A stretch of 64,000 nt of DNA. It comes from Bacillus sp. F19. GTDB lineage: Bacteria; Bacillota; Bacilli; Bacillales; Bacillaceae. Within the stretch, counting starts at the first letter, position 1, and every line of letters starts with the position of its first letter. Below the pieces are notes generated by a model, which was given only the letters and a program-made list of their open reading frames with translations, was not told where the DNA came from and made no database searches. Made by a program: the position numbers and the translations under genes. Where the stretch lies: positions 1,328,001-1,392,000 of the forward strand of contig CP085710.1 of assembly GCA_023823795.1 (NCBI GenBank). The letters run 5' to 3'. Below, piece after piece: positions 1-64,000 of this stretch.

Positions 1-1
1 T

Positions 2-154
2 TTCTTGGGTGGCATTATTACGGATTCAATTGGCCTGATTCACACTGCTTGGATCGGAGGATTCATGGTTTTGGGCGCCGTTATTCTTACGGGCTGGAGC
101 CGTGCACTAGAGAGTAAAGATCAGAAAATGCAAGGGAAAAAACTAGCCGGATAA
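2..154 (+). CDS. MFS transporter, C-terminal end (partial)
   Basis: An open frame enters from the left edge and stops with TAA at 152-154, giving the last 50 residues of a protein. They read as a glycine-rich membrane segment (LGGIITDSIG, then WIGGFMVLGAVILTGWS) followed by a short charged tail, as at the C-terminus of twelve-helix major facilitator efflux proteins of the AraJ/PbuE kind. The gene lies 28 bp upstream of the aldo/keto reductase on the same strand with no terminator between, so the two are probably co-transcribed. Substrate cannot be judged from the fragment. Confidence 0.6.
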   Translation, partial: FLGGIITDSIGLIHTAWIGGFMVLGAVILTGWSRALESKDQKMQGKKLAG

Positions 155-182
155 CTTACCTAAAATACAGGAGGATTTGAAT

Positions 183-1025
183 ATGATGAACAACTTACAA
201 AGTACAACAACTCTGCATAACGGTGTGAAAATGCCATGGTTCGGGCTTGGCGTATTTAAAGTAGAAGAAGGACCAGAGCTTGTAAATGCTGTAAAAGCAG
301 CCATTAAACATGGATACCGCAGTATTGATACGGCTGCTATTTATGAAAACGAAGAAGGCGTCGGACAAGGAATACGTGAAGGGATAGCTGAAGCTGGTAT
401 CCGCAGAGAAGATCTATTTGTCACATCGAAGGTCTGGAACGCGGATTTAAGTTACGATAAAACGCTCGCAGCTTATGAAACGAGCTTAACTAAACTTGGT
501 TTAGACTACTTGGATTTGTACCTGATTCACTGGCCGGCAGAAGGCAAATATAAGGAAGCATGGAGAGCGCTTGAATCTCTTTATAAGAGTGGAAAAATAA
601 AAGCGATAGGCGTAAGCAATTTCCAAACTCATCATTTGGAAAGCCTGATGGAAGATGCAGAAATCAAACCAATGATTAACCAAGTGGAATTTCATCCGCG
701 TCTGACTCAAAAAACTCTTCTATCGTTTTGCAGGGACCATGGTATTCAGATTGAAGCATGGTCTCCTTTGATGCAGGGCCAATTATTGAATCATCCGCAG
801 CTGCAGGAAATTGCAAATAAATACAAGAAATCAATTGCCCAAATTATTCTGCGCTGGGACCTTCAAAACGGAGTGATCACGATTCCAAAATCAACAAAAG
901 AGGAACGCATCATCCAGAATGCAGCGATCTTTGATTTTGAGTTAACAGAAGGGGACATGGCTCTTATTGATGGATTGAATAAAAATGAACGAGTTGGTCC
1001 TGATCCTGACAATTTTGATTTTTAA
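183..1025 (+). CDS. Aldo/keto reductase (YtbE/YvgN-like)
   Basis: NADPH-dependent cytosolic reductase of aldehydes and ketones, (beta/alpha)8 barrel, about 280 residues, the usual family length. The catalytic tetrad is visible: Asp49 and Tyr54 in DTAAIYENEE, Lys83 in FVTSKVWN and His116 in LIHWP. The C-terminal cofactor loop IPKSTKEERI is intact. AGGAGG at 169-174 is 8 bp before ATG 183, so that start is preferred to the TTG at 177, which is 2 bp from the ribosome site; ATG 186 is also possible. It closely resembles Bacillus YtbE/YvgN methylglyoxal and general carbonyl reductases; the physiological substrate is unknown. Confidence 0.9.
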   Translation: MMNNLQSTTTLHNGVKMPWFGLGVFKVEEGPELVNAVKAAIKHGYRSIDTAAIYENEEGVGQGIREGIAEAGIRREDLFVTSKVWNADLSYDKTLAAYETSLTKLGLDYLDLYLIHWPAEGKYKEAWRALESLYKSGKIKAIGVSNFQTHHLESLMEDAEIKPMINQVEFHPRLTQKTLLSFCRDHGIQIEAWSPLMQGQLLNHPQLQEIANKYKKSIAQIILRWDLQNGVITIPKSTKEERIIQNAAIFDFELTEGDMALIDGLNKNERVGPDPDNFDF

Positions 1026-1150
1026 TAGTGAACATATCCGTTTCAGATAAAAACAAGCTGCGAACACGTTCACTGTTACCCTAATTTTTATTAAAAATCG
1101 GACGCGTTTCTCTAACAGAGGGTACTGCAAAATGAATACATTTTATGGAA

Positions 1151-1175
1151 AAGACGCCTGTTTGGCGTTTTTTTT
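1151..1175 (+). terminator. Rho-independent terminator after the reductase
   Basis: ACGCC (1154-1158), loop TGTTT and GGCGT (1164-1168) run into eight T residues. It lies about 125 bp after the aldo/keto reductase and just before the IS1182-type transposase, so it may insulate the latter from read-through. Confidence 0.7.
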
Positions 1176-2760
1176 GTTAAAATAAAGGTATATATTACTA
1201 ATTTTAGGAGCTAACTAGTATGTTAAAAAACCATAAACAAACTTCGCTTTCTTTTCATTCAGAATTGTATTCTTTAGTACCTGAGAATCACTTACTTAAA
1301 AGAATTCATGCTAATGTAGACTTTTCATTTATTAATGATTTAGTAAAGGACTCTTATTGTATATTTTATGGTAGACCTGCAAATGAGCCTGAATTGTTAT
1401 TTCGCCTACTATTCCTTCAATTTTTGTATAATTTATCAGATGAAAGAGTAATAGAAGATTCTCAATATAATCTAGCTTATAAATGGTTTTTAGGATTAAA
1501 CCCTGAAGATGTTCTACCTGATCCTTCTCAACTGAGTCGATTTCGCCGTCATCGTTTAGGCGTTAGTCAAATAGAAAAAGTATTGGAGCATATTGTAAAG
1601 CAGTGTGTTGAAAAGGGATTAATACAATCTAAGGCCTTAATTATTGATTCTACTCATTCATTGGCAAACTCTGTGAAAGATAAGCCATTAGATGTTCTTA
1701 AAAAAGCCTCTAACCGGCTCTTAAAGGGGATAAAAAAACAGTACAGCCTCTTATATGAAAAGCTCCCAAGGTTCCCTAAACTAGAAGGGACTGATGAAGA
1801 AAAATCCAAACAACTTCTTCATTATTTATCAGAATTAACAGATCAATTGGAGGAACAGATTCCAAATGTAGCAGGAAATTTAAAGGAGAAATTAGAAATT
1901 GCCAAGCAGATCGTAAAAGATGAACGACTTTTAACGAACAAAGGAATACAATCTGCAGTAGACCCTGATGCCCGATTTGGACGTAAATCAAATTCCAAAT
2001 CTTTTTACGGATACAAAAATCATATTGCGATGACAGAAGAAGAAATTATTACTGCCGTTCATGTAACACCTGGTAATGAAGTCGATGGAAAGCAGCTTCA
2101 ACCCCTAGTAAACAAAACAGTGGAACAAGAACTGATTGTTGAAGAAGTACTGGCAGATACTGCTTATTCGAGTAAAGATAATCTAAGATTTCTTCAAAAA
2201 GAAGAGATCGATGCTTCCATCCCATTAAATCCTATCGTATATGGAAAACGAGAAGAGGATCTCTTTCAATATGAGAAGGAGAATAGTAAAGTTATTTGCC
2301 CGGCTGGGCATACAAGTATAGGCAAAACCAAAAAAAGTAGACAGGCAACTAGTAGAAATCCTTACTATAAGTTTTACTTCGATACAAGTATCTGTCGACA
2401 ATGTCCACTAAGTGAAGGCTGTTATAACAACACTAAAGAGAAGGCTTACACGGTTACAATCAAGTCGGAGGAACATCAAAAACAAATAGCTTATTTGGAA
2501 TCGGATAAGTATCGTCAACGAAAAAACGTACGAAGTAGAATTGAACATAAAAACGCTGAATTAAAAAATGCACATGGAATGACCAGGGCAAAATACCGTG
2601 GTCAATTTGGCATGCAGATACAAACATTTCTGACAGCTTTTGTAGTTAATGTGAAAAGGATGATTAAACTTCAAGAAGCTCCTAACAAGGAATGCGTCCT
2701 GTTTCATTTATTGGCTATTTTCCCTGGGGTTACCCTTATTAGTAGTTAATTTTTGCTCTA
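1176..2760 (+). mobile_element. IS1182-type insertion sequence, ends unresolved
   Basis: The transposase at 1220-2749 implies an insertion sequence of about 1.6 kb, but no convincing terminal inverted repeats or target duplication could be recognised. GGGTA (1120) and its complement TACCC (2731-2735) start weakly similar stretches, but that pairing would put the transposase stop outside the element. Boundaries given are approximate. Confidence 0.4.
1220..2749 (+). CDS. IS1182-family transposase
   Basis: A 509-residue DDE transposase. The N-terminus (ELYSLVPENHLLKRI, then FYGRPANEPELLFRLLFLQF) is the DUF772-type domain typical of IS1182/IS5-like transposases. The catalytic core includes LIIDSTH near residue 142, ADTAYSS near 313 and the late SRIEHKNAELK helix near 440. 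A CPAGH and CRQCPLSEGCY cysteine pair near 360-395 could form the zinc-knuckle insertion found in this family. AGGAG lies 9 bp before the ATG. The frame is uninterrupted, so the protein could be active. Codon use is more AT-rich than the flanking chromosomal genes, which fits a mobile gene. Confidence 0.9.
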   Translation: MLKNHKQTSLSFHSELYSLVPENHLLKRIHANVDFSFINDLVKDSYCIFYGRPANEPELLFRLLFLQFLYNLSDERVIEDSQYNLAYKWFLGLNPEDVLPDPSQLSRFRRHRLGVSQIEKVLEHIVKQCVEKGLIQSKALIIDSTHSLANSVKDKPLDVLKKASNRLLKGIKKQYSLLYEKLPRFPKLEGTDEEKSKQLLHYLSELTDQLEEQIPNVAGNLKEKLEIAKQIVKDERLLTNKGIQSAVDPDARFGRKSNSKSFYGYKNHIAMTEEEIITAVHVTPGNEVDGKQLQPLVNKTVEQELIVEEVLADTAYSSKDNLRFLQKEEIDASIPLNPIVYGKREEDLFQYEKENSKVICPAGHTSIGKTKKSRQATSRNPYYKFYFDTSICRQCPLSEGCYNNTKEKAYTVTIKSEEHQKQIAYLESDKYRQRKNVRSRIEHKNAELKNAHGMTRAKYRGQFGMQIQTFLTAFVVNVKRMIKLQEAPNKECVLFHLLAIFPGVTLISS

Positions 2761-2810
2761 TAATAAAAGAGTATCAAGGAAAATATTGTTAGTCTTCAAT
2801 TAAGTCTTTG

Positions 2811-2840
2811 TTGACGAACGTTTGTTCTGTGTTGTAAAAT
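2811..2840 (+). promoter_or_regulatory. Promoter with overlapping palindromic operator
   Basis: TTGACG (2811-2816) and TAAAAT (2835-2840) are 18 bp apart, a good sigma-A promoter for the VOC gene. Overlapping the -35 side is CGAACGTTTGTTCT (2815-2828). This matches the Bacillus LexA (DinR) SOS box CGAAC-N4-GTTCG except for the last base. Palindromes of this kind fused to TTGACG are also common operators of TetR-family repressors, so the regulator is undecided. Confidence 0.45.
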
Positions 2841-2950
2841 GCATTTATGGGTAATAATGTGACAGTGGTTACAGCCATTGACAATTCAAACGGAGGTTTG
2901 AAGATTACTCAAGCATTTGTATGAAAATTGAGCCAAGGAGCTGCTAAATT

Positions 2951-3376
2951 ATGACATTGCGAATGTCCCCCTATTTAATGATGAACGGAAATGCAAAGGA
3001 AGCGATCCAATTTTACGAAAAGGCATTGGACGGGAAAGTCCTCTTCAACCAGACTTTTGGAGAAATGCCAGAAAATCCAGAATTCCCTTTACCTGAAGAA
3101 GCAAAGGAACTTGTGGCACATGCAATGATAAAAGTTGGCGAAACGGACCTCATGTTTTCAGATATGTTTCCAGGTCAAACCAGTCAAATTGGAGATCAGG
3201 TTACGATCTGTATTTCAACGAACGACATCGAAAAATCTAAACAAATTTTTGAATCCCTTCAGCAAGACGGACAAGTGAAAATGCCGCTGCAGGAAGCTTT
3301 TTTTAGCCCAGCTTATGGGATTGTAACGGACAAGTTCGGTGTAACGTTTCAAATTTACACAGAGGGCGAAAAATAA
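2951..3376 (+). CDS. VOC-family protein (PhnB/YjdN-like)
   Basis: A 141-residue protein of the glyoxalase/bleomycin-resistance/dioxygenase fold, subgroup PhnB-like (YjdN type). The start SPYLMMNGNAKEAIQFYEKA is the standard beta-alpha opening of this subgroup. The second half (VTICISTNDIEKSKQIFESL, then YGIVTDKFGVTFQIY) is the repeat of the fold. Length is normal. Despite the historical name, these proteins have no demonstrated part in phosphonate breakdown; they may be dimeric enzymes or resistance proteins of unknown ligand. AAGGAG lies 10 bp before the ATG. The gene appears to be monocistronic between the IS and a weak terminator. Confidence 0.85.
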   Translation: MTLRMSPYLMMNGNAKEAIQFYEKALDGKVLFNQTFGEMPENPEFPLPEEAKELVAHAMIKVGETDLMFSDMFPGQTSQIGDQVTICISTNDIEKSKQIFESLQQDGQVKMPLQEAFFSPAYGIVTDKFGVTFQIYTEGEK

Positions 3377-3398
3377 TTTATTATTTTTCTTTAAAATA

Positions 3399-3435
3399 AA
3401 AATAGCCTCCATGGATAACCCCAAGCGGCTGTTTT
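3399..3435 (+). terminator. Probable terminator after the VOC gene
   Basis: AAAATAGCC (3399-3407) can pair with GGCTGTTTT (3427-3435), one G-U pair included, around a 19-nt loop. It starts 22 bp after the VOC stop codon. Confidence 0.4.
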
Positions 3436-3571
3436 GGTTACTCTTATCAGGAAAATTACCTATTTTCCGTTCCAATATTAAAATCAATAGTTTAGCTTGT
3501 TAAGGTGATGCTTGGTTAATAAAAGACATTTCCCATGTTATTCAGGCAAAAGGAAGCCAGTATGAGCAACG

Positions 3572-3612
3572 AAAGCCGAATTTCTCATTGTTTCAACGAG
3601 AAATTCGGCTTT
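3572..3612 (-). terminator. Strong hairpin terminator
   Basis: A perfect 15-bp stem, AAAGCCGAATTTCTC (3572-3586) and its complement (3598-3612), encloses an 11-nt loop. It lies 27 bp beyond the stop of the minus-strand MEDS gene. The hairpin could act in both directions. Confidence 0.7.
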
Positions 3613-3638
3613 AGCTGCTATTTACTGCTCCTTGGATA

Positions 3639-4262
3639 CTAAGAAAACCCTGTAACCGGATTTACTAATAAAACACTTAGCGATTTATTTTTTTTTACAT
3701 CAATCTTTGGCTGGTATTGTTCGGAGACGATGATATCATCTTCCATTAACACATAGGGATGTGTTTCCATTAAAATCGTTTTGAGATAGTCAGGCATTCT
3801 CTCTGCTTCGTACGCACAAATTAACGGAAACGACAGCTGGTTTACAGCTTCGTCTACCACTTTCTCGAAATCACTTATTAGATGCAGCGGATCTCCCATT
3901 GTGGCCCACTCTACATGTGCCCATGAACGGAAAGAAATTTTATTTTCCACATATGGCTGTACAGTTTTATTAAAGTATTCAACGATTGCAGGAGGATGAT
4001 AACTGCCGCTTGAATAATAGAAATCGAAGTTGTTTACAAAGTGAACGAATTCCATTTGATTTTTTGTTAACCGAGTGCTCAGTTCATTGCGAATCGCAGG
4101 GTAAACACGTTCATTTTCAATAAGAATAACGTAATCTCCCGCTAAAATGCCATCTTGGATAAAACTCACAACCTGATCTATGTAATTCTTCGTTCCACTA
4201 TAGGAATACAGTACATGAACATTCCTTTGGTCCTCAAACAACTGGTTCATTTTGCTCTTCAA
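3639..4262 (-). CDS. MEDS-domain sensory protein
   Basis: A 207-residue protein resembling the MEDS family (methanogen/methylotroph DcmR sensory domain), which has a RecA-like fold and occurs in stress and anti-sigma regulatory contexts. Recognisable features are the opening VHVLYSYSGTKNYIDQV, the central EYFNKTVQPYVENKISFRSW and the late FPLICAYEAERMPDY. There is no DNA-binding or kinase domain, so it would act through a partner. The start is TTG 4262 with AGGGGTGA 4 bp upstream; the next ATG (4250) has no suitable ribosome site. It stands alone between a strong terminator and another minus-strand gene. The ligand is unknown. Confidence 0.75.
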   Translation of the reverse strand: MKSKMNQLFEDQRNVHVLYSYSGTKNYIDQVVSFIQDGILAGDYVILIENERVYPAIRNELSTRLTKNQMEFVHFVNNFDFYYSSGSYHPPAIVEYFNKTVQPYVENKISFRSWAHVEWATMGDPLHLISDFEKVVDEAVNQLSFPLICAYEAERMPDYLKTILMETHPYVLMEDDIIVSEQYQPKIDVKKNKSLSVLLVNPVTGFS

Positions 4263-4429
4263 GTAATCACCCCTTTTTTTATTTTTCCTTCATTATAATG
4301 GGTTTCTGTGAATAAAGCTAAAAAATGAAAGGAGAATAGGGCTTTCATTAATCGCTGCAGCGAATGCGTCTTATACAGAACAGTATGAACGGTGGCTAAT
4401 CTCACGATTTATTAAAGAAAATAATAAAA

Positions 4430-4452
4430 ACGCCATACATAAGACATGGCGT
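4430..4452 (-). terminator. Terminator of the 64-residue gene
   Basis: On the minus strand ACGCCAT and ATGGCGT form a 7-bp stem directly after the TAG stop, followed by a T-rich tail running toward 4415. Confidence 0.75.
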
Positions 4453-4647
4453 CTATTTCATAAAAGAAAACCATTTAAAGAATGGATTTTTCTTTTTGTC
4501 TGTTATTTTAATTTCATCCATCAGAAGTTTATCTTTACGTTTAGCTATCCATTGATTTAATTCATGCTTATCCTGGCAGTGGGTCATATACGTTTCTCCG
4601 CCTTTACCGCTCGCGTTAATGATATATCTGCACGAATTATTTTTCAT
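4453..4647 (-). CDS. Small hypothetical protein (64 aa)
   Basis: Not recognised. A 64-residue basic protein beginning MKNNSCRYIINASGKGG and ending in a Lys-rich, Phe/Trp-containing tail (KKKNPFFKWFSFMK). It has no clear membrane helix or signal peptide. GGCGGGA 5 bp before the ATG is an acceptable ribosome site, and a canonical terminator abuts the stop codon. Both support a real gene rather than a chance frame. Its promoter must lie in the AT-rich 4650-4860 interval shared with the divergent RND gene. Confidence 0.55.
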   Translation of the reverse strand: MKNNSCRYIINASGKGGETYMTHCQDKHELNQWIAKRKDKLLMDEIKITDKKKNPFFKWFSFMK

Positions 4648-4903
4648 TTCGTCCCGCCTTTTTTTTCATAATGTGTTTTAACTTCCACCTATTATAACAA
4701 GTTTAATTAAATCGTCTACCCCTAATTCAAAAATAATTCTTAGATTTATTTTACTGATAATATCCCCCGTTATTTATAGACAAATTGTAAAGAGTGCGAA
4801 TAAGTACTTTTTACTAATTGTTAACAAAAATTTACACCTAATTTCCAAATTTTGTTGTATATTTATGGAGTATGTCTATTTTATATCTTTGGGGGATAAG
4901 CAA

Positions 4904-7900
4904 ATGTCTATTTTAACTAAATTCTCGTTAAAAAATCGGGCAGCGATTGTTATTATGGTGTTTCTGGTAACAGTACTCGGTGTGTATTCGGGTTCCCGTC
5001 TGCCGATGGAGCTACTGCCGAGCGTGGATGCACCGATGATAACGGTCACCACGTTTGGTGAGGGAATGGATGCCGAGACGGTTACCGAAGAGATAACGGA
5101 ACCGCTTGAACGTCAATTGAAAAATGGTACGTATCTTGACAGCATGACTTCTTCAACAAGTGAAGGAATCTCCATGATTACACTCAATTACACGTCAGAA
5201 GCCGACATGAAAGAGGCTGCTTCAGAGGCTGAAAAGCTGATCAATCAAGTTCAGCTGCCGAAGAACACAGGAAAGCCGGTTGTGTCTCAGCTGAACTTCT
5301 CCATGATTCCGCTTGCCCAGGTGGCACTTGAATCTGAAGAAGGATTTTCGAAAGCCGATGAAGATCGGATTGAAGAAGAAATAAAAACGAAATTTGAAGA
5401 CATAGATGGTGTATCAAGCGTCACGTTTTACGGAAAGTCCATTTCAGAGCTTTCTGTTAAAATCGATCCGGAAAAAATGAAAGAAAAGAAAGTGTCCGCC
5501 GAACAGCTGATGATGGCTCTGCAATCTCAAAATGCATCGATTCCTGCTGGCGAAATTGCAGTGGACGGAAAAGCAAATGCTGTCAGGGTGCTCGGGGAAG
5601 TAACAGACAAAACGCAAATTGAGAATGCGATTCTTGCACCGGATACAAAAATAAAAGATATTGCGGATGTTTCCATTCGTCAGTTTTACGAAGCAGATGC
5701 AAGATTAAATGGTAAAGAAGCACTGGTTTTGGTTATTTTTAAAGAAGCAAGCAAAAACGCTGTTGAAATTGGAAAAGAGGTCGACCGGAAAGCCGAAGAA
5801 TTAAATGATATCTATAATGATGATTTCTCCGTCCGCACGGTTCAAAATACAGCAGAGGATGTTGAAGGCGCCGTGCTTGGCATGGCAAAGGAAGTGGCGA
5901 TTGGGGCAATCGCTGCAACGCTCATCATTCTGCTGTTTTTAAGAAACATCCGAACAACCTTAATCGCTGTAGTCAGTATTCCGCTGTCGATTTTAATTAC
6001 ACTGTTCTTACTTGATCAATCAAACATTACGCTAAACATTTTAACACTTGGCGGATTAGCCGTTGCGGTCGGACGTTTAGTCGATGACAGCATTGTTGTC
6101 ATTGAAAATATTTACCGACGCATTCAGACTGAAGGCTTGTCAAAAGAAGTTATTCTAAGCGGAACGAAAGAGGTTTCGACTGCGATTACGTCTTCAACGC
6201 TTACAACAATCGCTGTCTTCTTGCCGATTGGCCTTGTTGGAGGTTCAATTGGAGAAATCATGACTCCGCTGATCTTGTCGGTCGTCTATTCAATTCTTGC
6301 ATCCCTGCTTGTCGCATTAACAGTAGTACCGCTGTTAAGCTTTGTCCTTTTAAAGAAGGTGAAGCAGAAGGAGCATCAGCCGTCTGCTAAGTATATTTCC
6401 ATTTTGAAATGGTCACTGAATCATAAATGGATTGTTTTAGGTGCCGCGTTCATCATTTTTGTTGGATCCATTTTCACCTTCAATTCGATTCCGCAGGCCA
6501 GTGTTAACAGTCAGTCTGAATCGTTCGTAAATGTCTCCTTAACCTACCCGGCGGATTATGATTTAGAAGATGCCAAAGAAAAAGCAGGGGAATTTGAGCA
6601 GGAATTATTAAAAGAAGATAAGCTCAAGGATTTATTTTTCCAGATGGGCTCTACATCTGAAGATGCAAAATACGGTCAGGTTTTATCTGAAAAACAAGCA
6701 AATTACTCAGTGATTTTTGAAAAAGGAAAAGATGTTGAAGCATTTTTAGAAATGATCAAGGAAAAAAATGAAGAGTATGCTCCAGGCAAAATTGAAGGAA
6801 CTCAGTTCTCATTTGGAAGCTTTGGCGGAGGAAATGGCATTCAGCTGAACGTGACGGCTTCAAATGAGGAAGACCTTGCAGAAGCAGGAAAGCTTGCTGC
6901 AGCAGAACTTGCAAAGATCGAGGGAATCGAAAAAGTCAAAAGCAATTACGAAGAATTGAAAAACGAATGGGTTGTCAATGTGGACCAGGAAAAAGCGTCT
7001 GCACTGGGCTTAAGCCCAATACAAATTGGCCAGCAGGTCCGCGCCATGCTGAATAAAACGCCGCTTGGCCAAATCAAAGTAGGCGATGAACAGGTTCAAG
7101 CTGTTATCGAATACGATGATGTTAACTTTTCGACAACTAAACAAGTCCTGAATACGTATGTCACTTCACCTATTGCGGGACCTGTACAACTCAAACAAGT
7201 AGCTGAGATTGAAGAACGGGACATCAAAACTCAGGTGTATCATCAGGATGGAAAAGAAACGATTCAAATTTCAGGTGAAATCAGTGCGGATGACTTAAAA
7301 ACGGCAGGAATGAAAATCGATAAAATGACTAAAGAAATCGACCTGCCTGAAGGTGCATCTGTCTCCGTTTCGGGTGCAACTGAATCGATGCAGGACGATT
7401 TCACAGATCTCTTTAAAATGATGGGCATCGCCGTATTAGTCGTGTACCTCATCATGGTCGTCACCTTCGGTCAGGTAAGAGCGCCGTTTGCGATCCTGTT
7501 CTCGCTGCCGCTTGCTGCAGTGGGAGGCATTCTGGGACTCGTCATCTCCCAGACACCAGTTGACATCAATGCTTTGCTCGGAGCCTTAATGCTGATTGGA
7601 ATCGTGGTAACAAACGCCATCGTCTTAATCGAACGCGTCCAGCAAAACCGCGAAAAAGGACTCGATGCCAGAGAAGCTCTGTTAGAAGCGGGGTCCACGA
7701 GGCTGCGCCCGATTATCATGACGGCCGTAACAACCATCGTAGCCTTAACACCAATGATTTTCAGTGCAACAGAAGCTGCCAGCATGGTCTCAAGAAGCTT
7801 AGCGGTAGTTGTAATTGGCGGACTAATCGTATCTACGGCCCTGACACTTGTAGTTGTGCCGGTTATGTATGAACTGCTGGCGAAAATGGGGAGAAGACGG

Positions 7901-7939
7901 AAGAAGAATAAGGGTGTTGCAGAGGATGTTGGGGTTTAA
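4904..7939 (+). CDS. RND-family efflux transporter
   Basis: A large proton-driven exporter of the AcrB/SwrC superfamily, 1011 residues from the preferred start. GGGGG lies about 8 bp before ATG 4904; an upstream ATG at 4865 has no ribosome site. The architecture is complete: one N-terminal helix (AAIVIMVFLVTVLGVYSG), a large porter domain, helices 2-6 with the proton-relay motif GRLVDDSIVVIEN carrying the Asp-Asp pair, a second porter domain and the C-terminal helix bundle ending at residue about 990. No membrane-fusion or outer-membrane partner is nearby, as is normal for single RND pumps of Firmicutes such as SwrC/YerP. Substrate unknown: lipopeptide, drug or lipid export are all possible. 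Confidence 0.9.
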   Translation: MSILTKFSLKNRAAIVIMVFLVTVLGVYSGSRLPMELLPSVDAPMITVTTFGEGMDAETVTEEITEPLERQLKNGTYLDSMTSSTSEGISMITLNYTSEADMKEAASEAEKLINQVQLPKNTGKPVVSQLNFSMIPLAQVALESEEGFSKADEDRIEEEIKTKFEDIDGVSSVTFYGKSISELSVKIDPEKMKEKKVSAEQLMMALQSQNASIPAGEIAVDGKANAVRVLGEVTDKTQIENAILAPDTKIKDIADVSIRQFYEADARLNGKEALVLVIFKEASKNAVEIGKEVDRKAEELNDIYNDDFSVRTVQNTAEDVEGAVLGMAKEVAIGAIAATLIILLFLRNIRTTLIAVVSIPLSILITLFLLDQSNITLNILTLGGLAVAVGRLVDDSIVVIENIYRRIQTEGLSKEVILSGTKEVSTAITSSTLTTIAVFLPIGLVGGSIGEIMTPLILSVVYSILASLLVALTVVPLLSFVLLKKVKQKEHQPSAKYISILKWSLNHKWIVLGAAFIIFVGSIFTFNSIPQASVNSQSESFVNVSLTYPADYDLEDAKEKAGEFEQELLKEDKLKDLFFQMGSTSEDAKYGQVLSEKQANYSVIFEKGKDVEAFLEMIKEKNEEYAPGKIEGTQFSFGSFGGGNGIQLNVTASNEEDLAEAGKLAAAELAKIEGIEKVKSNYEELKNEWVVNVDQEKASALGLSPIQIGQQVRAMLNKTPLGQIKVGDEQVQAVIEYDDVNFSTTKQVLNTYVTSPIAGPVQLKQVAEIEERDIKTQVYHQDGKETIQISGEISADDLKTAGMKIDKMTKEIDLPEGASVSVSGATESMQDDFTDLFKMMGIAVLVVYLIMVVTFGQVRAPFAILFSLPLAAVGGILGLVISQTPVDINALLGALMLIGIVVTNAIVLIERVQQNREKGLDAREALLEAGSTRLRPIIMTAVTTIVALTPMIFSATEAASMVSRSLAVVVIGGLIVSTALTLVVVPVMYELLAKMGRRRKKNKGVAEDVGV

Positions 7940-7953
7940 GAAATAAAAGAATG

Positions 7954-7993
7954 CAGAGGTGCAGACTTTTAGGTGTGCCCTCTGTTTTTTTTT
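7954..7993 (+). terminator. Terminator of the RND gene
   Basis: CAGAGG (7954-7959) pairs with CCTCTG (7979-7984) and is followed by nine T residues. Confidence 0.75.
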
Positions 7994-8021
7994 ACACAAA
8001 AAAGAAAATATGGAATATAAT
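7991..8021 (+). promoter_or_regulatory. Possible promoter of the DUF1272 gene
   Basis: TTTACA (7991-7996) and a perfect TATAAT (8016-8021) are 19 bp apart, slightly long. The -10 hexamer is 46 bp before the DUF1272 start. Confidence 0.4.
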
Positions 8022-8067
8022 TGGGTGTAGAAGGATTTTCTAATTCTAATAGGAGGGGGATTTCAAA

Positions 8068-8256
8068 ATGGCACTAGAAATGAGAACGGTATGTGAAAAA
8101 TGTTCTGCAAATCTCCATAACAAATCAGATGCATACATCTGTACATATGAATGCACATTCTGTCATACCTGTACGGAAGAAATGGAATTTGTCTGCCCAA
8201 ACTGCGGGGGAGAACTTGTGAAGCGGCCGAGGAGCGGAAAAGCTGTTTTAAGCTGA
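8068..8256 (+). CDS. DUF1272 zinc-ribbon protein
   Basis: A 62-residue protein with three pairs of cysteines (CEKCSANL, CTYECTFCHTC, CPNCGGEL), the signature of the DUF1272 family of small metal-ribbon proteins. Function is unknown; a structural zinc site is inferred from the cysteine spacing. AGGAGGGGG lies about 9 bp before the ATG. It has its own promoter-like and terminator sequences, so it is likely monocistronic. Confidence 0.85.
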   Translation: MALEMRTVCEKCSANLHNKSDAYICTYECTFCHTCTEEMEFVCPNCGGELVKRPRSGKAVLS

Positions 8257-8276
8257 TTTAAAAACTATATAGAAAA

Positions 8277-8311
8277 CAAAGAACAGTCAACATCTCACTG
8301 TTCTTTGCTTT
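8277..8311 (+). terminator. Terminator of the DUF1272 gene
   Basis: CAAAGAACAGT (8277-8287) and ACTGTTCTTTG (8297-8307) form a perfect 11-bp stem with a 9-nt loop, followed by CTTTT. Confidence 0.8.
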
Positions 8312-8336
8312 TGCTGGTTGGTAAGGGGGTTCCGAA

Positions 8337-8888
8337 GTGATTGGCTGGTTAATTATAGCATGTGAAATTGGATTTTGGGTCTTTGTTCTAGCGGGTTTAG
8401 TCGCAAGGTATCTAATGAAAAAGAAGAAGCTTGGAGCGTTTCTGCTGATTTGTACACCGGCAGTTGATTTTGTGCTGCTTGCGGCAACCGTGCTTGATTT
8501 GAAGAACGGGGCGACTGCGACAATGGTACATGGAATTGCAGCCATTTATATCGGAATCAGTATTGCTTTTGGCCATGGGATGATCAAATGGGCAGATCAG
8601 CATTTTGCCTACCGGTTTGCAAATGGCGTGAAACCGCCGAAAAAAATCAAATACGGAACCGAGCATGCACGACGTGAAAGAGAAGGATGGATCCGCCATC
8701 TCCTTGCCTGGATAATTGGTGCATCTTTTCTCGGGGCCATTATTCTCTATATCAACAACGGACAGCAGACAGAACAGCTGCTTAAAACTCTTCAGCTTTG
8801 GACCCTTGTCCTTGGAATTGATTTTCTCATCAGCTTCAGCTACACCTTATTCCCGAAAAAAGAACCGTATAGGGGAAGAGACATGTAA
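8337..8888 (+). CDS. Integral membrane protein (YmcC-like)
   Basis: A 183-residue protein with about five hydrophobic segments: residues 2-23, 34-53, 61-82, 122-139 and 152-172. Between helices 3 and 4 is a basic cytoplasmic loop (KPPKKIKYGTEHARREREGW). The pattern resembles the uncharacterised Bacillus YmcC membrane family. The start is GTG 8337 with AAGGGGG 7 bp upstream. No catalytic motif is evident and the role is unknown. Confidence 0.65.
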   Translation: MIGWLIIACEIGFWVFVLAGLVARYLMKKKKLGAFLLICTPAVDFVLLAATVLDLKNGATATMVHGIAAIYIGISIAFGHGMIKWADQHFAYRFANGVKPPKKIKYGTEHARREREGWIRHLLAWIIGASFLGAIILYINNGQQTEQLLKTLQLWTLVLGIDFLISFSYTLFPKKEPYRGRDM

Positions 8889-8935
8889 ATTAAAACCTGT
8901 TTGCTTTCCTCAAAAGATTTAGAAGTATGAAATTT

Positions 8936-9067
8936 TGCGCTTCTATGTCTAGCTCCATCACCCAGACCCTCGGTCATAACGGCTCCGCCAAAAAAGTCAA
9001 ACCCGGACTTTTCTGTCGGATCCTTTTATGCCTGTCGGGTCTAAACGGGTGATTCCGCTTTTCTTTA
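8936..9067 (+). repeat. Structured intergenic repeat, copy 1
   Basis: A stretch of about 130 bp starting TGCGCTTCTATGTCTAGCTCC and ending CCGCTTTTCTTT. It has a nested fold: CACCC (8959-8963) with GGGTG (9047-9051), AGACCC (8964-8969) with GGGTCT (9037-9042), and an inner hairpin AAAAGTC/GGACTTTT. A second copy lies at 9705-9836. Similar elements are, from memory, scattered in intergenic DNA of many Bacillaceae. Confidence 0.7.
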
Positions 9068-9131
9068 TAGCATGATACAAATTACCTTAGGCATAGGGTT
9101 AAGTAAAAGCTTCTGAAAAGGGCTGATTAAC

Positions 9132-9323
9132 TTGAAGCGAAATCCTTATGTCCCGCTTATCGCAGGATTGAGTCTTATATTTATTGTTTATCTGGTTGTT
9201 AATACAATAAAGCACGTGAAAGTCTACCTTGTTTACAGCTCGGGTCTTGGTCCGTTTATCATTGGCGGATTGCTGCTTGCAGTCATTTTATTTTTAATTG
9301 TGAAGGGGAGCAGTTATCGGTGA
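9132..9323 (+). CDS. Small two-helix membrane protein
   Basis: A 63-residue protein with two hydrophobic helices (residues 7-25 and 38-58), basic ends (MKRNPY, KGSSYR) and a short polar loop; no family recognised. The start is TTG 9132 with an AAGGGC-like ribosome site about 10 bp upstream and no in-frame ATG. A terminator-like hairpin follows directly. The compact layout suggests a real gene, but the start and the expression level are uncertain. Confidence 0.55.
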   Translation: MKRNPYVPLIAGLSLIFIVYLVVNTIKHVKVYLVYSSGLGPFIIGGLLLAVILFLIVKGSSYR

Positions 9324-9324
9324 A

Positions 9325-9360
9325 AAGACAGATCGGACCTTAAAAGGGGGCGGTCTTTTT
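9325..9360 (+). terminator. Probable terminator
   Basis: AAGAC (9325-9329) can close on GTCTT (9353-9357) around an inner CCTT/AAGG helix, followed by a run of T. It overlaps the end of the small membrane-protein gene. Confidence 0.5.
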
Positions 9361-9423
9361 TTATTGGGGTGGTATCCGGGTCTATTTCTTTTTTATGCGA
9401 CATCACTTTAAGTCTGCAGCAAA

Positions 9424-9447
9424 TAAAAAAAGACCCAAAAAGGATCC
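9424..9447 (-). terminator. Terminator of the DUF3934 gene
   Basis: On the minus strand GGATCC, TTTTT and GGGTCT form a 6-bp stem with two G-U pairs, followed by seven T. It begins 18 bp after the DUF3934 stop. Confidence 0.6.
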
Positions 9448-9464
9448 ATGCGCTGTCATACTTT

Positions 9465-9635
9465 TTATTCTTTAGAGCCTTTTCCATCGTCCTGCTGTTT
9501 AGTGCCCTTACTTGTATAAGGCTTAAAGCTCTTCTTTTTATTGGCATTTGCCTGCCAGCGGTTCCAGCCTTTTTTGCCTGTTCCTCCGCCTGTCCCGCCT
9601 TTACTGCTCTTCGTTTTAGCTTTAGCTTTACCCAT
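9465..9635 (-). CDS. DUF3934 family small protein
   Basis: A 56-residue, very basic, Gly/Lys-rich protein starting MGKAKAKTKSSKGGTGG with the conserved centre GKKGWNRWQANANKKKSF. This is the pattern of the short Bacillus DUF3934 family, whose function is unknown; the charge suggests nucleic-acid or ribosome contact, which is inference. A GGAG ribosome site is 8 bp before the ATG at 9635 and a terminator follows. Longer open frames that cross this locus on both strands are shadows of it. Confidence 0.8.
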   Translation of the reverse strand: MGKAKAKTKSSKGGTGGGTGKKGWNRWQANANKKKSFKPYTSKGTKQQDDGKGSKE

Positions 9636-9704
9636 ACTATCACTCCATTATGATTGAACGCTGAATGGCAGCGTGTTTATTTTGTATTAAGAAAGTTTAA
9701 ATTA

Positions 9705-9836
9705 TGCGCTTCGGTGTCTAGCTCCATCGCCCAACTCCTCGGCCAGAACGGATCCGCCAGTAAAGGCAAAAAGCGCCTTTTCTGGCTGATCCTTTTCTGT
9801 CTGCCGGAGCTAAACGGGCGATTCCGCTTTTCTTTT
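9705..9836 (+). repeat. Structured intergenic repeat, copy 2
   Basis: The second copy of the element at 8936-9067, about 70% identical by eye, with conserved ends (TGCGCTTC and TTCCGCTTTTCTTT). Stems are preserved with compensating changes: CGCCC (9728-9732) pairs with GGGCG (9816-9820) where copy 1 has CACCC/GGGTG. The inner stem is AAAGGC/GCCTTT instead of AAAAGTC/GACTTTT. It lies downstream of the minus-strand nrnA-like gene. Confidence 0.7.
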
Positions 9837-9908
9837 AAGCGTATTAGTACTACACTACCACAAACATCAGATTCTATGTGAAAACCAAAAATAGTTCCAA
9901 TATTCGGT

Positions 9909-10844
9909 TTAAGTTTTACGATTCAAAGCTTCAATCACTTCATCCGCTTTTTTCCATGAATCAATCGATGCTCCTGCTGCGAAAGAATGCCCGCCGCCGC
10001 CAAACATACGGGCGATGTCATCAATCGGAATATTCCTTGAACGAATTCTTACACGAATTTCATTCGGATATTCAATAAAAAAGACCCAGATTCTCACTCG
10101 TGCCATCGAAGACAGGACATTCACAAGATTAGCCGCTTCCGCACGGTCCACCCCGTAAGCAGCCAATTTCTCCTCCGTTAAATGAATAAAGGCAACTCCC
10201 TGATCCGTCACCTTAAAAGTCCTTAAAATCGCCTCGCGAAGACGAGTAACACCGCTGCTTTTCTTGTTCAAATGATTATGAATCCGTTCAGGCTGAAAAT
10301 GAAACTTCCGCAATGCCTTAACAGCCTTCAACGTACGCGGTGAAGCAGTTCCATTCAGCAAACGGCCAGTATCCCCAATAATCCCGGTATACAAAGCTCC
10401 GGCTGCCTCTTTATTCATCCGAAAAACCTCTGGATACTCCGAAAACAAATCAACAAGCATCTCACTGGCCGAGCTGTAAGAAGGATCCACCCATGAAAGA
10501 TCACCGTAGGGTTCATGATCAGGATGATGATCGATTTTTATTAGCAGGGCTCCTTTTGAAAATCGTTGGTCGCAAATGCGAGAAGTTTCTGCCGTATCAC
10601 ATACAATTACTAAAGCTTCTTTATATGCTTCATCTGAGATAAGGTCCATTTTATTAATGAAGAGAAGACTTTTCTCATCGTTTCCAGCTGCGTATACGGT
10701 TTTGTCAGGGAAAGAATGCTGAAGCGTTCTTTGCAAGCCTGTCTGGGATCCGATGGCGTCGAGGTCGGGGTTGATGTGGCGGTGGATGATGATGGTGTTG
10801 TGGGTTTGTATATTTTTTAATATCCTTTTTTTGGCTGTCTCCAT
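9909..10844 (-). CDS. nrnA: DHH-family phosphoesterase, NrnA-like
   Basis: A cytosolic manganese-dependent phosphoesterase of the oligoribonuclease NrnA/YtqI family, which degrades nano-RNAs and pAp or cyclic dinucleotide products. Visible motifs are HRHINPDLDAIGSQ (motif I), CDTAE (motif II), the DHH triad KIDHHPDHEPYG and, at the C-terminus, the DHHA1 substrate motif FGGGGHSFAAGAS. Length (311-313 aa) matches Bacillus NrnA. ATG 10844 has AGGAG 9 bp upstream; the ATG at 10850 is only 3 bp from it. Whether this is the main nrnA gene or a paralog cannot be told from the window. It marks the left edge of the AT-rich island. Confidence 0.85.
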   Translation of the reverse strand: METAKKRILKNIQTHNTIIIHRHINPDLDAIGSQTGLQRTLQHSFPDKTVYAAGNDEKSLLFINKMDLISDEAYKEALVIVCDTAETSRICDQRFSKGALLIKIDHHPDHEPYGDLSWVDPSYSSASEMLVDLFSEYPEVFRMNKEAAGALYTGIIGDTGRLLNGTASPRTLKAVKALRKFHFQPERIHNHLNKKSSGVTRLREAILRTFKVTDQGVAFIHLTEEKLAAYGVDRAEAANLVNVLSSMARVRIWVFFIEYPNEIRVRIRSRNIPIDDIARMFGGGGHSFAAGASIDSWKKADEVIEALNRKT

Positions 10845-11091
10845 GTCCATTTTCTCCTTTATACCTAATAAAGAAAGGACTTCTTCAAAAGTTCTATATT
10901 ATTTTTTCCCTCTTTATCATCTTCATATTGTTTTACAACAATCTATGATAACCCTAAAGAAGTACAATTGAATTGCTCCAGAATTTCTTTTATGATTCTA
11001 TTGAATTATGAAAAAAAGCAAGTAATCTATACATCTATATCAAATAAAATCTATTTTCTTATTCCTTATCTTATTATATAGAATTTACTGG

Positions 11092-11547
11092 TTAATCTGA
11101 ATAAAATGGTTTATATATTTTTGGGCCTTTAAATTTTTTTGAGAAATTAATTAAACTAACAATTTTATTGATAGATCCTGCAAAATCTCTTTTTAAGTCA
11201 TGTTCCCATACTCTCAGAAGATGCCACTGCTTTTGTATATAGTAATTGTTCACTTCAAGATCCCTTTCTTTATTTCTATTGAATTTTTTTATCCAGAATA
11301 ATTGATTTTTTTGAGGTAATGTTCCGTGAAATTCGCAAGCATGACAAAAACAAGAGTCAATAAATATTACAATTTTATATTTCTTAATAGCGATATCAGG
11401 GGTACCAAATAATGATTTACCGTTTTTTCTGAATCTAAAACCCCTATGCCAAAGTTCTTTTGAGACTATTGATTCTCATTTTGTATTTTACCCCTTTATA
11501 GAACCCATGATTTTCTTTCTATTCTCTTCTGAATTGTTTTTAACCAT
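11092..11547 (-). pseudogene. vsr: vsr mismatch endonuclease, inactivated by two stops
   Basis: The minus-strand frame reads as a full-length very-short-patch repair endonuclease: an IMGSIKG start, FGTPDIAI with the metal-binding Asp, VIFIDSCFCHACEFHG with the zinc Cys/His cluster, then NKERDLEVNN and LRVWEHDL. Vsr nicks T:G mismatches left by deamination of 5-methylcytosine and accompanies C5-methyltransferases, here the adjacent one. Two in-frame stops interrupt it: TAA at 11488-11490 (codon 20) and TGA at 11476-11478 (codon 24), in a stretch where NTK-E-like residues are expected. No usable restart follows upstream of the active-site motifs. The rest of the frame is intact, so the inactivation is recent or read through. 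Confidence 0.85.
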
Positions 11548-11711
11548 CCTTTTCACCTCATATTTTTTTCTACCCAAAAAACCATGAATCCAAAAGTGAA
11601 ACGAACATTTTGAAGTTATCTTATAAATGTTTCAATGTTTTAATAACTGGTTCAAACGATATTAATATGTTAGTATGAAAAGACTATTTAGGTAATTAAT
11701 ACTCTAATGAT

Positions 11712-11739
11712 AGCTCTTTATGCAACTGCAGAAAGAGCT
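11712..11739 (+). other. Hairpin in the leader of the methyltransferase gene
   Basis: AGCTCTTT (11712-11719) pairs with AAAGAGCT (11732-11739), with an inner TGC/GCA and a 4-nt loop, followed by TTCTTATTTTG. It could be a weak terminator or attenuator. The same AAAGAGCT arm occurs in the terminator beyond the methyltransferase. Confidence 0.5.
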
Positions 11740-11855
11740 TCTTATTTTGATTAGAAAGTTTCTTTTAAATTTATTTTTAAATAGGTACTTGATCTTTTTT
11801 GGCAAATTTATTATTATTTATATATATGATAAGGCGAAAGGATGTTCGGTTTTAA

Positions 11856-13073
11856 ATGAAAGTAATTGAACTTTTTGCTGGAGTAGGTGGATTCAGACTT
11901 GGATTAGAAAAAACTGGTCATTTCGAAGTGGTATGGGGAAATCAGTGGGAACCAGCTAAAAGAGCTCAGGATGCATTTAATTGTTATTCAAAAAACTTCA
12001 GTGGTACAGGTATTCATTCGAATGAAGATATTTCTCAAGTAAATACACAAGAAATTCCAGATGCTGACTTATTAGTTGGGGGATTCCCTTGCCAAGATTA
12101 CTCTGTTGCGAGAACTTTGTCCGGAGAACAGGGTTTAAAGGGGAAAAAAGGTGTTTTATTTTGGGAAATTAAACGAATTATTCAAGATAAAATGCCTGAA
12201 TTTGTACTTCTTGAAAATGTAGATAGACTATTAAAATCACCATCTAGCCAAAGAGGAAGAGATTTCTCTATTATGCTTGCTACATTTAGAGATCTGGGAT
12301 ACAGCGTTGAGTGGAGAGTTATCAATGCTGCTGATTATGGATTTGCTCAAAGAAGAAGAAGAGTATTTATTTTTGCATCTAAACTAGAAACTAATTATGG
12401 ACAAGCTATTAAAGATAAAGATAAGAATGATTTATTATTTAAAGAAGGTTTCTTTGCTGATGAATTCCCTGTTTTACCAGTGGCTTCAGAAAAACATAAA
12501 CCACTGGAACTAACTCTACCTTTAGATCTAGTGGAAATTTCTGATACATTCAGCACCAAATTTTTAAATTCAGGTATTATGATAAATGGTCAAGTATACT
12601 CTGTGGAATTACTACCTATAGAGACACAACCTACACCTTTAATTGATATTTTAGATTTAATGGTTGATGAAGAGTACTATTTAACCACATCTAACATTGA
12701 AAAATTTAAATTCTTAAAAGGTGCAAAAAAGATTGAACGTACATCCTCAACTGGACATAAGTACATCTTTTCAGAAGGTGGAATGGCATTTCCAGAACCA
12801 TTAGATAAACCAGGAAGAACAATGTTAACTAGTGAAGGAACTGTTAACAGGAGCACCCATGTTGTGCAAAATCCTTTTGATGAAGAAGGACGTCTACGCT
12901 TCCTTACACCCGACGAATGTGAAAAACTAAATGGATTCCCGGCTGGTTGGACTGATACTGGAATGTCTGAGAGAATGAGATATTTTTGTATGGGTAATGC
13001 TTTGGTTGTTGGGCTAATTGAAAAAATGGGTAGAAAAATTCATGAAATTGAAAAAACACATAGTTACAAATAG
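11856..13073 (+). CDS. DNA (cytosine-5) methyltransferase, probable GATC type
   Basis: A 405-residue C5-cytosine methyltransferase, the modification half of a type II R-M system. Motifs appear in order: I (ELFAGVGGFRLGL, 5-17), IV (GGFPCQDYSVA with catalytic Cys79), VI (ENVDRLLKS, 120-128), VIII (QRRRRVFIFA, 165-174), a target-recognition region of about 200-330, IX and X (CMGNALVVGLI near 380). The convergent partner is a Sau3AI/MutH-like nuclease, so GATC with methylation of the C is the likely specificity; this is inference from the partner. The ribosome site (AAAGGA about 14 bp before the ATG) is weak. The stop codon lies inside the left arm of the shared terminator. Confidence 0.92.
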   Translation: MKVIELFAGVGGFRLGLEKTGHFEVVWGNQWEPAKRAQDAFNCYSKNFSGTGIHSNEDISQVNTQEIPDADLLVGGFPCQDYSVARTLSGEQGLKGKKGVLFWEIKRIIQDKMPEFVLLENVDRLLKSPSSQRGRDFSIMLATFRDLGYSVEWRVINAADYGFAQRRRRVFIFASKLETNYGQAIKDKDKNDLLFKEGFFADEFPVLPVASEKHKPLELTLPLDLVEISDTFSTKFLNSGIMINGQVYSVELLPIETQPTPLIDILDLMVDEEYYLTTSNIEKFKFLKGAKKIERTSSTGHKYIFSEGGMAFPEPLDKPGRTMLTSEGTVNRSTHVVQNPFDEEGRLRFLTPDECEKLNGFPAGWTDTGMSERMRYFCMGNALVVGLIEKMGRKIHEIEKTHSYK

Positions 13074-13122
13074 AAAGAGCTGCCAACTGAAGTGAACCCA
13101 AAAAGTTAGACACTTTATTTAC

Positions 13123-13908
13123 TTAGGCAGCCTTGAGGGCATGAATCCGGTAATCAACCGGGCTCATGCCTTTTAATTTTACCTTGATTCGTTGATGATT
13201 GTAGTAATGGATATATTCTTCTAGTTCTTGTTTGAAATGCTCCATGCTTTTAAATTCTTGAAGATAGAGTAATTCGGATTTTAATAAGCCAAAGAAGTTT
13301 TCAATGACCGCATTATCGAGACAATTTCCTTTGCGTGACATGCTTTGTGTAATGTTATGTTTTTTCAAATCATGCGAGTATTGTTTCATCTGATAATGCC
13401 AGCCCTGATCTGAATGGAGAATGGGTGAATCTTTCGATTCCAAGCGATCAAAGGCTTTATCCAGTATTTTGGAAACGAGCGGATAAACAGGCCGAGATTC
13501 GATATTATAGGCGATGATTTCTCCATTAAACAGGTCAAGAATGGCCGATAAGTATAGTTTCTCCCCAGCTATATGGAATTCTGTGACGTCTGTCACCCAT
13601 TTTTCATTGGACTTTGCCGCCTTGAAATCACGTGCTAGAATGTTGGGCGCAATCTTGCCGATTTTCCCTTTGTACGAACGGTATTTCTTCATGCGAACCA
13701 ATGACTTCAATCCTAATTCATTCATCAATCTGAGAACTGTTTTATGATTGATGCGAGCACCTCGATTACGTAATTCTAGGGTGATACGCCGATACCCATA
13801 ACGCCCTTTATGCGTTTGGAAAATCTCTTTGATAAGGGATTTAATTTCTGTGTATTTATCCTCACGCCCGAAGGCGTTTACCCAATAATAGTACGTACTC
13901 CGTGCCAT
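13123..13908 (-). CDS. IS150-group transposase OrfB (DDE integrase domain)
   Basis: Catalytic half of the IS3-type transposase, 261 residues from the first ATG, with the rve integrase fold. It contains the HTH_21-like segment HKGRYGYRRITLELR, the first catalytic Asp in KWVTDVTEF, the second in ILHSDQGWHY and Glu in NAVIENFFGLLKSEL (DDE). The frame is open upstream of 13908 to the slippery site, so OrfB is probably made mainly as an OrfAB fusion by -1 frameshifting and not from its own ATG. Confidence 0.9.
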   Translation of the reverse strand: MARSTYYYWVNAFGREDKYTEIKSLIKEIFQTHKGRYGYRRITLELRNRGARINHKTVLRLMNELGLKSLVRMKKYRSYKGKIGKIAPNILARDFKAAKSNEKWVTDVTEFHIAGEKLYLSAILDLFNGEIIAYNIESRPVYPLVSKILDKAFDRLESKDSPILHSDQGWHYQMKQYSHDLKKHNITQSMSRKGNCLDNAVIENFFGLLKSELLYLQEFKSMEHFKQELEEYIHYYNHQRIKVKLKGMSPVDYRIHALKAA

Positions 13909-13961
13909 TTTAGAAATGGATAGAAGCAGATTTAAATCAAATTGTTTCCTTAGTTCATGGA

Positions 13962-14471
13962 CTACTTTCGCTTTTTCTTTTTTTGTAAGGCATCCTTTTC
14001 TTGAACTAAGGCATTCAACTTTTTTAGATAGGCATTCTCTGCACGTAAGTATTCTAATTCGGCAAGAAGTGCTTCTTGAGAGCCATTAGCTGGCGATTTT
14101 TTCTTAGTTTCTTTTTTCATGGATAGACGCCCCTTTTTCTTTGGTTTAAGGGCGTCTATACCTCCTTCCTTAAACTGATTTGCCCAATTCAAAAGTGTAG
14201 AATCGGAAGGAAGGTTATAGTGTACAGCGGTCTCGTTGATCGATGCCCCATATTCGTTCATATATTTAAGTACCTCTAGTTTAAAGGGCAGAGTGTAATT
14301 TGTATAGGATGAAACAAGTCCTTCCATCCCATGTTTTAGATAGCGAGCGACCCATCTTTTCAGAGGGGATAAACCTACATTTCTTTCTTGAGCAATGGAT
14401 TTATAGGATTTTTCCCCTTCTAAGTACTCTAAAACTGCATGTGATTTTTCGTCTATCGTATATTTAGTCAA
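13962..14471 (-). CDS. IS150-group OrfA (helix-turn-helix protein)
   Basis: DNA-binding subunit of about 170 residues with two helix-turn-helix repeats (AVLEYLEGEKSYKSIAQERN, then NETAVHYNLPSDSTLLNWAN), a basic linker KPKKKGRLSMKKETKKK and a C-terminal leucine-rich coiled coil (LLAELEYLRAENAYLKKLNAL) for multimerisation. The preferred start is TTG 14471 with GGAGGT 9 bp upstream, inside the element. It ends in a Lys-rich tail encoded by the frameshift signal. Confidence 0.88.
   Translation of the reverse strand: MTKYTIDEKSHAVLEYLEGEKSYKSIAQERNVGLSPLKRWVARYLKHGMEGLVSSYTNYTLPFKLEVLKYMNEYGASINETAVHYNLPSDSTLLNWANQFKEGGIDALKPKKKGRLSMKKETKKKSPANGSQEALLAELEYLRAENAYLKKLNALVQEKDALQKKKKRK
13977..13983 (-). 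promoter_or_regulatory. Programmed -1 frameshift site
   Basis: On the minus strand the heptamer A-AAA-AAG sits in the orfA frame just before its end. Slipping back one base continues as KEKAKVVHELRKQF into the orfB frame, which is how IS3 elements make the OrfAB transposase. Confidence 0.8.
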
Positions 14472-14538
14472 AAAAACTGCACCTCCAATTGTTAGATGTT
14501 GTCTAACAATTGGGGTGCAGTTCAAACGACAGCTCTTT

Positions 14539-15867
14539 CTATTTGTTGAAATTAACCTGTTCTAGTAGATAACTATTGTTTAGCCAAAAACATTTTTTTA
14601 CTATATTGTCACCGTGAGGTGTTGGATAAGTATCTTCCCTGTTTCTCGCATGGGGTCTCACATGGCATACTTTGTTATCGCTACTTTTTGGTAAATCGTC
14701 TGATTTCCCCAGATTTATTCTATTAACTGTTTCTTCCCAAACAGATTTAACTTCATTTTCTAAATCAGAAAGTGGAATATTCCAGAACATTGATCTTTCA
14801 AAAAGATATTCTCCAACTTCATTTTCCTTAAAAACTACAAAAAGGAATCGTGTTTCTAAAAACATATTTCTTAATGTGCTTGTCTCCCACGTTTCCTTAA
14901 TAATGTCTAAATACTTAAAGGTAGGAAATGACATACTCTCTTTTATTTTACCATTTTTTTGAATTCTGATAGCTTTTATTTTTGTATTTGATTTTAAAAA
15001 TTCTTCTGTTTTATTTAAATCAGTTAACTCGCCATTTAACATTTTAGCAGCAACTAAATAAGTTTTACCCTTAGAATTATTCGAGACACCAAAACGAGTG
15101 CTTAAGTTGACCAGAGTCTCTCCATAATAATTGCTATAAGCTTTAATAATGAATTCTTCTAAAGAATCTTCTAATTTGTCAGTAATAGTTTGATAAGTAA
15201 CATTTTTCTTCAATATATATTCATTTAAAATAAATGTCATATATGAAGATTTTAAACTAAACGCCCGTTGCATAGCTTTAATTGAAGATTTCGGCTGTTT
15301 TCTTAAACTATGTTTATTTGCCCCTTTAGTGCAAGCACCCAAATAACTTGTTTCAGATTCTGATAATTCATGTGCTAATCCTTTACTGACTTTATCTACT
15401 ATTTTTTTCCAATCGTCTTTAATTATTTGTAGGTCTTTTTCTGGGAAACTAAACAATTGTGCGTGTGTGATTTTGAAATCACTTCTATTAGTTTCTTTTT
15501 CATACAAATAAAAGATTAACAGTAACAATTTATTTTTATTCCAGAAAGAACTAGTTTCAAATTTTTCATAAATCAACTTTTCATAATCAATAATATTTAA
15601 GACTAATCGCTCTTTTGAAGAATACTTTGATTTTCTTACTTTTTTATAAGGTGTCAGCTTAAGTTCAACGCCGGCTTCTACAAAATCTGGTCCAGAGAGG
15701 CTGTTAGGTTTATAGCCGAAATGATGTTTTTCAATTAATTGCCCCAATCCACCTTTATTAGTAGATTTTTTTAAATCTGAAGCAGGAATAACTTCATAGA
15801 AACTTTTATTTTCTAGTACTTTTGCGTGTAATTCTATAGATTTAGCGTTAAAAATATCGTATTTCAT
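14539..15867 (-). CDS. Sau3AI/MutH-like type II restriction endonuclease
   Basis: A 442-residue restriction enzyme of the Sau3AI/LlaKR2I group, which cleaves GATC. The N-terminal MutH-like domain has the active-site array Asp61, Glu68-x-Lys70 in GPDFVEAGVELK, preceded by KGGLGQLIEKHHFGYKPN. The C-terminal half, from about residue 220, is predicted by family knowledge to be a second, catalytically dead MutH fold used for allosteric DNA binding. Length agrees with Sau3AI (about 490). It is convergent with the C5-methyltransferase and shares its terminator. It has AT-rich codon use like the rest of the island. The 318-bp space to dptF holds its promoter. Confidence 0.88.
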   Translation of the reverse strand: MKYDIFNAKSIELHAKVLENKSFYEVIPASDLKKSTNKGGLGQLIEKHHFGYKPNSLSGPDFVEAGVELKLTPYKKVRKSKYSSKERLVLNIIDYEKLIYEKFETSSFWNKNKLLLLIFYLYEKETNRSDFKITHAQLFSFPEKDLQIIKDDWKKIVDKVSKGLAHELSESETSYLGACTKGANKHSLRKQPKSSIKAMQRAFSLKSSYMTFILNEYILKKNVTYQTITDKLEDSLEEFIIKAYSNYYGETLVNLSTRFGVSNNSKGKTYLVAAKMLNGELTDLNKTEEFLKSNTKIKAIRIQKNGKIKESMSFPTFKYLDIIKETWETSTLRNMFLETRFLFVVFKENEVGEYLFERSMFWNIPLSDLENEVKSVWEETVNRINLGKSDDLPKSSDNKVCHVRPHARNREDTYPTPHGDNIVKKCFWLNNSYLLEQVNFNK

Positions 15868-16120
15868 TATTAACTCCTTTATGTAATATTAGAATAAGAT
15901 AATTTTACCATATAAAAAACCATAATAACTTTAATAACAAATCAGATAATCTAAATCTTTTCTTGGAGGTATTGACCAATTACAGATAGGCAAAGTTCCA
16001 TATTACCGATGTAGGTATTTAGCTGTATGAGAAATAATAAATCTTTACATTTTCAGGATAAATATCATGGGTGATTGTGTAATGAAATTTAATAAATACT
16101 ATTTAATTGTAAAATTTTTG

Positions 16121-16150
16121 TTTAAAATAGAAAGAGTGTTTCTATATAAA
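16121..16150 (+). promoter_or_regulatory. Possible promoter of the dptFGH operon
   Basis: TTTAAA (16121-16126) and TATAAA (16145-16150) are 18 bp apart and 36 bp before the dptF start. The rest of the 318-bp divergent gap 15868-16185 is AT-rich and shows no gene. AT-richness makes chance hexamers common. Confidence 0.35.
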
Positions 16151-16185
16151 ATTTGAATTAGGTTTTTTAATAAAGAGGTGAAGTT

Positions 16186-18522
16186 ATGTCTAGTCATTCA
16201 TTTGAATTTATCCAAAATTTGAATCCTGACTTATCTCAGTTAGGAATGATTATTGACAAAATTTTCTATGCGGATCCGCATGGAGTGTTAGTTAAAGGAA
16301 GGTTATTCGCAGAGCAGTTGTCAAAAGATGTAGTAAAACGTGAAGCGGGATTAGAGAACCTTCTTTATGTAAGACAAGTTGAAAGAATTGACGGATTAGA
16401 AAAAGAAGGATTATTAACAAATGAGATTGCTAAATCATTCGACTCCATACGTTATTTAGGAAATCAAGCTTCACATAAGAATAGTAATTTTGACCTGGAA
16501 ACAGCATTAAAAATGCATAAGAACTTATTCAAAGTGGCTGTTTGGTATATGGAAGTTTATGGTGACTATGAATTCGTGCCACCTAACTATCAGCATCCTT
16601 TATTTAAGGAAAAAGGTTTTAGTAATGAAGAACTAGATGAATTAATAGATAAGAAATTGTCTAATCAGCTTAAAGGATTTCTAGATTTAAATAATAGAAA
16701 AATCAGATTGAATACTATATCAGATATAGATATTGAAAATAGAAATTCTAAAGAAGATACTCATCAAACCTTAGAAAAAAAGGCGAAAATTAGTGGAAAT
16801 GTATTACATGGTAGTAGCTTAATTTATGAGTTATCAAAATTAAAGGAATCTTCTCAAGAAGCTGTGGAAAACGAAAAATCATTTAGTTCTTTTAAAACAT
16901 ATCTTCATGTAGAGCGTCCAATTCAAAACAACATGTATGAAGCTTTAAAGACCTCTGAGAAAAGTAATGTATGCCAGTTGATAATACTAGGTGGAAGTGT
17001 TGGTGACGGTAAGTCACATTTACTTGCTTATATGAATAACACATACCCCGAAATGATGAAGAAGTTCACTATTCATAATGATGCAACGGAAAGCTTTAAT
17101 CCTACAAAAAACTCATTAGATACTTTAGATGAGGTTTTAAAGCCTTTTTCAGATGATTACATTGATAATTCAATTGATAAACAAGTGTTAGCGATTAACT
17201 TAGGTGTACTGCATAATTTCCTAGAATCAAATTATGCAAAAGAAAGTTATACAAAATTAAGTGAATTTATTAATAAATCTGATGTGTTTAATTCAAACAG
17301 CATATCTAAAGATGTTACAGATGAAAATTTCCATTTAATTAGTTTTAGTGACTTCCACACGTTTGAGATTACAAATCAAGGTCCTAAGTCGACATATTTT
17401 AAAGAACTTTTCAACCGTATTACTTCTGAATCAGAGCTTAATCCATTTTATCAAGCTTATATAAAAGATCTCGAAAATGGATATAAAGGTCATGTTATGA
17501 CAAACTATCAGCTTTTTAAGAGAGGAGAAGTACAAGAAAAAATATCTCAATTGTTAATTCAGGCCCTAATCAAACATAAATTAATTATTTCAACAAGGGC
17601 TCTTTTAAATTTCATATACGATATCATTGTTCCAGCAAATTTAGAAGATAATTTGGTCTTTTCTTCCGTAATTGATGAGACGGAATTTTTACTTCCAAAC
17701 TTGCTTTTTGGTAGTAAAGACCGATCTCTTTTACTACAAGTACTTTCTAAATTAGATCCAATTCATGTTCGATCAAAAGAAATAGATCAATTATTGATTG
17801 AGTTAAATAACAGTCACAATGTATCAGATGTTTTTAAATCACAAATAACATCAAATGGTATTGAAGTTTGGATCGATTCTCTAGAAGAGCTAGGACCTTT
17901 TTATGAACTCAGCTCTGCAACAAGAAAAATATTAAATGTATCAATGATTCGGATGGGCTGGTGCCTTTCATCAAATTTAGAACATGTATTCTCTGACTCA
18001 GTATATAAAAGTTATATGACATCTCTATATGCATTTAATACAGGAGACCGTTCAGGACTAATATCTATATATAGAGATACTCTAAAAGCTATTTTTGAGT
18101 GGAAAGGTCAACCAAAGAAAAATACTTCATACATTTATTTAGATGACACTGCAGAAACGATGAAAATTGCTCAATCATTACAACTAAAGCCATATATAAA
18201 ACATCTTCAAGTAGACGTAGATGATGTGCTTAATCGTTTTAAAAAGACGTTAGTGATAGGGTTTCAAGATCAACAAGAAACATTTTTTGAACTACTTGAG
18301 ATAGATTACCCACTATATGAGAAAATTTTAAAAGTTTTAGATGGATACCGTCCTAATAAAAAGGACAAAGATGATGCTATTCAATTTGTTGAGTTTATTG
18401 ATAAGTTAATGAAACTTGGAAGTAGAAAAGAACAATTACTTATCCATCATTCTAATGAAAATTTGAACTTTAAATTAGAGTATGATTCATTCTTTGGACA
18501 ATTTACATTCACGAGGGAGTAA
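16186..18522 (+). CDS. dptF: DptF, phosphorothioation-dependent restriction ATPase
   Basis: First gene of a dptFGH restriction operon that in known systems attacks DNA lacking phosphorothioate marks laid down by DndABCDE. The P-loop GSVGDGKS (residues 270-277) is followed by HNDATESFNPTKNSLDTLDE and LAINLGVLHNF, the characteristic DptF ATPase sequence. At 778 residues it is, from memory, clearly longer than typical DptF (about 500-560). The first 130 or so residues (SQLGMIIDKIFYADPHGVLV, then RYLGNQASHKN) resemble the DUF4145-like domain at the N-terminus of type I restriction subunits. AGAGGTGA precedes the ATG. DptG follows after 2 bp. Confidence 0.85.
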   Translation: MSSHSFEFIQNLNPDLSQLGMIIDKIFYADPHGVLVKGRLFAEQLSKDVVKREAGLENLLYVRQVERIDGLEKEGLLTNEIAKSFDSIRYLGNQASHKNSNFDLETALKMHKNLFKVAVWYMEVYGDYEFVPPNYQHPLFKEKGFSNEELDELIDKKLSNQLKGFLDLNNRKIRLNTISDIDIENRNSKEDTHQTLEKKAKISGNVLHGSSLIYELSKLKESSQEAVENEKSFSSFKTYLHVERPIQNNMYEALKTSEKSNVCQLIILGGSVGDGKSHLLAYMNNTYPEMMKKFTIHNDATESFNPTKNSLDTLDEVLKPFSDDYIDNSIDKQVLAINLGVLHNFLESNYAKESYTKLSEFINKSDVFNSNSISKDVTDENFHLISFSDFHTFEITNQGPKSTYFKELFNRITSESELNPFYQAYIKDLENGYKGHVMTNYQLFKRGEVQEKISQLLIQALIKHKLIISTRALLNFIYDIIVPANLEDNLVFSSVIDETEFLLPNLLFGSKDRSLLLQVLSKLDPIHVRSKEIDQLLIELNNSHNVSDVFKSQITSNGIEVWIDSLEELGPFYELSSATRKILNVSMIRMGWCLSSNLEHVFSDSVYKSYMTSLYAFNTGDRSGLISIYRDTLKAIFEWKGQPKKNTSYIYLDDTAETMKIAQSLQLKPYIKHLQVDVDDVLNRFKKTLVIGFQDQQETFFELLEIDYPLYEKILKVLDGYRPNKKDKDDAIQFVEFIDKLMKLGSRKEQLLIHHSNENLNFKLEYDSFFGQFTFTRE

Positions 18523-18524
18523 CT

Positions 18525-19907
18525 ATGGATTATAATCAAAATCTAATTGAATTAAGACGGTATTTAGGAGTTAAACCAGATAAAAAAGGATTGACTCATA
18601 ATATAAATAAACATGCTCCTTATTTTCCATTTCCGACTAGAGCTTCGGAGCGTGCTAGGTTCGCCAGGGGTTTCGATGGTGTAGTAGGGGAGTTCACTAG
18701 ACTTGTCAGTAATCATTCATTAAAGGAAAAAATTGAAATCGAAGATATCATTAAGGGAATTAGTGATAAAGTACAAATGGATATTCATGATACACCCTAT
18801 TTTCAAAGATTAATGAAATTGTATCTTGCTGACAATCATTCGTCTATGAAAGTCTTCCATCCACATATTTTTCAATATTTTCAAAGGACAGAAGGAGATG
18901 AAGGAAAAGGTGAAGCAGAAATAGCTCTATTACTTAGGGATATTTATATTAAAAGTAATGAATCCATTCGGTCAATGTTTGCAAAAGGAAATTCTGATCA
19001 TGTAATATCAAAATTGATACTAGATCAGCTTGATTATTTAGTAGTAAAAGAAAAAGCTAATAAATATGTTGGTAAATTACCTCATATTACAGACCTGTTT
19101 AATGAAGATATTTCATATTTAGCTAAATATCCTGAATATTTTACTGTCAACTTAAGTCTTTTCTTATCATATTATTATTTCTTTTACATTTCACAGCTTT
19201 CATTAAAGCTTAGTCAAAAGTTTATTGCAGATTCTTCTAAAGTGAATGAACTGTTTTATATGTTGGATTGGGAAGGTCCAGGTAAAAGTAGGAAAAGCTA
19301 TACTAAAGGATATAATTTGATAAAAGATTCTTTAAGAAATTTACTTATACAGGTAAATACACTAGAACATGTGAATTCTCTTCAAGGTACACATGGTTTA
19401 TCCTATCCAGAGTTGGTAGATTTTTATAATGGAATTTCAGTTATTGAACAAACAGAGTTAAGTAATGTATTAACTAATTGGATACTTGAATATAGAGGTT
19501 TAATGGAATTGGAGCAGATAAAAGAGTTACCAGAAAAATATGACGAATTAATCATTTCTTTATACAACAGTATTGAAGAAGTTCATACAAAATTACCAAC
19601 TAAACAAGGAACAAAGAGTAGGTATTCATTATCTTTAGAACAAATTGGGAAAAAATACTTCCTTAAAACAAGGGGTTCTTTGGGTTATATGTTAAATATA
19701 AAACAAGAATTATTATTGTTAATTACAACTGTTGTGGTAAAGGATGAAAGAAAGTCTTTAAAATCGGTATTTGAAGGACTAGAAAAAAGAGGTCTTTTTT
19801 TTGATAGATACTCAAAGGAAGGCATAGTTGAACTTTATGATAAATTAAATCTATTGGATAAAAAGAGTGATAGTGGAGATGCCCAATATGTTAAACCAAT
19901 TTTATAA
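18525..19907 (+). CDS. dptG: DptG, phosphorothioation-dependent restriction protein
   Basis: Middle gene of the dptFGH operon, 460 residues, the normal size of DptG. It has no recognisable catalytic motif; the sequence is helical throughout, with a hydrophobic tyrosine-rich stretch (FLSYYYFFYISQLSLKL) near residue 210 that is more likely a packed helix than a membrane span. The assignment rests on the N-terminal region (NINKHAPYFPFPTRASERARF), length and position between clear DptF and DptH genes. GAGGGAG precedes the ATG, 2 bp after the dptF stop. The last 20 bp overlap dptH, a sign of tight translational coupling. Probably a scaffold or DNA-binding subunit. Confidence 0.8.
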   Translation: MDYNQNLIELRRYLGVKPDKKGLTHNINKHAPYFPFPTRASERARFARGFDGVVGEFTRLVSNHSLKEKIEIEDIIKGISDKVQMDIHDTPYFQRLMKLYLADNHSSMKVFHPHIFQYFQRTEGDEGKGEAEIALLLRDIYIKSNESIRSMFAKGNSDHVISKLILDQLDYLVVKEKANKYVGKLPHITDLFNEDISYLAKYPEYFTVNLSLFLSYYYFFYISQLSLKLSQKFIADSSKVNELFYMLDWEGPGKSRKSYTKGYNLIKDSLRNLLIQVNTLEHVNSLQGTHGLSYPELVDFYNGISVIEQTELSNVLTNWILEYRGLMELEQIKELPEKYDELIISLYNSIEEVHTKLPTKQGTKSRYSLSLEQIGKKYFLKTRGSLGYMLNIKQELLLLITTVVVKDERKSLKSVFEGLEKRGLFFDRYSKEGIVELYDKLNLLDKKSDSGDAQYVKPIL

Positions 19908-22900
19908 TTATTTATCTGACAAGCTAATTCAATTTTTCCAAGGACAATCTTTAGAAGGTGGAGAACGATACTACCTTCAATTTGAAGATGAAAAACAGGT
20001 CTCAGATTTATATAAAGTCTTAAAAACGAAAGACATTGCAGCGGATTTTGATTATCAACATAAATTAGGTTCTCCATATTCTACATTTTCACTGAATTTT
20101 GGTGAATTTAGAGTAGTAGTAGCTGCTACAATAGAGAATGTTACACCTGACTTTCTTGTGACTTTACGAAATGAAGTCGGAGAACAAAAAGATAAATGGT
20201 CTAAAACGGCACTTCTTAGTATTTGTCATGAAACTCTTGATAGTATTCGAGGTGGGAGTAGTGATCTGCAAAAAGAAGGATTGCCCTTCCATGTAAAATC
20301 TATCACAAAGAATTTAAAAAAAGAAATTGAAAACTCAATATTATCAAAATCAGAAAAAGAGGTTGCTCAGTTTTATTTGAATCAAAAATTAGAAGACATG
20401 ATATTGCAACCAGCTCTTTGGGATTTTGCAGAAGTATTGGCATTGTTATCTCAAGGTAAGATAAAAAAAGAAGATTATCCAAATCTAGGTGTCTTCTATG
20501 ATGAAAACCTTGAGCAGTATACTCCATCTCAAATTCGAAAAAGATTACAAGAAAACCACGAGTTTTTTGAAAAGATTCAGCATTTCCATGAATATGAAAA
20601 CTTAAGTCAACAACTTGAAAAGCTCTTCGATGAGAGAGGAGTTACACGACTTAAGAAAGAGGATTGGAAGGAAGAATCCTTTGTCTTTATTAAAGAATCA
20701 AATGAACGTAACCAGCCTGTAAGAAAACCTTTAGGGTATATTGGATCTAATAAAACAATAACTAAGGATAACCTTATATACTGGGACAAGGCTCAACAAG
20801 AAACGAAATCTGGATTACGGAAACGTCATATTATCATTTTTAATCCTGAAAAATATGAAGGTATTGAAATAGATTTTGAATTCGATCAGACGTTGAAAAA
20901 AGAGTTTATTCATATTAAAAATCGTGATATCTGTACAGTTTCTGGTAAGAAATTAAAATTGAATATACCGACTAATAAAGATGAAGTAACGTTCCAAAAA
21001 GTAGTTTATACACATGAAAATGATTCGAAATCAAAGTATGAGTTTCATATTGCAATTGTAGGATGTGTATCTGAGGTATTACAAGGAATCAAAACCTATT
21101 ACGAAATTAATGTAAAAGAAAAACAAATTATCATTAACAACAAAGGTGAAGCTATTGTTTTCGGTCAAAATATTGAGTCCCCTACTGAGATTGTTTTAGA
21201 TGAGGATGACCTGACTGTAGCTGTATCATCTCATATGGAAGGTATTAAAATATCTTCTTTATCACCTGCCTGGGGTGATGGAATTTTAAGTTTTTATTTA
21301 GCATTAAATGATACCAAAATCCCTTTTGTTGCAAAGGACTTAATAATACGATCAGCACCAGTGTTAGGAAAAAGAATTTGGAAGCTAAAGAGGGAATATC
21401 AAGCACATTTTCAATATGTAAATAAAAAGCTTCAGCAAGGGACAAGAGAATATTATCCTCGAGACGAATTCAAAGAGTTCTTAGAATATGAACAACTTTG
21501 GATTCAAAATGGTTATAAATTTGCTTTAAAATCAATTAGTGGTTTAGAGGAAATTCCTTTGGAACTACCAGTTAATCTATTGAATGCTTATTTATCTTTA
21601 GTCTCTTTTTATCGCGAAAATAATCTTTTACCAAGCTTAGCTTATATGGACCAGACACTTTTACAACTGTCAAGGGAATATCTCCAGGCGTTTAACGATG
21701 AAATTTCATCCATTGAAGAGAATAAAATTCCTAGCGATAATCAATTATCCATTTTGAAGCTAGGTACAGTAGAAGAAACTGGTCAAATTCTACTTACACC
21801 ATTGCATCCTATTAACGTGGCCTATCAAGTTGCAATTAACGAACATATAGGAAACGAAGAAATTGAAACTCACATATTGGATAGATTACAGCCGCATAAC
21901 TTACTTCCATATATGTACGGTAATAACGATGAATTGTTTCGTCCTTTAATGGTGAGTGACGCTTGGGAATGGACTACATATCAACCTGTTAAGAAGGTTG
22001 CGGTGGGTCAGTCAAATGAATTTTTGGCTAAAGTGATTGAAGAAAAAGTTATTCAATTTGTTGATCATTTTAATTATCTTTTTGTTCCTGAAGCGAAATC
22101 ACCGCTTAAAATAAATGTTATTCAAATTTCAAATGATGAGGAAGTATTAAAAGGATTTATTAATTATTTGAAAAAACAAATTGAAAAAAATGGACCACAA
22201 AAAGTGGTTCCAATTGAAGTTGCTTTATTTAATGGAGTGGATGTAATTAGTTCTTTTGAACAATTTTCACTTCTTGACGATGTAAATGAGGTTCAGGACA
22301 AGTATAAAATATCGTTTGAATCAAAAAACATAGATCCGGTCGACTTACTTAGGATTATTAGAGAAAAAATTCATTATTACAAATTAAGTGACGAGGGTGA
22401 ATATCAATACGCTCATATATCATTCTATAAAATGAACACTCAAGATGCAGAAGCGAAAGATAATATGGATGAGATAGAGACTGGTTTATCCTTGAATGGT
22501 TTATTATCATCTGTAACTTCTGTAGCGGGAAGAAAAGATTATCGAACGGGTTTTGGAACCAAAAATGTACTGTTAAATGAAAATTTATTAATAAAAACTG
22601 CCAAAAGTATAAATGAGTTGGCTTCTAACCTTGAAAAGGGCGGAGTAAATCCTTATTTAAAAAATAAAAGTATTGTTACGAGAACTTCTGCGATGAGGGA
22701 AGAAGTACTAGATAAGTTATATGACTCGTCTTATTGGGTTACTTTTATTGATCCTAACGTTGGATTAGATTTTTTCCAGAAATCAAAGAGAGAGTTACTC
22801 GTCATTCATTATAGTGATCAGTTTAATTCATCAGATCAATATGTGGCAATAACTGTAACCGATAAAGCCAATCAATATAGAAATGTAATAAAACAATATT

Positions 22901-25077
22901 TACAGGAAAATAAAGTTACAGCAAGAAATGAAAATATAGATGACGCTATTCGAGCATTTAATACTATAAATGGAGAATGGTTATTACGAGTTATTGGAAG
23001 TAAAGGACATTTCTCTAGAGAGAAAGTGAGTATTATTTCAGCTATTAAATACTCTTTAAGTTATTTCTATCATCCTAATATTGTCTGGGTACCAATATCG
23101 CTCGAAGAAATATTGCGCGTTTCTGGAGCAGTGAAATTAAGCAAAAGTGAAGGCGTTTTTACCGCAAAAAACCTAGGAGTGAAAGGGTCTCATAGCGATG
23201 ATTTACTGCTTATTGGTTTAGAAATAACAGATGAGGATAAACTCTATCTGCATTATTATCCTATTGAAGTGAAAATAGGAATTAATCAAGATTCCGTGAT
23301 TACTAAAGCAAAAGACCAAATAAGAAAGACAAAATATTTATTAGATAAAGAACTTAGAAAAACAGATGAAGAAGGAAAACGTGTATTTACAAATAAGTTC
23401 TTCAGAAACTTTTTTATTCAGCTGTTTTTAGCGAATTCTCAAAAATTTATTATGAATAACATTTGGCCAGAGAGCTCATATAAGGTTATAGATAAAGTAA
23501 AAGCTCGGTTATTAAATGATGATTACGAGGTAGGACATCATTTAACACCTTATATAGGAAATGGAGCCGTATTATCTTTTAGAAAAGAGGCTACTTGGAG
23601 ATCTTCCAAGATTGAAGAAAATGTCCTAATATTAGAGCTTACTGAAGAAGATGCATACACTGGTGTTGTTGAAGAAATTGAAGTAATTAAAGGAAGAATT
23701 CAATCTGGAAATACAGATATTCGAAAATCTATTTTGCTGTCTAATAGACATAGTGATGGGGTTATTGATGAAGATTATGATGATTCATTATCAACTTTGG
23801 AGACGGATAAACCTTCCAGTAAAGAAGATGATAATGAGTTTTTACCCACAGATAAAATTGAAGGTAATGACAAACCTATTAATAAAGACGTGGTTGAAAT
23901 TGAAATACCAATAATAAAACCAAAGCCGAGCAAAGAATTATCAAAAGTAAGAGTTTTATTAGGAAATGCTGAGGGTTCTACTAAAGATGTATATTGGGAA
24001 TATGGACATCCACAATTAGCAAATAGACATATTCTTATATCTGGAAAATCTGGACAAGGTAAATCCTATTTTATTCAATGTATGTTAATGGAATTATGTT
24101 CACAAGGTATATCTAGCATTATTTTTGATTATACCGATGGATTTAAAAAATCCAAACTTGAGCCAGAATTTAAGGAACAATTAGGCGATAAAATAGAACA
24201 ATTTCTTGTTGCACGTGATAAGTTCCCTATCAATCCTTTTAAGCGGAATCAAAAAGAATTGGATGAAGATGAATATATTCAGGAAGACTTTTCAGATGTT
24301 GCAGAAAGAATGAAAAGTGTTTTGGCTTCTATTTATAAGGATTTAGGAATTCAACAACAAAATGCAATTTATCAGGCAATTATGCGTGGAATGAGTAAAC
24401 ACGGCGATAACATGAATCTTGAGAAACTACGCGAGGAATTAGACCAGGATACATCAGGGCCTGCTAAAACTGCACTTTCTCAGCTGAATCCTATGATAGA
24501 CAAAAATCCATTTAATCATATTAAACAATATGATTGGGCTGAATTAGAGGAAAAACAAGGAAAAGTATTTATTATCCAACTAGCTGGATTTACTCGTGAT
24601 GTTCAACTTATGATAACAGAATTTATATTATGGGATTTATGGTACTACAAGCTGCAATATGGTAGACAGAACATACCATTACCAGTAATTCTAGACGAAG
24701 CCCAAAATCTAGATCATGGTGAAAAATCACCAAGTGCCAAAGTTTTGACAGAAGGTCGTAAATTCGGTTGGTCAGGATGGTATGCTACTCAGTTCTTAAA
24801 AGGGTTGCTTTCCACAGATGAAATTTCAAGACTGCAAATGGCGAGCCATAAAATCTATTTCGCACCACCAGACTCAGAAATAAGCAGCATTGCTTCTGTA
24901 CTATCTCATGATGCAAATTCCCGAAAAGAATGGGAAAAGGCTTTAGCTTCGTTACATAAAGGCCAGTGTATTTCCTACGGTCCAATGTTAATGGAGGATA
25001 AATCTTTGAAACAGGTTAAGCCGATAATAATTGATATTGCTACATTAACAGAAAGAATAAAAAGAATGAACCCTTAA
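19888..25077 (+). CDS. dptH: DptH, HerA-like translocase with nuclease-like motif
   Basis: Last and largest dptFGH gene, about 1729 residues. The C-terminal third is a HerA/FtsK-type ATPase with Walker A GKSGQGKS (1386-1393) and Walker B PVILDEAQNL (Asp1603, Glu1604). Upstream, HSDDLLLIGLE and PIEVKIG (Asp1104/Asp1105, Glu1127, Lys1129) fit a PD-(D/E)XK nuclease core. An acidic, low-complexity linker lies near 1290-1345. The N-terminal 1000 residues have no recognised domain. ATG 19888 with GGAG 9 bp upstream is preferred to GTG 19867; it overlaps dptG by 20 bp. By analogy it would translocate and cut unmodified DNA with DptF and DptG. Confidence 0.85.
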   Translation: MLNQFYNYLSDKLIQFFQGQSLEGGERYYLQFEDEKQVSDLYKVLKTKDIAADFDYQHKLGSPYSTFSLNFGEFRVVVAATIENVTPDFLVTLRNEVGEQKDKWSKTALLSICHETLDSIRGGSSDLQKEGLPFHVKSITKNLKKEIENSILSKSEKEVAQFYLNQKLEDMILQPALWDFAEVLALLSQGKIKKEDYPNLGVFYDENLEQYTPSQIRKRLQENHEFFEKIQHFHEYENLSQQLEKLFDERGVTRLKKEDWKEESFVFIKESNERNQPVRKPLGYIGSNKTITKDNLIYWDKAQQETKSGLRKRHIIIFNPEKYEGIEIDFEFDQTLKKEFIHIKNRDICTVSGKKLKLNIPTNKDEVTFQKVVYTHENDSKSKYEFHIAIVGCVSEVLQGIKTYYEINVKEKQIIINNKGEAIVFGQNIESPTEIVLDEDDLTVAVSSHMEGIKISSLSPAWGDGILSFYLALNDTKIPFVAKDLIIRSAPVLGKRIWKLKREYQAHFQYVNKKLQQGTREYYPRDEFKEFLEYEQLWIQNGYKFALKSISGLEEIPLELPVNLLNAYLSLVSFYRENNLLPSLAYMDQTLLQLSREYLQAFNDEISSIEENKIPSDNQLSILKLGTVEETGQILLTPLHPINVAYQVAINEHIGNEEIETHILDRLQPHNLLPYMYGNNDELFRPLMVSDAWEWTTYQPVKKVAVGQSNEFLAKVIEEKVIQFVDHFNYLFVPEAKSPLKINVIQISNDEEVLKGFINYLKKQIEKNGPQKVVPIEVALFNGVDVISSFEQFSLLDDVNEVQDKYKISFESKNIDPVDLLRIIREKIHYYKLSDEGEYQYAHISFYKMNTQDAEAKDNMDEIETGLSLNGLLSSVTSVAGRKDYRTGFGTKNVLLNENLLIKTAKSINELASNLEKGGVNPYLKNKSIVTRTSAMREEVLDKLYDSSYWVTFIDPNVGLDFFQKSKRELLVIHYSDQFNSSDQYVAITVTDKANQYRNVIKQYLQENKVTARNENIDDAIRAFNTINGEWLLRVIGSKGHFSREKVSIISAIKYSLSYFYHPNIVWVPISLEEILRVSGAVKLSKSEGVFTAKNLGVKGSHSDDLLLIGLEITDEDKLYLHYYPIEVKIGINQDSVITKAKDQIRKTKYLLDKELRKTDEEGKRVFTNKFFRNFFIQLFLANSQKFIMNNIWPESSYKVIDKVKARLLNDDYEVGHHLTPYIGNGAVLSFRKEATWRSSKIEENVLILELTEEDAYTGVVEEIEVIKGRIQSGNTDIRKSILLSNRHSDGVIDEDYDDSLSTLETDKPSSKEDDNEFLPTDKIEGNDKPINKDVVEIEIPIIKPKPSKELSKVRVLLGNAEGSTKDVYWEYGHPQLANRHILISGKSGQGKSYFIQCMLMELCSQGISSIIFDYTDGFKKSKLEPEFKEQLGDKIEQFLVARDKFPINPFKRNQKELDEDEYIQEDFSDVAERMKSVLASIYKDLGIQQQNAIYQAIMRGMSKHGDNMNLEKLREELDQDTSGPAKTALSQLNPMIDKNPFNHIKQYDWAELEEKQGKVFIIQLAGFTRDVQLMITEFILWDLWYYKLQYGRQNIPLPVILDEAQNLDHGEKSPSAKVLTEGRKFGWSGWYATQFLKGLLSTDEISRLQMASHKIYFAPPDSEISSIASVLSHDANSRKEWEKALASLHKGQCISYGPMLMEDKSLKQVKPIIIDIATLTERIKRMNP

Positions 25078-25087
25078 TAAAAAATAT

Positions 25088-25121
25088 TGGAGCTGAAAAA
25101 TTTTCAGCTCCATTTTTATTT
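25088..25121 (+). terminator. Terminator of the dptFGH operon
   Basis: TGGAGCTGAAAA (25088-25099) and TTTTCAGCTCCA (25101-25112) form a 12-bp stem followed by TTTTTATTT. It starts 10 bp after the dptH stop. Confidence 0.9.
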
Positions 25122-25217
25122 AAATTTCTCAACGACTTTTTTGATTTTATACTAAATGCTAAATAAGGCGAACGATTTACCTTCAAGATAGAGGTAACTT
25201 TTTGTTGTAAAGATAAG

Positions 25218-25730
25218 TTATTTAACTGGGTTATACGATTTTATTAAGCCATACCTATTTGACCAATCGTAAATATAATCTTTAATTTCTTTTACCCGAA
25301 TATTTGCACTGCACTTACCGTCTCTCTTACCTATCATTGAATTCATTTTCATAACTTCCTGTATTAGTCCTAGATATTCATCATACTCATAACTATCGTT
25401 ATATCCCGGATTTAACCAATGTAAATAAATGAAATAGTCTTTATTTGCAAAGAATTTTAATGTATCGATAGCGCTTTTTTTATACTGTATCGAACATAGT
25501 ACAATATTGGGATCATACCCTACTTGAATAATATCTTCAACTTTCTTTTCACGTTCCTGAGAAGAACCATTTATAAGAAAAACTTTTGTAAACGCTCCTG
25601 TTTGCAATTTCAAATCTCTTTCAGACTTCTGTGTTGTCCTAATATTCGGATCGTTAAATAATGTTTTCCATGTTTCGGATTTTCCAGAGTTTCTATTTCC
25701 AAGAACTGCAATAAGTAACCTTTCATTCAT
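25218..25730 (-). CDS. Small P-loop NTPase of unknown function
   Basis: A 170-residue protein with an N-terminal Walker A GNRNSGKS (residues 11-18) and a hydrophobic strand before it (LLIAVLG), as in small GTPase-like or shuttle P-loop proteins. A Walker B-like strand may be NIVLCSIQY near 75-83. No GTPase NKxD motif is visible. AGGAGGTGG lies 5 bp before the ATG. It is convergent with dptH and AT-rich like the island, so it may be a cargo gene of the defence island; a role in defence is only inferred from position. Confidence 0.6.
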   Translation of the reverse strand: MNERLLIAVLGNRNSGKSETWKTLFNDPNIRTTQKSERDLKLQTGAFTKVFLINGSSQEREKKVEDIIQVGYDPNIVLCSIQYKKSAIDTLKFFANKDYFIYLHWLNPGYNDSYEYDEYLGLIQEVMKMNSMIGKRDGKCSANIRVKEIKDYIYDWSNRYGLIKSYNPVK

Positions 25731-25829
25731 TTCTCCACCTCCTAAAAATTCTATCTAAATATAATATATTTTATTTTTGTGAAAACAGTCCTGCGATTTT
25801 GTTTTATCTTTTAAAATCTTTTACCTTTT

Positions 25830-26369
25830 TCAATCATCCGGATTCAAAATCGCCAAAACCTCATGATCCTCCCACTTCCCATTAATCATCACATTCTTTC
25901 TCGCAAGTCCTTCTTTATGAAATCCTGCTTTCTCCAGTACGCGAATAGAACCAATGTTGTGTGGCATGACGCCGGCTTCGATGCGGTGGAGTTTGAGTTC
26001 TTCAAAGGCATAGTTAACAATAAGTTTGACTGCTTGGGTTGTGTAGCCTTTTCCGTTGTGAGCCTTGTCCAGGAAATAGCCTAGGACGGCGCTTTGGAGT
26101 GAACTCCGCATGACTTGGAAGAGGCCGATGGTGCCGAGCAAGCGATTGTCCTCATTTAGGTAGATGCCGAATTGATATTCGGTGTCTTCTTTGTTTTTTT
26201 GTTCGTATTCTTGGATCATGCTGCGCTGAGTTTCCAGGGTGTAGAAATCAGGTGTGCGGATCATAGAGAATTGTTCAAAGAACTCGCGGTTTTTGAGCTG
26301 CAGCTGAAGTCTTTCTTCTGCATCCTCAACTGTAAAAGGTCTTATATGAATGGTTTCATTTTTTAACAT
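25830..26369 (-). CDS. GNAT acetyltransferase (RimJ/YjcK-like)
   Basis: A 179-residue N-acetyltransferase of the RimJ/RimL type, which modifies protein N-termini or small amines with acetyl-CoA. The opening IHIRPFTVEDAEERLQLQ is typical. The acetyl-CoA loop is LDKAHNGKGYTTQAVKLIV, and the tail HRIEAGVMPHNIGSIRVLEK and AGFHKEGLARK completes the fold. ATG 26369 with GAGGGG 8 bp upstream is preferred to TTG 26372. GC content returns to the level of the chromosome here, so the island probably ends between this gene and the P-loop gene. Confidence 0.88.
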   Translation of the reverse strand: MLKNETIHIRPFTVEDAEERLQLQLKNREFFEQFSMIRTPDFYTLETQRSMIQEYEQKNKEDTEYQFGIYLNEDNRLLGTIGLFQVMRSSLQSAVLGYFLDKAHNGKGYTTQAVKLIVNYAFEELKLHRIEAGVMPHNIGSIRVLEKAGFHKEGLARKNVMINGKWEDHEVLAILNPDD

Positions 26370-26468
26370 CAAATCATCCCCTCTCTCTTAATTGTACCGA
26401 ATTATAAAGGATAAACAAGATAGGAAGTGGAATATGATGGATGGAATTGTTTTAAAAGTCAGGGAGTG

Positions 26469-27029
26469 ATGAACATAAATGTTGAGATAAGAAGACCAGG
26501 AATGGAAGATATGGACGAGCTGAATCTTTTTTTCAGTAAAGTCATTAGGGATACATTTGATAAAGAAGGTTTATCGGAACTACTTGACGATATGAAAGAG
26601 GAAATTGAATGTAAGAAACGATATTTGAAAACCGATCTGGAAAGCGATGGGGGGAATCGATATTTTTTAATCGCTTTAGATGAAAATGAGTTTGTCGGTT
26701 CAATTGAATATGGTCCTGTGAGTAAATTGATTGTTACTTGCACAGAGGGCGCGTTGAGAGAAGGAGTTGAGGTAGGGACCGTTTTTGTTCATCCGGATTA
26801 TCAAAGACGAGGTTTAGGTTCGCTGCTTTTGAATTTAATGCTTCTTACCCTGCAGAATAGAGGAATCAACGAGTTTTGTTTGGATAGTGGATACAAAAAT
26901 GCCCAAAAGGTATGGAGGAAGAAGCTTGGTGAACCTGATTATTTGCTTAAAGATTATTGGGGAGAAGGAAGTGATCATATGATTTGGAAAAGAAACCTGA
27001 ATGATATGTCTCTGCTGTTTCATTTATAA
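26469..27029 (+). CDS. GNAT acetyltransferase
   Basis: A 186-residue acetyltransferase of the GNAT superfamily. Motif A is VEVGTVFVHPDYQRRGLGSLLL (here split: beta4 strand, then the Q-R-R-G-L-G acetyl-CoA loop). The N-terminal EIRRPGMEDMDELNLFF is the usual first strand and helix. The substrate is unknown. The start is uncertain: GGGAG is only 2 bp before ATG 26469, and the frame is open back to GTG 26427. It is divergent from the previous acetyltransferase and upstream of an unrelated uncharacterised gene. Confidence 0.8.
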   Translation: MNINVEIRRPGMEDMDELNLFFSKVIRDTFDKEGLSELLDDMKEEIECKKRYLKTDLESDGGNRYFLIALDENEFVGSIEYGPVSKLIVTCTEGALREGVEVGTVFVHPDYQRRGLGSLLLNLMLLTLQNRGINEFCLDSGYKNAQKVWRKKLGEPDYLLKDYWGEGSDHMIWKRNLNDMSLLFHL

Positions 27030-27098
27030 AAAATTTTATGAATCTTAACAAGGAAAACTTTTGATAAGGAAGAATAGTACGTAGTGGAGGTGGCATCC

Positions 27099-27998
27099 AT
27101 GAATTATTATTTTGAGGCAGAGGAACGGTCTGAGATTCTTGAAAATTTAACAGATGATCAGCGGTCGTATTTACTTGAACGGTTAAAGCGCGGAAAACGG
27201 ACTCTTTTTTCAAATGAGCTGGCAATAAGCAAGGGGACGTATAGTGGTTCAGACCAGGAGCTTGACCGGGAAATAAATGACTGGGAGTTTATTGAACTGC
27301 TTGATGGCGGTTTGGGGAATCGTCCGTTTCGCTGTGAGTGCGGCATGCCACTGAGGTATCAGTATATTGTGAAGAATACAGAGACTGGCGAGATCAAGAA
27401 ATTTGGAAAAAATCATTTTGAATTTCATACCGGGATTCCGGCATCCGTTGTGAAGGATATTATCAAAGGATTTACGCAGATTGATTTTGAACTGGATGAA
27501 ATGCTCTATAAAGTGATAAATGGCTGGGATAGGAAGGTTCTTGCGGAGGCTAAGGCGATGAATATTGAATTTCCAGAAGAGATTCAGGACCTCATTAAGC
27601 TCGACCTGCCTTTGTTAGATCGACAGATTAATAGACTTTATCGAATGATTCAAAAGGAGAAAGGTGCTCGACGCAAGGCATTGCGTCAGCCTGAAGCGGC
27701 TAAGGCGATTACAAGAGCTGCTCCAAAGAGGTTAAACGTGATTCCTAAGGTAAGTTCTCCTTTAGGGGAGGAAATGCATCAAGCAATCATTCGTTTAATT
27801 GAAAACATTGGAACGATAAGTGTGCTGGAGGTGTGCAGCGAGATTAATCAGTACAGCCATCCTTTTAAAGGATTTTATGACTCTGGAAAACCGAAGTCGT
27901 TTGTCTATGTGGCAATGGTGTTGGATCAATTGGTGGATCAGGGAGTCTGTCAATTAGATGGTAAGACGTTTGAAGATCGGTGGTATTCAGTGAAATGA
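27099..27998 (+). CDS. Uncharacterised protein, probably DUF3895 family
   Basis: A 299-residue protein in three parts. Residues 1-75 are charged helices. A central segment with one CxC pair (FRCECGMPLRYQYIVKN, then FGKNHFEFHTGIP) resembles a small metal or RNA-binding module. The C-terminal 80 residues (EMHQAIIRLIENIGTISVLE to the end) look like a winged-helix-like DUF3895 domain of Bacillus proteins. ATG 27099 has GGAGG 9 bp upstream; GTG 27084 lies inside that ribosome site. It is the first of three same-strand genes with short gaps (12 and 23 bp), probably an operon. Function unknown. Confidence 0.65.
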   Translation: MNYYFEAEERSEILENLTDDQRSYLLERLKRGKRTLFSNELAISKGTYSGSDQELDREINDWEFIELLDGGLGNRPFRCECGMPLRYQYIVKNTETGEIKKFGKNHFEFHTGIPASVVKDIIKGFTQIDFELDEMLYKVINGWDRKVLAEAKAMNIEFPEEIQDLIKLDLPLLDRQINRLYRMIQKEKGARRKALRQPEAAKAITRAAPKRLNVIPKVSSPLGEEMHQAIIRLIENIGTISVLEVCSEINQYSHPFKGFYDSGKPKSFVYVAMVLDQLVDQGVCQLDGKTFEDRWYSVK

Positions 27999-28010
27999 GG
28001 CAAGAGGTAA

Positions 28011-28280
28011 TTGGAAAATGAAATTTTGCTTAAGAGATTAGCTGAAATAAAAGGGCTTAGGCTTAACAAACATAATAAAAGTGAACTATTTAATGGTGAA
28101 TGCATCATAAAGAAACCCCATCATAGAAGAAAAAATGTAATTGGTGATATTTCCCCAACTGGCAGAAGCTTTATATTATACCATAACGGCAAATGGAAAT
28201 CCAAGAACAAACTTGGCATTCATACCGTTGAAGAAGCCATTGACTGGATCAAGAGGGATATTGATTTTTTGAGTAAATAA
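28011..28280 (+). CDS. Small hypothetical protein (89 aa)
   Basis: Not recognised. A basic 89-residue protein with a strand-rich centre (CIIKKPHHRRKNVIGDISPT, then SFILYHNGKWKSK) ending in an amphipathic helix (VEEAIDWIKRDIDFL). The start is TTG 28011 with AGAGG 3 bp upstream, a poor spacing, so the true start may differ. It lies 12 bp after the DUF3895-like gene and 23 bp before the next, in an apparent operon. Confidence 0.5.
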   Translation: MENEILLKRLAEIKGLRLNKHNKSELFNGECIIKKPHHRRKNVIGDISPTGRSFILYHNGKWKSKNKLGIHTVEEAIDWIKRDIDFLSK

Positions 28281-28303
28281 ATAGGAATGTAGGTGACAAA
28301 TTC

Positions 28304-29638
28304 ATGTACCAGCCAAAAGCATTCGGAACGTTTCTGAAAAAGAAGAATCACATTTTCCGGCAGTCTGCCTACCTTCAATGGGGAGAGAGTGAAAAGTCGA
28401 TCGGCAGTTTTCTGCTGCTGAACCCTGGAAGTGCAAGTCATGATGCTGTAAAGGATTTGTGTGATGGAGAAAGTGTTTTCGCACAGGTTTCCCTGGATCC
28501 AACTATGAAACAAGTAGTGAAATTGGTTGAAGCTTTCTATCATCTTGAGCCTCTAAATGGAAGAATTTATTTATATAATTTGTTCACACTTCAGAACACG
28601 AGGGACACTGTGGCCATTGCCCACATGGAGTATTTGGGCGGAAGAGGGATGGTTCTTCCTTCAGATATGCAAGTGCCGCTGAGTGAGCTGAAAAAGAATC
28701 CGTGGATTTGCATCGGGTGGGGAGTAAATAATAAGAGTACATACACATTTTTAAAGCAGCTGAAAAGCAGCTGGCTGGAGCAAATAGAACGTGCGGGCAT
28801 TCCTTCGTTTGGGAAGAAAAATCAAAATGGCGATTATTATCATGTATGTCCTCAATTAACTGCGCAAAGGCATGCAATAATTGAAGAGCTTAGGCAATTA
28901 TTCGTGCAGGAGGTTAAACCTCAAGAGCTATTTGATATCATTGAGTTCGCGGTCGCTGCAACTCGTCCTAATCTATACCTTGGTCCATTTACAACTTATT
29001 TCGATGAAAATGAAGGGTGGGCGATTTCAAGAGACAATCCTGAACGTGTTATTCAAAGCTTTTCACAGCTGAAGATTCGAAAAGGGTATAAATTGAGAGC
29101 CTACCAATATACAGCTGGGGGAAATGGAAATTCTGCCGTCTACGCCATTCCGTATGACCGGGAACTGCCTCCGCCTGAAGAATGTATGTATTCAGATGAG
29201 CATAGTTTGGAGCACCCGAAACCGGATTTTGCCTATGATCAGGTCATGATGGCAGTAGACGGGGATTATTCGCCGCTATCCTACTTGCAGGCAGCCATTG
29301 CTTATCATGAAATCGGGGAATTTGGCGCGCTGTGGCACGGGTGCTATTGGAGTGCCGGCGATATTTTGCCTATAGATGAGGACGAATACAAAGTGGCAAA
29401 CAGCGTAGTAGATTACTTGTATACACTTGGTGATTGGAATGAATTTAAAACCATTCCGCCTTCACTCAGACCGGTTTTCTTCTATGAAAATGAAAGGCCG
29501 ACTGTTGTCTTCTACACGAAGAACGATGTAGGCATGGTCAAACTGAGCCGGTATACACATACGTTTGAAAAAGACAGTTATGTTCAGAAAGTAGAGTGTG
29601 AGGATTTGGCTTTTGCGGGGTTGGGGATTATTTTTTAG
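28304..29638 (+). CDS. Hypothetical protein with DUF1643-like N-terminus
   Basis: A 444-residue cytosolic protein. Residues 25-165 (SFLLLNPGSASHDAVKDLCD, then IYLYNLFTLQNTRD and WICIGWGVNN) resemble the DUF1643 family, which opens with LNPSxA-type motifs. The C-terminal 150 residues (YLQAAIAYHEIGEFGALWHG and onward) are Trp/Tyr-rich and not recognised. The two-part structure looks like a fusion. AGGTGA lies about 9 bp before the ATG. It ends the three-gene cluster started by the DUF3895-like gene, and a strong terminator follows. No function can be given. Confidence 0.6.
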   Translation: MYQPKAFGTFLKKKNHIFRQSAYLQWGESEKSIGSFLLLNPGSASHDAVKDLCDGESVFAQVSLDPTMKQVVKLVEAFYHLEPLNGRIYLYNLFTLQNTRDTVAIAHMEYLGGRGMVLPSDMQVPLSELKKNPWICIGWGVNNKSTYTFLKQLKSSWLEQIERAGIPSFGKKNQNGDYYHVCPQLTAQRHAIIEELRQLFVQEVKPQELFDIIEFAVAATRPNLYLGPFTTYFDENEGWAISRDNPERVIQSFSQLKIRKGYKLRAYQYTAGGNGNSAVYAIPYDRELPPPEECMYSDEHSLEHPKPDFAYDQVMMAVDGDYSPLSYLQAAIAYHEIGEFGALWHGCYWSAGDILPIDEDEYKVANSVVDYLYTLGDWNEFKTIPPSLRPVFFYENERPTVVFYTKNDVGMVKLSRYTHTFEKDSYVQKVECEDLAFAGLGIIF

Positions 29639-29646
29639 CATGAAAA

Positions 29647-29675
29647 AGGGACATGAATCGAGAGTTCATGTCCCT
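29647..29675 (-). terminator. Bidirectional terminator between convergent genes
   Basis: AGGGACATGAA (29647-29657) and TTCATGTCCCT (29665-29675) form an 11-bp stem with a 7-nt loop. On the minus strand the stem runs straight into TTTTTC, so it mainly serves the lipoprotein gene. Confidence 0.85.
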
Positions 29676-29680
29676 GTGAT

Positions 29681-30286
29681 TTATTTTACCGCTTCAAAGA
29701 TTTCGTCTACACTTCCAAACTCCCAGATCCCGGTCACAACAAGTCCGTCATCAGTTTCTCCAAATCCAACACCAATAATTCCATCTGCTAATTCTATTGC
29801 ATCAACTGCTTCACCTGGATACATACCGTTCTCAATGAAAATCGATTCATAAAACTGAAAATCACCAGTTTGAGAACCTTCTAATAAAAACGTAGTATAT
29901 TCGTCGTAATTCATACCGGTGTAAATATAGCTTGTGAATTCATCATATGGCATGAACGTACTCTTCACCTCTGACTCTGTTTCACCGTAGTCGAATTCTT
30001 CTTCCATTTCAGCCGTTTCCTCTTCTTCAGCAGGTACTACTTCGACTTCTTCTACTAATTCAGCTGGCTCTTCTTTCTCGATAGGTGCTTTCTCTGCTTC
30101 AATTGGTTCAACCGTTTCTTGCTCCTCAACAGTCTCTGTCGTTTTTTCTGATACATCAGCCGTTTCTTTTTCTTCTTCAACGACTTCATCAATAGCAGCT
30201 TCTTTTGTGTCTGCAGGTTCTGATTCAGGTTTACTGCAGCCAACAAGACATAAGAGAATAAATATGAACATTACTCTATTTTTCAA
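29681..30286 (-). CDS. Acidic lipoprotein
   Basis: A 201-residue secreted lipoprotein. The N-terminus is a short hydrophobic signal (VMFIFILLCLVGC) with lipobox LVGC and acylated Cys17. Residues 20-100 form a Glu-rich, Pro-containing low-complexity linker that probably spans the cell wall. The folded C-terminal part (120-201) begins YDEFTSYIYTGMNYDEYTTF and ends IWEFGSVDEIFEAVK; it is not recognised. The start is TTG 30286 with AAGGGGA about 11 bp upstream. A minus-strand shadow frame within the Glu-rich stretch is an artefact of the repeat-like codons. Confidence 0.75.
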   Translation of the reverse strand: MKNRVMFIFILLCLVGCSKPESEPADTKEAAIDEVVEEEKETADVSEKTTETVEEQETVEPIEAEKAPIEKEEPAELVEEVEVVPAEEEETAEMEEEFDYGETESEVKSTFMPYDEFTSYIYTGMNYDEYTTFLLEGSQTGDFQFYESIFIENGMYPGEAVDAIELADGIIGVGFGETDDGLVVTGIWEFGSVDEIFEAVK

Positions 30287-30419
30287 AATAAATAATCCCC
30301 TTCAATAAAATAGTATATATGGCACGAAATAACATTATAGCATGTGAGTATTAGAGTGAGTAACTTGTTTTTTTAGAAATAAACTATGTCAAATGATTCA
30401 TATATACTGATTATTCCTG

Positions 30420-30428
30420 TGCTATGAT
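30420..30428 (+). promoter_or_regulatory. Extended -10 promoter of the LXG toxin gene
   Basis: TGCTATGAT (TG one base before TATGAT) is an extended -10 element 32 bp before the preferred LXG start. No good -35 hexamer is present, as allowed for this promoter type. Confidence 0.45.
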
Positions 30429-30460
30429 AGAATTGGAAATTTATGAGAAGAGAGGGGCGA

Positions 30461-32260
30461 TTGTTTCTGAATGCAGTTTATGAAGCTGACACTCTGATTT
30501 CTGCGATGGAAGACCGTGCAAAAAAATATGAAAATCTAAGAGAGCAGCTCATTGTACTAAAAAAGGCATTCTACCAAGTCTCTCATTTAGGTGATGAGTT
30601 TCAGGGAGCAGGCGCAGAAGCGATCAAACACTTTTACCAAGAACATGCGGCAATCGTGGATGAATGGCTTACCTTTATTGAGATGCAGAGTGCTTTTTTT
30701 CAAGGAGTGGCAGCGGATGCCGCAGAGTCAAAGTTATCCGGGTATACATATGTGGATATAGATTTTTTGGAAAGAGATTTAGTCAATGGCTATCGGAGAT
30801 CAAAGGATATGGTCTCTGATCAAAAGCAGGAGCTGACCAGCATTTTAAGCAGCATCAGCGACCTCGTCGACCTTCAGCCATTTGATACCGGCACATTCGA
30901 CGCACACTTGGACAAAGCTGAAAAAGAAAGAAAAAACACTATTGACAAAGTTGATGCATTGACTGAAAAATTTACCTATGAGTATCAGCAATCCGAGGCC
31001 ATTCAAAATCACATTAAGAGCCGTTTTGAAGCATTAAATCACGCAACACGACGAGGCGGACAGGCATCACCAATCTATTTCGATGCAAAGGCTTATCATA
31101 ATAGTTCCGCCTGCAAAATGAAAGACAGCGTCCAGCATCAGGCGAAATCCTATCTTTCTTTTAAAAAGGAGCAAGCTGAAAAGCGTAAGATTGAGAAGCT
31201 GCAGAAAGAGCTGGAGACGCCGAATCTATCTTTAGATGAGTATTTGAAGATTGCAGAGGATCTTGGGGAAGAGAATTTGACGGCGGAGCAGAAGCTAGCG
31301 GTTGATCAATTAAAGGAAGCTAGGAATCGAGGAGAAGCATCTAAAGGAATAGGGAAAGGATTATTGGAATATACAGTGGATACCGCAATGAGTCTTTGGT
31401 ATCTCAAGCATTGTCCTATGGAAGTGGCATACTCCACGACAGTCGCCCTAATGAATCCAGTCGATACCCTTGTCGCAACCTTGGATGCTCTTCGGAATTC
31501 GTTTCAAAAAGAAGTCATAAATGGAGATTGCTATTCCCGATCACGCTGGATTACCTATGCGACAGCATCTGTGGCAACATCTATTTTTATAACGAGAGGA
31601 ACAGATAAAGCTGTAAAAATAGGGATGACAGCTGGTAAAAAAGAGCTAAAGGATCTTGCCGGTAAAACAGCTACAGGGATAAAGGAGTTTGGCAATGATT
31701 TACGTTACCAGCCACAAGATTATCAGCCGGTTGGGGCAGGTGGTGGCGGATTATATGTTGATGTAGATATACCTGTTAATGTGATTAATACTGGGAAGTT
31801 GTATGATCATATTAATACTCAGGTTGAGAGTTATTTGTTTTATAAGGGTATAGATAAACCTCTCCTACCAGAAGAAGGAAAAGTTGGAACATATGAAGAT
31901 TTAATAGATGCTGGAATACGTGGAGATAACATTACACCACATCATATGCCGTCTGCAAAATATATGAAAACAAAAGCAGGTGTACATAAAAATGATGGAG
32001 TAAGCATGAATATGGAACAACCTCATCCAGGAAAAGGAGGTAGACACCGTCAAACTAAAACATATGGAATGACTGGTGAAAAACTAGAAGATTATCTCAA
32101 CCTTCAACCGCGTGATGCTTTAACACGTGATATTATTGATGCAAGAAACATTTATATAAAAGGAGGGCTTTATACTCCTAAGATACGTTCAGGGTTATTG
32201 GAAGTAATAAACTTAAATAAAACAAAGTATCCAGATATGTTTGAAAATAATAGGAGGTAG
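30461..32260 (+). CDS. LXG-domain polymorphic toxin
   Basis: About 600 residues, a contact-dependent antibacterial toxin exported by the type VII (Yuk/Ess) system. The LXG domain covers about residues 1-200, helical, with LGDEFQGAGAEAIKHFYQEH as the signature. A linker region (300-470) follows. The toxin domain begins near 460 (NITPHHMPSAKYM, then GKGGRHRQTKTYGMTG and ARNIYIKGG), a His-rich nuclease-like domain. TTG 30461 sits just after GAGAGGGG; an ATG at 30443 lacks a ribosome site. An Imm30-like gene follows 6 bp after the stop. The type VII secretion genes are not in the window. Confidence 0.85.
   Translation: MFLNAVYEADTLISAMEDRAKKYENLREQLIVLKKAFYQVSHLGDEFQGAGAEAIKHFYQEHAAIVDEWLTFIEMQSAFFQGVAADAAESKLSGYTYVDIDFLERDLVNGYRRSKDMVSDQKQELTSILSSISDLVDLQPFDTGTFDAHLDKAEKERKNTIDKVDALTEKFTYEYQQSEAIQNHIKSRFEALNHATRRGGQASPIYFDAKAYHNSSACKMKDSVQHQAKSYLSFKKEQAEKRKIEKLQKELETPNLSLDEYLKIAEDLGEENLTAEQKLAVDQLKEARNRGEASKGIGKGLLEYTVDTAMSLWYLKHCPMEVAYSTTVALMNPVDTLVATLDALRNSFQKEVINGDCYSRSRWITYATASVATSIFITRGTDKAVKIGMTAGKKELKDLAGKTATGIKEFGNDLRYQPQDYQPVGAGGGGLYVDVDIPVNVINTGKLYDHINTQVESYLFYKGIDKPLLPEEGKVGTYEDLIDAGIRGDNITPHHMPSAKYMKTKAGVHKNDGVSMNMEQPHPGKGGRHRQTKTYGMTGEKLEDYLNLQPRDALTRDIIDARNIYIKGGLYTPKIRSGLLEVINLNKTKYPDMFENNRR
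31107..31291 (+). repeat. Toxin linker repeat, copy 1
   Basis: A 185-bp segment inside the LXG gene that recurs at 32927-33111 with a single mismatch seen (T/C within AAGATTGAG versus AAGATCGAG). It encodes the helical linker between the LXG domain and the toxin tip and would be a recombination point for exchanging toxin cassettes. Confidence 0.9.
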
Positions 32261-32266
32261 GCTTAA

Positions 32267-32734
32267 TTGGACATTTCAGTCGAACTTATTGAATTAAAGA
32301 ATAATCGTTTGTTAAGAGATGAGAATGAAGTAGAAAAATTTGAGCAGTCAATAGAAAATATTTTAGAGATGAAGGATGTTAATCATATAGAAATATTGTG
32401 TCAAGGGTTTGATGATTTAACAGAAAACGATGAAATAATGTTTGGGCTAATACATGCTATTGAGTCATATGATAACATTGTTGATTCTGAAGTATCTTTG
32501 AAAATATTGGCAAATTCTATTCCTAATATGCTTCCTCATGCTAAGGAATGGTTAAAGATACTGCACAAGAGGATATTAAATCATGAGCCTTCCCTAAATA
32601 TTTATAAAAAAATTATACCCACATTGTACAAAGATGTTCAAGACTATATTGTTTCTCAATTAACTAGTATTAAAGAAAAGAACCCAAGTCGATTTGAAAA
32701 AAGTGTAAATTTAATATTAGATTACTTAAAATAA
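32267..32734 (+). CDS. Imm30-like immunity protein
   Basis: A 155-residue acidic helical protein. The pattern LRDENEVEKFEQSIENILEM, FDDLTENDEIMFGLIHAIE and HAKEWLKILHKRILNHEPS resembles the Imm30 immunity family found next to polymorphic toxins. It would bind and neutralise the C-terminal toxin domain in the cytosol. TTG 32267 has AGGAGG 9 bp upstream, 6 bp after the toxin stop, so the two are co-transcribed. A terminator follows within 10 bp of the stop. Confidence 0.75.
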   Translation: MDISVELIELKNNRLLRDENEVEKFEQSIENILEMKDVNHIEILCQGFDDLTENDEIMFGLIHAIESYDNIVDSEVSLKILANSIPNMLPHAKEWLKILHKRILNHEPSLNIYKKIIPTLYKDVQDYIVSQLTSIKEKNPSRFEKSVNLILDYLK

Positions 32735-32740
32735 TTTCAC

Positions 32741-32776
32741 AACCTTGATAGGCTAAATGCCTTTCAAGGTTTTTTA
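32741..32776 (+). terminator. Terminator of the toxin-immunity operon
   Basis: AACCTTGA (32741-32748) pairs with TCAAGGTT (32764-32771), with inner AGGC/GCCT, followed by TTTT. Confidence 0.85.
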
Positions 32777-32809
32777 GTAGTAGGGAGTTTTTCTTTAGGA
32801 AAAAGATAT

Positions 32810-33960
32810 TTTTGAAAAGAATTTACTTAGAGGCTATCTGAGATCAAAGGATATTGTCTCTGATCAAAGATAGAATATTACATATATCTCCAATTTGTTT
32901 CTACGCCTAACCGTATCACAATATTGCCGCCTGCAAAATGAAAGACAGCGTCCAGCATCAGGCGAAATCCTATCTTTCTTTTAAAAAGGAGCAAGCTGAA
33001 AAGCGTAAGATCGAGAAGCTGCAGAAAGAGCTGGAGACGCCGAATCTATCTTTAGATGAGTATTTGAAGATTGCAGAGGATCTTGGGGAAGAGAATTTGA
33101 CGGCGGAGCAGCGGGAAATCGTTGGTTTGATAAAAGCCAATAAAAAGCAGGGTGAGATTCTAAAAGGTGTTGGAGCCGGTTTATGGGAATTCACCAAGGA
33201 TACCGCCACCGGATTATGGAATGTTCTAATGACACCTCCTGAACAGGTTCTTTATGATATGGGAGCTGCTGTTATCAATTACGATGAAACCTATGCTCAA
33301 ATCAGTGCAGCTATCGCAAGTTCCTATGAACGTGATATGGTAAACGGAAACGATTATACTAGAGCCAGATGGGTCACTTATGCGATTGCCACAGTTGGTA
33401 CTTCTCTCGTTAGCACAAAAGGTGTCGATAAAGTAGGCAAAGCTGGTTTTGATGCTTGGAAAAACACTGTAAAGAATGTGAAAGAGGCGGCTGCGGTTAA
33501 GTTAAATCAAGTGAATAATACTAACGCTTTTGCAACTAGGTATGGGTTTGCTGGGGGATTTGAGGGAGTTCCTTATAATACGGTTGATTCGTTGGGTTTG
33601 AGGGATCAGTTGATTATTAAAGCTGGACATAGAAGCAAGGGGAATTCTTCTTCTGAGACTCAGGGTGGGAGTTACTTGTTTCATAAGGGTATGGGTAAAG
33701 AATATAAAAGCTATAAGGCTGTGGAATATACTGGAACAACTAAGATCAATGGAAAAGTAAGGGATATTAGCAGACGGGTTTTTCAAAGGCTAGATATTGA
33801 TTACGAGAGAATTGACCCTAAGACTGGTATGACAAATCTTCAATTGATGAAAAAAGGAAGAGCACCAATTGGAGAGGGGACTACGCTAAAAATAGCCTTC
33901 ATGCTTTCGATTAGCCAATTTTTGATGTGGCGTTCACATTTATACGGAATTATTTTCTAA
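32810..33960 (+). pseudogene. Decayed orphan LXG toxin cassette
   Basis: Remnant of a second LXG gene. At 32808-32872 a degenerate copy of the first gene's DFLERDLVNGYRRSKDMVSD region survives with a frame break. From 32927 the linker is nearly identical to 31107-31291. An open frame of 340 codons then runs from ATG 32938 with its own linker (VTYAIATVGTSLVSTKGVDK) and a different toxin domain (GTTKINGKVRDISRRVFQRL, then MTNLQLMKKGRAPIG) of the HNH/endoVII-like kind. That domain stops short of the usual HHM-type catalytic end and continues into repeat sequence. No signal or start region is intact, so it is silent unless recombined into the upstream gene. Confidence 0.8.
32927..33111 (+). repeat. 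Toxin linker repeat, copy 2
   Basis: Second copy of the 185-bp linker segment at 31107-31291. Divergence is abrupt on both sides: downstream, GAGCAG is followed by CGGGAA here and AAGCTA in copy 1. Confidence 0.9.
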
Positions 33961-34097
33961 AGTCTCGGAAAAAATCCGCAAAGTCTAGGAATTCATTCAA
34001 AAAGTCTTGGAATAAAGGTTGAAAGTCTCGGAATTAATAGAAAGGGTCACACTAGAAATAGTCTTTTTCTAGAAAAAGATCCCTTTAAACAGTAAAT
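33860..34097 (+). repeat. 21-bp-phased dispersed repeat, copy A
   Basis: A 238-bp unit from GAGCACCAATTGG to AAACAGTAAAT. It contains four AAAGTCTCGGAATT-like motifs starting at 33959, 33980, 34001 and 34022, each exactly 21 bp apart, then GAAAGGGTCACACTA and a hairpin TCTTTTTCTAGAAAAAGA. Copy B follows directly in tandem. Confidence 0.85.
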
Positions 34098-34340
34098 GAG
34101 CACCAATTGGAGAGGGGACTACGCTAAAAATAGCCTTCATGCTTTCGATTAGCCAATTTTTGATGTGGCGTTCACATTTATACGGAATTATTTTCTAAAG
34201 TCTCGGAAAAAATCCGCAAAGTCTAGGAATTCATTCAAAAAGTCTTGGAATAAAGGTTGAAAGTCTCGGAATTAATAGAAAGGGTCACACTAGTGCCGAG
34301 GAGAAATAGTCTTTTTCTAGAAAAAGATCACTTTATACAG
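34098..34340 (+). repeat. 21-bp-phased dispersed repeat, copy B
   Basis: Tandem copy of the preceding 238 bp, almost identical apart from a 10-bp insertion (TGCCGAGGAG) near 34294. The four motifs start at 34197, 34218, 34239 and 34260, again 21 bp apart. The first 100 bp repeat the end of the toxin frame in copy A, so the array copied part of the gene or ended it. Confidence 0.85.
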
Positions 34341-34346
34341 TAAACA

Positions 34347-34425
34347 GGTGCTAATTGGAGAGATACCGCGCTAGAAATAGCCTGCATACTTGCAAATAGC
34401 AGAATTTAAAGTGGCGTTCAAAAGG
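34347..34425 (+). repeat. 21-bp-phased dispersed repeat, partial diverged copy
   Basis: GGTGCTAATTGGAGAGATACCGC and the following sequence to GTGGCGTTCA match the first part of copies A and B at roughly three bases in four. The motif array itself is missing. Confidence 0.6.
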
Positions 34426-34460
34426 GAGAATCAGAACCAACAGCCTGTTTTTCCCTTTTG
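34419..34460 (+). other. Hairpin upstream of the pullulanase promoter
   Basis: CAAAAGGGA (34419-34427) and TCCCTTTTG (34452-34460) form a 9-bp stem with a 24-nt loop. It may insulate pulA from upstream transcription; there is no long T tract. Confidence 0.4.
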
Positions 34461-34489
34461 ATATATTTGTAGAATTTTCAAAATTATTA

Positions 34490-34518
34490 TTGACAGAAAG
34501 CATATTTTTCCTTTTAAT
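34490..34518 (+). promoter_or_regulatory. Sigma-A promoter of the pullulanase gene
   Basis: A perfect TTGACA (34490-34495) and TTTAAT (34513-34518) are 17 bp apart. The leader to the start codon is about 110 bp. Confidence 0.7.
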
Positions 34519-34523
34519 TATAA

Positions 34524-34551
34524 ATGTAAACGCTTTATGAAACCGTTTGCA
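34524..34551 (+). promoter_or_regulatory. Two overlapping cre (CcpA) sites
   Basis: ATGAAACCGTTTGCA (34537-34551) matches the cre consensus WTGNAANCGNWNNCW at every position. ATGTAAACGCTTTAT (34524-34538), overlapping it by 2 bp, matches except for one base. Both lie just downstream of the -10 box, the position where CcpA represses by blocking transcription, so glucose repression of pullulanase is expected. Confidence 0.75.
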
Positions 34552-34636
34552 CATCCGCGCAAGAACGATCCGCGTATAAACTCTCTTACCAGTTTCAAAG
34601 TTTCATTGAGTACAAGCTTAAAATGGAGGTTGAAAG

Positions 34637-37438
34637 ATGTCAAGATTATTGAAAAGTGCCCTTGTTTTTATTTTATTTATTTCAATGGTAATTCCAACAT
34701 TACAGCTGCCAAAAGCAAACGCAGCTGAAAAGGACCTTGATCTTCCTGAAAACACGGTCAGAATTCACTATGTCAAGGACGATAAAAACTACAAAGACCT
34801 TGGTTTGTGGCTATGGGAGGATGTAGCGGAAGCGCCAAAAGAGTGGCCGAAAGATGCTGTGCCGTTTACTGATGAGCAAACCGACGAGCATGGCCGCTAC
34901 ATCGATGTGAAAGTAAAAGAAGGCGCGAAGAAACTAGGTTTCCTTGTTGTCAATCGCGCATCTGGCGAGAAAACTGGCGGGGATAAAGTTTTCACGATGC
35001 TTGAGGACTACAATCACCTCTGGATTAAAAATGCAGATGACACGGTTTATACATCATCTGAATGGGAAAATCCGATTGGCATAGTCAGTGCAGAAATTGT
35101 TTCAAAACAAAAGCTTCTGATTGGCCTGACAAGAACAGAAGGTTTAAAGGAAGAGGAGCTGCTTTCTTCTATTAAGATACAAGATGAAAAAGGCGCGGAT
35201 ATTCAAGTTGAAAGTGTGAAAATTATATCCGGTTCAACTGTGGAAGTAAGTACTTCTGCTGAACTGACGAATGATTCTTACACCGTTATATACGCCGGTA
35301 AATCCGTTACGGCAACTAAAGGCTGGAGAATGATTGATGAGCTTTATTCGTATGGTGGCGATGATCTTGGAGCTGTCTATCAATCCGGCAAAGCAGTGCT
35401 GAAACTATGGGCACCTAAAGCAAGCAAGGTTACAGCCGTTTTTTATGATAAAAAGGATGCAGCAAAAGAGATTGGCAGGCTCAATTTAGCCATGGGAGAA
35501 AAAGGAGTCTGGTCAGTTGAAGCAAAGCCAAAGAATCTTGGAATCTCTGATTTAAAAGGATACTACTATCAATACGAAGTAACAAATGGCGGGGAAACAA
35601 AGAAAGTTCTCGACCCTTATGCAAAATCAATGGCTCCATTCACTGTAAATACAAAAGGTGAAGCAGGACCAGATGGTGATATGGTTGGGAAAGCAGCCAT
35701 TGTTGACCTTGCAGGAACAGATCCGGCAGGACTTGATTTTGCGAAGATTGACGGCTATGAAAAAAGAGAGGATGCTGTTATCTGGGAAGTGCACGTCAGA
35801 GATTTTACATCTGATCCTTCAATTGAAGGGGATTTAACAACTGACTGGGGTACGTATGATGCGTTTAAAGATAAGCTTGAATATATCAAATCTCTTGGTG
35901 TGACTCACGTCCAGCTGCTGCCGGTAATGGCTTGGTATTACGGCGATGAAACGAATATGAGAGAACGCGAGCTCGAGTATTCTGCGGCAAACAATGAATA
36001 TAACTGGGGCTATGATCCTCACAGTTATTTTTCACCAGACGGAGCTTATTCAATGGATCCGAAAGATCCGGAGCTTAGAATCAAAGAATTAAAGGGTCTC
36101 ATTGACGCGGTGCATGATTCAGGAATGGGTGTTGTGCTTGATGTGGTGTATACCCATATGGCCAAAGCAAGCATGCTGAATGATATTGTCCCGAACTATT
36201 ATGCTTTCCAGGATGCTAATGGAAACTTTATCGGCGGTTTTGGAAACAACCTTGCAACCAATCACGCTATGGCTGAAAAACTGATGGTTGATTCGGTTAA
36301 ATACTGGTTTAAAGAATACAAAATTGACGGCATGCGTTTTGATATGATGGGTGATGCTACGTACGATTCCATTCAGAATGCCTACAATGCTGCTGCAGAA
36401 ATTAATGAAAATGCCTTATTCATCGGTGAAGGCTGGAGAACGTTCGGCGGCCATCTATCAGATCCATCACTTGCAGGAAAAGGTGCAGATCAAGATTGGA
36501 TGAACAAGACGGATAATGTTGGAGTGTTCTCAGATGAAATCCGCAATGAACTGAAGTCTGGTTTCGGTTCAGAAGGCGAACCTCGCTTCCTTACAGGCGG
36601 AGCAAGAAGCCTTGATCTTATTATGAAAAATATTAAAGGGCAGCCTACTAATACAGCTGCAGATGATTCTGGTGATATGGTTCAGTATATTGAAGCGCAT
36701 GACAACCTGCCATTGTATGATGTCATCGCTCAATCGATTAAAAAAGATCCAGCCATTCCTGCAAACAATGAAGAAATTCATGACAGAATCCGTTTAGGAA
36801 ACTCCATGATTCTCACTTCTCAGGGCACAGCATTCCTGCACGCAGGCCAGGAGTACGGAAGAACAAAACAGTGGCTTGGAGAAGGACTGCCTGAACAGAA
36901 ATTCCACGCACTTCAAGATGAATCTGGAAAAGTGTTTGGCTATTTTATTCACGATTCATACGATTCATCAGATGCCATCAACAAATTCGACTGGAAAAAG
37001 GCGACAGATGATAGCATGTATCCAATAAATAACACGACTCGCGAATATACGGCAGGTCTAATTGAACTGAGAAAATCAACAGATGCTTTCCGATTAGGAA
37101 GCAAGGAGTTAGTTGATTCCAATGTTACGATGATTGATGCTCCTGAAATGAATGATTCAGATTTAGTCATCGGATATAAAAACGTATCGTCAAATGGAAA
37201 AGAAGCTTACTCTGTATTCGTAAATGCAGATACGAAAGCAAGAACGCTTACTCTTTCCGAGGATTTAAGAAAAGGTGTAATTGTAGTCGATAATGACGAA
37301 GCAGGCGCTGGAAAAGTTAAAAAAGCATCCGGATTTAAGCTGAAAAAAAATTCCATTACGATCGAACCTTTAACAACGGTTGTCGTAAAAGTAAGCGATA
37401 AAAAACAGGTTGGTCCTAAACATCCATCTTGCCGTTAA
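34637..37438 (+). CDS. pulA: Secreted type I pullulanase
   Basis: A 933-residue starch-debranching enzyme hydrolysing alpha-1,6 links in pullulan and amylopectin outside the cell. The signal peptide (SALVFILFISMVI, cleavage after ANA) covers residues 1-29. A CBM41 starch-binding domain follows (RIHYVKDD, LGLWLWEDV, about 40-140). After a small Ig-like segment come a CBM48 domain (about 235-345) and the GH13 barrel with the type I signature YNWGYDP near 455. The catalytic residues are Asp569 (GMRFDMMGD), Glu598 (FIGEGW) and Asp689 (EAHDN). GGAGG lies before the ATG. The C-terminal end (KKQVGPKHPSCR) looks truncated by frameshift; see the relic after the stop. Confidence 0.93.
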   Translation: MSRLLKSALVFILFISMVIPTLQLPKANAAEKDLDLPENTVRIHYVKDDKNYKDLGLWLWEDVAEAPKEWPKDAVPFTDEQTDEHGRYIDVKVKEGAKKLGFLVVNRASGEKTGGDKVFTMLEDYNHLWIKNADDTVYTSSEWENPIGIVSAEIVSKQKLLIGLTRTEGLKEEELLSSIKIQDEKGADIQVESVKIISGSTVEVSTSAELTNDSYTVIYAGKSVTATKGWRMIDELYSYGGDDLGAVYQSGKAVLKLWAPKASKVTAVFYDKKDAAKEIGRLNLAMGEKGVWSVEAKPKNLGISDLKGYYYQYEVTNGGETKKVLDPYAKSMAPFTVNTKGEAGPDGDMVGKAAIVDLAGTDPAGLDFAKIDGYEKREDAVIWEVHVRDFTSDPSIEGDLTTDWGTYDAFKDKLEYIKSLGVTHVQLLPVMAWYYGDETNMRERELEYSAANNEYNWGYDPHSYFSPDGAYSMDPKDPELRIKELKGLIDAVHDSGMGVVLDVVYTHMAKASMLNDIVPNYYAFQDANGNFIGGFGNNLATNHAMAEKLMVDSVKYWFKEYKIDGMRFDMMGDATYDSIQNAYNAAAEINENALFIGEGWRTFGGHLSDPSLAGKGADQDWMNKTDNVGVFSDEIRNELKSGFGSEGEPRFLTGGARSLDLIMKNIKGQPTNTAADDSGDMVQYIEAHDNLPLYDVIAQSIKKDPAIPANNEEIHDRIRLGNSMILTSQGTAFLHAGQEYGRTKQWLGEGLPEQKFHALQDESGKVFGYFIHDSYDSSDAINKFDWKKATDDSMYPINNTTREYTAGLIELRKSTDAFRLGSKELVDSNVTMIDAPEMNDSDLVIGYKNVSSNGKEAYSVFVNADTKARTLTLSEDLRKGVIVVDNDEAGAGKVKKASGFKLKKNSITIEPLTTVVVKVSDKKQVGPKHPSCR

Positions 37439-37527
37439 CAGCGTCGACCAATATACGATGCGGCGGTCGGCTTGGTGAGCTTGCTTTCCGGAGCTGGATT
37501 TTACACAAATTTATATAAGATAATAAA
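37429..37527 (+). other. Relic LPXTA wall-sorting signal after pulA
   Basis: Just across the pulA stop, one frame reads LPLTASTNI (37429-37455), and the pulA frame then continues YDAAVGLVSLLSGAGFYTN (37454 onward) and LYKIIK. Together they make a sortase motif, hydrophobic span and basic tail, the layout of a wall-anchored protein. One-base and two-base shifts break it. This is interpretation from the DNA; a sequencing error is possible. Confidence 0.5.
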
Positions 37528-37558
37528 GGACCAAATGGCCATGCCATTTGGCCTTTTT
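37525..37558. terminator. Bidirectional terminator after pulA
   Basis: AAAGGACCAAATGGC (37525-37539) pairs with GCCATTTGGCCTTT (from 37543) with one bulged A and a 3-nt loop. T runs follow on both strands, so it serves pulA and the convergent DUF4025 gene. Confidence 0.85.
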
Positions 37559-37561
37559 AAT

Positions 37562-37732
37562 TTATTCATCCCCTTTATCTTGCTGGTCAATTGTTCCCTC
37601 GTAATAATCATCACTGACTTGCTCATGAGTCTCGGCCAGTCCTTTTTCCAATTGTGTTTCACCTTCATAATTAGAAACATCAAATTGCTTTCCTGCAATT
37701 TCTGATGATTGTGTGTTTTTCTTTTTCACCAT
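37562..37732 (-). CDS. DUF4025 (YozQ-like) small protein
   Basis: A 56-residue hydrophilic protein read on the minus strand: MVKKKNTQSSEIAGKQFDVS, then NYEGETQLEKGLAETHEQVS and an acidic tail. The core FDVSNYEGETQLEKGLAETHEQVSD (given here in overlapping parts) is characteristic of the DUF4025/YozQ family, probably sporulation-associated in Bacillus. GAGGTG is 5 bp before ATG 37732 and 8 bp before the alternative GTG 37729. The terminator shared with pulA follows within 4 bp of the stop. Confidence 0.8.
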   Translation of the reverse strand: MVKKKNTQSSEIAGKQFDVSNYEGETQLEKGLAETHEQVSDDYYEGTIDQQDKGDE

Positions 37733-37886
37733 TCATGCACCTCATTCATGTGTATTTATATATAGAGTGCTCTTATGTCAGTAAAACATTCAAATCATTA
37801 AAATAGCCCGTTTGTACATACTTAAGAGAACGAGGAAAATACTAAGAAAGGTCTGATCTAATCCTAACAAGCAGGAGGTCAAAGAT

Positions 37887-39131
37887 TTGGGTGCATCCAT
37901 GGTCAGTGAGGAGAACAAACTAAGCAATTGGTGCATAGTAAGTATGGCTTCTATTCCACTCGTTATGACACTCGGCAATTCAATGCTTATACCTGTTTTG
38001 CCGATTTTTGAAAAAGAGGTTGGGATTACTCCTTTTCAGTCAAGTATGGTAATTACCAGTTATTCTATTGCGTCCATTATCCTTATCCCATTTGCAGGAT
38101 ACTTATCTGATCGAATTGGAAGAAAAGCTGTGATATTACCCAGTCTATTTATTGCTCTCATCGGCGGATTAGTGGCAGGATTTGCTTCTTGGAAGTTAAG
38201 TGATCCATATACGATGATCATTCTTGGGCGTATTCTTCAGGGGATAGGAGCAGCAGGTGCCTCTCCCATAATCCTGCCTTTAGTAGGAGATTTGTATAAA
38301 AACGATGATGAAAAGGCAAGTTCATGCCTGGGTGTAGTGGAAACATCCAATACATTTGGAAAAGTGCTCAGTCCAATTATCGGATCATTATTCGCTTCAA
38401 TACTATGGTTTGTTCCGTTTTTTTCCATTTCTTTTTTTAGCTTCATTTCCATTCTTCTTATTTTCTTTTTTGTGAAGGTTCCTAAAAGGAAAGAAAAACC
38501 AGCTGCTTTTAAAGAATTTCTTTCAAATACAAAAAAGACCTTTCATCAAGAGGGAAAATGGCTCTACCTTTTGTTCGCCCTTGGAGCATTTGTTATGCTT
38601 ATTTTATTTGCTGTATTATTCTTCTTATCAAACCATCTTGAGAAAGTATATTTACTAAAAGGAATAAAAAAAGGATTTTTATTAGCCATTCCACTTATGG
38701 TTTTATGCACTTCAGCATTTATAACAGGTAAATGTATAAAGGGTAATATGAAAATAATGAGAATTATCACTATTTTCAGCCTTTTAATTTTATCTTTAAG
38801 TGTTCCGTTTATAGGCTATGTGAAATATAATCTATTTTGGCTTTTTTTTGTTACCAGTATCATTGGTATGGCTATTGGGGCCATGCTTCCAACCTTAGAT
38901 GCAATTGTAACTGAAAATACCGAGAAGGAAGAACGGGGCACGATTACCTCATTTTACAGTTCTGCAAGGTTCATTGGTGTTGCCTTAGGGCCTCCAATTA
39001 TGACTGCGGTGATAAAAAATTACTTGAACCTGAGTTTTATAATAGCTGGTATTACAGGCATTCTCCTGTTGTGGCTAGTCATAAAAAATTTTAAAGCAAA
39101 GCCTGAAAAAAGGAAAATGATTTACTTTTGA
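37887..39131 (+). CDS. MFS multidrug-type transporter
   Basis: A 414-residue, twelve-helix major facilitator protein. Motif A after helix 2 is GYLSDRIGRKAV, and motif C of drug:proton antiporters is recognisable in the helix 5 region (VVETSNTFGKVLSPIIGSLF). The second half starts after the central loop KRKEKPAAFKEFL. The closest general type is the Bmr/Blt/TetA drug antiporters; the actual substrate is unknown. TTG 37887 with AGGAGG 8 bp upstream is the start; ATG 37899 is less well placed. It has its own terminator and no linked regulator. Confidence 0.85.
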   Translation: MGASMVSEENKLSNWCIVSMASIPLVMTLGNSMLIPVLPIFEKEVGITPFQSSMVITSYSIASIILIPFAGYLSDRIGRKAVILPSLFIALIGGLVAGFASWKLSDPYTMIILGRILQGIGAAGASPIILPLVGDLYKNDDEKASSCLGVVETSNTFGKVLSPIIGSLFASILWFVPFFSISFFSFISILLIFFFVKVPKRKEKPAAFKEFLSNTKKTFHQEGKWLYLLFALGAFVMLILFAVLFFLSNHLEKVYLLKGIKKGFLLAIPLMVLCTSAFITGKCIKGNMKIMRIITIFSLLILSLSVPFIGYVKYNLFWLFFVTSIIGMAIGAMLPTLDAIVTENTEKEERGTITSFYSSARFIGVALGPPIMTAVIKNYLNLSFIIAGITGILLLWLVIKNFKAKPEKRKMIYF

Positions 39132-39168
39132 CTTGCATCTGGTTAAATGCCGGATGCTATTTAATTTC

Positions 39169-39208
39169 AAGTACAGAAAGAACTCTAAAAAGAGTTCTTT
39201 CTGTACTT
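39169..39208. terminator. Bidirectional terminator, MFS and gvpU-like genes
   Basis: A perfect 17-bp stem, AAGTACAGAAAGAACTC (39169-39185) and its complement (39192-39208), with a 6-nt loop. It overlaps the stop codon of the convergent gvpU-like gene by two bases. Confidence 0.85.
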
Positions 39209-39623
39209 AAATCAGTGAATCAAATGAAAATGAGTCAATGGATGAAATTTTTCCTCTCCACCAGGACGCAGAAGCATTTATTGCCGGTTGATGATATTTT
39301 GCGTTTTTTAGGTGGATATAGGCTGCGGCAGCTTCCTCATTGTCTTTTTTATCCGCTTGTTCCTGCTTTTGTTTTAAGTATTCATCTCTTAAGTCACCAA
39401 ATCGTTTAGCAATAATCTTGGACATTGTATCGTCTTTTAAATGAAGGGATGATTCAGTGATCCCGTCATAATAAGCTCTAGAACCAATTAATATGCCTGT
39501 AACGATGGCTCCCTGAATGTTCAGGGTAATCGCTACTTCTATGCCATCATTTTCGGCAAGGGACAGGAACATAAGCAAGACTGCATCTTCTGTAGGAGTC
39601 TGTTCTTTTTTTGAATTCCCCAT
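39207..39623 (-). CDS. GvpU-like gas-vesicle accessory protein
   Basis: A 138-residue protein resembling GvpU of Bacillus megaterium, which modulates clustering of gas vesicles. Shared features are the repeated strand pattern VAITLNIQGAIVTGILIGSRAYYD, the late AAAAYIHLKNAKYH and SWWRGKISSIDSFSF. No gvpA or other gas-vesicle gene lies in the window, so here it probably has another role or is a remnant of a lost cluster. ATG 39623 has AAGGAG 8 bp upstream; the GTG at 39632 overlaps that site. It starts 12 bp after the stop of the amino-acid permease gene and is probably in its operon. Confidence 0.75.
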   Translation of the reverse strand: MGNSKKEQTPTEDAVLLMFLSLAENDGIEVAITLNIQGAIVTGILIGSRAYYDGITESSLHLKDDTMSKIIAKRFGDLRDEYLKQKQEQADKKDNEEAAAAYIHLKNAKYHQPAINASASWWRGKISSIDSFSFDSLI

Positions 39624-39635
39624 TTTAGCCACTCC

Positions 39636-41000
39636 TTAATAATATCTAATTTTTGTTTTTTCTTGTTTCCAATATTTTTTCATCTTTAAGCAAACTAAAG
39701 AGATAATAAGCACAAATAGCAGACTAATATAAAAACCTGGTCTGACGGCCTTGTCCATTAACGTTCCGCTTACAGCAGCTAAAATCAAAACAATTCCAAG
39801 ATATGAAGATAGTTTAGTGATCCATTTCGTTTTCAGCAGTTTTAAGGAAGACATAATAATGAAAAACCAATTGTACAGAAGAAGTATACCTGCTGCAGTG
39901 GTTATATACTCGTATATTTTTCCCGGCAGAATCAGAGCTGTTATGATGGATGCAACAAGACCTATTGATGCTAATGCAAGTGAAGGAACAGGAAGCTGTT
40001 TGAATCTCTTGATTTTCTTAGAAAAAAAGGCTGGAGCATCTCCATCTTTGGACAACGTAACAAGAAGGTTCGTTACACCGAAAAGGGAAGCAGTCATAGT
40101 AGAAAATCCAGCGATAATAATTGCTGCATTAAATACATGTGGAAAAAAAACAAGGTTATATCCAGTTAAAGCAGTTACAAAGGGGCTTTCTTTTTCATGA
40201 AAAGAATCGGAGGACACCAGCAATACTGCAAGTGCCAAAGAAATGACGTAAACGGCGGTCAGACAGAAGAGCATCACTTTTCCAGCCTTTGGCGCATCTT
40301 CCTTCTTTTTCAGCTGGATGGCCAAAAGACCAATTACTTCAATTCCTCCATAGGCATAAAAAGCATAAGTCAATGAAGCCCAAAATCCTTTCCATCCATC
40401 CTTGAAAAGATCAAATGCGCAAGCAAACAATTCCGGTTTTTGGGGTCCTTTTATGAATCCCATAAGTGCCAGAACTGCCAGTATTATAAACATGATAATC
40501 GCAGCAAACTTTAATATGGCAAGAAGGTTTTCTGTCTTATCGAACCCTTTGGTGCCTGTTATAACAACCAGGATGGAAAGAATCGCATAGCCAACGGCAA
40601 AAATCCATGAAGCTATATTTGGGAACCAAAATTGAGAGAGTATAGATAGGGCAATAAGCTGACTGCCCATAATTAAGATATTGGACGCCCAGTAATTCCA
40701 ACCGCAGCTGAATCCTGCCCATTTGCCGAATGCTTTCCCTGCATAATAACAGAAGGATCCTTCCTGAGGGTCTTTTGCTGTCATCTTTGCCAGAACATTA
40801 AAGACAATATATGTACCTATTGATGCCAGGAAAAAAGAAATGACAATGGAGGGCCCAGTAATCATAATTCCAATGCTGGATCCAAGGAAATAACCGGTTC
40901 CAATGGTGCAGCCGACTCCGATTAAAGATAACTGCCACCAGTTTAAATCTCCGCTGCTTGAGCTGCTTTTATTAGAACTGCCTGGAGTGCAGCCGCTCAT
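39636..41000 (-). CDS. APC-family amino acid permease
   Basis: A 454-residue, twelve-helix amino acid/proton symporter of the APC superfamily. The first helix carries the unwound substrate motif VGCTIGTGYFLGSS. Others are PSIVISFFLASIGTYIVF (helix 2) and WAGFSCGWNYWASNI (helix 3). The fold resembles GABA or aromatic amino acid permeases of Bacillus. An unusual Ser-rich N-terminal tail (CTPGSSNKSSSSSG) precedes helix 1. AGGAGGGG lies about 6 bp before the ATG. It heads a two-gene unit with the GvpU-like gene. Specificity cannot be predicted. Confidence 0.85.
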   Translation of the reverse strand: MSGCTPGSSNKSSSSSGDLNWWQLSLIGVGCTIGTGYFLGSSIGIMITGPSIVISFFLASIGTYIVFNVLAKMTAKDPQEGSFCYYAGKAFGKWAGFSCGWNYWASNILIMGSQLIALSILSQFWFPNIASWIFAVGYAILSILVVITGTKGFDKTENLLAILKFAAIIMFIILAVLALMGFIKGPQKPELFACAFDLFKDGWKGFWASLTYAFYAYGGIEVIGLLAIQLKKKEDAPKAGKVMLFCLTAVYVISLALAVLLVSSDSFHEKESPFVTALTGYNLVFFPHVFNAAIIIAGFSTMTASLFGVTNLLVTLSKDGDAPAFFSKKIKRFKQLPVPSLALASIGLVASIITALILPGKIYEYITTAAGILLLYNWFFIIMSSLKLLKTKWITKLSSYLGIVLILAAVSGTLMDKAVRPGFYISLLFVLIISLVCLKMKKYWKQEKTKIRYY

Positions 41001-41124
41001 GTAACCCCTCCTTCACAGTTTTATTGTTCGATATAAAGTCATTGAATATGTATTTTTATTTGGAAGGGATAAATGCATTTTATCCGTTAAGCTTAAGCGA
41101 GCTTTTAGTTCTTTTAACAAATTA

Positions 41125-41148
41125 AACAAGCCAGAATTCTGGCTTGTT
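41125..41148. repeat. Perfect 24-bp palindrome
   Basis: AACAAGCCAGAA and TTCTGGCTTGTT form 12-bp arms with no spacer. It lies 124 bp upstream of the amino-acid permease start in the intergenic region. A terminator hairpin without T tract or an operator are both possible. Confidence 0.6.
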
Positions 41149-41301
41149 AAGATGAATTGACTATTATTAGTCCTTCTAGTCAATTAGGGATAAGAGGGAG
41201 TATATAATAATGGGTTTTACCAGACTTTAATAGTGGCATACTTTAAATGGATAAGGCCTTCAATAAAAATATTTGTAAATAAAATTAAAGCAGGTGAGGA
41301 A

Positions 41302-41442
41302 TTGATTAAAACAAATTCAGCAAGATATTGTGAAAACTGCAAAAAAGAAACACTTCACACAATAACTGAGGACGCTTTAGAAATAAATTATCTATGCATT
41401 AATTGTAAGAGAGATGAAAATCTAATAAAAACCTTTTTTTGA
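41302..41442 (+). CDS. Small zinc-ribbon protein
   Basis: A 46-residue protein with two CxxC knuckles, CENCKKET and CINCKRDE, separated by a strand-rich 22-residue stretch, the layout of a single zinc ribbon. TTG 41302 follows AGGTGA closely. The frame extends to GTG 41233, giving 69 residues, but no ribosome site is seen there. No family recognised. It lies before a decayed gene and may itself be a remnant. Confidence 0.5.
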   Translation: MIKTNSARYCENCKKETLHTITEDALEINYLCINCKRDENLIKTFF

Positions 41443-41477
41443 ATTTATTGTTCTTCAAAATCATACAAAAAATTTCC

Positions 41478-41761
41478 ATCTGACTGGTGAACAGGAAGAT
41501 ACTGAACGATTTGAAATAGAAAAAGAAACCGGCCGAAATTATGTATATCGGTCAACATGATTTTATAGAATTTGATAGTGAAGATTTAAAGGTTGAAGAA
41601 ATAAGTATTGGGTATGGCAGCAGGATGAGAAGGTGAAATTGGAACTTGATAAAAATCGCAACTTCAATTTCCCAAAAGAAAAAGGTGAATATCTAATTGA
41701 AGTGGACCTTCTTACAGACAGTGGAAGTGCTGAATATGCTGGTAATATCGACATTAAGTAG
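41478..41761 (+). pseudogene. Frameshifted remnant of a small protein gene
   Basis: Three adjacent frames together read HLTGEQEDTERFEIEKETGR, then FIEFDSEDLKVEEIS and, after a break near 41608, QQDEKVKLELDKNRNFNFPK ending GNIDIK and TAG at 41759-41761. The pieces join into a plausible beta-rich domain with at least two frameshifts (about 41545 and 41608). The family is not recognised. The following 200 bp to LtrA hold only a short ATG frame (41791) of no clear meaning. Confidence 0.5.
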
Positions 41762-41965
41762 TGGATAACATACTTGCACGATCGTAGGGATGGAAGATTT
41801 TTTAGAGAGAGATTATGGTGAAGCTGAAGGAATGACAAAACAAGAGATACTATCGCTGCCGTTAATTTATTTCAGAAAACAGGTTTGGCATCCCTGTTCT
41901 TGCTGTGCTGCCGATATGTCAGAAGGCTGATTTTTATCAAATGACATAAAAAAACTTGAACTAAT

Positions 41966-43057
41966 TTAAGTGGTTGTTAATTTAGCATAGATGATAAAAA
42001 ACAGTGTTAATTCCCCTATTACTACAATATTAGGTACTACTACAATTAAATTAATAATAAAAAAGACTGCTAAAATACTTAAAAATAACCCTAAATGATA
42101 AATATTCAATCTGTGGTTCTCATGTCTATATTTGTGGAAAACAAAAGTAGTTGACAGGAAATAGAGCAATACAGAACCAAAAACGAAATATAGGATGAAT
42201 GAATACTGAACCTCATGTAAAAACAATAGTCTGATGGATGCTGCAATCATGCTCAAAGACATTAAAATAAACAAATGACCATAAATAATGATTTGGTCGG
42301 CTGTTTGTATCGACTTGTCTACTTTCTTCTCCACATTATCGAAATACTGCCACCACATCGATATAATTAGGATAAATGAAATGATCGAAAAGCCTATTGA
42401 ATTCCAATTTCCTTGTTTAGGTTGAATTACCGCAAGGGTGCTGACAAGAGCTTCACCAAAGAGAATAATTGAAAATAGACCAAATCGCTCTAATAAGTGC
42501 GCCGTATTTGTGGGCACCTTAACTAAATATTTACGTCCAAACATTGGGACCATGATATCAATAATGATACCCGTATATAACACAGCATATCGAATCCAAG
42601 AATCAAAAAGGACGGAGAATAATGATATAATGATTCCAATCCAAAAATACCTTCCTAAATATAGTGCTGCATCTTTTCGAAATCCCTCTTCTATACGCTG
42701 CACAACAAGATATTGGATCGCAGTCACTGCTCTTAAGCCAATATAACCAATTAAAAAAGAAAGATAATATGGATCAAAATCAACTGCTAAGCTTGATGTC
42801 ATAATTAGGACAAAAAACATTTGCAGTATCAAAAATAGCCGTTGATGAAATAAATCTTGTCCAAACCGGTTAATAAACATAGTTTGCCCTACCCAAGCCC
42901 ACCAGATAGGAATAAAAATTAACACAAACTTTAATAAATACTCTGTATGGATATATCCATCTTCAATATGAAGTAAAACATGGGTTGCAGCCGCAACAGC
43001 CGCAACAAATAACAAATCATAAAAAAGCTCTAACCATGTAACTTTCTTTTCTGCCAT
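41966..43057 (-). CDS. LtrA family membrane protein
   Basis: A 363-residue protein with about ten hydrophobic helices, resembling the low-temperature-requirement protein A family (LtrA). The opening VTWLELFYDLLFVAAVAAATH and the central LERFGLFSIILFGEALVST are the conserved motifs of this family. The name comes from a Listeria cold-growth phenotype; the molecular function is unknown. Length is normal. The ribosome site (AGGA about 9 bp upstream) is adequate. It is divergent from the FMN reductase gene with only 74 bp between their starts, so their promoters are close together. Confidence 0.88.
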   Translation of the reverse strand: MAEKKVTWLELFYDLLFVAAVAAATHVLLHIEDGYIHTEYLLKFVLIFIPIWWAWVGQTMFINRFGQDLFHQRLFLILQMFFVLIMTSSLAVDFDPYYLSFLIGYIGLRAVTAIQYLVVQRIEEGFRKDAALYLGRYFWIGIIISLFSVLFDSWIRYAVLYTGIIIDIMVPMFGRKYLVKVPTNTAHLLERFGLFSIILFGEALVSTLAVIQPKQGNWNSIGFSIISFILIISMWWQYFDNVEKKVDKSIQTADQIIIYGHLFILMSLSMIAASIRLLFLHEVQYSFILYFVFGSVLLYFLSTTFVFHKYRHENHRLNIYHLGLFLSILAVFFIINLIVVVPNIVVIGELTLFFIIYAKLTTT

Positions 43058-43131
43058 TTCTGCACTCCTTCCTATCCTCTAATTGATTATAGTATGATAG
43101 AAATGATTAGAAATTGAAAGGGGAAATCGAT

Positions 43132-43695
43132 ATGACCAAAACAATTGGACTAATTTGTGGTAGTTTAAGAAAAAGTTCTTATAATCGAATTATTGCACAA
43201 TCCCTAGTTGACATGGAAGGTAGCACTGAGTTTCGCTGGATTGAAATTAAAGATCTCCCTTTATTTGATGAAGATTTAGAAGTCGGCGGCGGACCGGAAA
43301 CTGTAGCATCATTTAAAAAAGCAATTCAAGAAGTTAACGGTATTATTATTGTAAGTCCTGAGTACAATTCAGGCATTCCTGGTGTGTTAAAAAACGCATT
43401 AGATTGGGCTTCAAGACCTCCAAAGACTTCGGTTCTTCATAGAAAACCAGTAGGTGTGATAGGAGCAACCCCTGGGGGATTAGGAACGGCTTTTTCTCAA
43501 ATGCAAATCAGACAAACACTAGAAGCCATACAAGCTCAAGTTCTTCCGTTTCAAAAAGTTTTAATTTCACAAGTACATGAAAAGATTGACTCAAATCAGA
43601 AAGTGCTTACTGACGATAAAACAAAGCGATATCTTCAGAGTTATTTGCAACAATTTTTGCTTTGGATCGATCACACTCCCTTTGAAAATAAATAA
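43132..43695 (+). CDS. NADPH-dependent FMN reductase
   Basis: A 187-residue flavodoxin-like flavoprotein of the FMN_red family (azoreductase/quinone or chromate reductase type). The phosphate-binding loop is CGSLRKSSYNR (residues 10-20) and the flavin loop is SPEYNSGIPGVLKNALDWAS (about 78-97), the classical signature. It would reduce quinones, azo dyes or metals with NADPH. AAAGGGG lies 8 bp before ATG 43132; the upstream TTG 43114 has none. Normal family length; monocistronic. Confidence 0.9.
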   Translation: MTKTIGLICGSLRKSSYNRIIAQSLVDMEGSTEFRWIEIKDLPLFDEDLEVGGGPETVASFKKAIQEVNGIIIVSPEYNSGIPGVLKNALDWASRPPKTSVLHRKPVGVIGATPGGLGTAFSQMQIRQTLEAIQAQVLPFQKVLISQVHEKIDSNQKVLTDDKTKRYLQSYLQQFLLWIDHTPFENK

Positions 43696-44073
43696 TCATT
43701 GTTCTAAGATGAGTCTGCAGCAAGCCTTGACGTTATCTTGCAAGAGGCAGTTGCTTGCATTATTGACAGAGACTCGCAAAATTTAGATTTCTCATACTTT
43801 TTATTCCACATGATCTTGCTGACTACTTAAAAGTTCCTGATGTTGCTGAAGGTAAACTCCTTCCGCACTTTTCAAAAATTTGTAAATAAAAACAATTTAG
43901 TATATTTTTTTCTCGGTCTCTAACCTGATTTTCTTACCATTTAAAAAGACTTCTGTCCATAAGGATAGAAGTCTTTTTAAAAAAGTTGGATGTACTTGTG
44001 TTCATTTCTTTTCAATGAGGGATTCACAACTGGTAAACAAATGACCTTTAAAGAGCAGATCATTCCTGTTTTA
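43696..44073. other. Intergenic region with a short coding remnant
   Basis: Between the FMN reductase and the RNase J paralog no gene is evident. A short plus-strand stretch near 43805-43889 reads IPHDLADYLKVPDVAEGKLL before TAA and may be the tail of a lost gene. A bidirectional terminator lies at 43943-43978. Confidence 0.4.
43943..43978. terminator. Bidirectional terminator
   Basis: AAAAAGACTTCT (43943-43954) pairs with AGAAGTCTTTTT (43967-43978), with inner TCC/GGA. A-tract and T-tract flanks allow use on both strands, including for the RNase J operon. Confidence 0.8.
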
Positions 44074-45744
44074 TTAAACCTCGATAATGATGGGAAGAAT
44101 CATTGGTCTTCTCTTGGTTTGGACAAATAAAAAATGTCCAAGTTTTTCTTTTATCTCTTTTTTGATTACGTTCCATTGGTTGTTTTTCTTTGTTAAAAGT
44201 GAATTTACAGTTGTTTTTGTAAGTTGATTAACTTCTTGCAGTAACGCTTCAGAATCACGTGCATAAACAAATCCTCGTGAAATAGCATCTGGACCGGAAA
44301 TGATTTTTGCTTCCGTTTTGCTTAAAGTGATTACGATAACAAGCATCCCGTCTTCTGAAAGCTGTTTCCTGTCTCTTAAAACGATATTGCCGATATCGCC
44401 AATACCTAAACCATCAACATATACATTGCCTGCTTGTATTGAACGAGTTTGAACGGCTGTCTGATTCGAAATGTCTACAATATCCCCATTTTTCATAACA
44501 TACATATTTTCTGCTGCAACACCCACGGATTCTGCCAGTAAACAGTGATGGTGAAGCATTCTGTATTCTCCATGAATAGGGATGAAATATTTAGGTTTCA
44601 TCAAAGTCAGCATCAGCTTGAGTTCTTCTTGATAGGCATGGCCTGAAACATGCATTCCAGTTGAACTGCCAGACCCGTATATGACAGTTGCTCCTAAGTT
44701 AAATAAATTATCTATAATACGGGAAACGTTTCTTTCATTCCCTGGGATTGGGGAAGCTGAAAAAATCACAGTATCTTCAGGCAATACCTCGACATTTCGA
44801 TAACTTGAGTTTGAAAGTCTGGCAAGAGCAGCCATTGGTTCACCTTGACTTCCAGTACAAAGGATCGCTACCCGCTCAGGAGGCAATTGATTGATTTCAT
44901 GTGCTTCAATCAGCATGCCATCGGGTATTTGAAGGTATCCTTGATCGATAGCCACGGATACCACATTAACCATACTTCGTCCGAGTAAGGCTAATTTTCT
45001 ATTCGTTAATTTTGCAGCATTCACGATTTGCTGAACACGATTTACATTTGAAGCAAAAGTAGATATGAAAATTTTTCGATGAGCTTTTATGAAGGCATCT
45101 TCGATATGTTCTCCTACGATTTGTTCGGAAGGAGTAAATCCTGGCCTTTCAGCATTTGTGCTTTCTGATAAGAGCAGCAAAACGCCTTCACTGCCTATTT
45201 TGGCCATTTTATGTATATCAGTATGCTGATTATTTACTGGGGTCAAATCAAATTTAAAATCTCCAGTATGGACAACAGTTCCTTCAGGGGTGTTAAAAAC
45301 TACGCCAAGGCAATCAGGGATGCTGTGATTTGTTTTAAAGAAACTTAATTTTAGAAATTCAAATTCAATTTTTGTTTCTGAGTCAATTCTTATCAGTTGT
45401 GTGTCAGCCAAAAGATTATGTTCTTTTAACTTAATCTCGATTAATCCTAAAGTAAGCCTGGTCGCATAAATTGGGATGTTCAGCTGTTTTAAAAGATAGG
45501 GAATACCCCCGATGTGGTCTTCATGCCCATGAGTAACCACTAAACCTTTGATTTTATCTTTGTTCTCTTTTAGGTAAGCAATATCAGGAATGATCAAATC
45601 AATTCCCAGTAGACTTTCATCGGGAAATTTCGATCCGCAGTCAATGACAACCATTTCATTATCGTACTGTAAGGCATACATGTTTTTACCGATTTCATTT
45701 AATCCGCCAAGTGCAAATATTGAAAGCTTTTCACTAGTCATCAA
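44074..45744 (-). CDS. Ribonuclease J paralog
   Basis: A 556-residue metallo-beta-lactamase/beta-CASP ribonuclease, family RNase J (5'-3' exonuclease and endonuclease in mRNA decay). The metal site THGHEDHIGG lies at residues 71-80 and HTGDFKFD near 160. Beta-CASP motifs include ESTNAERPG and FIPIHGEYRMLHHH near 395; the C-terminal domain is present. Length matches RnjA/RnjB (about 555). It is not in the usual rnjA or rnjB context but ends an operon with a DDAH-like enzyme, so it is probably a third, specialised copy. The start is TTG 45744 (AGGAGG 9 bp upstream) or ATG 45741. Confidence 0.88.
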   Translation of the reverse strand: MMTSEKLSIFALGGLNEIGKNMYALQYDNEMVVIDCGSKFPDESLLGIDLIIPDIAYLKENKDKIKGLVVTHGHEDHIGGIPYLLKQLNIPIYATRLTLGLIEIKLKEHNLLADTQLIRIDSETKIEFEFLKLSFFKTNHSIPDCLGVVFNTPEGTVVHTGDFKFDLTPVNNQHTDIHKMAKIGSEGVLLLLSESTNAERPGFTPSEQIVGEHIEDAFIKAHRKIFISTFASNVNRVQQIVNAAKLTNRKLALLGRSMVNVVSVAIDQGYLQIPDGMLIEAHEINQLPPERVAILCTGSQGEPMAALARLSNSSYRNVEVLPEDTVIFSASPIPGNERNVSRIIDNLFNLGATVIYGSGSSTGMHVSGHAYQEELKLMLTLMKPKYFIPIHGEYRMLHHHCLLAESVGVAAENMYVMKNGDIVDISNQTAVQTRSIQAGNVYVDGLGIGDIGNIVLRDRKQLSEDGMLVIVITLSKTEAKIISGPDAISRGFVYARDSEALLQEVNQLTKTTVNSLLTKKNNQWNVIKKEIKEKLGHFLFVQTKRRPMILPIIIEV

Positions 45745-45786
45745 TACAAAAATCCTCCTATGTATATAAACTTTTTTGAGAGAGAA

Positions 45787-46638
45787 TTACATGATTCGTT
45801 TAATTGGCAGCGTGCAGCAGCGGAAAGATCCGCCTGATTTAATAATTTCACTAAAATCAATTTTAATCACATCATACCCGCGCTTGCTTAATTGCTGATT
45901 GACTTCTGCGTTTTGAGGTAAACTGATGATTTTTTTATTTCCTATTGAAAGAACGTTTACACCCATAGAAAACTGTTCTTCTTTAGAAACCTCAATTAAA
46001 TCAAATCGATTGGCTAATAGGTTATATTCACTATCATTAAGGCCATCTTTATAAATAAGGGCCTCTGTATCCGAAATAATATTGAAGATACAATCTAAAT
46101 GTAAAATTTCTTTTTTTATAGGGATAGGAATGACCGTATAATCTATTAGATGTGACTGAATTTTTTCAATGGCACCGGCAGTTGTCCTTTCACTTAAACC
46201 AATATAGACTGTTTTACGGTCAATAATGACATCGCCGCCTTCAGTCTGATCTTCGACAAGATCTATGTACTTTATTCCAATGGTATTAAGCCATTCTTTT
46301 AGAATTCCTTCTTCACCCTGCCTGATTGGCATTTTCATATCCGAAATAAATAAAACCTCTCCTACAGCAAATCCGATATCTCTAGTAAAAACCTGTTCTG
46401 GATATTTTTCTTTTGAAGGAAGGATATGAGTCTCGATTCCGTTATTTTTAAGAGCATCAACAAAAGTTTGATGTTGAACGATTGCTTTTTCCACTTGAAT
46501 ATTTTCTTTATGATATCTTCTTTGAGTCTCATTAATTACCTGACTGATCCTCATAAATCTTGGTTCGCATAGGATTACATTCTTTAAAGAATCATATTCG
46601 GAAAAGCAGCTTACTTCTGTTTTATCTTCTTGATGCAT
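45787..46638 (-). CDS. Amidinotransferase/DDAH-like guanidino hydrolase
   Basis: A 283-residue enzyme of the pentein fold, resembling dimethylarginine dimethylaminohydrolase and arginine deiminase-like YkgA. It would hydrolyse a guanidino group through a covalent Cys intermediate. Visible motifs are VFTRDIGFAVG (substrate loop), EGGDVI (Glu-Gly-Gly-Asp), HLDCIFNII with the catalytic His, and GGSFRCCTLPI with the catalytic Cys near the C-terminus. ATG 46638 has GGAGG 8 bp upstream and is preferred to the longer frame from 46695, which overlaps the upstream gene. It is 22 bp after the DUF2524-like gene and about 45 bp before the RNase J paralog. Confidence 0.82.
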   Translation of the reverse strand: MHQEDKTEVSCFSEYDSLKNVILCEPRFMRISQVINETQRRYHKENIQVEKAIVQHQTFVDALKNNGIETHILPSKEKYPEQVFTRDIGFAVGEVLFISDMKMPIRQGEEGILKEWLNTIGIKYIDLVEDQTEGGDVIIDRKTVYIGLSERTTAGAIEKIQSHLIDYTVIPIPIKKEILHLDCIFNIISDTEALIYKDGLNDSEYNLLANRFDLIEVSKEEQFSMGVNVLSIGNKKIISLPQNAEVNQQLSKRGYDVIKIDFSEIIKSGGSFRCCTLPIKRIM

Positions 46639-46660
46639 TTCATTATCCTCCGAAAAAGTT

Positions 46661-46915
46661 TTATTGGATGCTCTGCAGGGCAACAAGTGTTTCATTTAAA
46701 TGCATTAAATGTTCTTTAGCATGATGAACCATAGTTGCCTGTTCATCATTTTGCAAATCCTGGTGCATAACAATGCTTAATTGGTCTTTGGCTAACTTTA
46801 AAGCTCTTAAGGCCCTTTGGTATTCTTCGGAGTTAAAATTCATTTGGGCCTGGATCACCGCATTTCTTGCTTGTTCTACAAGCTGCAGCATTTCATCAAA
46901 ATTAGTATGTTCCAT
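46661..46915 (-). CDS. Small coiled-coil protein, DUF2524-like
   Basis: An 84-residue, all-helical, acidic protein with heptad-like spacing of Leu and Ala (MLQLVEQARNAVIQAQMNFN, then YQRALRALKLAKDQLSI). This is the pattern of the small Bacillus DUF2524/YtzC family, of unknown function. GGAGG lies before the ATG. It is the first gene of a three-gene minus-strand operon with the guanidino hydrolase and the RNase J paralog. Confidence 0.65.
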   Translation of the reverse strand: MEHTNFDEMLQLVEQARNAVIQAQMNFNSEEYQRALRALKLAKDQLSIVMHQDLQNDEQATMVHHAKEHLMHLNETLVALQSIQ

Positions 46916-47330
46916 TATCTTTCCTCCAAGAGACGCATGATCATAATTTGGTTTTCATCTTTCATAAAACCAGATTATTGTTGAACAAGTTTAAATGCTT
47001 CAAATTGATATGGTGATTGAATGCATGATTTTCTGCTGGGGCTTTTACTTTGTCTGCCACTTGCAGCACGTTTTCTTTATATTCTGCTCAGGTAACTTAA
47101 GACTCATACAGATAAATGAATCCCGGTTATCATAAACGCTGGTCCTGATATTAGTTGTATTTTATGATTTTTTCTCGTCTAGTCAGTTTGATTATTGATA
47201 GAAAATCTAAAACAATTGATGGGTAAATTTTTCACTCAATCGCAATCTTCTCTTATTATTTAGCTTTCTCATCTGATACGCGCACCCTTTTCAGTTCCCA
47301 AAAATAAATTGGGGGGAGGAGGGATAATAC
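46916..47330. other. Intergenic region with no evident gene
   Basis: 415 bp between divergent units. It must hold the promoters of the DUF2524 operon (minus) and of the YcgG-like gene (plus). No open frame with a ribosome site, no strong hairpin and no recognised operator was seen. Confidence 0.6.
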
Positions 47331-48110
47331 GTGAAGCTTATATATGATAAAAACTGCCTTTATAAAAACGAAGCAATACTTGAAGACTGGGAACGAAAAG
47401 CATTTCATTTATTCTCAGAAAAAATACAAAACAAGGAACTTAAATTTCCTTGTATACCAGCTGCACAAGGGTTTGCTATGGATCACTTTAGATATGCATT
47501 TGTTGATGATCCAGAAAGCATAAACTCACTCTCTGATTTTGCACGCAAGTTTACCTATTATTCCGAAATCTCTAAAACGACTGGCACATACTCTTCACTT
47601 ATTGTTTTCTTTAATAACATGCCTGAAACTGATAGATATACGCCGGAGAATTATGAGGCTCTTTTTTGGAAGATATTATCAAACATAAAGCAGTTCGATG
47701 AGGAGCAATGGCCAGCAGACATTCCAATAGATCCGGAAAATAAATTCTGGGAGTACTGTTTCGCTGGTGAAAAATACTTTATGTATTGTGCAACCCCCAG
47801 TCATCGCCACAGAAATAGCCGTTTTTTTCCTTACCTCATGTTAGCAATTACACCACGCTGGGTGTTAAATGAATTCGGAAAGAATAAAATCCAGAGCAGC
47901 AAAGTGAAAAAAGAGATAAGGAGAAGATTAAACCTATATGATACAATTTCTCCTCATCCAGATTTGAATCAGTATGGGAACGAGGATAATTATGAATGGA
48001 AGCAGTATTTCCTGCGGGATGATCATACATCACCCAAGTCCTGTCCATTCTCTGGCTATGGGAAAAATGACATATACTCGGAGTCTAAGAAAAATAGGGA
48101 TAATCTTTGA
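47331..48110 (+). CDS. ycgG: YqcI/YcgG family protein, possible haem N-hydroxylase
   Basis: A 259-residue protein of the YqcI/YcgG family. Its opening FPCIPAAQGFAMDHFRYAF, the central FWKILSNIKQFDEEQWP and the later PSHRHRNSRFFPYLML and CPFSG are conserved in the family. Characterised members, such as GntA in guanitoxin and DcsA in cycloserine synthesis, are haem-dependent N-hydroxylases acting on arginine-like substrates; whether this one does so is inference. GGGGGGAGGAGGG precedes the ATG. It converges on a LysE-type exporter gene, 7 bp away, the same pairing as ycgF-ycgG in Bacillus subtilis. Confidence 0.85.
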   Translation: MKLIYDKNCLYKNEAILEDWERKAFHLFSEKIQNKELKFPCIPAAQGFAMDHFRYAFVDDPESINSLSDFARKFTYYSEISKTTGTYSSLIVFFNNMPETDRYTPENYEALFWKILSNIKQFDEEQWPADIPIDPENKFWEYCFAGEKYFMYCATPSHRHRNSRFFPYLMLAITPRWVLNEFGKNKIQSSKVKKEIRRRLNLYDTISPHPDLNQYGNEDNYEWKQYFLRDDHTSPKSCPFSGYGKNDIYSESKKNRDNL

Positions 48111-48117
48111 GTCTTCA

Positions 48118-48744
48118 TTAAAATAAAATCAACCATGCATGATAGCCAAAATAGATTCCAAATCCAATCATCGATAATGATGAAAGGAATGAGATTGCGA
48201 TCAAAAGTTTAGAGTGAAGGAACTTTCTTGCATAACTTGAGACTGCGGCCATTGTAAAATCCCAGATTAAAATCCCGCAGATGATAGCAGTGCTGTATAA
48301 TAGAAGCTGATTGACACTGGAACCAGAAACAGTTTTAGCTAAAACTGATCCATAAATTCCTAACCAGAACATAATGGTCAGCGGGTTTGAAACAGACATG
48401 ACAAATCCTGATAAAAATGAGCTTAAGACCGAATTTTTAAAAGAAGCATCATTCCTGATATGTATTTCTCTTATGCTCAAAAGACTTTCGATACCCGAGT
48501 AAAGAAGGACAAAGAAACCAAAAATCCAAAGAAACGTTTTCATAAATGAAGAGTCTATAAAATGAATCACACCAAAATATACAAGCATCATATAAAGCAG
48601 ATCAGCGAGCAACGCTCCTATCCCAAAAATCCATGCATGAAAAAATCCTTTTTTAATACCGCGATTAAGCTGAGCTGCATTTACAGGACCAATAGGTGCT
48701 GCAAGAGAAATACCAAGAATCATATAGGTCATGAAAATGTTCAA
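48118..48744 (-). CDS. ycgF: LysE-family exporter (YcgF-like)
   Basis: A 208-residue, six-helix amino acid exporter of the LysE/RhtB family. The first helix carries GISLAAPIGPVNAAQLNRGI, the family signature with the conserved Pro-Ile-Gly-Pro. Other helices lie near residues 40-60, 65-82, 112-140, 150-170 and 180-205. TTG 48744 with GGAGGG 7 bp upstream is preferred; a longer frame to 48798 lacks a ribosome site. It is the tail-to-tail neighbour of the YcgG-like gene, as in B. subtilis, which suggests a shared substrate or product. Confidence 0.85.
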   Translation of the reverse strand: MNIFMTYMILGISLAAPIGPVNAAQLNRGIKKGFFHAWIFGIGALLADLLYMMLVYFGVIHFIDSSFMKTFLWIFGFFVLLYSGIESLLSIREIHIRNDASFKNSVLSSFLSGFVMSVSNPLTIMFWLGIYGSVLAKTVSGSSVNQLLLYSTAIICGILIWDFTMAAVSSYARKFLHSKLLIAISFLSSLSMIGFGIYFGYHAWLILF

Positions 48745-48962
48745 AGTGGTGCCCTCCAAATTGATTTTATATGTAAGCATATTCCTGGGGAGATGCATGT
48801 ACCACTTTTATTGAAGAAATAGGGAATAGTCTTTTTTACGCTGGAAAATAGACATTTAAATGATCGCCATTTTTCATCATTCAAAAAAGGCCAAAAAAAT
48901 TAGCCTAATCTCATCACTGTTACATGTTTGACATGGACGAGGAATAGCCTGAGGAGAAACAG

Positions 48963-48996
48963 AAAAAACGCTCAGAATAATTTCTAAGCGTTTTTT
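48963..48996 (-). terminator. Terminator of the 48-residue gene
   Basis: AAAAAACGCT and AGCGTTTTTT with inner AGAA/TTCT pairs form a stem of about 14 bp with A and T tails on each side, 28 bp after the small gene's stop. Confidence 0.8.
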
Positions 48997-49024
48997 AGTG
49001 ATTTCCACTGCTGTTCCATGCAGT

Positions 49025-49171
49025 TCAAGCAAAGCAAGGATCATTAAAGTAAACAATTTCAGATAGAAACTTGCTGCCTTTTAATTTTTTATAAGCATCT
49101 CTGGCTTCTTTTTCTGTGCTGAATTCGTACATTTTAATCGTTTCCTTTAAAAAGAGCGTGATCACCCACAT
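49025..49171 (-). CDS. Small hypothetical protein (48 aa)
   Basis: A 48-residue protein starting MWVITLFLKETIKMYEFS and continuing TEKEARDAYKKLKGSKFLSE. The strand-strand-helix-strand pattern ending VYFND looks like a small ferredoxin-like fold. AAGGAGG lies 8 bp before the ATG and a strong terminator follows, so it is a real gene in spite of its size. No family name can be given. Its upstream side borders the 52-bp tandem array. Confidence 0.65.
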   Translation of the reverse strand: MWVITLFLKETIKMYEFSTEKEARDAYKKLKGSKFLSEIVYFNDPCFA

Positions 49172-49349
49172 GATATTTCCTCCTTGTTCAGCCGATTTTG
49201 TCTTCTTATTAAAACCTATTTCGAGATGGACATATTATGACTAAAAATCGACATGTGCCGGGTAAGCATTCCGGAAACTTCCTAGTTTTTCTTTGTGTAC
49301 ATGTACCCTTCCAAGATAATTCTCGCTGTTCGAACAATTTTGATGGCAC

Positions 49350-50475
49350 GAATATGACTTTGAGCTAGTTTGGGGGCACCATAGAACGCTATGATTACCC
49401 AATGAGTGGATTTGAGCTGCTTTGGGGCACCATACAGAATCTATGATTACCCAATGAGTGGATTTGAGCCGATTTAGGGTCTCATACGGACGCTATGAGT
49501 ATCCAACTCCAGGATTGAGCCTGAAAAGGGGAATCATACGCACTCAATGAGTATCCAACTCCAGGATCGAGCCTGAAAAGGGGAATCATACGCACTCAAT
49601 GAGTATCCAAATCCACGATTGAGCCTGAAAAGGGGAATCATACGCACCCTATGAGTACCCAACTCCAGGATCGAGCCTGAAAAGGGGAATCATACGCACC
49701 CTATGAGTACCCAACTCCAGGAGTGAGCCAAAAAAGAGGAATCATACGCACTCAATGAGTATCCAACTCCAGGATTGAGCCTGAAAAGGGGAATCATACG
49801 CACCCTATGAGTACCCAACTCCAGGATTGAACCAAAAAAGAGGAATCATATGGACTCTATGAGCATCCAACTCCAGGATTGAGCCTGAAAAGGGGAATCA
49901 TACGCACCCTATGAGTACCCAACTCCAGGATTGAACCAAAAAAGAGGAATCATATGGACTCTATGAGCATCCAACTCCAGGATTGAGCCTGAAAAGGGGA
50001 ATCATACGCACTCTATGAGCATCCAACTCCAGGATTGAGCCTGAAAAGGGGAAGCATATGCACCCTATGAGTACCCAACTCCAGGATTGAGCCAAAAAAG
50101 AGGAATCATAAGCACTCAATGAGTTATCCAACTCCAGGATCGAGCCTGAAAAGGGGAATCATACGCACCCTATGAGTACCCAACTCCAGGAGTGAGCCAA
50201 AAAAGGGGAATCATACGCACTCAATGAGTATCCAACTCCAGGATTGAGCCTGAAAAGGGGAATCATACGCACCCTATGAGTACCCAACTCCAGGATTAAG
50301 CCAAAAAAGAGGAATCATATGGACGCTATGATTACCCAATGAGTGGATTTGAGCTGGTTTGGGGCACCATACAGACTCTATGATTATCCAATGCGTGGAT
50401 TTGAGCACTTTTGGGGATCCATACGAGCTCTATGACTACCAAATGCCTGGATTTGAGCCGATTTAGGGTCTTATC
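49350..50475 (+). repeat. Non-coding tandem array, about 21 units of 52 bp
   Basis: A run of about 1.1 kb with a 52-bp period. A typical unit reads ATCATACGCACCCTATGAG, then TACCCAACTCCAGGATTGAG and CCTGAAAAGGGGA. CTATGA or CAATGA cores occur at about 49388, 49441, 49492 and so on to 50428, some 21 in all. Two alternating unit types (CACCCTATGAGTACCC and CACTCAATGAGTATCC) make up the core; the first two and last three units are more diverged (GAGTGGATTTGAGC). There is no open frame and no spacer variation as in CRISPR. It ends immediately before the LysR-type gene. Confidence 0.95.
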
Positions 50476-50513
50476 CATAAATAAATTTGATGTCTAACTG
50501 GGAGGAAATGAGG

Positions 50514-51386
50514 ATGGATGAACGGGATTGGCTGGTTTTACAAACGCTTTACCGAGAAAAAAACATCACCAAGGCCGCTCAGCACTTATATATTTCACAG
50601 CCCGCATTGACGAATCGCCTGCAGCAGCTGGAAAAGGAATTCGGCGTGACCATCGTGCACAGAGGAAGGCGCGGCGTTCAATTTACTCCACAAGGCGAAT
50701 ATTTGGCGAAATGTGCATATGATATGCTGTCAGCCATTCAAAAAATAAAAGAAAATGTCCTGAATATGGAGGATAACACAGTTGGAACATTAAGGCTTGG
50801 TGTATCTAACTTTTTCACAGATTATAAGCTTCCTAATCTATTAAAATTATTTAAAGAGCAGTACCCGAATGTGGAATTCAAGGTAACGACCGCATTCAGC
50901 AGCGAGATTGCCCATTTAATTTACAGCGGTGATGTTCACATCGGGTTTGTCAGGGGAGATTACAGCTGGAAAGGGCAAAAGCGTCCGTTGTTTGAAGAAA
51001 CCTTGTGCATTGCTTCAAAAGAAGAAATAGATATCTCGAAACTCCCTGAACTGCCAAGAATTGATTATCAAACAGACCCTCTTCTGAAAACAGCCGTAGA
51101 TCATTGGTGGTCTGAACATTTCACTCAGCCTCCATTAATAAGTATAGAAGTGGATAAAGCCGATACATGCAAAAAAATGGTTGTAAACGGATTAGGCTAT
51201 GCCATCTTGCCGAGTATGATCTTAAGTGATGTTGATGGCCTGCACAAAATTGTGATCGAAACAGTTGATGGAAAGCCTATCATGCGTAAAACATGGATGT
51301 TTTTTCATGAAGAATCCCTGCAGCTGAATATTGTGAAGGCATTTGTGGATTTTATCGGGAATTTGGATTTTGAGAATGGGATTTAG
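50514..51386 (+). CDS. LysR-family transcriptional regulator
   Basis: A 290-residue LysR-type regulator. The N-terminal winged helix (WLVLQTLYREKNITKAAQHL, then ISQPALTNRLQQLEKEFG) covers residues 5-65. The effector-binding domain (GTLRLGVSNFFTDYKLPNLL onward) spans 90-290 with the usual two-lobe pattern and KMVVNGLGYAILPSMI near 235. ATG 50514 has GGGAGG 8 bp upstream; the frame's first ATG (50487) does not. Its target is unknown: there is no divergent gene, only the 52-bp tandem array directly upstream, which makes up its promoter side. Confidence 0.9.
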   Translation: MDERDWLVLQTLYREKNITKAAQHLYISQPALTNRLQQLEKEFGVTIVHRGRRGVQFTPQGEYLAKCAYDMLSAIQKIKENVLNMEDNTVGTLRLGVSNFFTDYKLPNLLKLFKEQYPNVEFKVTTAFSSEIAHLIYSGDVHIGFVRGDYSWKGQKRPLFEETLCIASKEEIDISKLPELPRIDYQTDPLLKTAVDHWWSEHFTQPPLISIEVDKADTCKKMVVNGLGYAILPSMILSDVDGLHKIVIETVDGKPIMRKTWMFFHEESLQLNIVKAFVDFIGNLDFENGI

Positions 51387-51445
51387 GCGTTTGCTGCTTG
51401 ACATCAATGCGGAAAATTTTATCCTTTCTTATCTCTAAAAAATAA

Positions 51446-51474
51446 GCTGATGTGGATTCACATCAGCCTTTTTC
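51446..51474. terminator. Shared terminator, LysR and UPF0316 genes
   Basis: GCTGATGTG (51446-51454) and CACATCAGC (51459-51467) form a 9-bp stem followed by CTTTTTC. The UPF0316 stop codon lies in the right arm. Confidence 0.8.
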
Positions 51475-52041
51475 AGTATAGGACTCAGCTGGTCCTTTTA
51501 TTTTTTTCTTGTTAAACATACTCTGTCTTTTCTTCATCGATTTCGTCAAATAACCGCCTTTAAACGAACGGATTTCATAGGACATCATGAAAGCAGCTGG
51601 TTCTCTTTCCTGAATAATTTCGAGCAATTCCTCTTCGCGTGACCGCTTTGAAACGATGTCTAAACGATAGCGGGTGGAATTGATGCCCTGTCCTTCAAAC
51701 GAAGTAACGCCGAAACCTGCATTTCTTAAATCATTCACAAGCTCCGTATTTCTCTCCGGAATATTTACTTGATAGGTTATATAGCCAATGGCAAGCTTCT
51801 TCTCCAATAATCCGCCAAGGAGCAAACCAATACTGAACCCAACGACATAAGCGATAATGTTATAAAGGTTTGATAGATCCTGAAAGACAATCCCTAAGCT
51901 GATGATGTAGATAATCGCTTCCAATAACCCGACACCAGCTGCTGATTTTGTTTGATTTTTTACAAGAAGGATGGTTCTCATCGTGAGGACCGGGACAAAA
52001 ATCAGCTGCAGTAAAAAGATCAACAACGCTTGAAGCATCAT
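51463..52041 (-). CDS. UPF0316 membrane protein (DUF2179)
   Basis: A 192-residue protein with three N-terminal membrane helices (about residues 4-26, 36-58, 62-84) and a C-terminal DUF2179 cytosolic domain ([18 protein letters not shown], then SRYRL-like strand and [20 protein letters not shown]). This is the UPF0316/YebE arrangement. DUF2179 resembles a cyclic-dinucleotide or small-ligand module, but no function is established. ATG 52041 has AAGGAG 9 bp upstream and is preferred to the ATG at 52083. Confidence 0.85.
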
Positions 52042-52475
52042 GTATAAAAACTCCTTCTTCCTGACATAGGGAAAGCTTAACATATTTCGTATTTATTTTC
52101 AGTTTTTCGATGGAATTGATGAAATTGCCATGATAAAAGATTGAATATGATGACTTAGCAAAAGAAGCCATTATGTTTTTTAAAAGGGAATGAACAAAAA
52201 TGCACAAGAAATGCAAACATCGCATGTTGGTATACTTTTAACTTATTGGGGTTAGTGCTCCTTGTAAATTCCTTATTGAAATCGGGTTAAGTAAACGATT
52301 TATATCATGTAAAAAAACACCCGGAGTTTTTTATTCTGGCATCTAATCTTTCATATAATGATACATCCTTAATGCTGCTGCCGAATTAAATACTTTTCTG
52401 GTTCGGAGAGCTGCAGGGATAGCTGTTTCAAGTTGTATAACCAGGTCTTCTGCCGCTGGTTTTCTGCTTCCTTCT
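52042..52475. other. Intergenic region with no convincing gene
   Basis: 434 bp between two minus-strand genes. Next to the AraC gene, 52330-52470 has a minus-strand stretch without stops (ending KYLIRQQH), but it has no start codon or ribosome site. It may be a remnant. No strong terminator or recognised operator was seen. Confidence 0.4.
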
Positions 52476-53306
52476 CTACTTTCCTCTATAGACACCTGGT
52501 GTAACGCCATATTTCTTTTTAAAAGCTCTAATAAAATAGTTTGTTTCCATCCCCAGTCTTTCAGCTATTTCATGAACATGCCATTCTGGTTCTTCTTGCA
52601 GCAAAAAAATAGCTTTCTCAAAACGTATTTTATTTAAATATTGATAAGGTGTCAGACCGTACATTTTCCTGAAAATTCTGGTGAAATGCTGTGGTGTAAA
52701 GCCGGCGAGACTTGATAAGCTTGCCATTTCCAGAGGTTCGTCGTAATGTTCGTGAAGCAGATTTACGATTTTGCGAATGTTTTCGTGAGGTGAATGTTTT
52801 GCGCTGTTTATATGGCTTTCGTTGTTCGTTTCTTCCAGCTTTCTCAGCTCCAGCAAGAAAGAGTAAAGGCTGACGGATGCATTCATTACTGCATCATTCT
52901 CATTTTTCTGTGCAATTTGCCACAGTTTTTCAACATATGACCAAAGAGATGAAAATGATTTTACAGTCATCACTTTCGGCTGTTTAAGTCCTATATTCTC
53001 AAGGATTGGATTTACCGAATTTCCCTCAAACCCAATAAACCCTAATTGCCAGGGCGACTTGGTTAATGGAAAATATTCATGCGCCACTCCGGCAGGTAAA
53101 ACAAGGACATGCCCCGCCTTTAATTCAAGCTCTCCAAGCCCAAATATTCGAAATACCCCCGTGCCCTTTTTATTCAAGAAGACTTGATTCACGGGAAATC
53201 CGACGGGCCTGTTCATGTATACTTGATGCTCCCATCCAATTGAGTACAAAGTCAAAGGTATTCCTTTGTTATCCCCTCTCGTATTAAGAAAATGAATTGG
53301 CAGCAT
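52476..53306 (-). CDS. AraC-family transcriptional regulator
   Basis: A 276-residue regulator. The N-terminal cupin (about 1-150, with GELELKAGHVLVLPAGVAHE) would bind a sugar. The C-terminal pair of helix-turn-helix motifs (MASLSSLAGFTPQHFTRIFR, then HEIAERLGMETNYFIRAFKK and YGVTPGVYR) binds DNA. ATG 53306 has GGAGGGGG 5 bp upstream and is preferred to 53330. It is divergent from the carbohydrate ABC operon and separated from it by about 360 bp that carry a cre-like site, so it probably activates that operon in response to its substrate. Confidence 0.9.
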   Translation of the reverse strand: MLPIHFLNTRGDNKGIPLTLYSIGWEHQVYMNRPVGFPVNQVFLNKKGTGVFRIFGLGELELKAGHVLVLPAGVAHEYFPLTKSPWQLGFIGFEGNSVNPILENIGLKQPKVMTVKSFSSLWSYVEKLWQIAQKNENDAVMNASVSLYSFLLELRKLEETNNESHINSAKHSPHENIRKIVNLLHEHYDEPLEMASLSSLAGFTPQHFTRIFRKMYGLTPYQYLNKIRFEKAIFLLQEEPEWHVHEIAERLGMETNYFIRAFKKKYGVTPGVYRGK

Positions 53307-53666
53307 GGCTCTCCCCCTCCGTATGTTCAAAATATCCTATTTATTCGTTTGTTTTGTCCTATAGATTTGTGAAATATTCTATTATGATAAATATAACTAA
53401 AGATTAAAAATAGTTAAATAATTAAAAAGATGTCAATGAGAAGTCGTCGATTCAGTCAATGTGCCTATTATCAGCCATTAAAGAAGGGAGGAACATGTAC
53501 AACTGAAGAAACAATTGAACCCTTTTTCATATGCACTTGTAAGAAAATAGCTGTAGAGTCTCTGCTTGTTTGCAGTAAAATGAAAGCGCTTTAAAAAAGT
53601 GCTACTTGATCCTTATTAGTTCATGTAAGAAGTGTAATTATGACTACGTCAAAAGGAATGATTGCA
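53307..53666. other. Divergent control region of the carbohydrate operon
   Basis: A 360-bp gap between the AraC gene and the binding-protein gene. No further gene is evident; it contains the cre-like site at 53580-53594 and probably the AraC operator, not located. Confidence 0.5.
53580..53594 (+). promoter_or_regulatory. cre-like (CcpA) site before the sugar ABC operon
   Basis: ATGAAAGCGCTTTAA matches the cre consensus except for the C near its end. It lies 73 bp before the binding-protein start, which fits carbon catabolite repression of the operon. Confidence 0.6.
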
Positions 53667-54932
53667 ATGAAGTCAAAGAAGGTTTCAGGAATCGTCATGA
53701 TCCTTTTTATGTTTTGCGTTGTGATCGGATGTACAAAGCCTGTAAGTACGGAAGATGCAGCCGCTGATAGCAAGGTTCAGCTTACAATATGGTATTACAA
53801 TCGATCGATCGATGATGAACTTTTGGCAAGAGTTCAGGAGCAGTTCCCTCATGTTATATTGAAAACCCAAAAAATTGACGGTGCCACTTACAAAACAAAA
53901 CTTCAAACTACATTGATTGCAAAAAACGGAGCACCGGATATTGTTGCAATGAACGATTGGGTTTCTGAGTTTTTGCCATATCATGATGAGTTTGTAAATC
54001 TATTAGATTTAGAAGGTGAAGAGATAAAAGACCAATATTTGGACTGGAAGTGGAATAAGGCGTTAACACCAGATAAAAAGCATTTAATTGCTCTGCCGAT
54101 GGACATTGGGCCAACCGCTTTATTCTATCGGGAAGATTTATTTAAAGAAGCTGGGCTTCCAACCGACCCTGCTGAGGTATCTGCACACCTTTCAACTTGG
54201 GATGATTATATAAAAGCTGGAGAACAAATGAAAGCAAAAACCGGAGTCTACATGTTTGATACGATCAACAGAGTGTTCACCCAGCTCACAAGTCAAAGGA
54301 AAGATATATTCTTCAATAAATCTGATCAGTTTATAGGGGATGGTCCATCTATTAAAGAAGATTGGGAATATGGAGTGGAAATCCATAAAAAAGGATTAAG
54401 CGCCAACTTAGAAAATGGACCTGAATGGAGCGCCGGCATGAACAATGGAAAAGTGGCTTCATTTGTGGGCGCTTCCTGGGAAAAATTAATTCTTCAGGAT
54501 GCTGCTCCTGATACCGCAGGAAAGTGGCGGGTTGCAAGGGCTCCAGGCGGTGGCGGGAACAATGGGGGTTCATTTATAGGAGTTTTAAAAAGCTCAAAGC
54601 ATCCTAAAGAGGCATATGAGGTTATCAAGTGGCTGATGAATCCTGAAAATCAGCTTCAATCCTATTTAAAAATGGATTTATTCCCTTCAACACCCAGCAT
54701 ATTTGATGAACCGGAAATGATTGAGGAAGAGCCGTTTTTTGGCGGCCAAAAAACGGTGGAGGTCTTTAGCGAAGCAGCTCAAGATGTTCCAGTAGCATAC
54801 TATGGCCCTGAGCATTCTACAGCTAGTGCCGCTTTCGATGAACAATTGTTATTGATAGCAAGACAAAATAAAGATCCCGGCAAAGCGTGGAAAGATGCAT
54901 TAGAAAAAATAAAAAGGGAACTTTCACATTAA
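53667..54932 (+). CDS. Carbohydrate ABC transporter substrate-binding lipoprotein
   Basis: A 421-residue extracellular solute-binding protein of family 1. The signal peptide (SGIVMILFMFCVVIGC) ends in a lipobox VIGC. The mature protein opens VQLTIWYYN and has AKNGAPDIVAMNDWVSE, LPMDIGPTALFYREDLFKEA and the hinge segment TWDDYIKAGEQMK typical of CUT1 sugar-binding proteins. ATG 53667 has AAAGGA 9 bp upstream and is preferred to 53640. It leads an operon with two permeases and two catabolic enzymes. The ligand is probably an oligosaccharide or polyol; the exact sugar is unknown. Confidence 0.88.
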   Translation: MKSKKVSGIVMILFMFCVVIGCTKPVSTEDAAADSKVQLTIWYYNRSIDDELLARVQEQFPHVILKTQKIDGATYKTKLQTTLIAKNGAPDIVAMNDWVSEFLPYHDEFVNLLDLEGEEIKDQYLDWKWNKALTPDKKHLIALPMDIGPTALFYREDLFKEAGLPTDPAEVSAHLSTWDDYIKAGEQMKAKTGVYMFDTINRVFTQLTSQRKDIFFNKSDQFIGDGPSIKEDWEYGVEIHKKGLSANLENGPEWSAGMNNGKVASFVGASWEKLILQDAAPDTAGKWRVARAPGGGGNNGGSFIGVLKSSKHPKEAYEVIKWLMNPENQLQSYLKMDLFPSTPSIFDEPEMIEEEPFFGGQKTVEVFSEAAQDVPVAYYGPEHSTASAAFDEQLLLIARQNKDPGKAWKDALEKIKRELSH

Positions 54933-55024
54933 TGATCGGGCTGGAACTATTTAGCATTCTTCATGAAATGGACTGAATGCTTCTTCAGCAGATTAAAGGA
55001 GGTCTTAGAAAGGTGGATGGCCCT

Positions 55025-55969
55025 ATGAAAATTGAAAAAACGGAAACACTTGCACACCCAGCCGTTCAGTCAGCTAAAAGCAGTATCTGGCATGATATTT
55101 ATAAAAATAAAGTATTGTATCTCTTTATATCGCCATTTTATCTTCTCTTTTTAGCATTTGGTTTGTTTCCTGTACTCTTTTCTTTATTTCTTTCATTTCA
55201 AAGCTGGGCTGGAATTGGAGAAATGGAGTTTGTCGGGCTGGTCCAATTCAGGTATTTAATAACGGATCCTGTTTTTTGGAAGGCAATTGGAAACACCTTT
55301 ATTATTTGGTTTTTATCAACTATTCCCATGCTGTTTGGCGCATTGTGCATAGCGTTTTTGCTGAATGTACCCATGCTCAGGTTCAAGGGATTCTACAGAA
55401 CCGCTTTTTTCTTAACTAATGTTACGTCTATCGTCGCGGTTACCATTATCTTTAAATCTATATTTGGAAATCAGTATGGTCTCTTCAATTATATATTAAC
55501 TGTGATCGGTCTTGAGCCTGTTCCATGGATGAACTCTGGCATTCTAGTCAAAATTGTGATTGCTTCCATGGTTGTCTGGCGATGGGCAGGTTATAACGCC
55601 ATTATCTATCTTGCAGGCCTTCAAAGTATTCCAAATACACTTTACGAAGCTGCAAAAATAGATGGTGCGAGTTCATATCAAATGTTTTTTCATATCACGA
55701 TTCCCATGCTTCGGCCTATTATCCTGTTTACTGTTTTAATGACAACAATAGGATCCATGCAGCTGTTCACTGAGCCGCAAGTTTTGCTTGGAGATTCTGG
55801 CGGCGTTGGAGAGTCGGGCTTAACAATTGCTTTGTACATGTATCAGCAAGGGTTTATCAAGCATGAGTTTGGATATGCAGCAGCCATTTCATGGGCACTA
55901 TTTCTAATCATTGCTCTTTTTTCATTATTCAACTGGAAAGTTGTTCAGAGGACTGGCGTGAAATCCTAG
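55025..55969 (+). CDS. Carbohydrate ABC transporter permease 1
   Basis: A 314-residue CUT1 permease (MalF type) with six helices; helix 1 is YLFISPFYLLFLAFGLFPVLF. The EAA loop that docks the ATPase is EAAKIDGASSYQMFFHI near residue 210. ATG 55025 follows AGGTGG by about 8 bp; the frame reaches back to ATG 54977, where no ribosome site is seen. It is 92 bp after the binding-protein gene and 17 bp before permease 2. Confidence 0.9.
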   Translation: MKIEKTETLAHPAVQSAKSSIWHDIYKNKVLYLFISPFYLLFLAFGLFPVLFSLFLSFQSWAGIGEMEFVGLVQFRYLITDPVFWKAIGNTFIIWFLSTIPMLFGALCIAFLLNVPMLRFKGFYRTAFFLTNVTSIVAVTIIFKSIFGNQYGLFNYILTVIGLEPVPWMNSGILVKIVIASMVVWRWAGYNAIIYLAGLQSIPNTLYEAAKIDGASSYQMFFHITIPMLRPIILFTVLMTTIGSMQLFTEPQVLLGDSGGVGESGLTIALYMYQQGFIKHEFGYAAAISWALFLIIALFSLFNWKVVQRTGVKS

Positions 55970-55986
55970 AAGGGAGAATCGATCTA

Positions 55987-56820
55987 ATGAACCGAATGAA
56001 GGCACGTTTAAAAAAAATGATCCTGCATCTTATCTTATTAATAGGTGTTTTCATTTCTATCTTTCCTTTTTACTGGCTTGTCGTTATGGCTTCAAATAAA
56101 ACGGGCGACATTCTTGCGTTTCCTCCTAAACTGACACTTGGCAATGAGCTTTTTGCAAATATCGGAAAGGTCCTTCTGAATGTGGACTTCTTTCAGGCTT
56201 TTTTAAACACCTTATTTGTGGCTTGCGCATCAACAGCTGGCATCTTATTCTTTTGTTCACTTGCAGGATTTACGTTCGCAAAGTTCGTGTTTCCCGGAAA
56301 AAGAATATTGTTCGGGGGCCTGCTGGTCACAATGATGATTCCTTCGCAGCTTTCATTTATTCCATCTTTTCTTATGGTTGCGGAAATTGGCTGGGCCAGT
56401 ACGTTTAAAGCGCTGATCATCCCGGGCATCGCCAGTGCTTTTGGGATCTTTTGGATCAAGCAGTTTGCTGAGGAAGCTATACACGATAGTTTGCTTGATG
56501 CGGGAAGACTCGATGGCTGCAGTCCCTTCAGTCTATATTGGCACATTGCTCTGCCAATCTTGAGACCGGCGCTTGCATTTCTGGGTATTTTCTCTTTTAT
56601 TGGCAGCTGGAATGACTATTTATGGCCGCTTGTGGCTTTAAATGATCCTGAGAAATTCACGCTTCAAGTTGCTTTATCGCAGTTAAATGGGATATACACA
56701 ACAGATTACGGGATGGTTATGGCAGGTACATTAATGGCCACTCTACCATTAATCATCTTCTTCCTTTTTGTAAGCCGTCAATTTATCTCTGGCATAACAG
56801 CTGGTGCCCTAAAAGATTAA
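55987..56820 (+). CDS. Carbohydrate ABC transporter permease 2
   Basis: A 277-residue CUT1 permease (MalG type), six helices, starting with LILLIGVFISIFPFYWLVVM. Its EAA-type loop DAGRLDGCSPFSLYWHIAL near 180 contacts the ATPase. AAGGGAG lies before ATG 55987; the longer frame from 55891 overlaps permease 1 in another phase. No ATPase gene occurs in this operon, so a general ATPase of MsmX type encoded elsewhere is expected to energise it. Confidence 0.9.
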   Translation: MNRMKARLKKMILHLILLIGVFISIFPFYWLVVMASNKTGDILAFPPKLTLGNELFANIGKVLLNVDFFQAFLNTLFVACASTAGILFFCSLAGFTFAKFVFPGKRILFGGLLVTMMIPSQLSFIPSFLMVAEIGWASTFKALIIPGIASAFGIFWIKQFAEEAIHDSLLDAGRLDGCSPFSLYWHIALPILRPALAFLGIFSFIGSWNDYLWPLVALNDPEKFTLQVALSQLNGIYTTDYGMVMAGTLMATLPLIIFFLFVSRQFISGITAGALKD

Positions 56821-56912
56821 TAGAATTGCCTTAAAGGAGGTGGGGCCTTCACTAAATGATTATTTGGAAGCTCCAGTAAAGGATGAAACCAATTAATAAG
56901 GAGGCTATTTTT

Positions 56913-57899
56913 ATGACGTTAAAAATTGGATTTATAGGTACAGGCGGTATTGCAAAATTCCACATAAATAATCTTGCCAAGATAAATGATGTACAAGTAT
57001 CAGCCTTATGCGATGTTCAAGTGGAAAGAGCGCAGGCGGAAGCACAGCAATGGTCTGATGCAAGGGCTTATGCAAATGTAAACGATATGCTTGACGATCG
57101 GAATTTAGATGCCGTTTACATATGTGTTCCGCCTATGGTGCATGGTGAAGCAGAAAAAGCTGTTATCGAGAGAGGCATTCCTTTTCTTGTGGAAAAGCCG
57201 CTTGGCATTGATCATAAACAGCCGGATGACATTTTAAAGCTTGTAGAAGCAAATAAATTGATCACATCGGTAGGTTATCATTGGCGCTATCAGGAAGGAG
57301 TTCAAAGAGCACTTTCAATGCTCACTGAACGTAAGGCGGGTATGGCGCTGGGCTACTGGATGGGAGGCATGCCCATGGTGCCATGGTGGAGACTTCAGGA
57401 AGGTTCAGGAGGACAATTTGTTGAGCAAACAACCCATATCGTTGATTTATTGCGCTATCTTTGCGGAGAGGTGAAAGAGGTTTATGCCTCCTATGGTAAA
57501 CGTGTGATGCATGAAAAAGTAAAAGGAACTACCGTTGCTGATGTTGGGACTGTTACATTGACTCTCCATAACGGAATGGTTGCAACAATATCCAATACAT
57601 GTATGTCTCCTGTTGGACATAAGGTTGGCCTTGACATTTATACAGAACAGGGAGTTTTGGAAATTACAGGATCAGGACTGAAAGAGATTTCTCCAGACCG
57701 TACTTTTGACTATCATGATAGGAAGAACCCTTATCTTTTGGAAGATGAGGCTTTTATTCAGGCTGTACAAACAGGTGATCCATCCAGTGTTTTATCAGAT
57801 TATAGAGATGCTGTCAAAACGCACAAGGTAACATTGGCAGCGAATGAATCGGCTGAGTCTGGGAAACCGGTTTCACTTAAGGAGTTGTCAAGAATATGA
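56913..57899 (+). CDS. Gfo/Idh/MocA-family oxidoreductase
   Basis: A 328-residue NAD(P)-dependent dehydrogenase acting on a sugar, inositol or related polyol. The Rossmann domain opens KIGFIGTGGIAKFH (dinucleotide loop) and the catalytic Lys lies in VEKPLG near residue 97. The C-terminal alpha/beta domain follows, with FVEQTTHIVDLLRYL where the family's conserved His sits. AAGGAGG is 8 bp before ATG 56913. Its stop overlaps the next gene by 4 bp (ATGA). With the transporter this suggests uptake and oxidation of the imported sugar. Confidence 0.9.
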   Translation: MTLKIGFIGTGGIAKFHINNLAKINDVQVSALCDVQVERAQAEAQQWSDARAYANVNDMLDDRNLDAVYICVPPMVHGEAEKAVIERGIPFLVEKPLGIDHKQPDDILKLVEANKLITSVGYHWRYQEGVQRALSMLTERKAGMALGYWMGGMPMVPWWRLQEGSGGQFVEQTTHIVDLLRYLCGEVKEVYASYGKRVMHEKVKGTTVADVGTVTLTLHNGMVATISNTCMSPVGHKVGLDIYTEQGVLEITGSGLKEISPDRTFDYHDRKNPYLLEDEAFIQAVQTGDPSSVLSDYRDAVKTHKVTLAANESAESGKPVSLKELSRI

Positions 57900-58681
57900 A
57901 GTTTTCTCTTTGTATAGGTGCTTATAAAGGGAAGGATGCTATTTACCATTTGGAGAAGATTAAAGAACATGGCTTTCAAGGTTTGGAGTATTACAGCTGG
58001 TGGGACCTTGATCTGGAAAAGATCTCAAAGGAACAGGAACGGATTGGTGCAGGCATTATTGCTACCTGCACACGCTATTTTAATTTAGTTGATTCAAGCA
58101 GGCGTGCTGAATATTTAGCAGGTTTGAAAGAAACCATTGAAGCTTGTAAAATTCTTGGAACTCCATCTATTATTACTCAAACCGGCAATGTTCAGGATGG
58201 TGTATCCCGGGAAGTTCAGCAGCAGGCAATGATTGAAACATTAAAACAGTGTGCTGTTATGTGTGAGGATGCCGATGTCATTCTTGAAGTTGAACCTTTG
58301 AATGGACTTGTTGATCATCAGGGACATTTCCTCCAATATTCAGATGAGGCTGTGTCAATTATTGATAAAGTCGACAGTCCGAATGTTAAATTAGTATTTG
58401 ATGTGTACCATCAGCAGATTACAGAGGGGAATGTCATTCGAAACGCAACGAACTATGCAGATCGAATCAACCATTACCATATTGCTGATAATCCTGGGCG
58501 GAATCAGCCTGGTTCTGGAGAACTGAATTATGTCAATATCCTTAAGGCCATTAAAGAAACGGGGTACAATGGTTTTGTAGGGTTAGAGTGCGGTTATACA
58601 AAAAATACAGATGAAGCTCTAGAAGAATTTTCACAAACCATTATTAAAAATGTATTTCCATCTGAAGCGGGTGCTAGATAA
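57896..58681 (+). CDS. Sugar phosphate isomerase/epimerase family protein
   Basis: A 261-residue TIM barrel of the xylose-isomerase-like (AP endonuclease 2) family, near hydroxypyruvate isomerase and inosose/ketose epimerases. Metal ligands appear in ILEVEPLN (Glu), LVFDVYHQQ (Asp, His), NHYHIADNPGR (His) and FVGLECGY (Glu). It overlaps the oxidoreductase by 4 bp, so the two are translated together and probably catalyse successive steps on the imported compound. It is the last gene of the operon; a terminator follows at 58857. Confidence 0.88.
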   Translation: MKFSLCIGAYKGKDAIYHLEKIKEHGFQGLEYYSWWDLDLEKISKEQERIGAGIIATCTRYFNLVDSSRRAEYLAGLKETIEACKILGTPSIITQTGNVQDGVSREVQQQAMIETLKQCAVMCEDADVILEVEPLNGLVDHQGHFLQYSDEAVSIIDKVDSPNVKLVFDVYHQQITEGNVIRNATNYADRINHYHIADNPGRNQPGSGELNYVNILKAIKETGYNGFVGLECGYTKNTDEALEEFSQTIIKNVFPSEAGAR

Positions 58682-58856
58682 CTGCATTTCTCATTCATAA
58701 AGAGTTGCTTATGTTTGTTCTGAGCTCTTTTGTGCTGCAAAATTGGTTAAAAAAAGCCGAGATGGATGAAAAAGGAATCCATCTCAATAAAGGTCTGTAA
58801 AGTAGAAGATATCTAAAAAGGCTTTGTTTATATTGTAAGTTTTATATAACACTAGT

Positions 58857-58890
58857 AAGTCTCTCCCGTATAAGGGAGGGGCTTTTTCTT
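58857..58890 (+). terminator. Terminator of the carbohydrate operon
   Basis: AAGTCTCTCCC pairs with GGGAGGGGCTT (G-U pairs included) around a GTATAA loop, followed by TTTTTC. It is about 175 bp after the last stop. Confidence 0.75.
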
Positions 58891-58958
58891 TATTTTTGAC
58901 GGTATTTTCAGCTTGAATGTAAAAATAGTATGAACATCATAACAAATTTCACTGAACC

Positions 58959-58996
58959 TTTACATAAAACTAAAACTCTTTTACATTGCCTTAACG
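58959..58996 (+). promoter_or_regulatory. PhoP box of the phnFDCE operon
   Basis: Four TTAACA-like repeats, TTTACA (58959), CTAAAA (58970), TTTACA (58980) and TTAACG (58991), start 10-11 bp apart, the Bacillus PhoP box arrangement. A possible -10 TACATT lies at 59017-59022, 20 bp after the last repeat, the same distance as at the phnG promoter. Confidence 0.75.
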
Positions 58997-59058
58997 ATCC
59001 CAACTTGTTAATAAGGTACATTTAAACCAGTGAGTAAAGTCAGAAAGGAGAAAACAGA

Positions 59059-59781
59059 ATGAGGGTTCAGGATGAAGCCGTTTTGCATCTGCAGATCGCA
59101 GAATCGATGATTGAAAAAATCCGCAATGGCCACTATAGGGAAAGTGAAAAAATCCCTTCGGAAAATGAGCTTTGCCGCCAATTTCATGTGAATCGGCATG
59201 TAGTAAGACAAGCCATTGCAAGAATGACCAACCTTGGCTGGGTCACACCGGTTCAGGGAAAGGGCTGCTATATTAACCGAATCATGAAGCCTGTTCAATA
59301 TGTTCTGTCCTCTCAAACAAGATTCTCTGAAAATATGACAAATCAAGGCGTTCCGCATAAAAGCAAGCTGCTTCATTGGGAAGCAGGACTGCCGTCAGAA
59401 GAAGAGCGGGAGCATCTGCAGATTCAGCAGAATGAGAAAGTGTACCGTTTAGAGATTTTAAGATATGTGGATGAAATGCCGATGTCCGTCACGACAACCG
59501 TTTTTCCAGAAGCAGAGGTTCCAGGGCTTGAAAATTATTTTGAGGATTTTCATTCCTTATATGGGCTGCTAGAAAAACACTATCAGTTTCGCCCTGTGCG
59601 ATGCAAATCCATTTTTCACGCAAGTCTTCCGTTTTTGAAAGATGCAAAGGTATTGCTGATTCCTGAGAGCGTGCCGATTGTGCAAATTGAAAGTCTGATG
59701 AATCATCCTGGGGGTTCCCCGGTTGAATACAGCATTGCAAGAGTCAGAAGCGACATGCATCGCTGCCTGATCGAATTTTAA
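59059..59781 (+). CDS. phnF: GntR/HutC-family regulator, PhnF-type
   Basis: A 240-residue regulator with an N-terminal GntR winged helix (residues 8-72: KIPSENELCRQFHVNRHVVR, then GWVTPVQGKGCYI) and a C-terminal UTRA ligand domain (about 95-238, with VYRLEILRYVDEMPMSV). It is the first gene of the phosphonate transport operon, before phnD, which fits PhnF, the repressor of phosphonate use. AAAGGAG lies before the ATG. Both local (PhnF) and global (PhoP) control of the operon are therefore likely. Confidence 0.88.
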   Translation: MRVQDEAVLHLQIAESMIEKIRNGHYRESEKIPSENELCRQFHVNRHVVRQAIARMTNLGWVTPVQGKGCYINRIMKPVQYVLSSQTRFSENMTNQGVPHKSKLLHWEAGLPSEEEREHLQIQQNEKVYRLEILRYVDEMPMSVTTTVFPEAEVPGLENYFEDFHSLYGLLEKHYQFRPVRCKSIFHASLPFLKDAKVLLIPESVPIVQIESLMNHPGGSPVEYSIARVRSDMHRCLIEF

Positions 59782-59867
59782 GGGGGTGTTGTCTGCATTT
59801 CTTAAAGCTTTGCGTTTTCTGAATTCGATATCCACCAAACTAAAACAAGTTAAAAGGAGAATTTTCG

Positions 59868-60902
59868 ATGAAAAAATGGTTTGTTCTTATGTTCCTGTTT
59901 AGTTTTGCTGCAATTTTGTCTGCCTGTTCATCTGAAGCACAAAGCGGAAGCGGAGGCAGTGATGATACGCTGACGATTGCCTGGTATCCTAATGAATCCG
60001 GGGCTGATTTAAAAGGTGCACGCGAGGAAATCGGTAAAGTGGTTGAAGAAGCAACTGGCAAAAAGGTTGAGCACAAAACGACGACAGATTACATTATTGC
60101 GATCGAATCGATTGCAAATGGAAATGCAGATATCGCCTTTATGGGAGCGCAAGGCTACATCGAAGCTAATGCTAAAAACGAAAAAGTACAGCCGCTGGTT
60201 GTTCCAAGCGGTGCATCAGGTACAATCGACGATGCTGTTTATCACAGCTGGCTTGCTGTACAAAAAGAAAATGCAGAGTCATATAAAGACGGCGAAGAAT
60301 TCAAGATTGATGAAATCAAAGATAAAAAGTTTTCATTTGTCTCAAACAGCTCTACTTCTGGCTTTAAAGTACCTTCAGACGGCATTGTTTCCTATTTCAG
60401 CAAAATGGACGAGTACAAAGATCTTAAAGCAGAAGACTTGCTAGAAGGCGGAAAGTTTTTCAGCGAGGTTCAATATGGCGGTTCCCACCAGGGATCTGCA
60501 GTGAACTTACTGGCAGGTAAATCAGATGCAGCAGCGTTTTGTGATACTTGTGTTCAAAACTATGTTGAGCTATCTGAAGGTGATGAGAATACTGCAGGAG
60601 CGGTTTACAAAGTAAAAGAGGATGCTGCGGAGCCATTTAATACAGTCCCTGGTAAAGAGTTCACGTTAATTTCTGTCACACCGGTATTGAATGCACCATT
60701 TACAGTCAATACAGAAACAGTCAGTGAAGAAGATATTAAATCTCTTAAAGAAGCCTTTACTTCTGATGAAATGGCAAGCAATGAGAATATTTTCATTCCG
60801 GAAGATTCAGAGACTTCAGGCTTGTTCTACAAAACGGACAAAGAACGATTCCTTGAAGTAGAAGATGCATGGTTTGATCCGATCAGAGAATTATCTAAAT
60901 AA
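59868..60902 (+). CDS. phnD: Phosphonate ABC transporter substrate-binding protein
   Basis: A 344-residue lipoprotein that captures phosphonates outside the membrane. The signal peptide ends in lipobox LSAC (acylated Cys20). The mature part opens LTIAWYPNESGADLKGAREE and has the PhnD/TauT-like segments NADIAFMGAQGYIEAN, SFVSNSSTSGFKVP (phosphate-binding turn) and YGGSHQGSAVNLLAGKSDAA. Its length is somewhat above the common 300-330. AAAAGGAG precedes the ATG. It is 24 bp before phnC in the same operon. Confidence 0.92.
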   Translation: MKKWFVLMFLFSFAAILSACSSEAQSGSGGSDDTLTIAWYPNESGADLKGAREEIGKVVEEATGKKVEHKTTTDYIIAIESIANGNADIAFMGAQGYIEANAKNEKVQPLVVPSGASGTIDDAVYHSWLAVQKENAESYKDGEEFKIDEIKDKKFSFVSNSSTSGFKVPSDGIVSYFSKMDEYKDLKAEDLLEGGKFFSEVQYGGSHQGSAVNLLAGKSDAAAFCDTCVQNYVELSEGDENTAGAVYKVKEDAAEPFNTVPGKEFTLISVTPVLNAPFTVNTETVSEEDIKSLKEAFTSDEMASNENIFIPEDSETSGLFYKTDKERFLEVEDAWFDPIRELSK

Positions 60903-60926
60903 ATCATGAAGAAGAGGGAGATAACA

Positions 60927-61715
60927 ATGAAAGCGTTGCTTCAGGTAACCGGAGTATCTAAGCAGTATGGGAAAGATACGAAGGCGTTATCAGATGTTAC
61001 TTTCTCTGTAAACGAAGGAGAGTTTGTTTCCATTATCGGTCCATCTGGAGCGGGGAAATCAACGCTCCTTCGCTGCATCAACAGAATGATTGATGCAACA
61101 GACGGAGAAATACTATTTGATCAGACGAATTTGAATTCTTTGGGAAAGCGGGATTTACGAAAAGCGAGAACGAAAATCGGCATGATTTTTCAGCACTATA
61201 ATCTTGTGAACCGTTTAAGTGTGATTGAAAATGTGCTGCATGGACGGCTTGGCTATAAGTCTGTTTTCGCTGGGATGTTTGGCATATACAAGGAAGAAGA
61301 GAAGCAGGAAGCATTAAAAATCCTTCAAGCATTGGGACTTGGCGATCAAATTTATAAGAGATGTGATCAGCTGAGCGGAGGACAGAAACAGCGCGTCGGC
61401 ATTGCAAGAGCCTTGATTCAAGATCCAAGACTGCTGCTTTGTGATGAACCGATAGCGTCTCTGGATCCGAATGCATCAAAAATTATTATGGATCATTTGA
61501 AAACAATCTCGAAATCAATGGGAATTACGGTCCTTGTCAATTTGCATCAAGTAGATGTGGCTTTAGCCTATTCCGATCGCATCATTGGTGTCAGCAAGGG
61601 AAAGGTTGTATACGATGGCCCGCCGAAAAATATAACAAATGAACAAATACACAGTATTTATGGCTCAGAAGCAGGAGAATTGATTATGGATGCAGGTGGC
61701 CGCAATGCAGGGTAA
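60927..61715 (+). CDS. phnC: Phosphonate ABC transporter ATP-binding protein
   Basis: A 262-residue ATPase that drives phosphonate import. Walker A is GPSGAGKST, the Q-loop follows in MIFQHYNLV, the ABC signature is LSGGQKQR and Walker B is LLLCDEP; the switch His lies in VNLHQVD. All are typical of PhnC. GAGGGAG lies before ATG 60927; the frame's first ATG at 60906 has no ribosome site of its own. It overlaps the first phnE gene by about 11 bp. Confidence 0.93.
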   Translation: MKALLQVTGVSKQYGKDTKALSDVTFSVNEGEFVSIIGPSGAGKSTLLRCINRMIDATDGEILFDQTNLNSLGKRDLRKARTKIGMIFQHYNLVNRLSVIENVLHGRLGYKSVFAGMFGIYKEEEKQEALKILQALGLGDQIYKRCDQLSGGQKQRVGIARALIQDPRLLLCDEPIASLDPNASKIIMDHLKTISKSMGITVLVNLHQVDVALAYSDRIIGVSKGKVVYDGPPKNITNEQIHSIYGSEAGELIMDAGGRNAG

Positions 61716-62490
61716 CTTCTTTTTTAAAAAACGTATTCAATCTGCGGTGGTTTTGGCTATTCTTTTATCAGTCACATATGGGGCCATGCTGATCACCCAG
61801 TTTAATTTGCAGGAAGGGTTTGCTTCTATCCCAAAAGCAATTGTCTGGGGATTTTCAAATTTCTATCCCACGGCTGAATCATTGGAAAATCTGCCTTCCA
61901 TTTTTGATAAATTGATTGAAACATTGCTTATTTCCATTGCAGCAGCATCTGTAGCAGCAGTACTTGCTGTTTTCTTTGCCATTGCCGGTTCAAAAACAAC
62001 GAAAGTAAACGGTTTGTTTGCAGGTTTGAGCAGAGGAATTGCGACCTTGTTCAGGAATATCGATGTTGCTGCCTGGGCCATGATTTTGCTTTTTTCCTTT
62101 GGCCAAAGCTCGCTGACAGGATATTTTGCTTTATTTTTTGTGTCCTTTGGTTTTTTGACAAGAGCATTCATGGAAACGATTGATGAAGTCGGTTATGGCG
62201 CGGTTGAAGCATTGCAGGCAACAGGCGCCGGTTATTTTACGGTGATTATTCACTCCGTCATTCCGGCGTGTCTTCCTCAAATGATCAGCTGGGTGCTTTT
62301 TATGATTGAGACGAATATCAGAAGTGCGACGCTCGTAGGAATTCTGACAGGGACAGGAATTGGATTTTCTTTTGACCTTTATTATAAAAGTCTTAATTAC
62401 TCTTCAGCGAGTTTAGTCGTTCTTCTGATCGTTGTGTCCATTTTGCTGATTGAAGCGGCCTCAAATTACGTGAGGAGGGTGATTTTATAA
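61705..62490 (+). CDS. phnE: Phosphonate ABC transporter permease 1
   Basis: A 261-residue membrane protein of the PhnE type with about six helices (first: VVLAILLSVTYGAMLIT). The C-terminal EAA region is EALQATGAGYFTVIIHSVIP, where the ATPase docks. ATG 61705 has AGGTGG 5 bp upstream; ATG 61690 is also possible. It overlaps phnC at its start and shares one base (TAATG) with the next permease gene. Confidence 0.9.
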   Translation: MQGNFFFKKRIQSAVVLAILLSVTYGAMLITQFNLQEGFASIPKAIVWGFSNFYPTAESLENLPSIFDKLIETLLISIAAASVAAVLAVFFAIAGSKTTKVNGLFAGLSRGIATLFRNIDVAAWAMILLFSFGQSSLTGYFALFFVSFGFLTRAFMETIDEVGYGAVEALQATGAGYFTVIIHSVIPACLPQMISWVLFMIETNIRSATLVGILTGTGIGFSFDLYYKSLNYSSASLVVLLIVVSILLIEAASNYVRRVIL

Positions 62491-63332
62491 TGAGAATAGA
62501 AGGCTTTTCCATACCCCCGAATGCGGCAGGAAAACGGATTAAAGTAAAGCCCTTTACTAAACAGTCATTCATCATCCAGCTGACGATGACTGCTCTTGCC
62601 ATTTTGACGGTTTATGGGTTCATAAGCTTTGATTATAAGGATATTACTTTGTTAGGCGGACTTGCTGCTGCTTTTGAAAATTTCAAAATAATGTTCACAG
62701 AGGCTCATTTTGTTCATTTCACTTTTTCTGAAGCGATTTATCAGGTTTTAATTACAATCAGCCTGGCAGCTCTTACGACATTGTTTGGAGCTGTAATCGC
62801 CTTATTTCTTGGTCTATTTGCAGCGCGGAATTTATCGAATGAGAAGGTTTCAGCTGTTATCAAAGGAGCAGTTGCCTTTATTCGAGCTGTTCCTACGGTG
62901 CTATGGGTGTTAATTTTTGCTGTTGCTGCTGGACTTGGCAGCGTAGCCGCTGTAATCGGGATGACGTTTCACTCTGTCGGATATTTAATTAAAGCTTACT
63001 CGGAATCCTTCGAGGAGATGGATGAAGGAGTCATTGAAGCCCTGCGGGGAAGCGGGGCAAGCTTCTGGCAAATTGTGTTTCAGGCTGTCATGCCTTCAAC
63101 GATTACCTATTTGATTTCATGGACGTTTCTGCGATTTGAAATAAACTTCGGGGTAGCTGTAGCGATGGGTGCGGCTGCAGGTGCGGGCGGAATCGGATTT
63201 GATTTGTTTATGGCAAGCGGATTCTATTTTGACTTGAGAGAAGTTGGAATGATCACATATTTCATTTTAACGTTTGCTATTTTGCTTGAGATTCTGGCTA
63301 TTCGAATTAAATCAGGTCTTCATGCCCGCTAA
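62490..63332 (+). CDS. phnE: Phosphonate ABC transporter permease 2
   Basis: A 280-residue PhnE-type permease, about six helices, with EALRGSGASFWQIVFQAVMP as its EAA region and a basic N-terminal tail. GAGGAGGGTG lies before the ATG, which shares one base with the preceding stop. The two PhnE-like proteins probably form a heterodimeric channel. A terminator follows directly after the stop. Confidence 0.9.
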   Translation: MRIEGFSIPPNAAGKRIKVKPFTKQSFIIQLTMTALAILTVYGFISFDYKDITLLGGLAAAFENFKIMFTEAHFVHFTFSEAIYQVLITISLAALTTLFGAVIALFLGLFAARNLSNEKVSAVIKGAVAFIRAVPTVLWVLIFAVAAGLGSVAAVIGMTFHSVGYLIKAYSESFEEMDEGVIEALRGSGASFWQIVFQAVMPSTITYLISWTFLRFEINFGVAVAMGAAAGAGGIGFDLFMASGFYFDLREVGMITYFILTFAILLEILAIRIKSGLHAR

Positions 63333-63333
63333 T

Positions 63334-63359
63334 AAAACGCCGATGCTTCGGCGTTTTTT
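63334..63359 (+). terminator. Terminator of the phnFDCE operon
   Basis: AAAACGCCGA and CGGCGTTTT form a 9-bp stem with T6, one base after the last phnE stop. It separates transport genes from the C-P lyase genes. Confidence 0.85.
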
Positions 63360-63420
63360 GTTTCGCCATGGATTTAAGACAACAGGTGCCATTATTTAGA
63401 CCTAATCCTGATACGTGTTA

Positions 63421-63590
63421 CAGATTAAAGTGTTCTTTTTCTAAAAAAAGCCATTCCTATTCACAAATGGAGTGCCCTTCTTAGTTAATTCCGAGACTTT
63501 CAACCATTTTCCCGAGACTTTTTCATTTAATTCCGATACTTTCAAAAATAATCCCGAGACTTTCCGAATGAATTCCGTATAAATGTGAAC
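63421..63590 (-). repeat. 21-bp-phased dispersed repeat, copy D
   Basis: Inverted copy of the element at 33.9-34.3 kb. CCGAGACTTT-type motifs start at 63491, 63512, 63533 and 63554, again exactly 21 bp apart. It also keeps the flanks CCGTATAAATGTGAAC and TTCTTTTTCTAAAAAAAG. It lies between the phn transport operon terminator and the phnG promoter. Confidence 0.85.
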
Positions 63591-63623
63591 AAAATGAACC
63601 AGAGATATATAGTCTCACTTAAC

Positions 63624-63661
63624 TTTACTCATTCTTTACCTTTTTTTACATTCCCTTAACC
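63624..63661 (+). promoter_or_regulatory. PhoP box before phnG
   Basis: TTTACT (63624), TTTACC (63635), TTTACA (63645) and TTAACC (63656) are 10-11 bp apart. A possible -10 TAGATT lies at 63682-63687, 20 bp after the last repeat. Confidence 0.75.
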
Positions 63662-63750
63662 TTTGAAACTTGGCGACAAGTTAGATTGTAAGTAAGGAAA
63701 AGATGAAACGCCATTCATCTTCAAACAAACTGTTTATGAGAGGAGAACCA

Positions 63751-64000
63751 ATGAAAAAATCTAGGTTATCAAAGATTTTAATAGAAGGAAATCCAAATCT
63801 GCTTAAGAAATTATCAGCCCAAGTTGAGGAAGCTCACACAGTTAAAGTGAACCGTTCACCAAGTACTGGTCTTGTCATGATGAAAACGCGTGATTCGGTT
63901 TCCAGGCAGCCATTTTATATGGGTGAAGTTCTCATTACAGACTGCGCCGTTGAAGTTCATGGCTCGCAAGGAGTTGGCGTGCTGATGGGCGAAGAGCCAG
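63751..64000 (+). CDS. phnG: Phosphonate C-P lyase subunit PhnG (partial)
   Basis: The first 83 codons of PhnG, cut by the window edge. RSPSTGLVMMKTRDSVSRQP and FYMGEVLITDCAVEVHGSQG are the PhnG signatures; the protein is part of the PhnGHIJ core that transfers phosphonate to ribose triphosphate before C-P bond cleavage. GAGGAG is about 5 bp before the ATG. The rest of the operon (phnH-phnL etc.) is expected just beyond the window. Confidence 0.88.
   Translation, partial: MKKSRLSKILIEGNPNLLKKLSAQVEEAHTVKVNRSPSTGLVMMKTRDSVSRQPFYMGEVLITDCAVEVHGSQGVGVLMGEEP

Follow-up and report, generated by a model that had tools for sequence, protein, structure and literature searches.

What keeps a complete dptFGH restriction operon from damaging a host that lacks the genes for its self-mark? 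DndFGH is reported to translocate along and nick DNA that does not carry its mark, the complex of E. coli B7A being a 2:2:1 assembly with translocation and nicking activity (PMC10470545), and to harm cells without phosphorothioate (PMC11662687); because of that harm, a substitute safeguard is to be expected in hosts without Dnd. The question is posed by a stretch of 64,000 nucleotides from Bacillus sp. F19, the whole of which we call the window. A preliminary description had claimed here a complete dptFGH, in a tight operon with its own terminator and without dnd genes beside it, and the following features bear this out.

16186-18522, plus strand: dptF, full length, 778 aa (TIGR03238, 354 bits, cut-off 50)
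18525-19907, plus strand: dptG, full length, 460 aa (TIGR03236, 190 bits, cut-off 20)
19867-25077, plus strand: dptH, full length, 1736 aa (TIGR03237, 885 bits, cut-off 621)
25088-25112, plus strand (scored on both strands): terminator-like hairpin closing the dptFGH operon, an 11-bp stem then TTTTTATTTA
25218-25730, minus strand: small protein 3' of dptH, 170 aa, with a P-loop-like GNRNSGKS near its start

All three subunits exceed their curated cut-offs in the gene order F-G-H, with 2 nt between dptF and dptG and a 41-nt overlap of dptG with dptH; DptH also matches the PADLOC DndH profile at 1780 bits. The core of DptF (residues 233-769) has an intact P-loop, GSVGDGKS at residue 270, DptG matches the DptG of PDB 7exx (E 2.4e-22), and DptH combines an intact P-loop at residue 1393 and an intact nuclease motif, SDD(1110)...EVK(1134), with a C-terminal HerA-type ATPase domain (DUF87). 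Going by its family, DptFGH is probably a translocating, nicking machine. DptF begins with a DUF4145/HsdR-like region (residues 2-226), the DUF4145 part of which we take to be HEPN-like. We considered this N-terminus as a special feature and rejected it, long DptF open reading frames (735-808 aa) being present in genomes with and without dnd; the two short ones in the order survey described below (592-593 aa) are both from dnd genomes. The hairpin, a stem followed by a T-run, lies directly 3' of the dptH stop; a terminator scan returned 8 terminator-like sites against 6.0 expected, and the call at this position rests on its place and length. The 170-aa protein matched no family in three family libraries and did not recur among the neighbours of Dnd-less loci in the order survey.

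No dnd product, DndB and DndE included, was found among the ten proteins examined around dptFGH. In the 100% complete genome, which comprises two contigs and 5.59 Mb, neither DndC nor DndD has a match; these are the two proteins for which we ran the genome-wide search that the preliminary description had proposed. The single gene of this genome with a PAPS-reductase domain (PF01507) is cysH, beside a sulfate permease. Phosphorothioate from dnd or ssp genes located elsewhere in the same genome would agree with the experimentally studied DndFGH homologues, which depend on phosphorothioate (PMC10470545, PMC11662687), but a complete genome that lacks both DndC and DndD and has PF01507 only in CysH makes this explanation, raised for dnd genes in the preliminary description, extremely improbable, and we set it aside. 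Given the same absences, dptFGH probably does not need phosphorothioation by Dnd, and the complex in the window would be independent of it.

The Dnd-less state is not peculiar to this genome. Among 397 genomes of the order, DptF scored above cut-off in 30, of which 17 had both DndC and DndD above cut-off and 13 had neither, and this survey, likewise proposed earlier, did turn up dptFGH without dnd; in one of the 13 (G187) a DndC-like gene scores 206 bits, below cut-off. On the DptF tree of the 30 genomes the dnd label changes 2 times, where shuffling gives 10 changes on average. Scanning GTDB genomes with a DptH alignment gave 79 loci among the matches listed, 48 of them Dnd-less, of which 45 were checked genome-wide (37 directly, 8 via order-survey genomes) and three (L154, L170, L192) locally. 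When 74 of these 79 loci and five order-survey rows are placed on a DptH tree, the 30 dnd-linked rows make up one side of one branch. A DptF tree of 96 rows (46 dnd, 50 Dnd-less), which includes more divergent dnd rows and omits identical rows, rows without a DptF open reading frame longer than 500 aa and G630, where DptF is broken, shows 3 changes of the dnd label. Both trees were built with FastTree and carry local support only. All 50 Dnd-less rows were checked genome-wide for DndC, with a match below cut-off in two (G187 and L194); the DndD check covers the 30 order-survey genomes. The DptFGH of the window is placed among the Dnd-less lineages, outside the dnd-linked groups, and on these trees Dnd-less dptFGH is evidently a lineage and not an accident.

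Some further observations belong with these surveys. DndC-like proteins of 206-211 bits, below cut-off, occur at G187:C13 (L049) and G431:C5:41299-42468, in genomes that are Dnd-less and carry the Sau3AI pairing treated below. Five dnd-linked genomes (G006, G108, G702, G678 and G647, loci L085, L084, L258, L259 and L268) have a DptH of only 1326-1358 aa, some 400 aa below the usual length and possibly without the HerA-type domain. An archaeal dptFGH in Methanobrevibacter (L172:3500-17449) has three tandem dptG-like genes and an N6/N4 methyltransferase directly after dptH. Eight plasmid records have a relative of DptH; in viral contigs no relative was found.

The neighbours named in the preliminary description are also in place, a Sau3AI-type restriction-modification (R-M) system on one side of the operon and the small P-loop-like protein on the other, together with an IS3 element, absent from that description, which separates the nuclease from the methyltransferase.

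11092-11253, minus strand: Vsr mismatch endonuclease gene, likely a remnant, 53 aa (HMM of linked Vsr proteins, 46 bits)
11856-13073, plus strand: C5-cytosine DNA methyltransferase of the Sau3AI-associated subfamily, 405 aa (TIGR00675, 257 bits)
13066-14546, minus strand: IS3-family insertion separating the convergent genes for methyltransferase and nuclease
14539-15867, minus strand: Sau3AI-family restriction endonuclease, MutH-like, 442 aa (NF040973, 507 bits, cut-off 300)

The methyltransferase has all of the motifs FAGVGG, PCQ, ENV, QRRR and GNA and is 50-66% identical to 10 other dptFGH-linked methyltransferases. The nuclease has the catalytic-type residues D61, E68 and K70 (D...ExK), which are invariant across 11 linked Sau3AI-family nucleases, and a profile built from these 11 matches Sau3AI itself (PDB 4pxg) at full length with 501 bits. 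Sau3AI cleaves GATC, and cytosine methylation blocks the cleavage (PMC5608340). Judging from their families, the nuclease of the window would cut unmethylated GATC and the methyltransferase would put m5C in GATC, the latter specificity being predicted from its family. The 53-aa Vsr-like remnant has no NCBIfam match; longer Vsr genes are present at several loci related to that of the window. The IS3 insertion has transposase matches at 13123-13908 and 13962-14525 and 47-nt inverted arms at 13066-13112 and 14500-14546, and the arms extend to the ends of the methyltransferase and nuclease genes, both of which are still full length. The stretch from 11 to 25.9 kb has a GC content of 31.5%, against 39.2% in the rest of the window, and looks acquired. 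The Vsr remnant and the insertion in the same island might suggest that the operon is itself a decaying, functionless remnant, as might DptH in pieces (G147) or DptF and DptH in pieces (G630) elsewhere; against this, dptF, dptG, dptH and the nuclease and methyltransferase genes are all full length in the window with intact motifs, and we regard decay as very unlikely.

The preliminary description had treated the Sau3AI-type R-M system as an incidental neighbour, a view that is not supported: the system is a repeated neighbour of Dnd-less dptFGH, and none of the dnd-linked operons was seen with it. After F, G and H, the neighbours found most often at the 13 Dnd-less order-survey loci are a C5-methyltransferase (9/13), a Sau3AI nuclease (8/13) and Vsr (6/13); none of the 17 dnd loci has these neighbours within the flanks covered, which were about 20 kb at each of 16 loci and 4.6 kb in G157. 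G327 is a ninth case, where one contig end carries nuclease and methyltransferase and another carries dptH, and its linkage (L193) is made probable by the agreement of these ends with the gene order in its sister G379. Genome-wide, a Sau3AI nuclease above cut-off is present in 9 of the 13 Dnd-less DptF genomes, in none of the 17 dnd DptF genomes (p = 5e-5) and in 27 of the 367 other genomes of the order (p = 1.2e-7), and any C5-methyltransferase in 11/13 versus 6/17 (p = 0.01).

Among the 79 listed DptH loci, a Sau3AI nuclease adjoins FGH in 10 of the 48 Dnd-less and 0 of the 31 dnd-linked ones. The linkage was seen in Psychrobacillus (L163) and also in Periweissella (L169), where the best DptH segment of the linked Periweissella ghanensis locus is only 29% identical to that of the window. 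Priestia abyssalis (L122) and Peribacillus simplex (L123) have a BglII-family nuclease in place of the Sau3AI type; both nucleases match BstYI in PDB, and that of L122 also BamHI. The methyltransferase of L123, for all that its nuclease is of this different type, belongs to the same subfamily as that of the window (64% identical). The sites cut by BglII, BstYI and BamHI have GATC at their core. Counted over distinct DptF loci, a GATC-type R-M system lies beside 17 of 50 Dnd-less loci (15 Sau3AI-type, 2 BglII/BstYI/BamHI-like) and 0 of 46 dnd loci (p = 4e-6), a comparison in which flank lengths are unequal and several contigs short, so that absent neighbours are undercounted, the order-survey dnd loci covering about 20 kb in all and most Dnd-less ones about 40 kb, with the linked genes within a few kb; leaving out G327/L193, placed only by contig ends, gives 16/50 (p = 9e-6). 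A C5-methyltransferase is part of the locus in all 17 except L150, where the nuclease is 1.4 kb off with an integrase-like open reading frame between, and where the methyltransferase was found elsewhere in the genome, probably on the same contig.

In a class-level draw of 398 genomes of Bacilli, DptF scored above cut-off in 20 besides the window, 11 with DndC and 9 without, and R-M genes stood next to FGH in 0 of the 9 Dnd-less and 0 of the 11 dnd genomes (6 of the 20, and 4 of the 9, repeat earlier rows). With no such case among these 20 loci, the pairing appears concentrated in and near the order of the window, inside which, as judged from gene neighbourhoods, it is well supported. A count in trans is weak: of 33 unlinked Dnd-less genomes, 8 have a GATC-type methyltransferase of at least 500 bits, always with a nuclease match beside it, which set against the 27/367 for the nuclease gives p = 0.004, in a comparison that involves two different genes and mixed orders.

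The pairing also appears to have been assembled repeatedly. On the DptF tree the label for R-M linkage undergoes 8 changes, and on a nuclease tree of 38 rows (14 linked, without G327; two of the 24 unlinked loci, G218 and G076, carry dptH remnants) it changes 10 times, at least 9 of them forced, with linked nucleases scattered among unlinked ones. Gene orders vary (R-M-FGH, FGH-R-M and R-FGH-M), and FGH is separated from its nearest R-M gene by 33-640 bp in 13 of the 16 loci measured and by 33-1100 bp in 14, the distance being larger in L184 and L150. The evolutionary correlation of DptH is 0.98 with each of DptF and DptG, and only 0.36 with the nuclease and 0.27 with the methyltransferase (66 pairs, L184 excluded); the methyltransferase is the better conserved partner, at a mean identity of 0.58 versus 0.38 for the nuclease (13 loci, with only the larger DptH piece of L184 in the means). 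In G218 and G076, dptH remnants of 79 and 94 aa stand beside the Sau3AI R-M genes (L250:3880-4119 and L251:7370-7654), and no DptF was found in either genome; from such remnants it seems that dptFGH also gets lost. By counts and trees together, the recurrent linkage exceeds chance and common descent.

We tentatively hypothesize, at somewhat less than even confidence, that dptFGH here adds a second effector on top of GATC restriction and that GATm5C takes the place of phosphorothioate as the self-mark; with the same reserve we view the locus as a composite defence island, in which a phosphorothioate-independent branch of dptFGH has been joined to a GATC-type type II R-M system. The linked methyltransferase would place m5C in host GATC and the Sau3AI-type nuclease would cut GATC without it, while DptFGH would read the same GATC sites as the R-M pair and be kept off host DNA by GATm5C, in the role that phosphorothioate has in dnd hosts, such that invading DNA without GATm5C would face two effectors. 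A shared GATm5C mark would explain the GATC core common to partners of two unrelated nuclease folds, Sau3AI/MutH and BglII/BstYI/BamHI-like. Other methyltransferases within 10 kb of dptH are few at the 48 listed Dnd-less loci by HMM and motif screen: L171 (C5), L172 (N6/N4), L182 (HsdM) and L198 (motif, unconfirmed). A GATC phosphorothioate motif is known from the Dnd R-M system of B. marisrubri (PMC10470545), and this, like the better conservation of the methyltransferase than of the nuclease, speaks for the proposal. On the opposing side, 6mA in GATC is reported to give no protection from a GATC-type DndFGH, which bears on 6mA and not on m5C (PMC10470545), nuclease and methyltransferase correlate poorly with DptH, and no Dnd-less genome of the class-level draw had the R-M genes adjacent. 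The recurring R-M partner is a concrete and cheaply testable candidate for the missing self-mark.

It may be instead that DptFGH is autonomous, as proposed in PMC10853773, and cooperates with a GATC R-M system that is marked independently, no mark being shared: the nuclease would make cuts, and DptFGH would attack by way of ends, translocation or other infection signals. We consider this doubtful but a serious possibility. Of the 33 unlinked Dnd-less genomes, 21 have no C5-methyltransferase at all, which argues that DptFGH does not in general need GATm5C, and 14 of these 21 also lack a D12-class (Dam-type) methyltransferase above cut-off, for which reason we rejected Dam-type methylation as a general substitute mark; G244, a close relative of the window, has no C5-methyltransferase and a D12 match that is only partial (30 bits). 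In DptH 541-960, our own placement of the published target-recognition domains, R-M-linked and unlinked sisters diverge no more than linked ones do among themselves, and the altered target-recognition region that we looked for in R-M-linked lineages was not seen. A search for a DptH region that sets the dnd group apart from the Dnd-less relatives closest to it gave only 15 scattered sites. The recurrence of another nuclease partner also favours an autonomous DptFGH, HKD-helicase-DUF3427-type proteins lying near 10 of the 48 Dnd-less and 1 of the 31 dnd loci listed. Given the missing methyltransferases and the unchanged DptH region, a cooperating, separately marked pair is nearly as likely as a shared mark, although it leaves the one-sided bias of the type II partners toward a GATC core unexplained.

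That the two systems merely keep company, defence genes being prone to cluster or the R-M system stabilising a costly operon by addiction, is in our estimation unlikely. The low-GC island is of a kind with such an origin, R-M and FGH hardly coevolve, G218 and G076 keep the R-M genes with only remnants of dptH and no DptF, and outside the order the link was absent from the Dnd-less genomes of the class-level draw; yet no such GATC-type R-M system was seen in the flanks of the 46 dnd-linked loci, generic clustering would not repeatedly pick GATC types, and the distances between nearest R-M gene and FGH are mostly short. Returning to a shared methyl mark, the wider proposition that DptFGH has been untied from phosphorothioate, with m5C in GATC from the joined R-M system as the self-mark in one branch, is one that we would put forward as possible, on balance leaning to doubt. 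A shared mark would mean that a single large restriction machine is able to switch from one kind of mark, in the backbone, to another, on a base; without a shared mark, the pairing would still be a sign that type II restriction and a translocating nickase cooperate.

Other neighbours of Dnd-less dptFGH deserve mention in their own right. Proteins that join an HKD (PLD) nuclease, an SF2 helicase and DUF3427 occur at L057:9717-12878, L052:9490-12378 and L055:11680-14520 (domains checked in L057 and L055) and further at L148, L149, L168 and L197, some of them with a NUDIX protein, and four Exiguobacterium loci are included; they are a second candidate partner of Dnd-less dptFGH. McrBC-like AAA_5 and/or DUF2357/PDDEXK_7 genes lie near Dnd-less dptFGH at L051:12953-17033, L153:15285-16706 and L174:16351-17832.

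How does this arrangement compare with known systems? The preliminary description had suggested that dptFGH without dnd would be a new mode of defence, but DndFGH has already been published as a decoupled, standalone system by Rakesh, Aravind and Krishnan in 2024 (PMC10853773). Like the locus in the window, that system is dptFGH without a modification module, and as described there it has variable N-terminal additions to DptF, HEPN included, the DptF of the window having one as well (DUF4145). The same paper ties cytosine methylases to CxC-ATPase/DndE systems, and its main text makes no mention of Sau3AI, MutH, Vsr or GATC. A Staphylococcus epidermidis strain with both Sau3AI and DndFGH has been noted, with no link drawn in the text concerned (PMC10244729), and in the openly available literature, subscription papers, preprints and supplements lying outside its scope, our search recognised no paper that joins dptFGH to GATC R-M. 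What is new here is the recurrent GATC-type R-M system beside Dnd-less dptFGH; the Dnd-less state itself is known.

With DndBCDE-DndFGH (Dpt) the window shares the three effector families, their gene order, the intact P-loops and the nuclease motif, and it differs in having no DndC or DndD in the genome and a GATC-type R-M system as neighbour. From the Sau3AI type II R-M system it has the same nuclease and C5-methyltransferase families, here joined to dptFGH; of 24 unlinked Sau3AI nucleases, 21 have the same methyltransferase subfamily beside them within 1.5-kb flanks, and Vsr is found at 7 of the 24 in these short flanks. If our proposal of a shared mark is true, dnd and GATC R-M modules would be interchangeable mark-makers for one effector. 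Alternative pairings of mark and effector are likewise described for IscS-DndBCDE-DndI and DndCDEA-PbeABCD, which, as published, swap the effector and keep phosphorothioate, whereas the window keeps the effector and it is the proposed mark module that differs.
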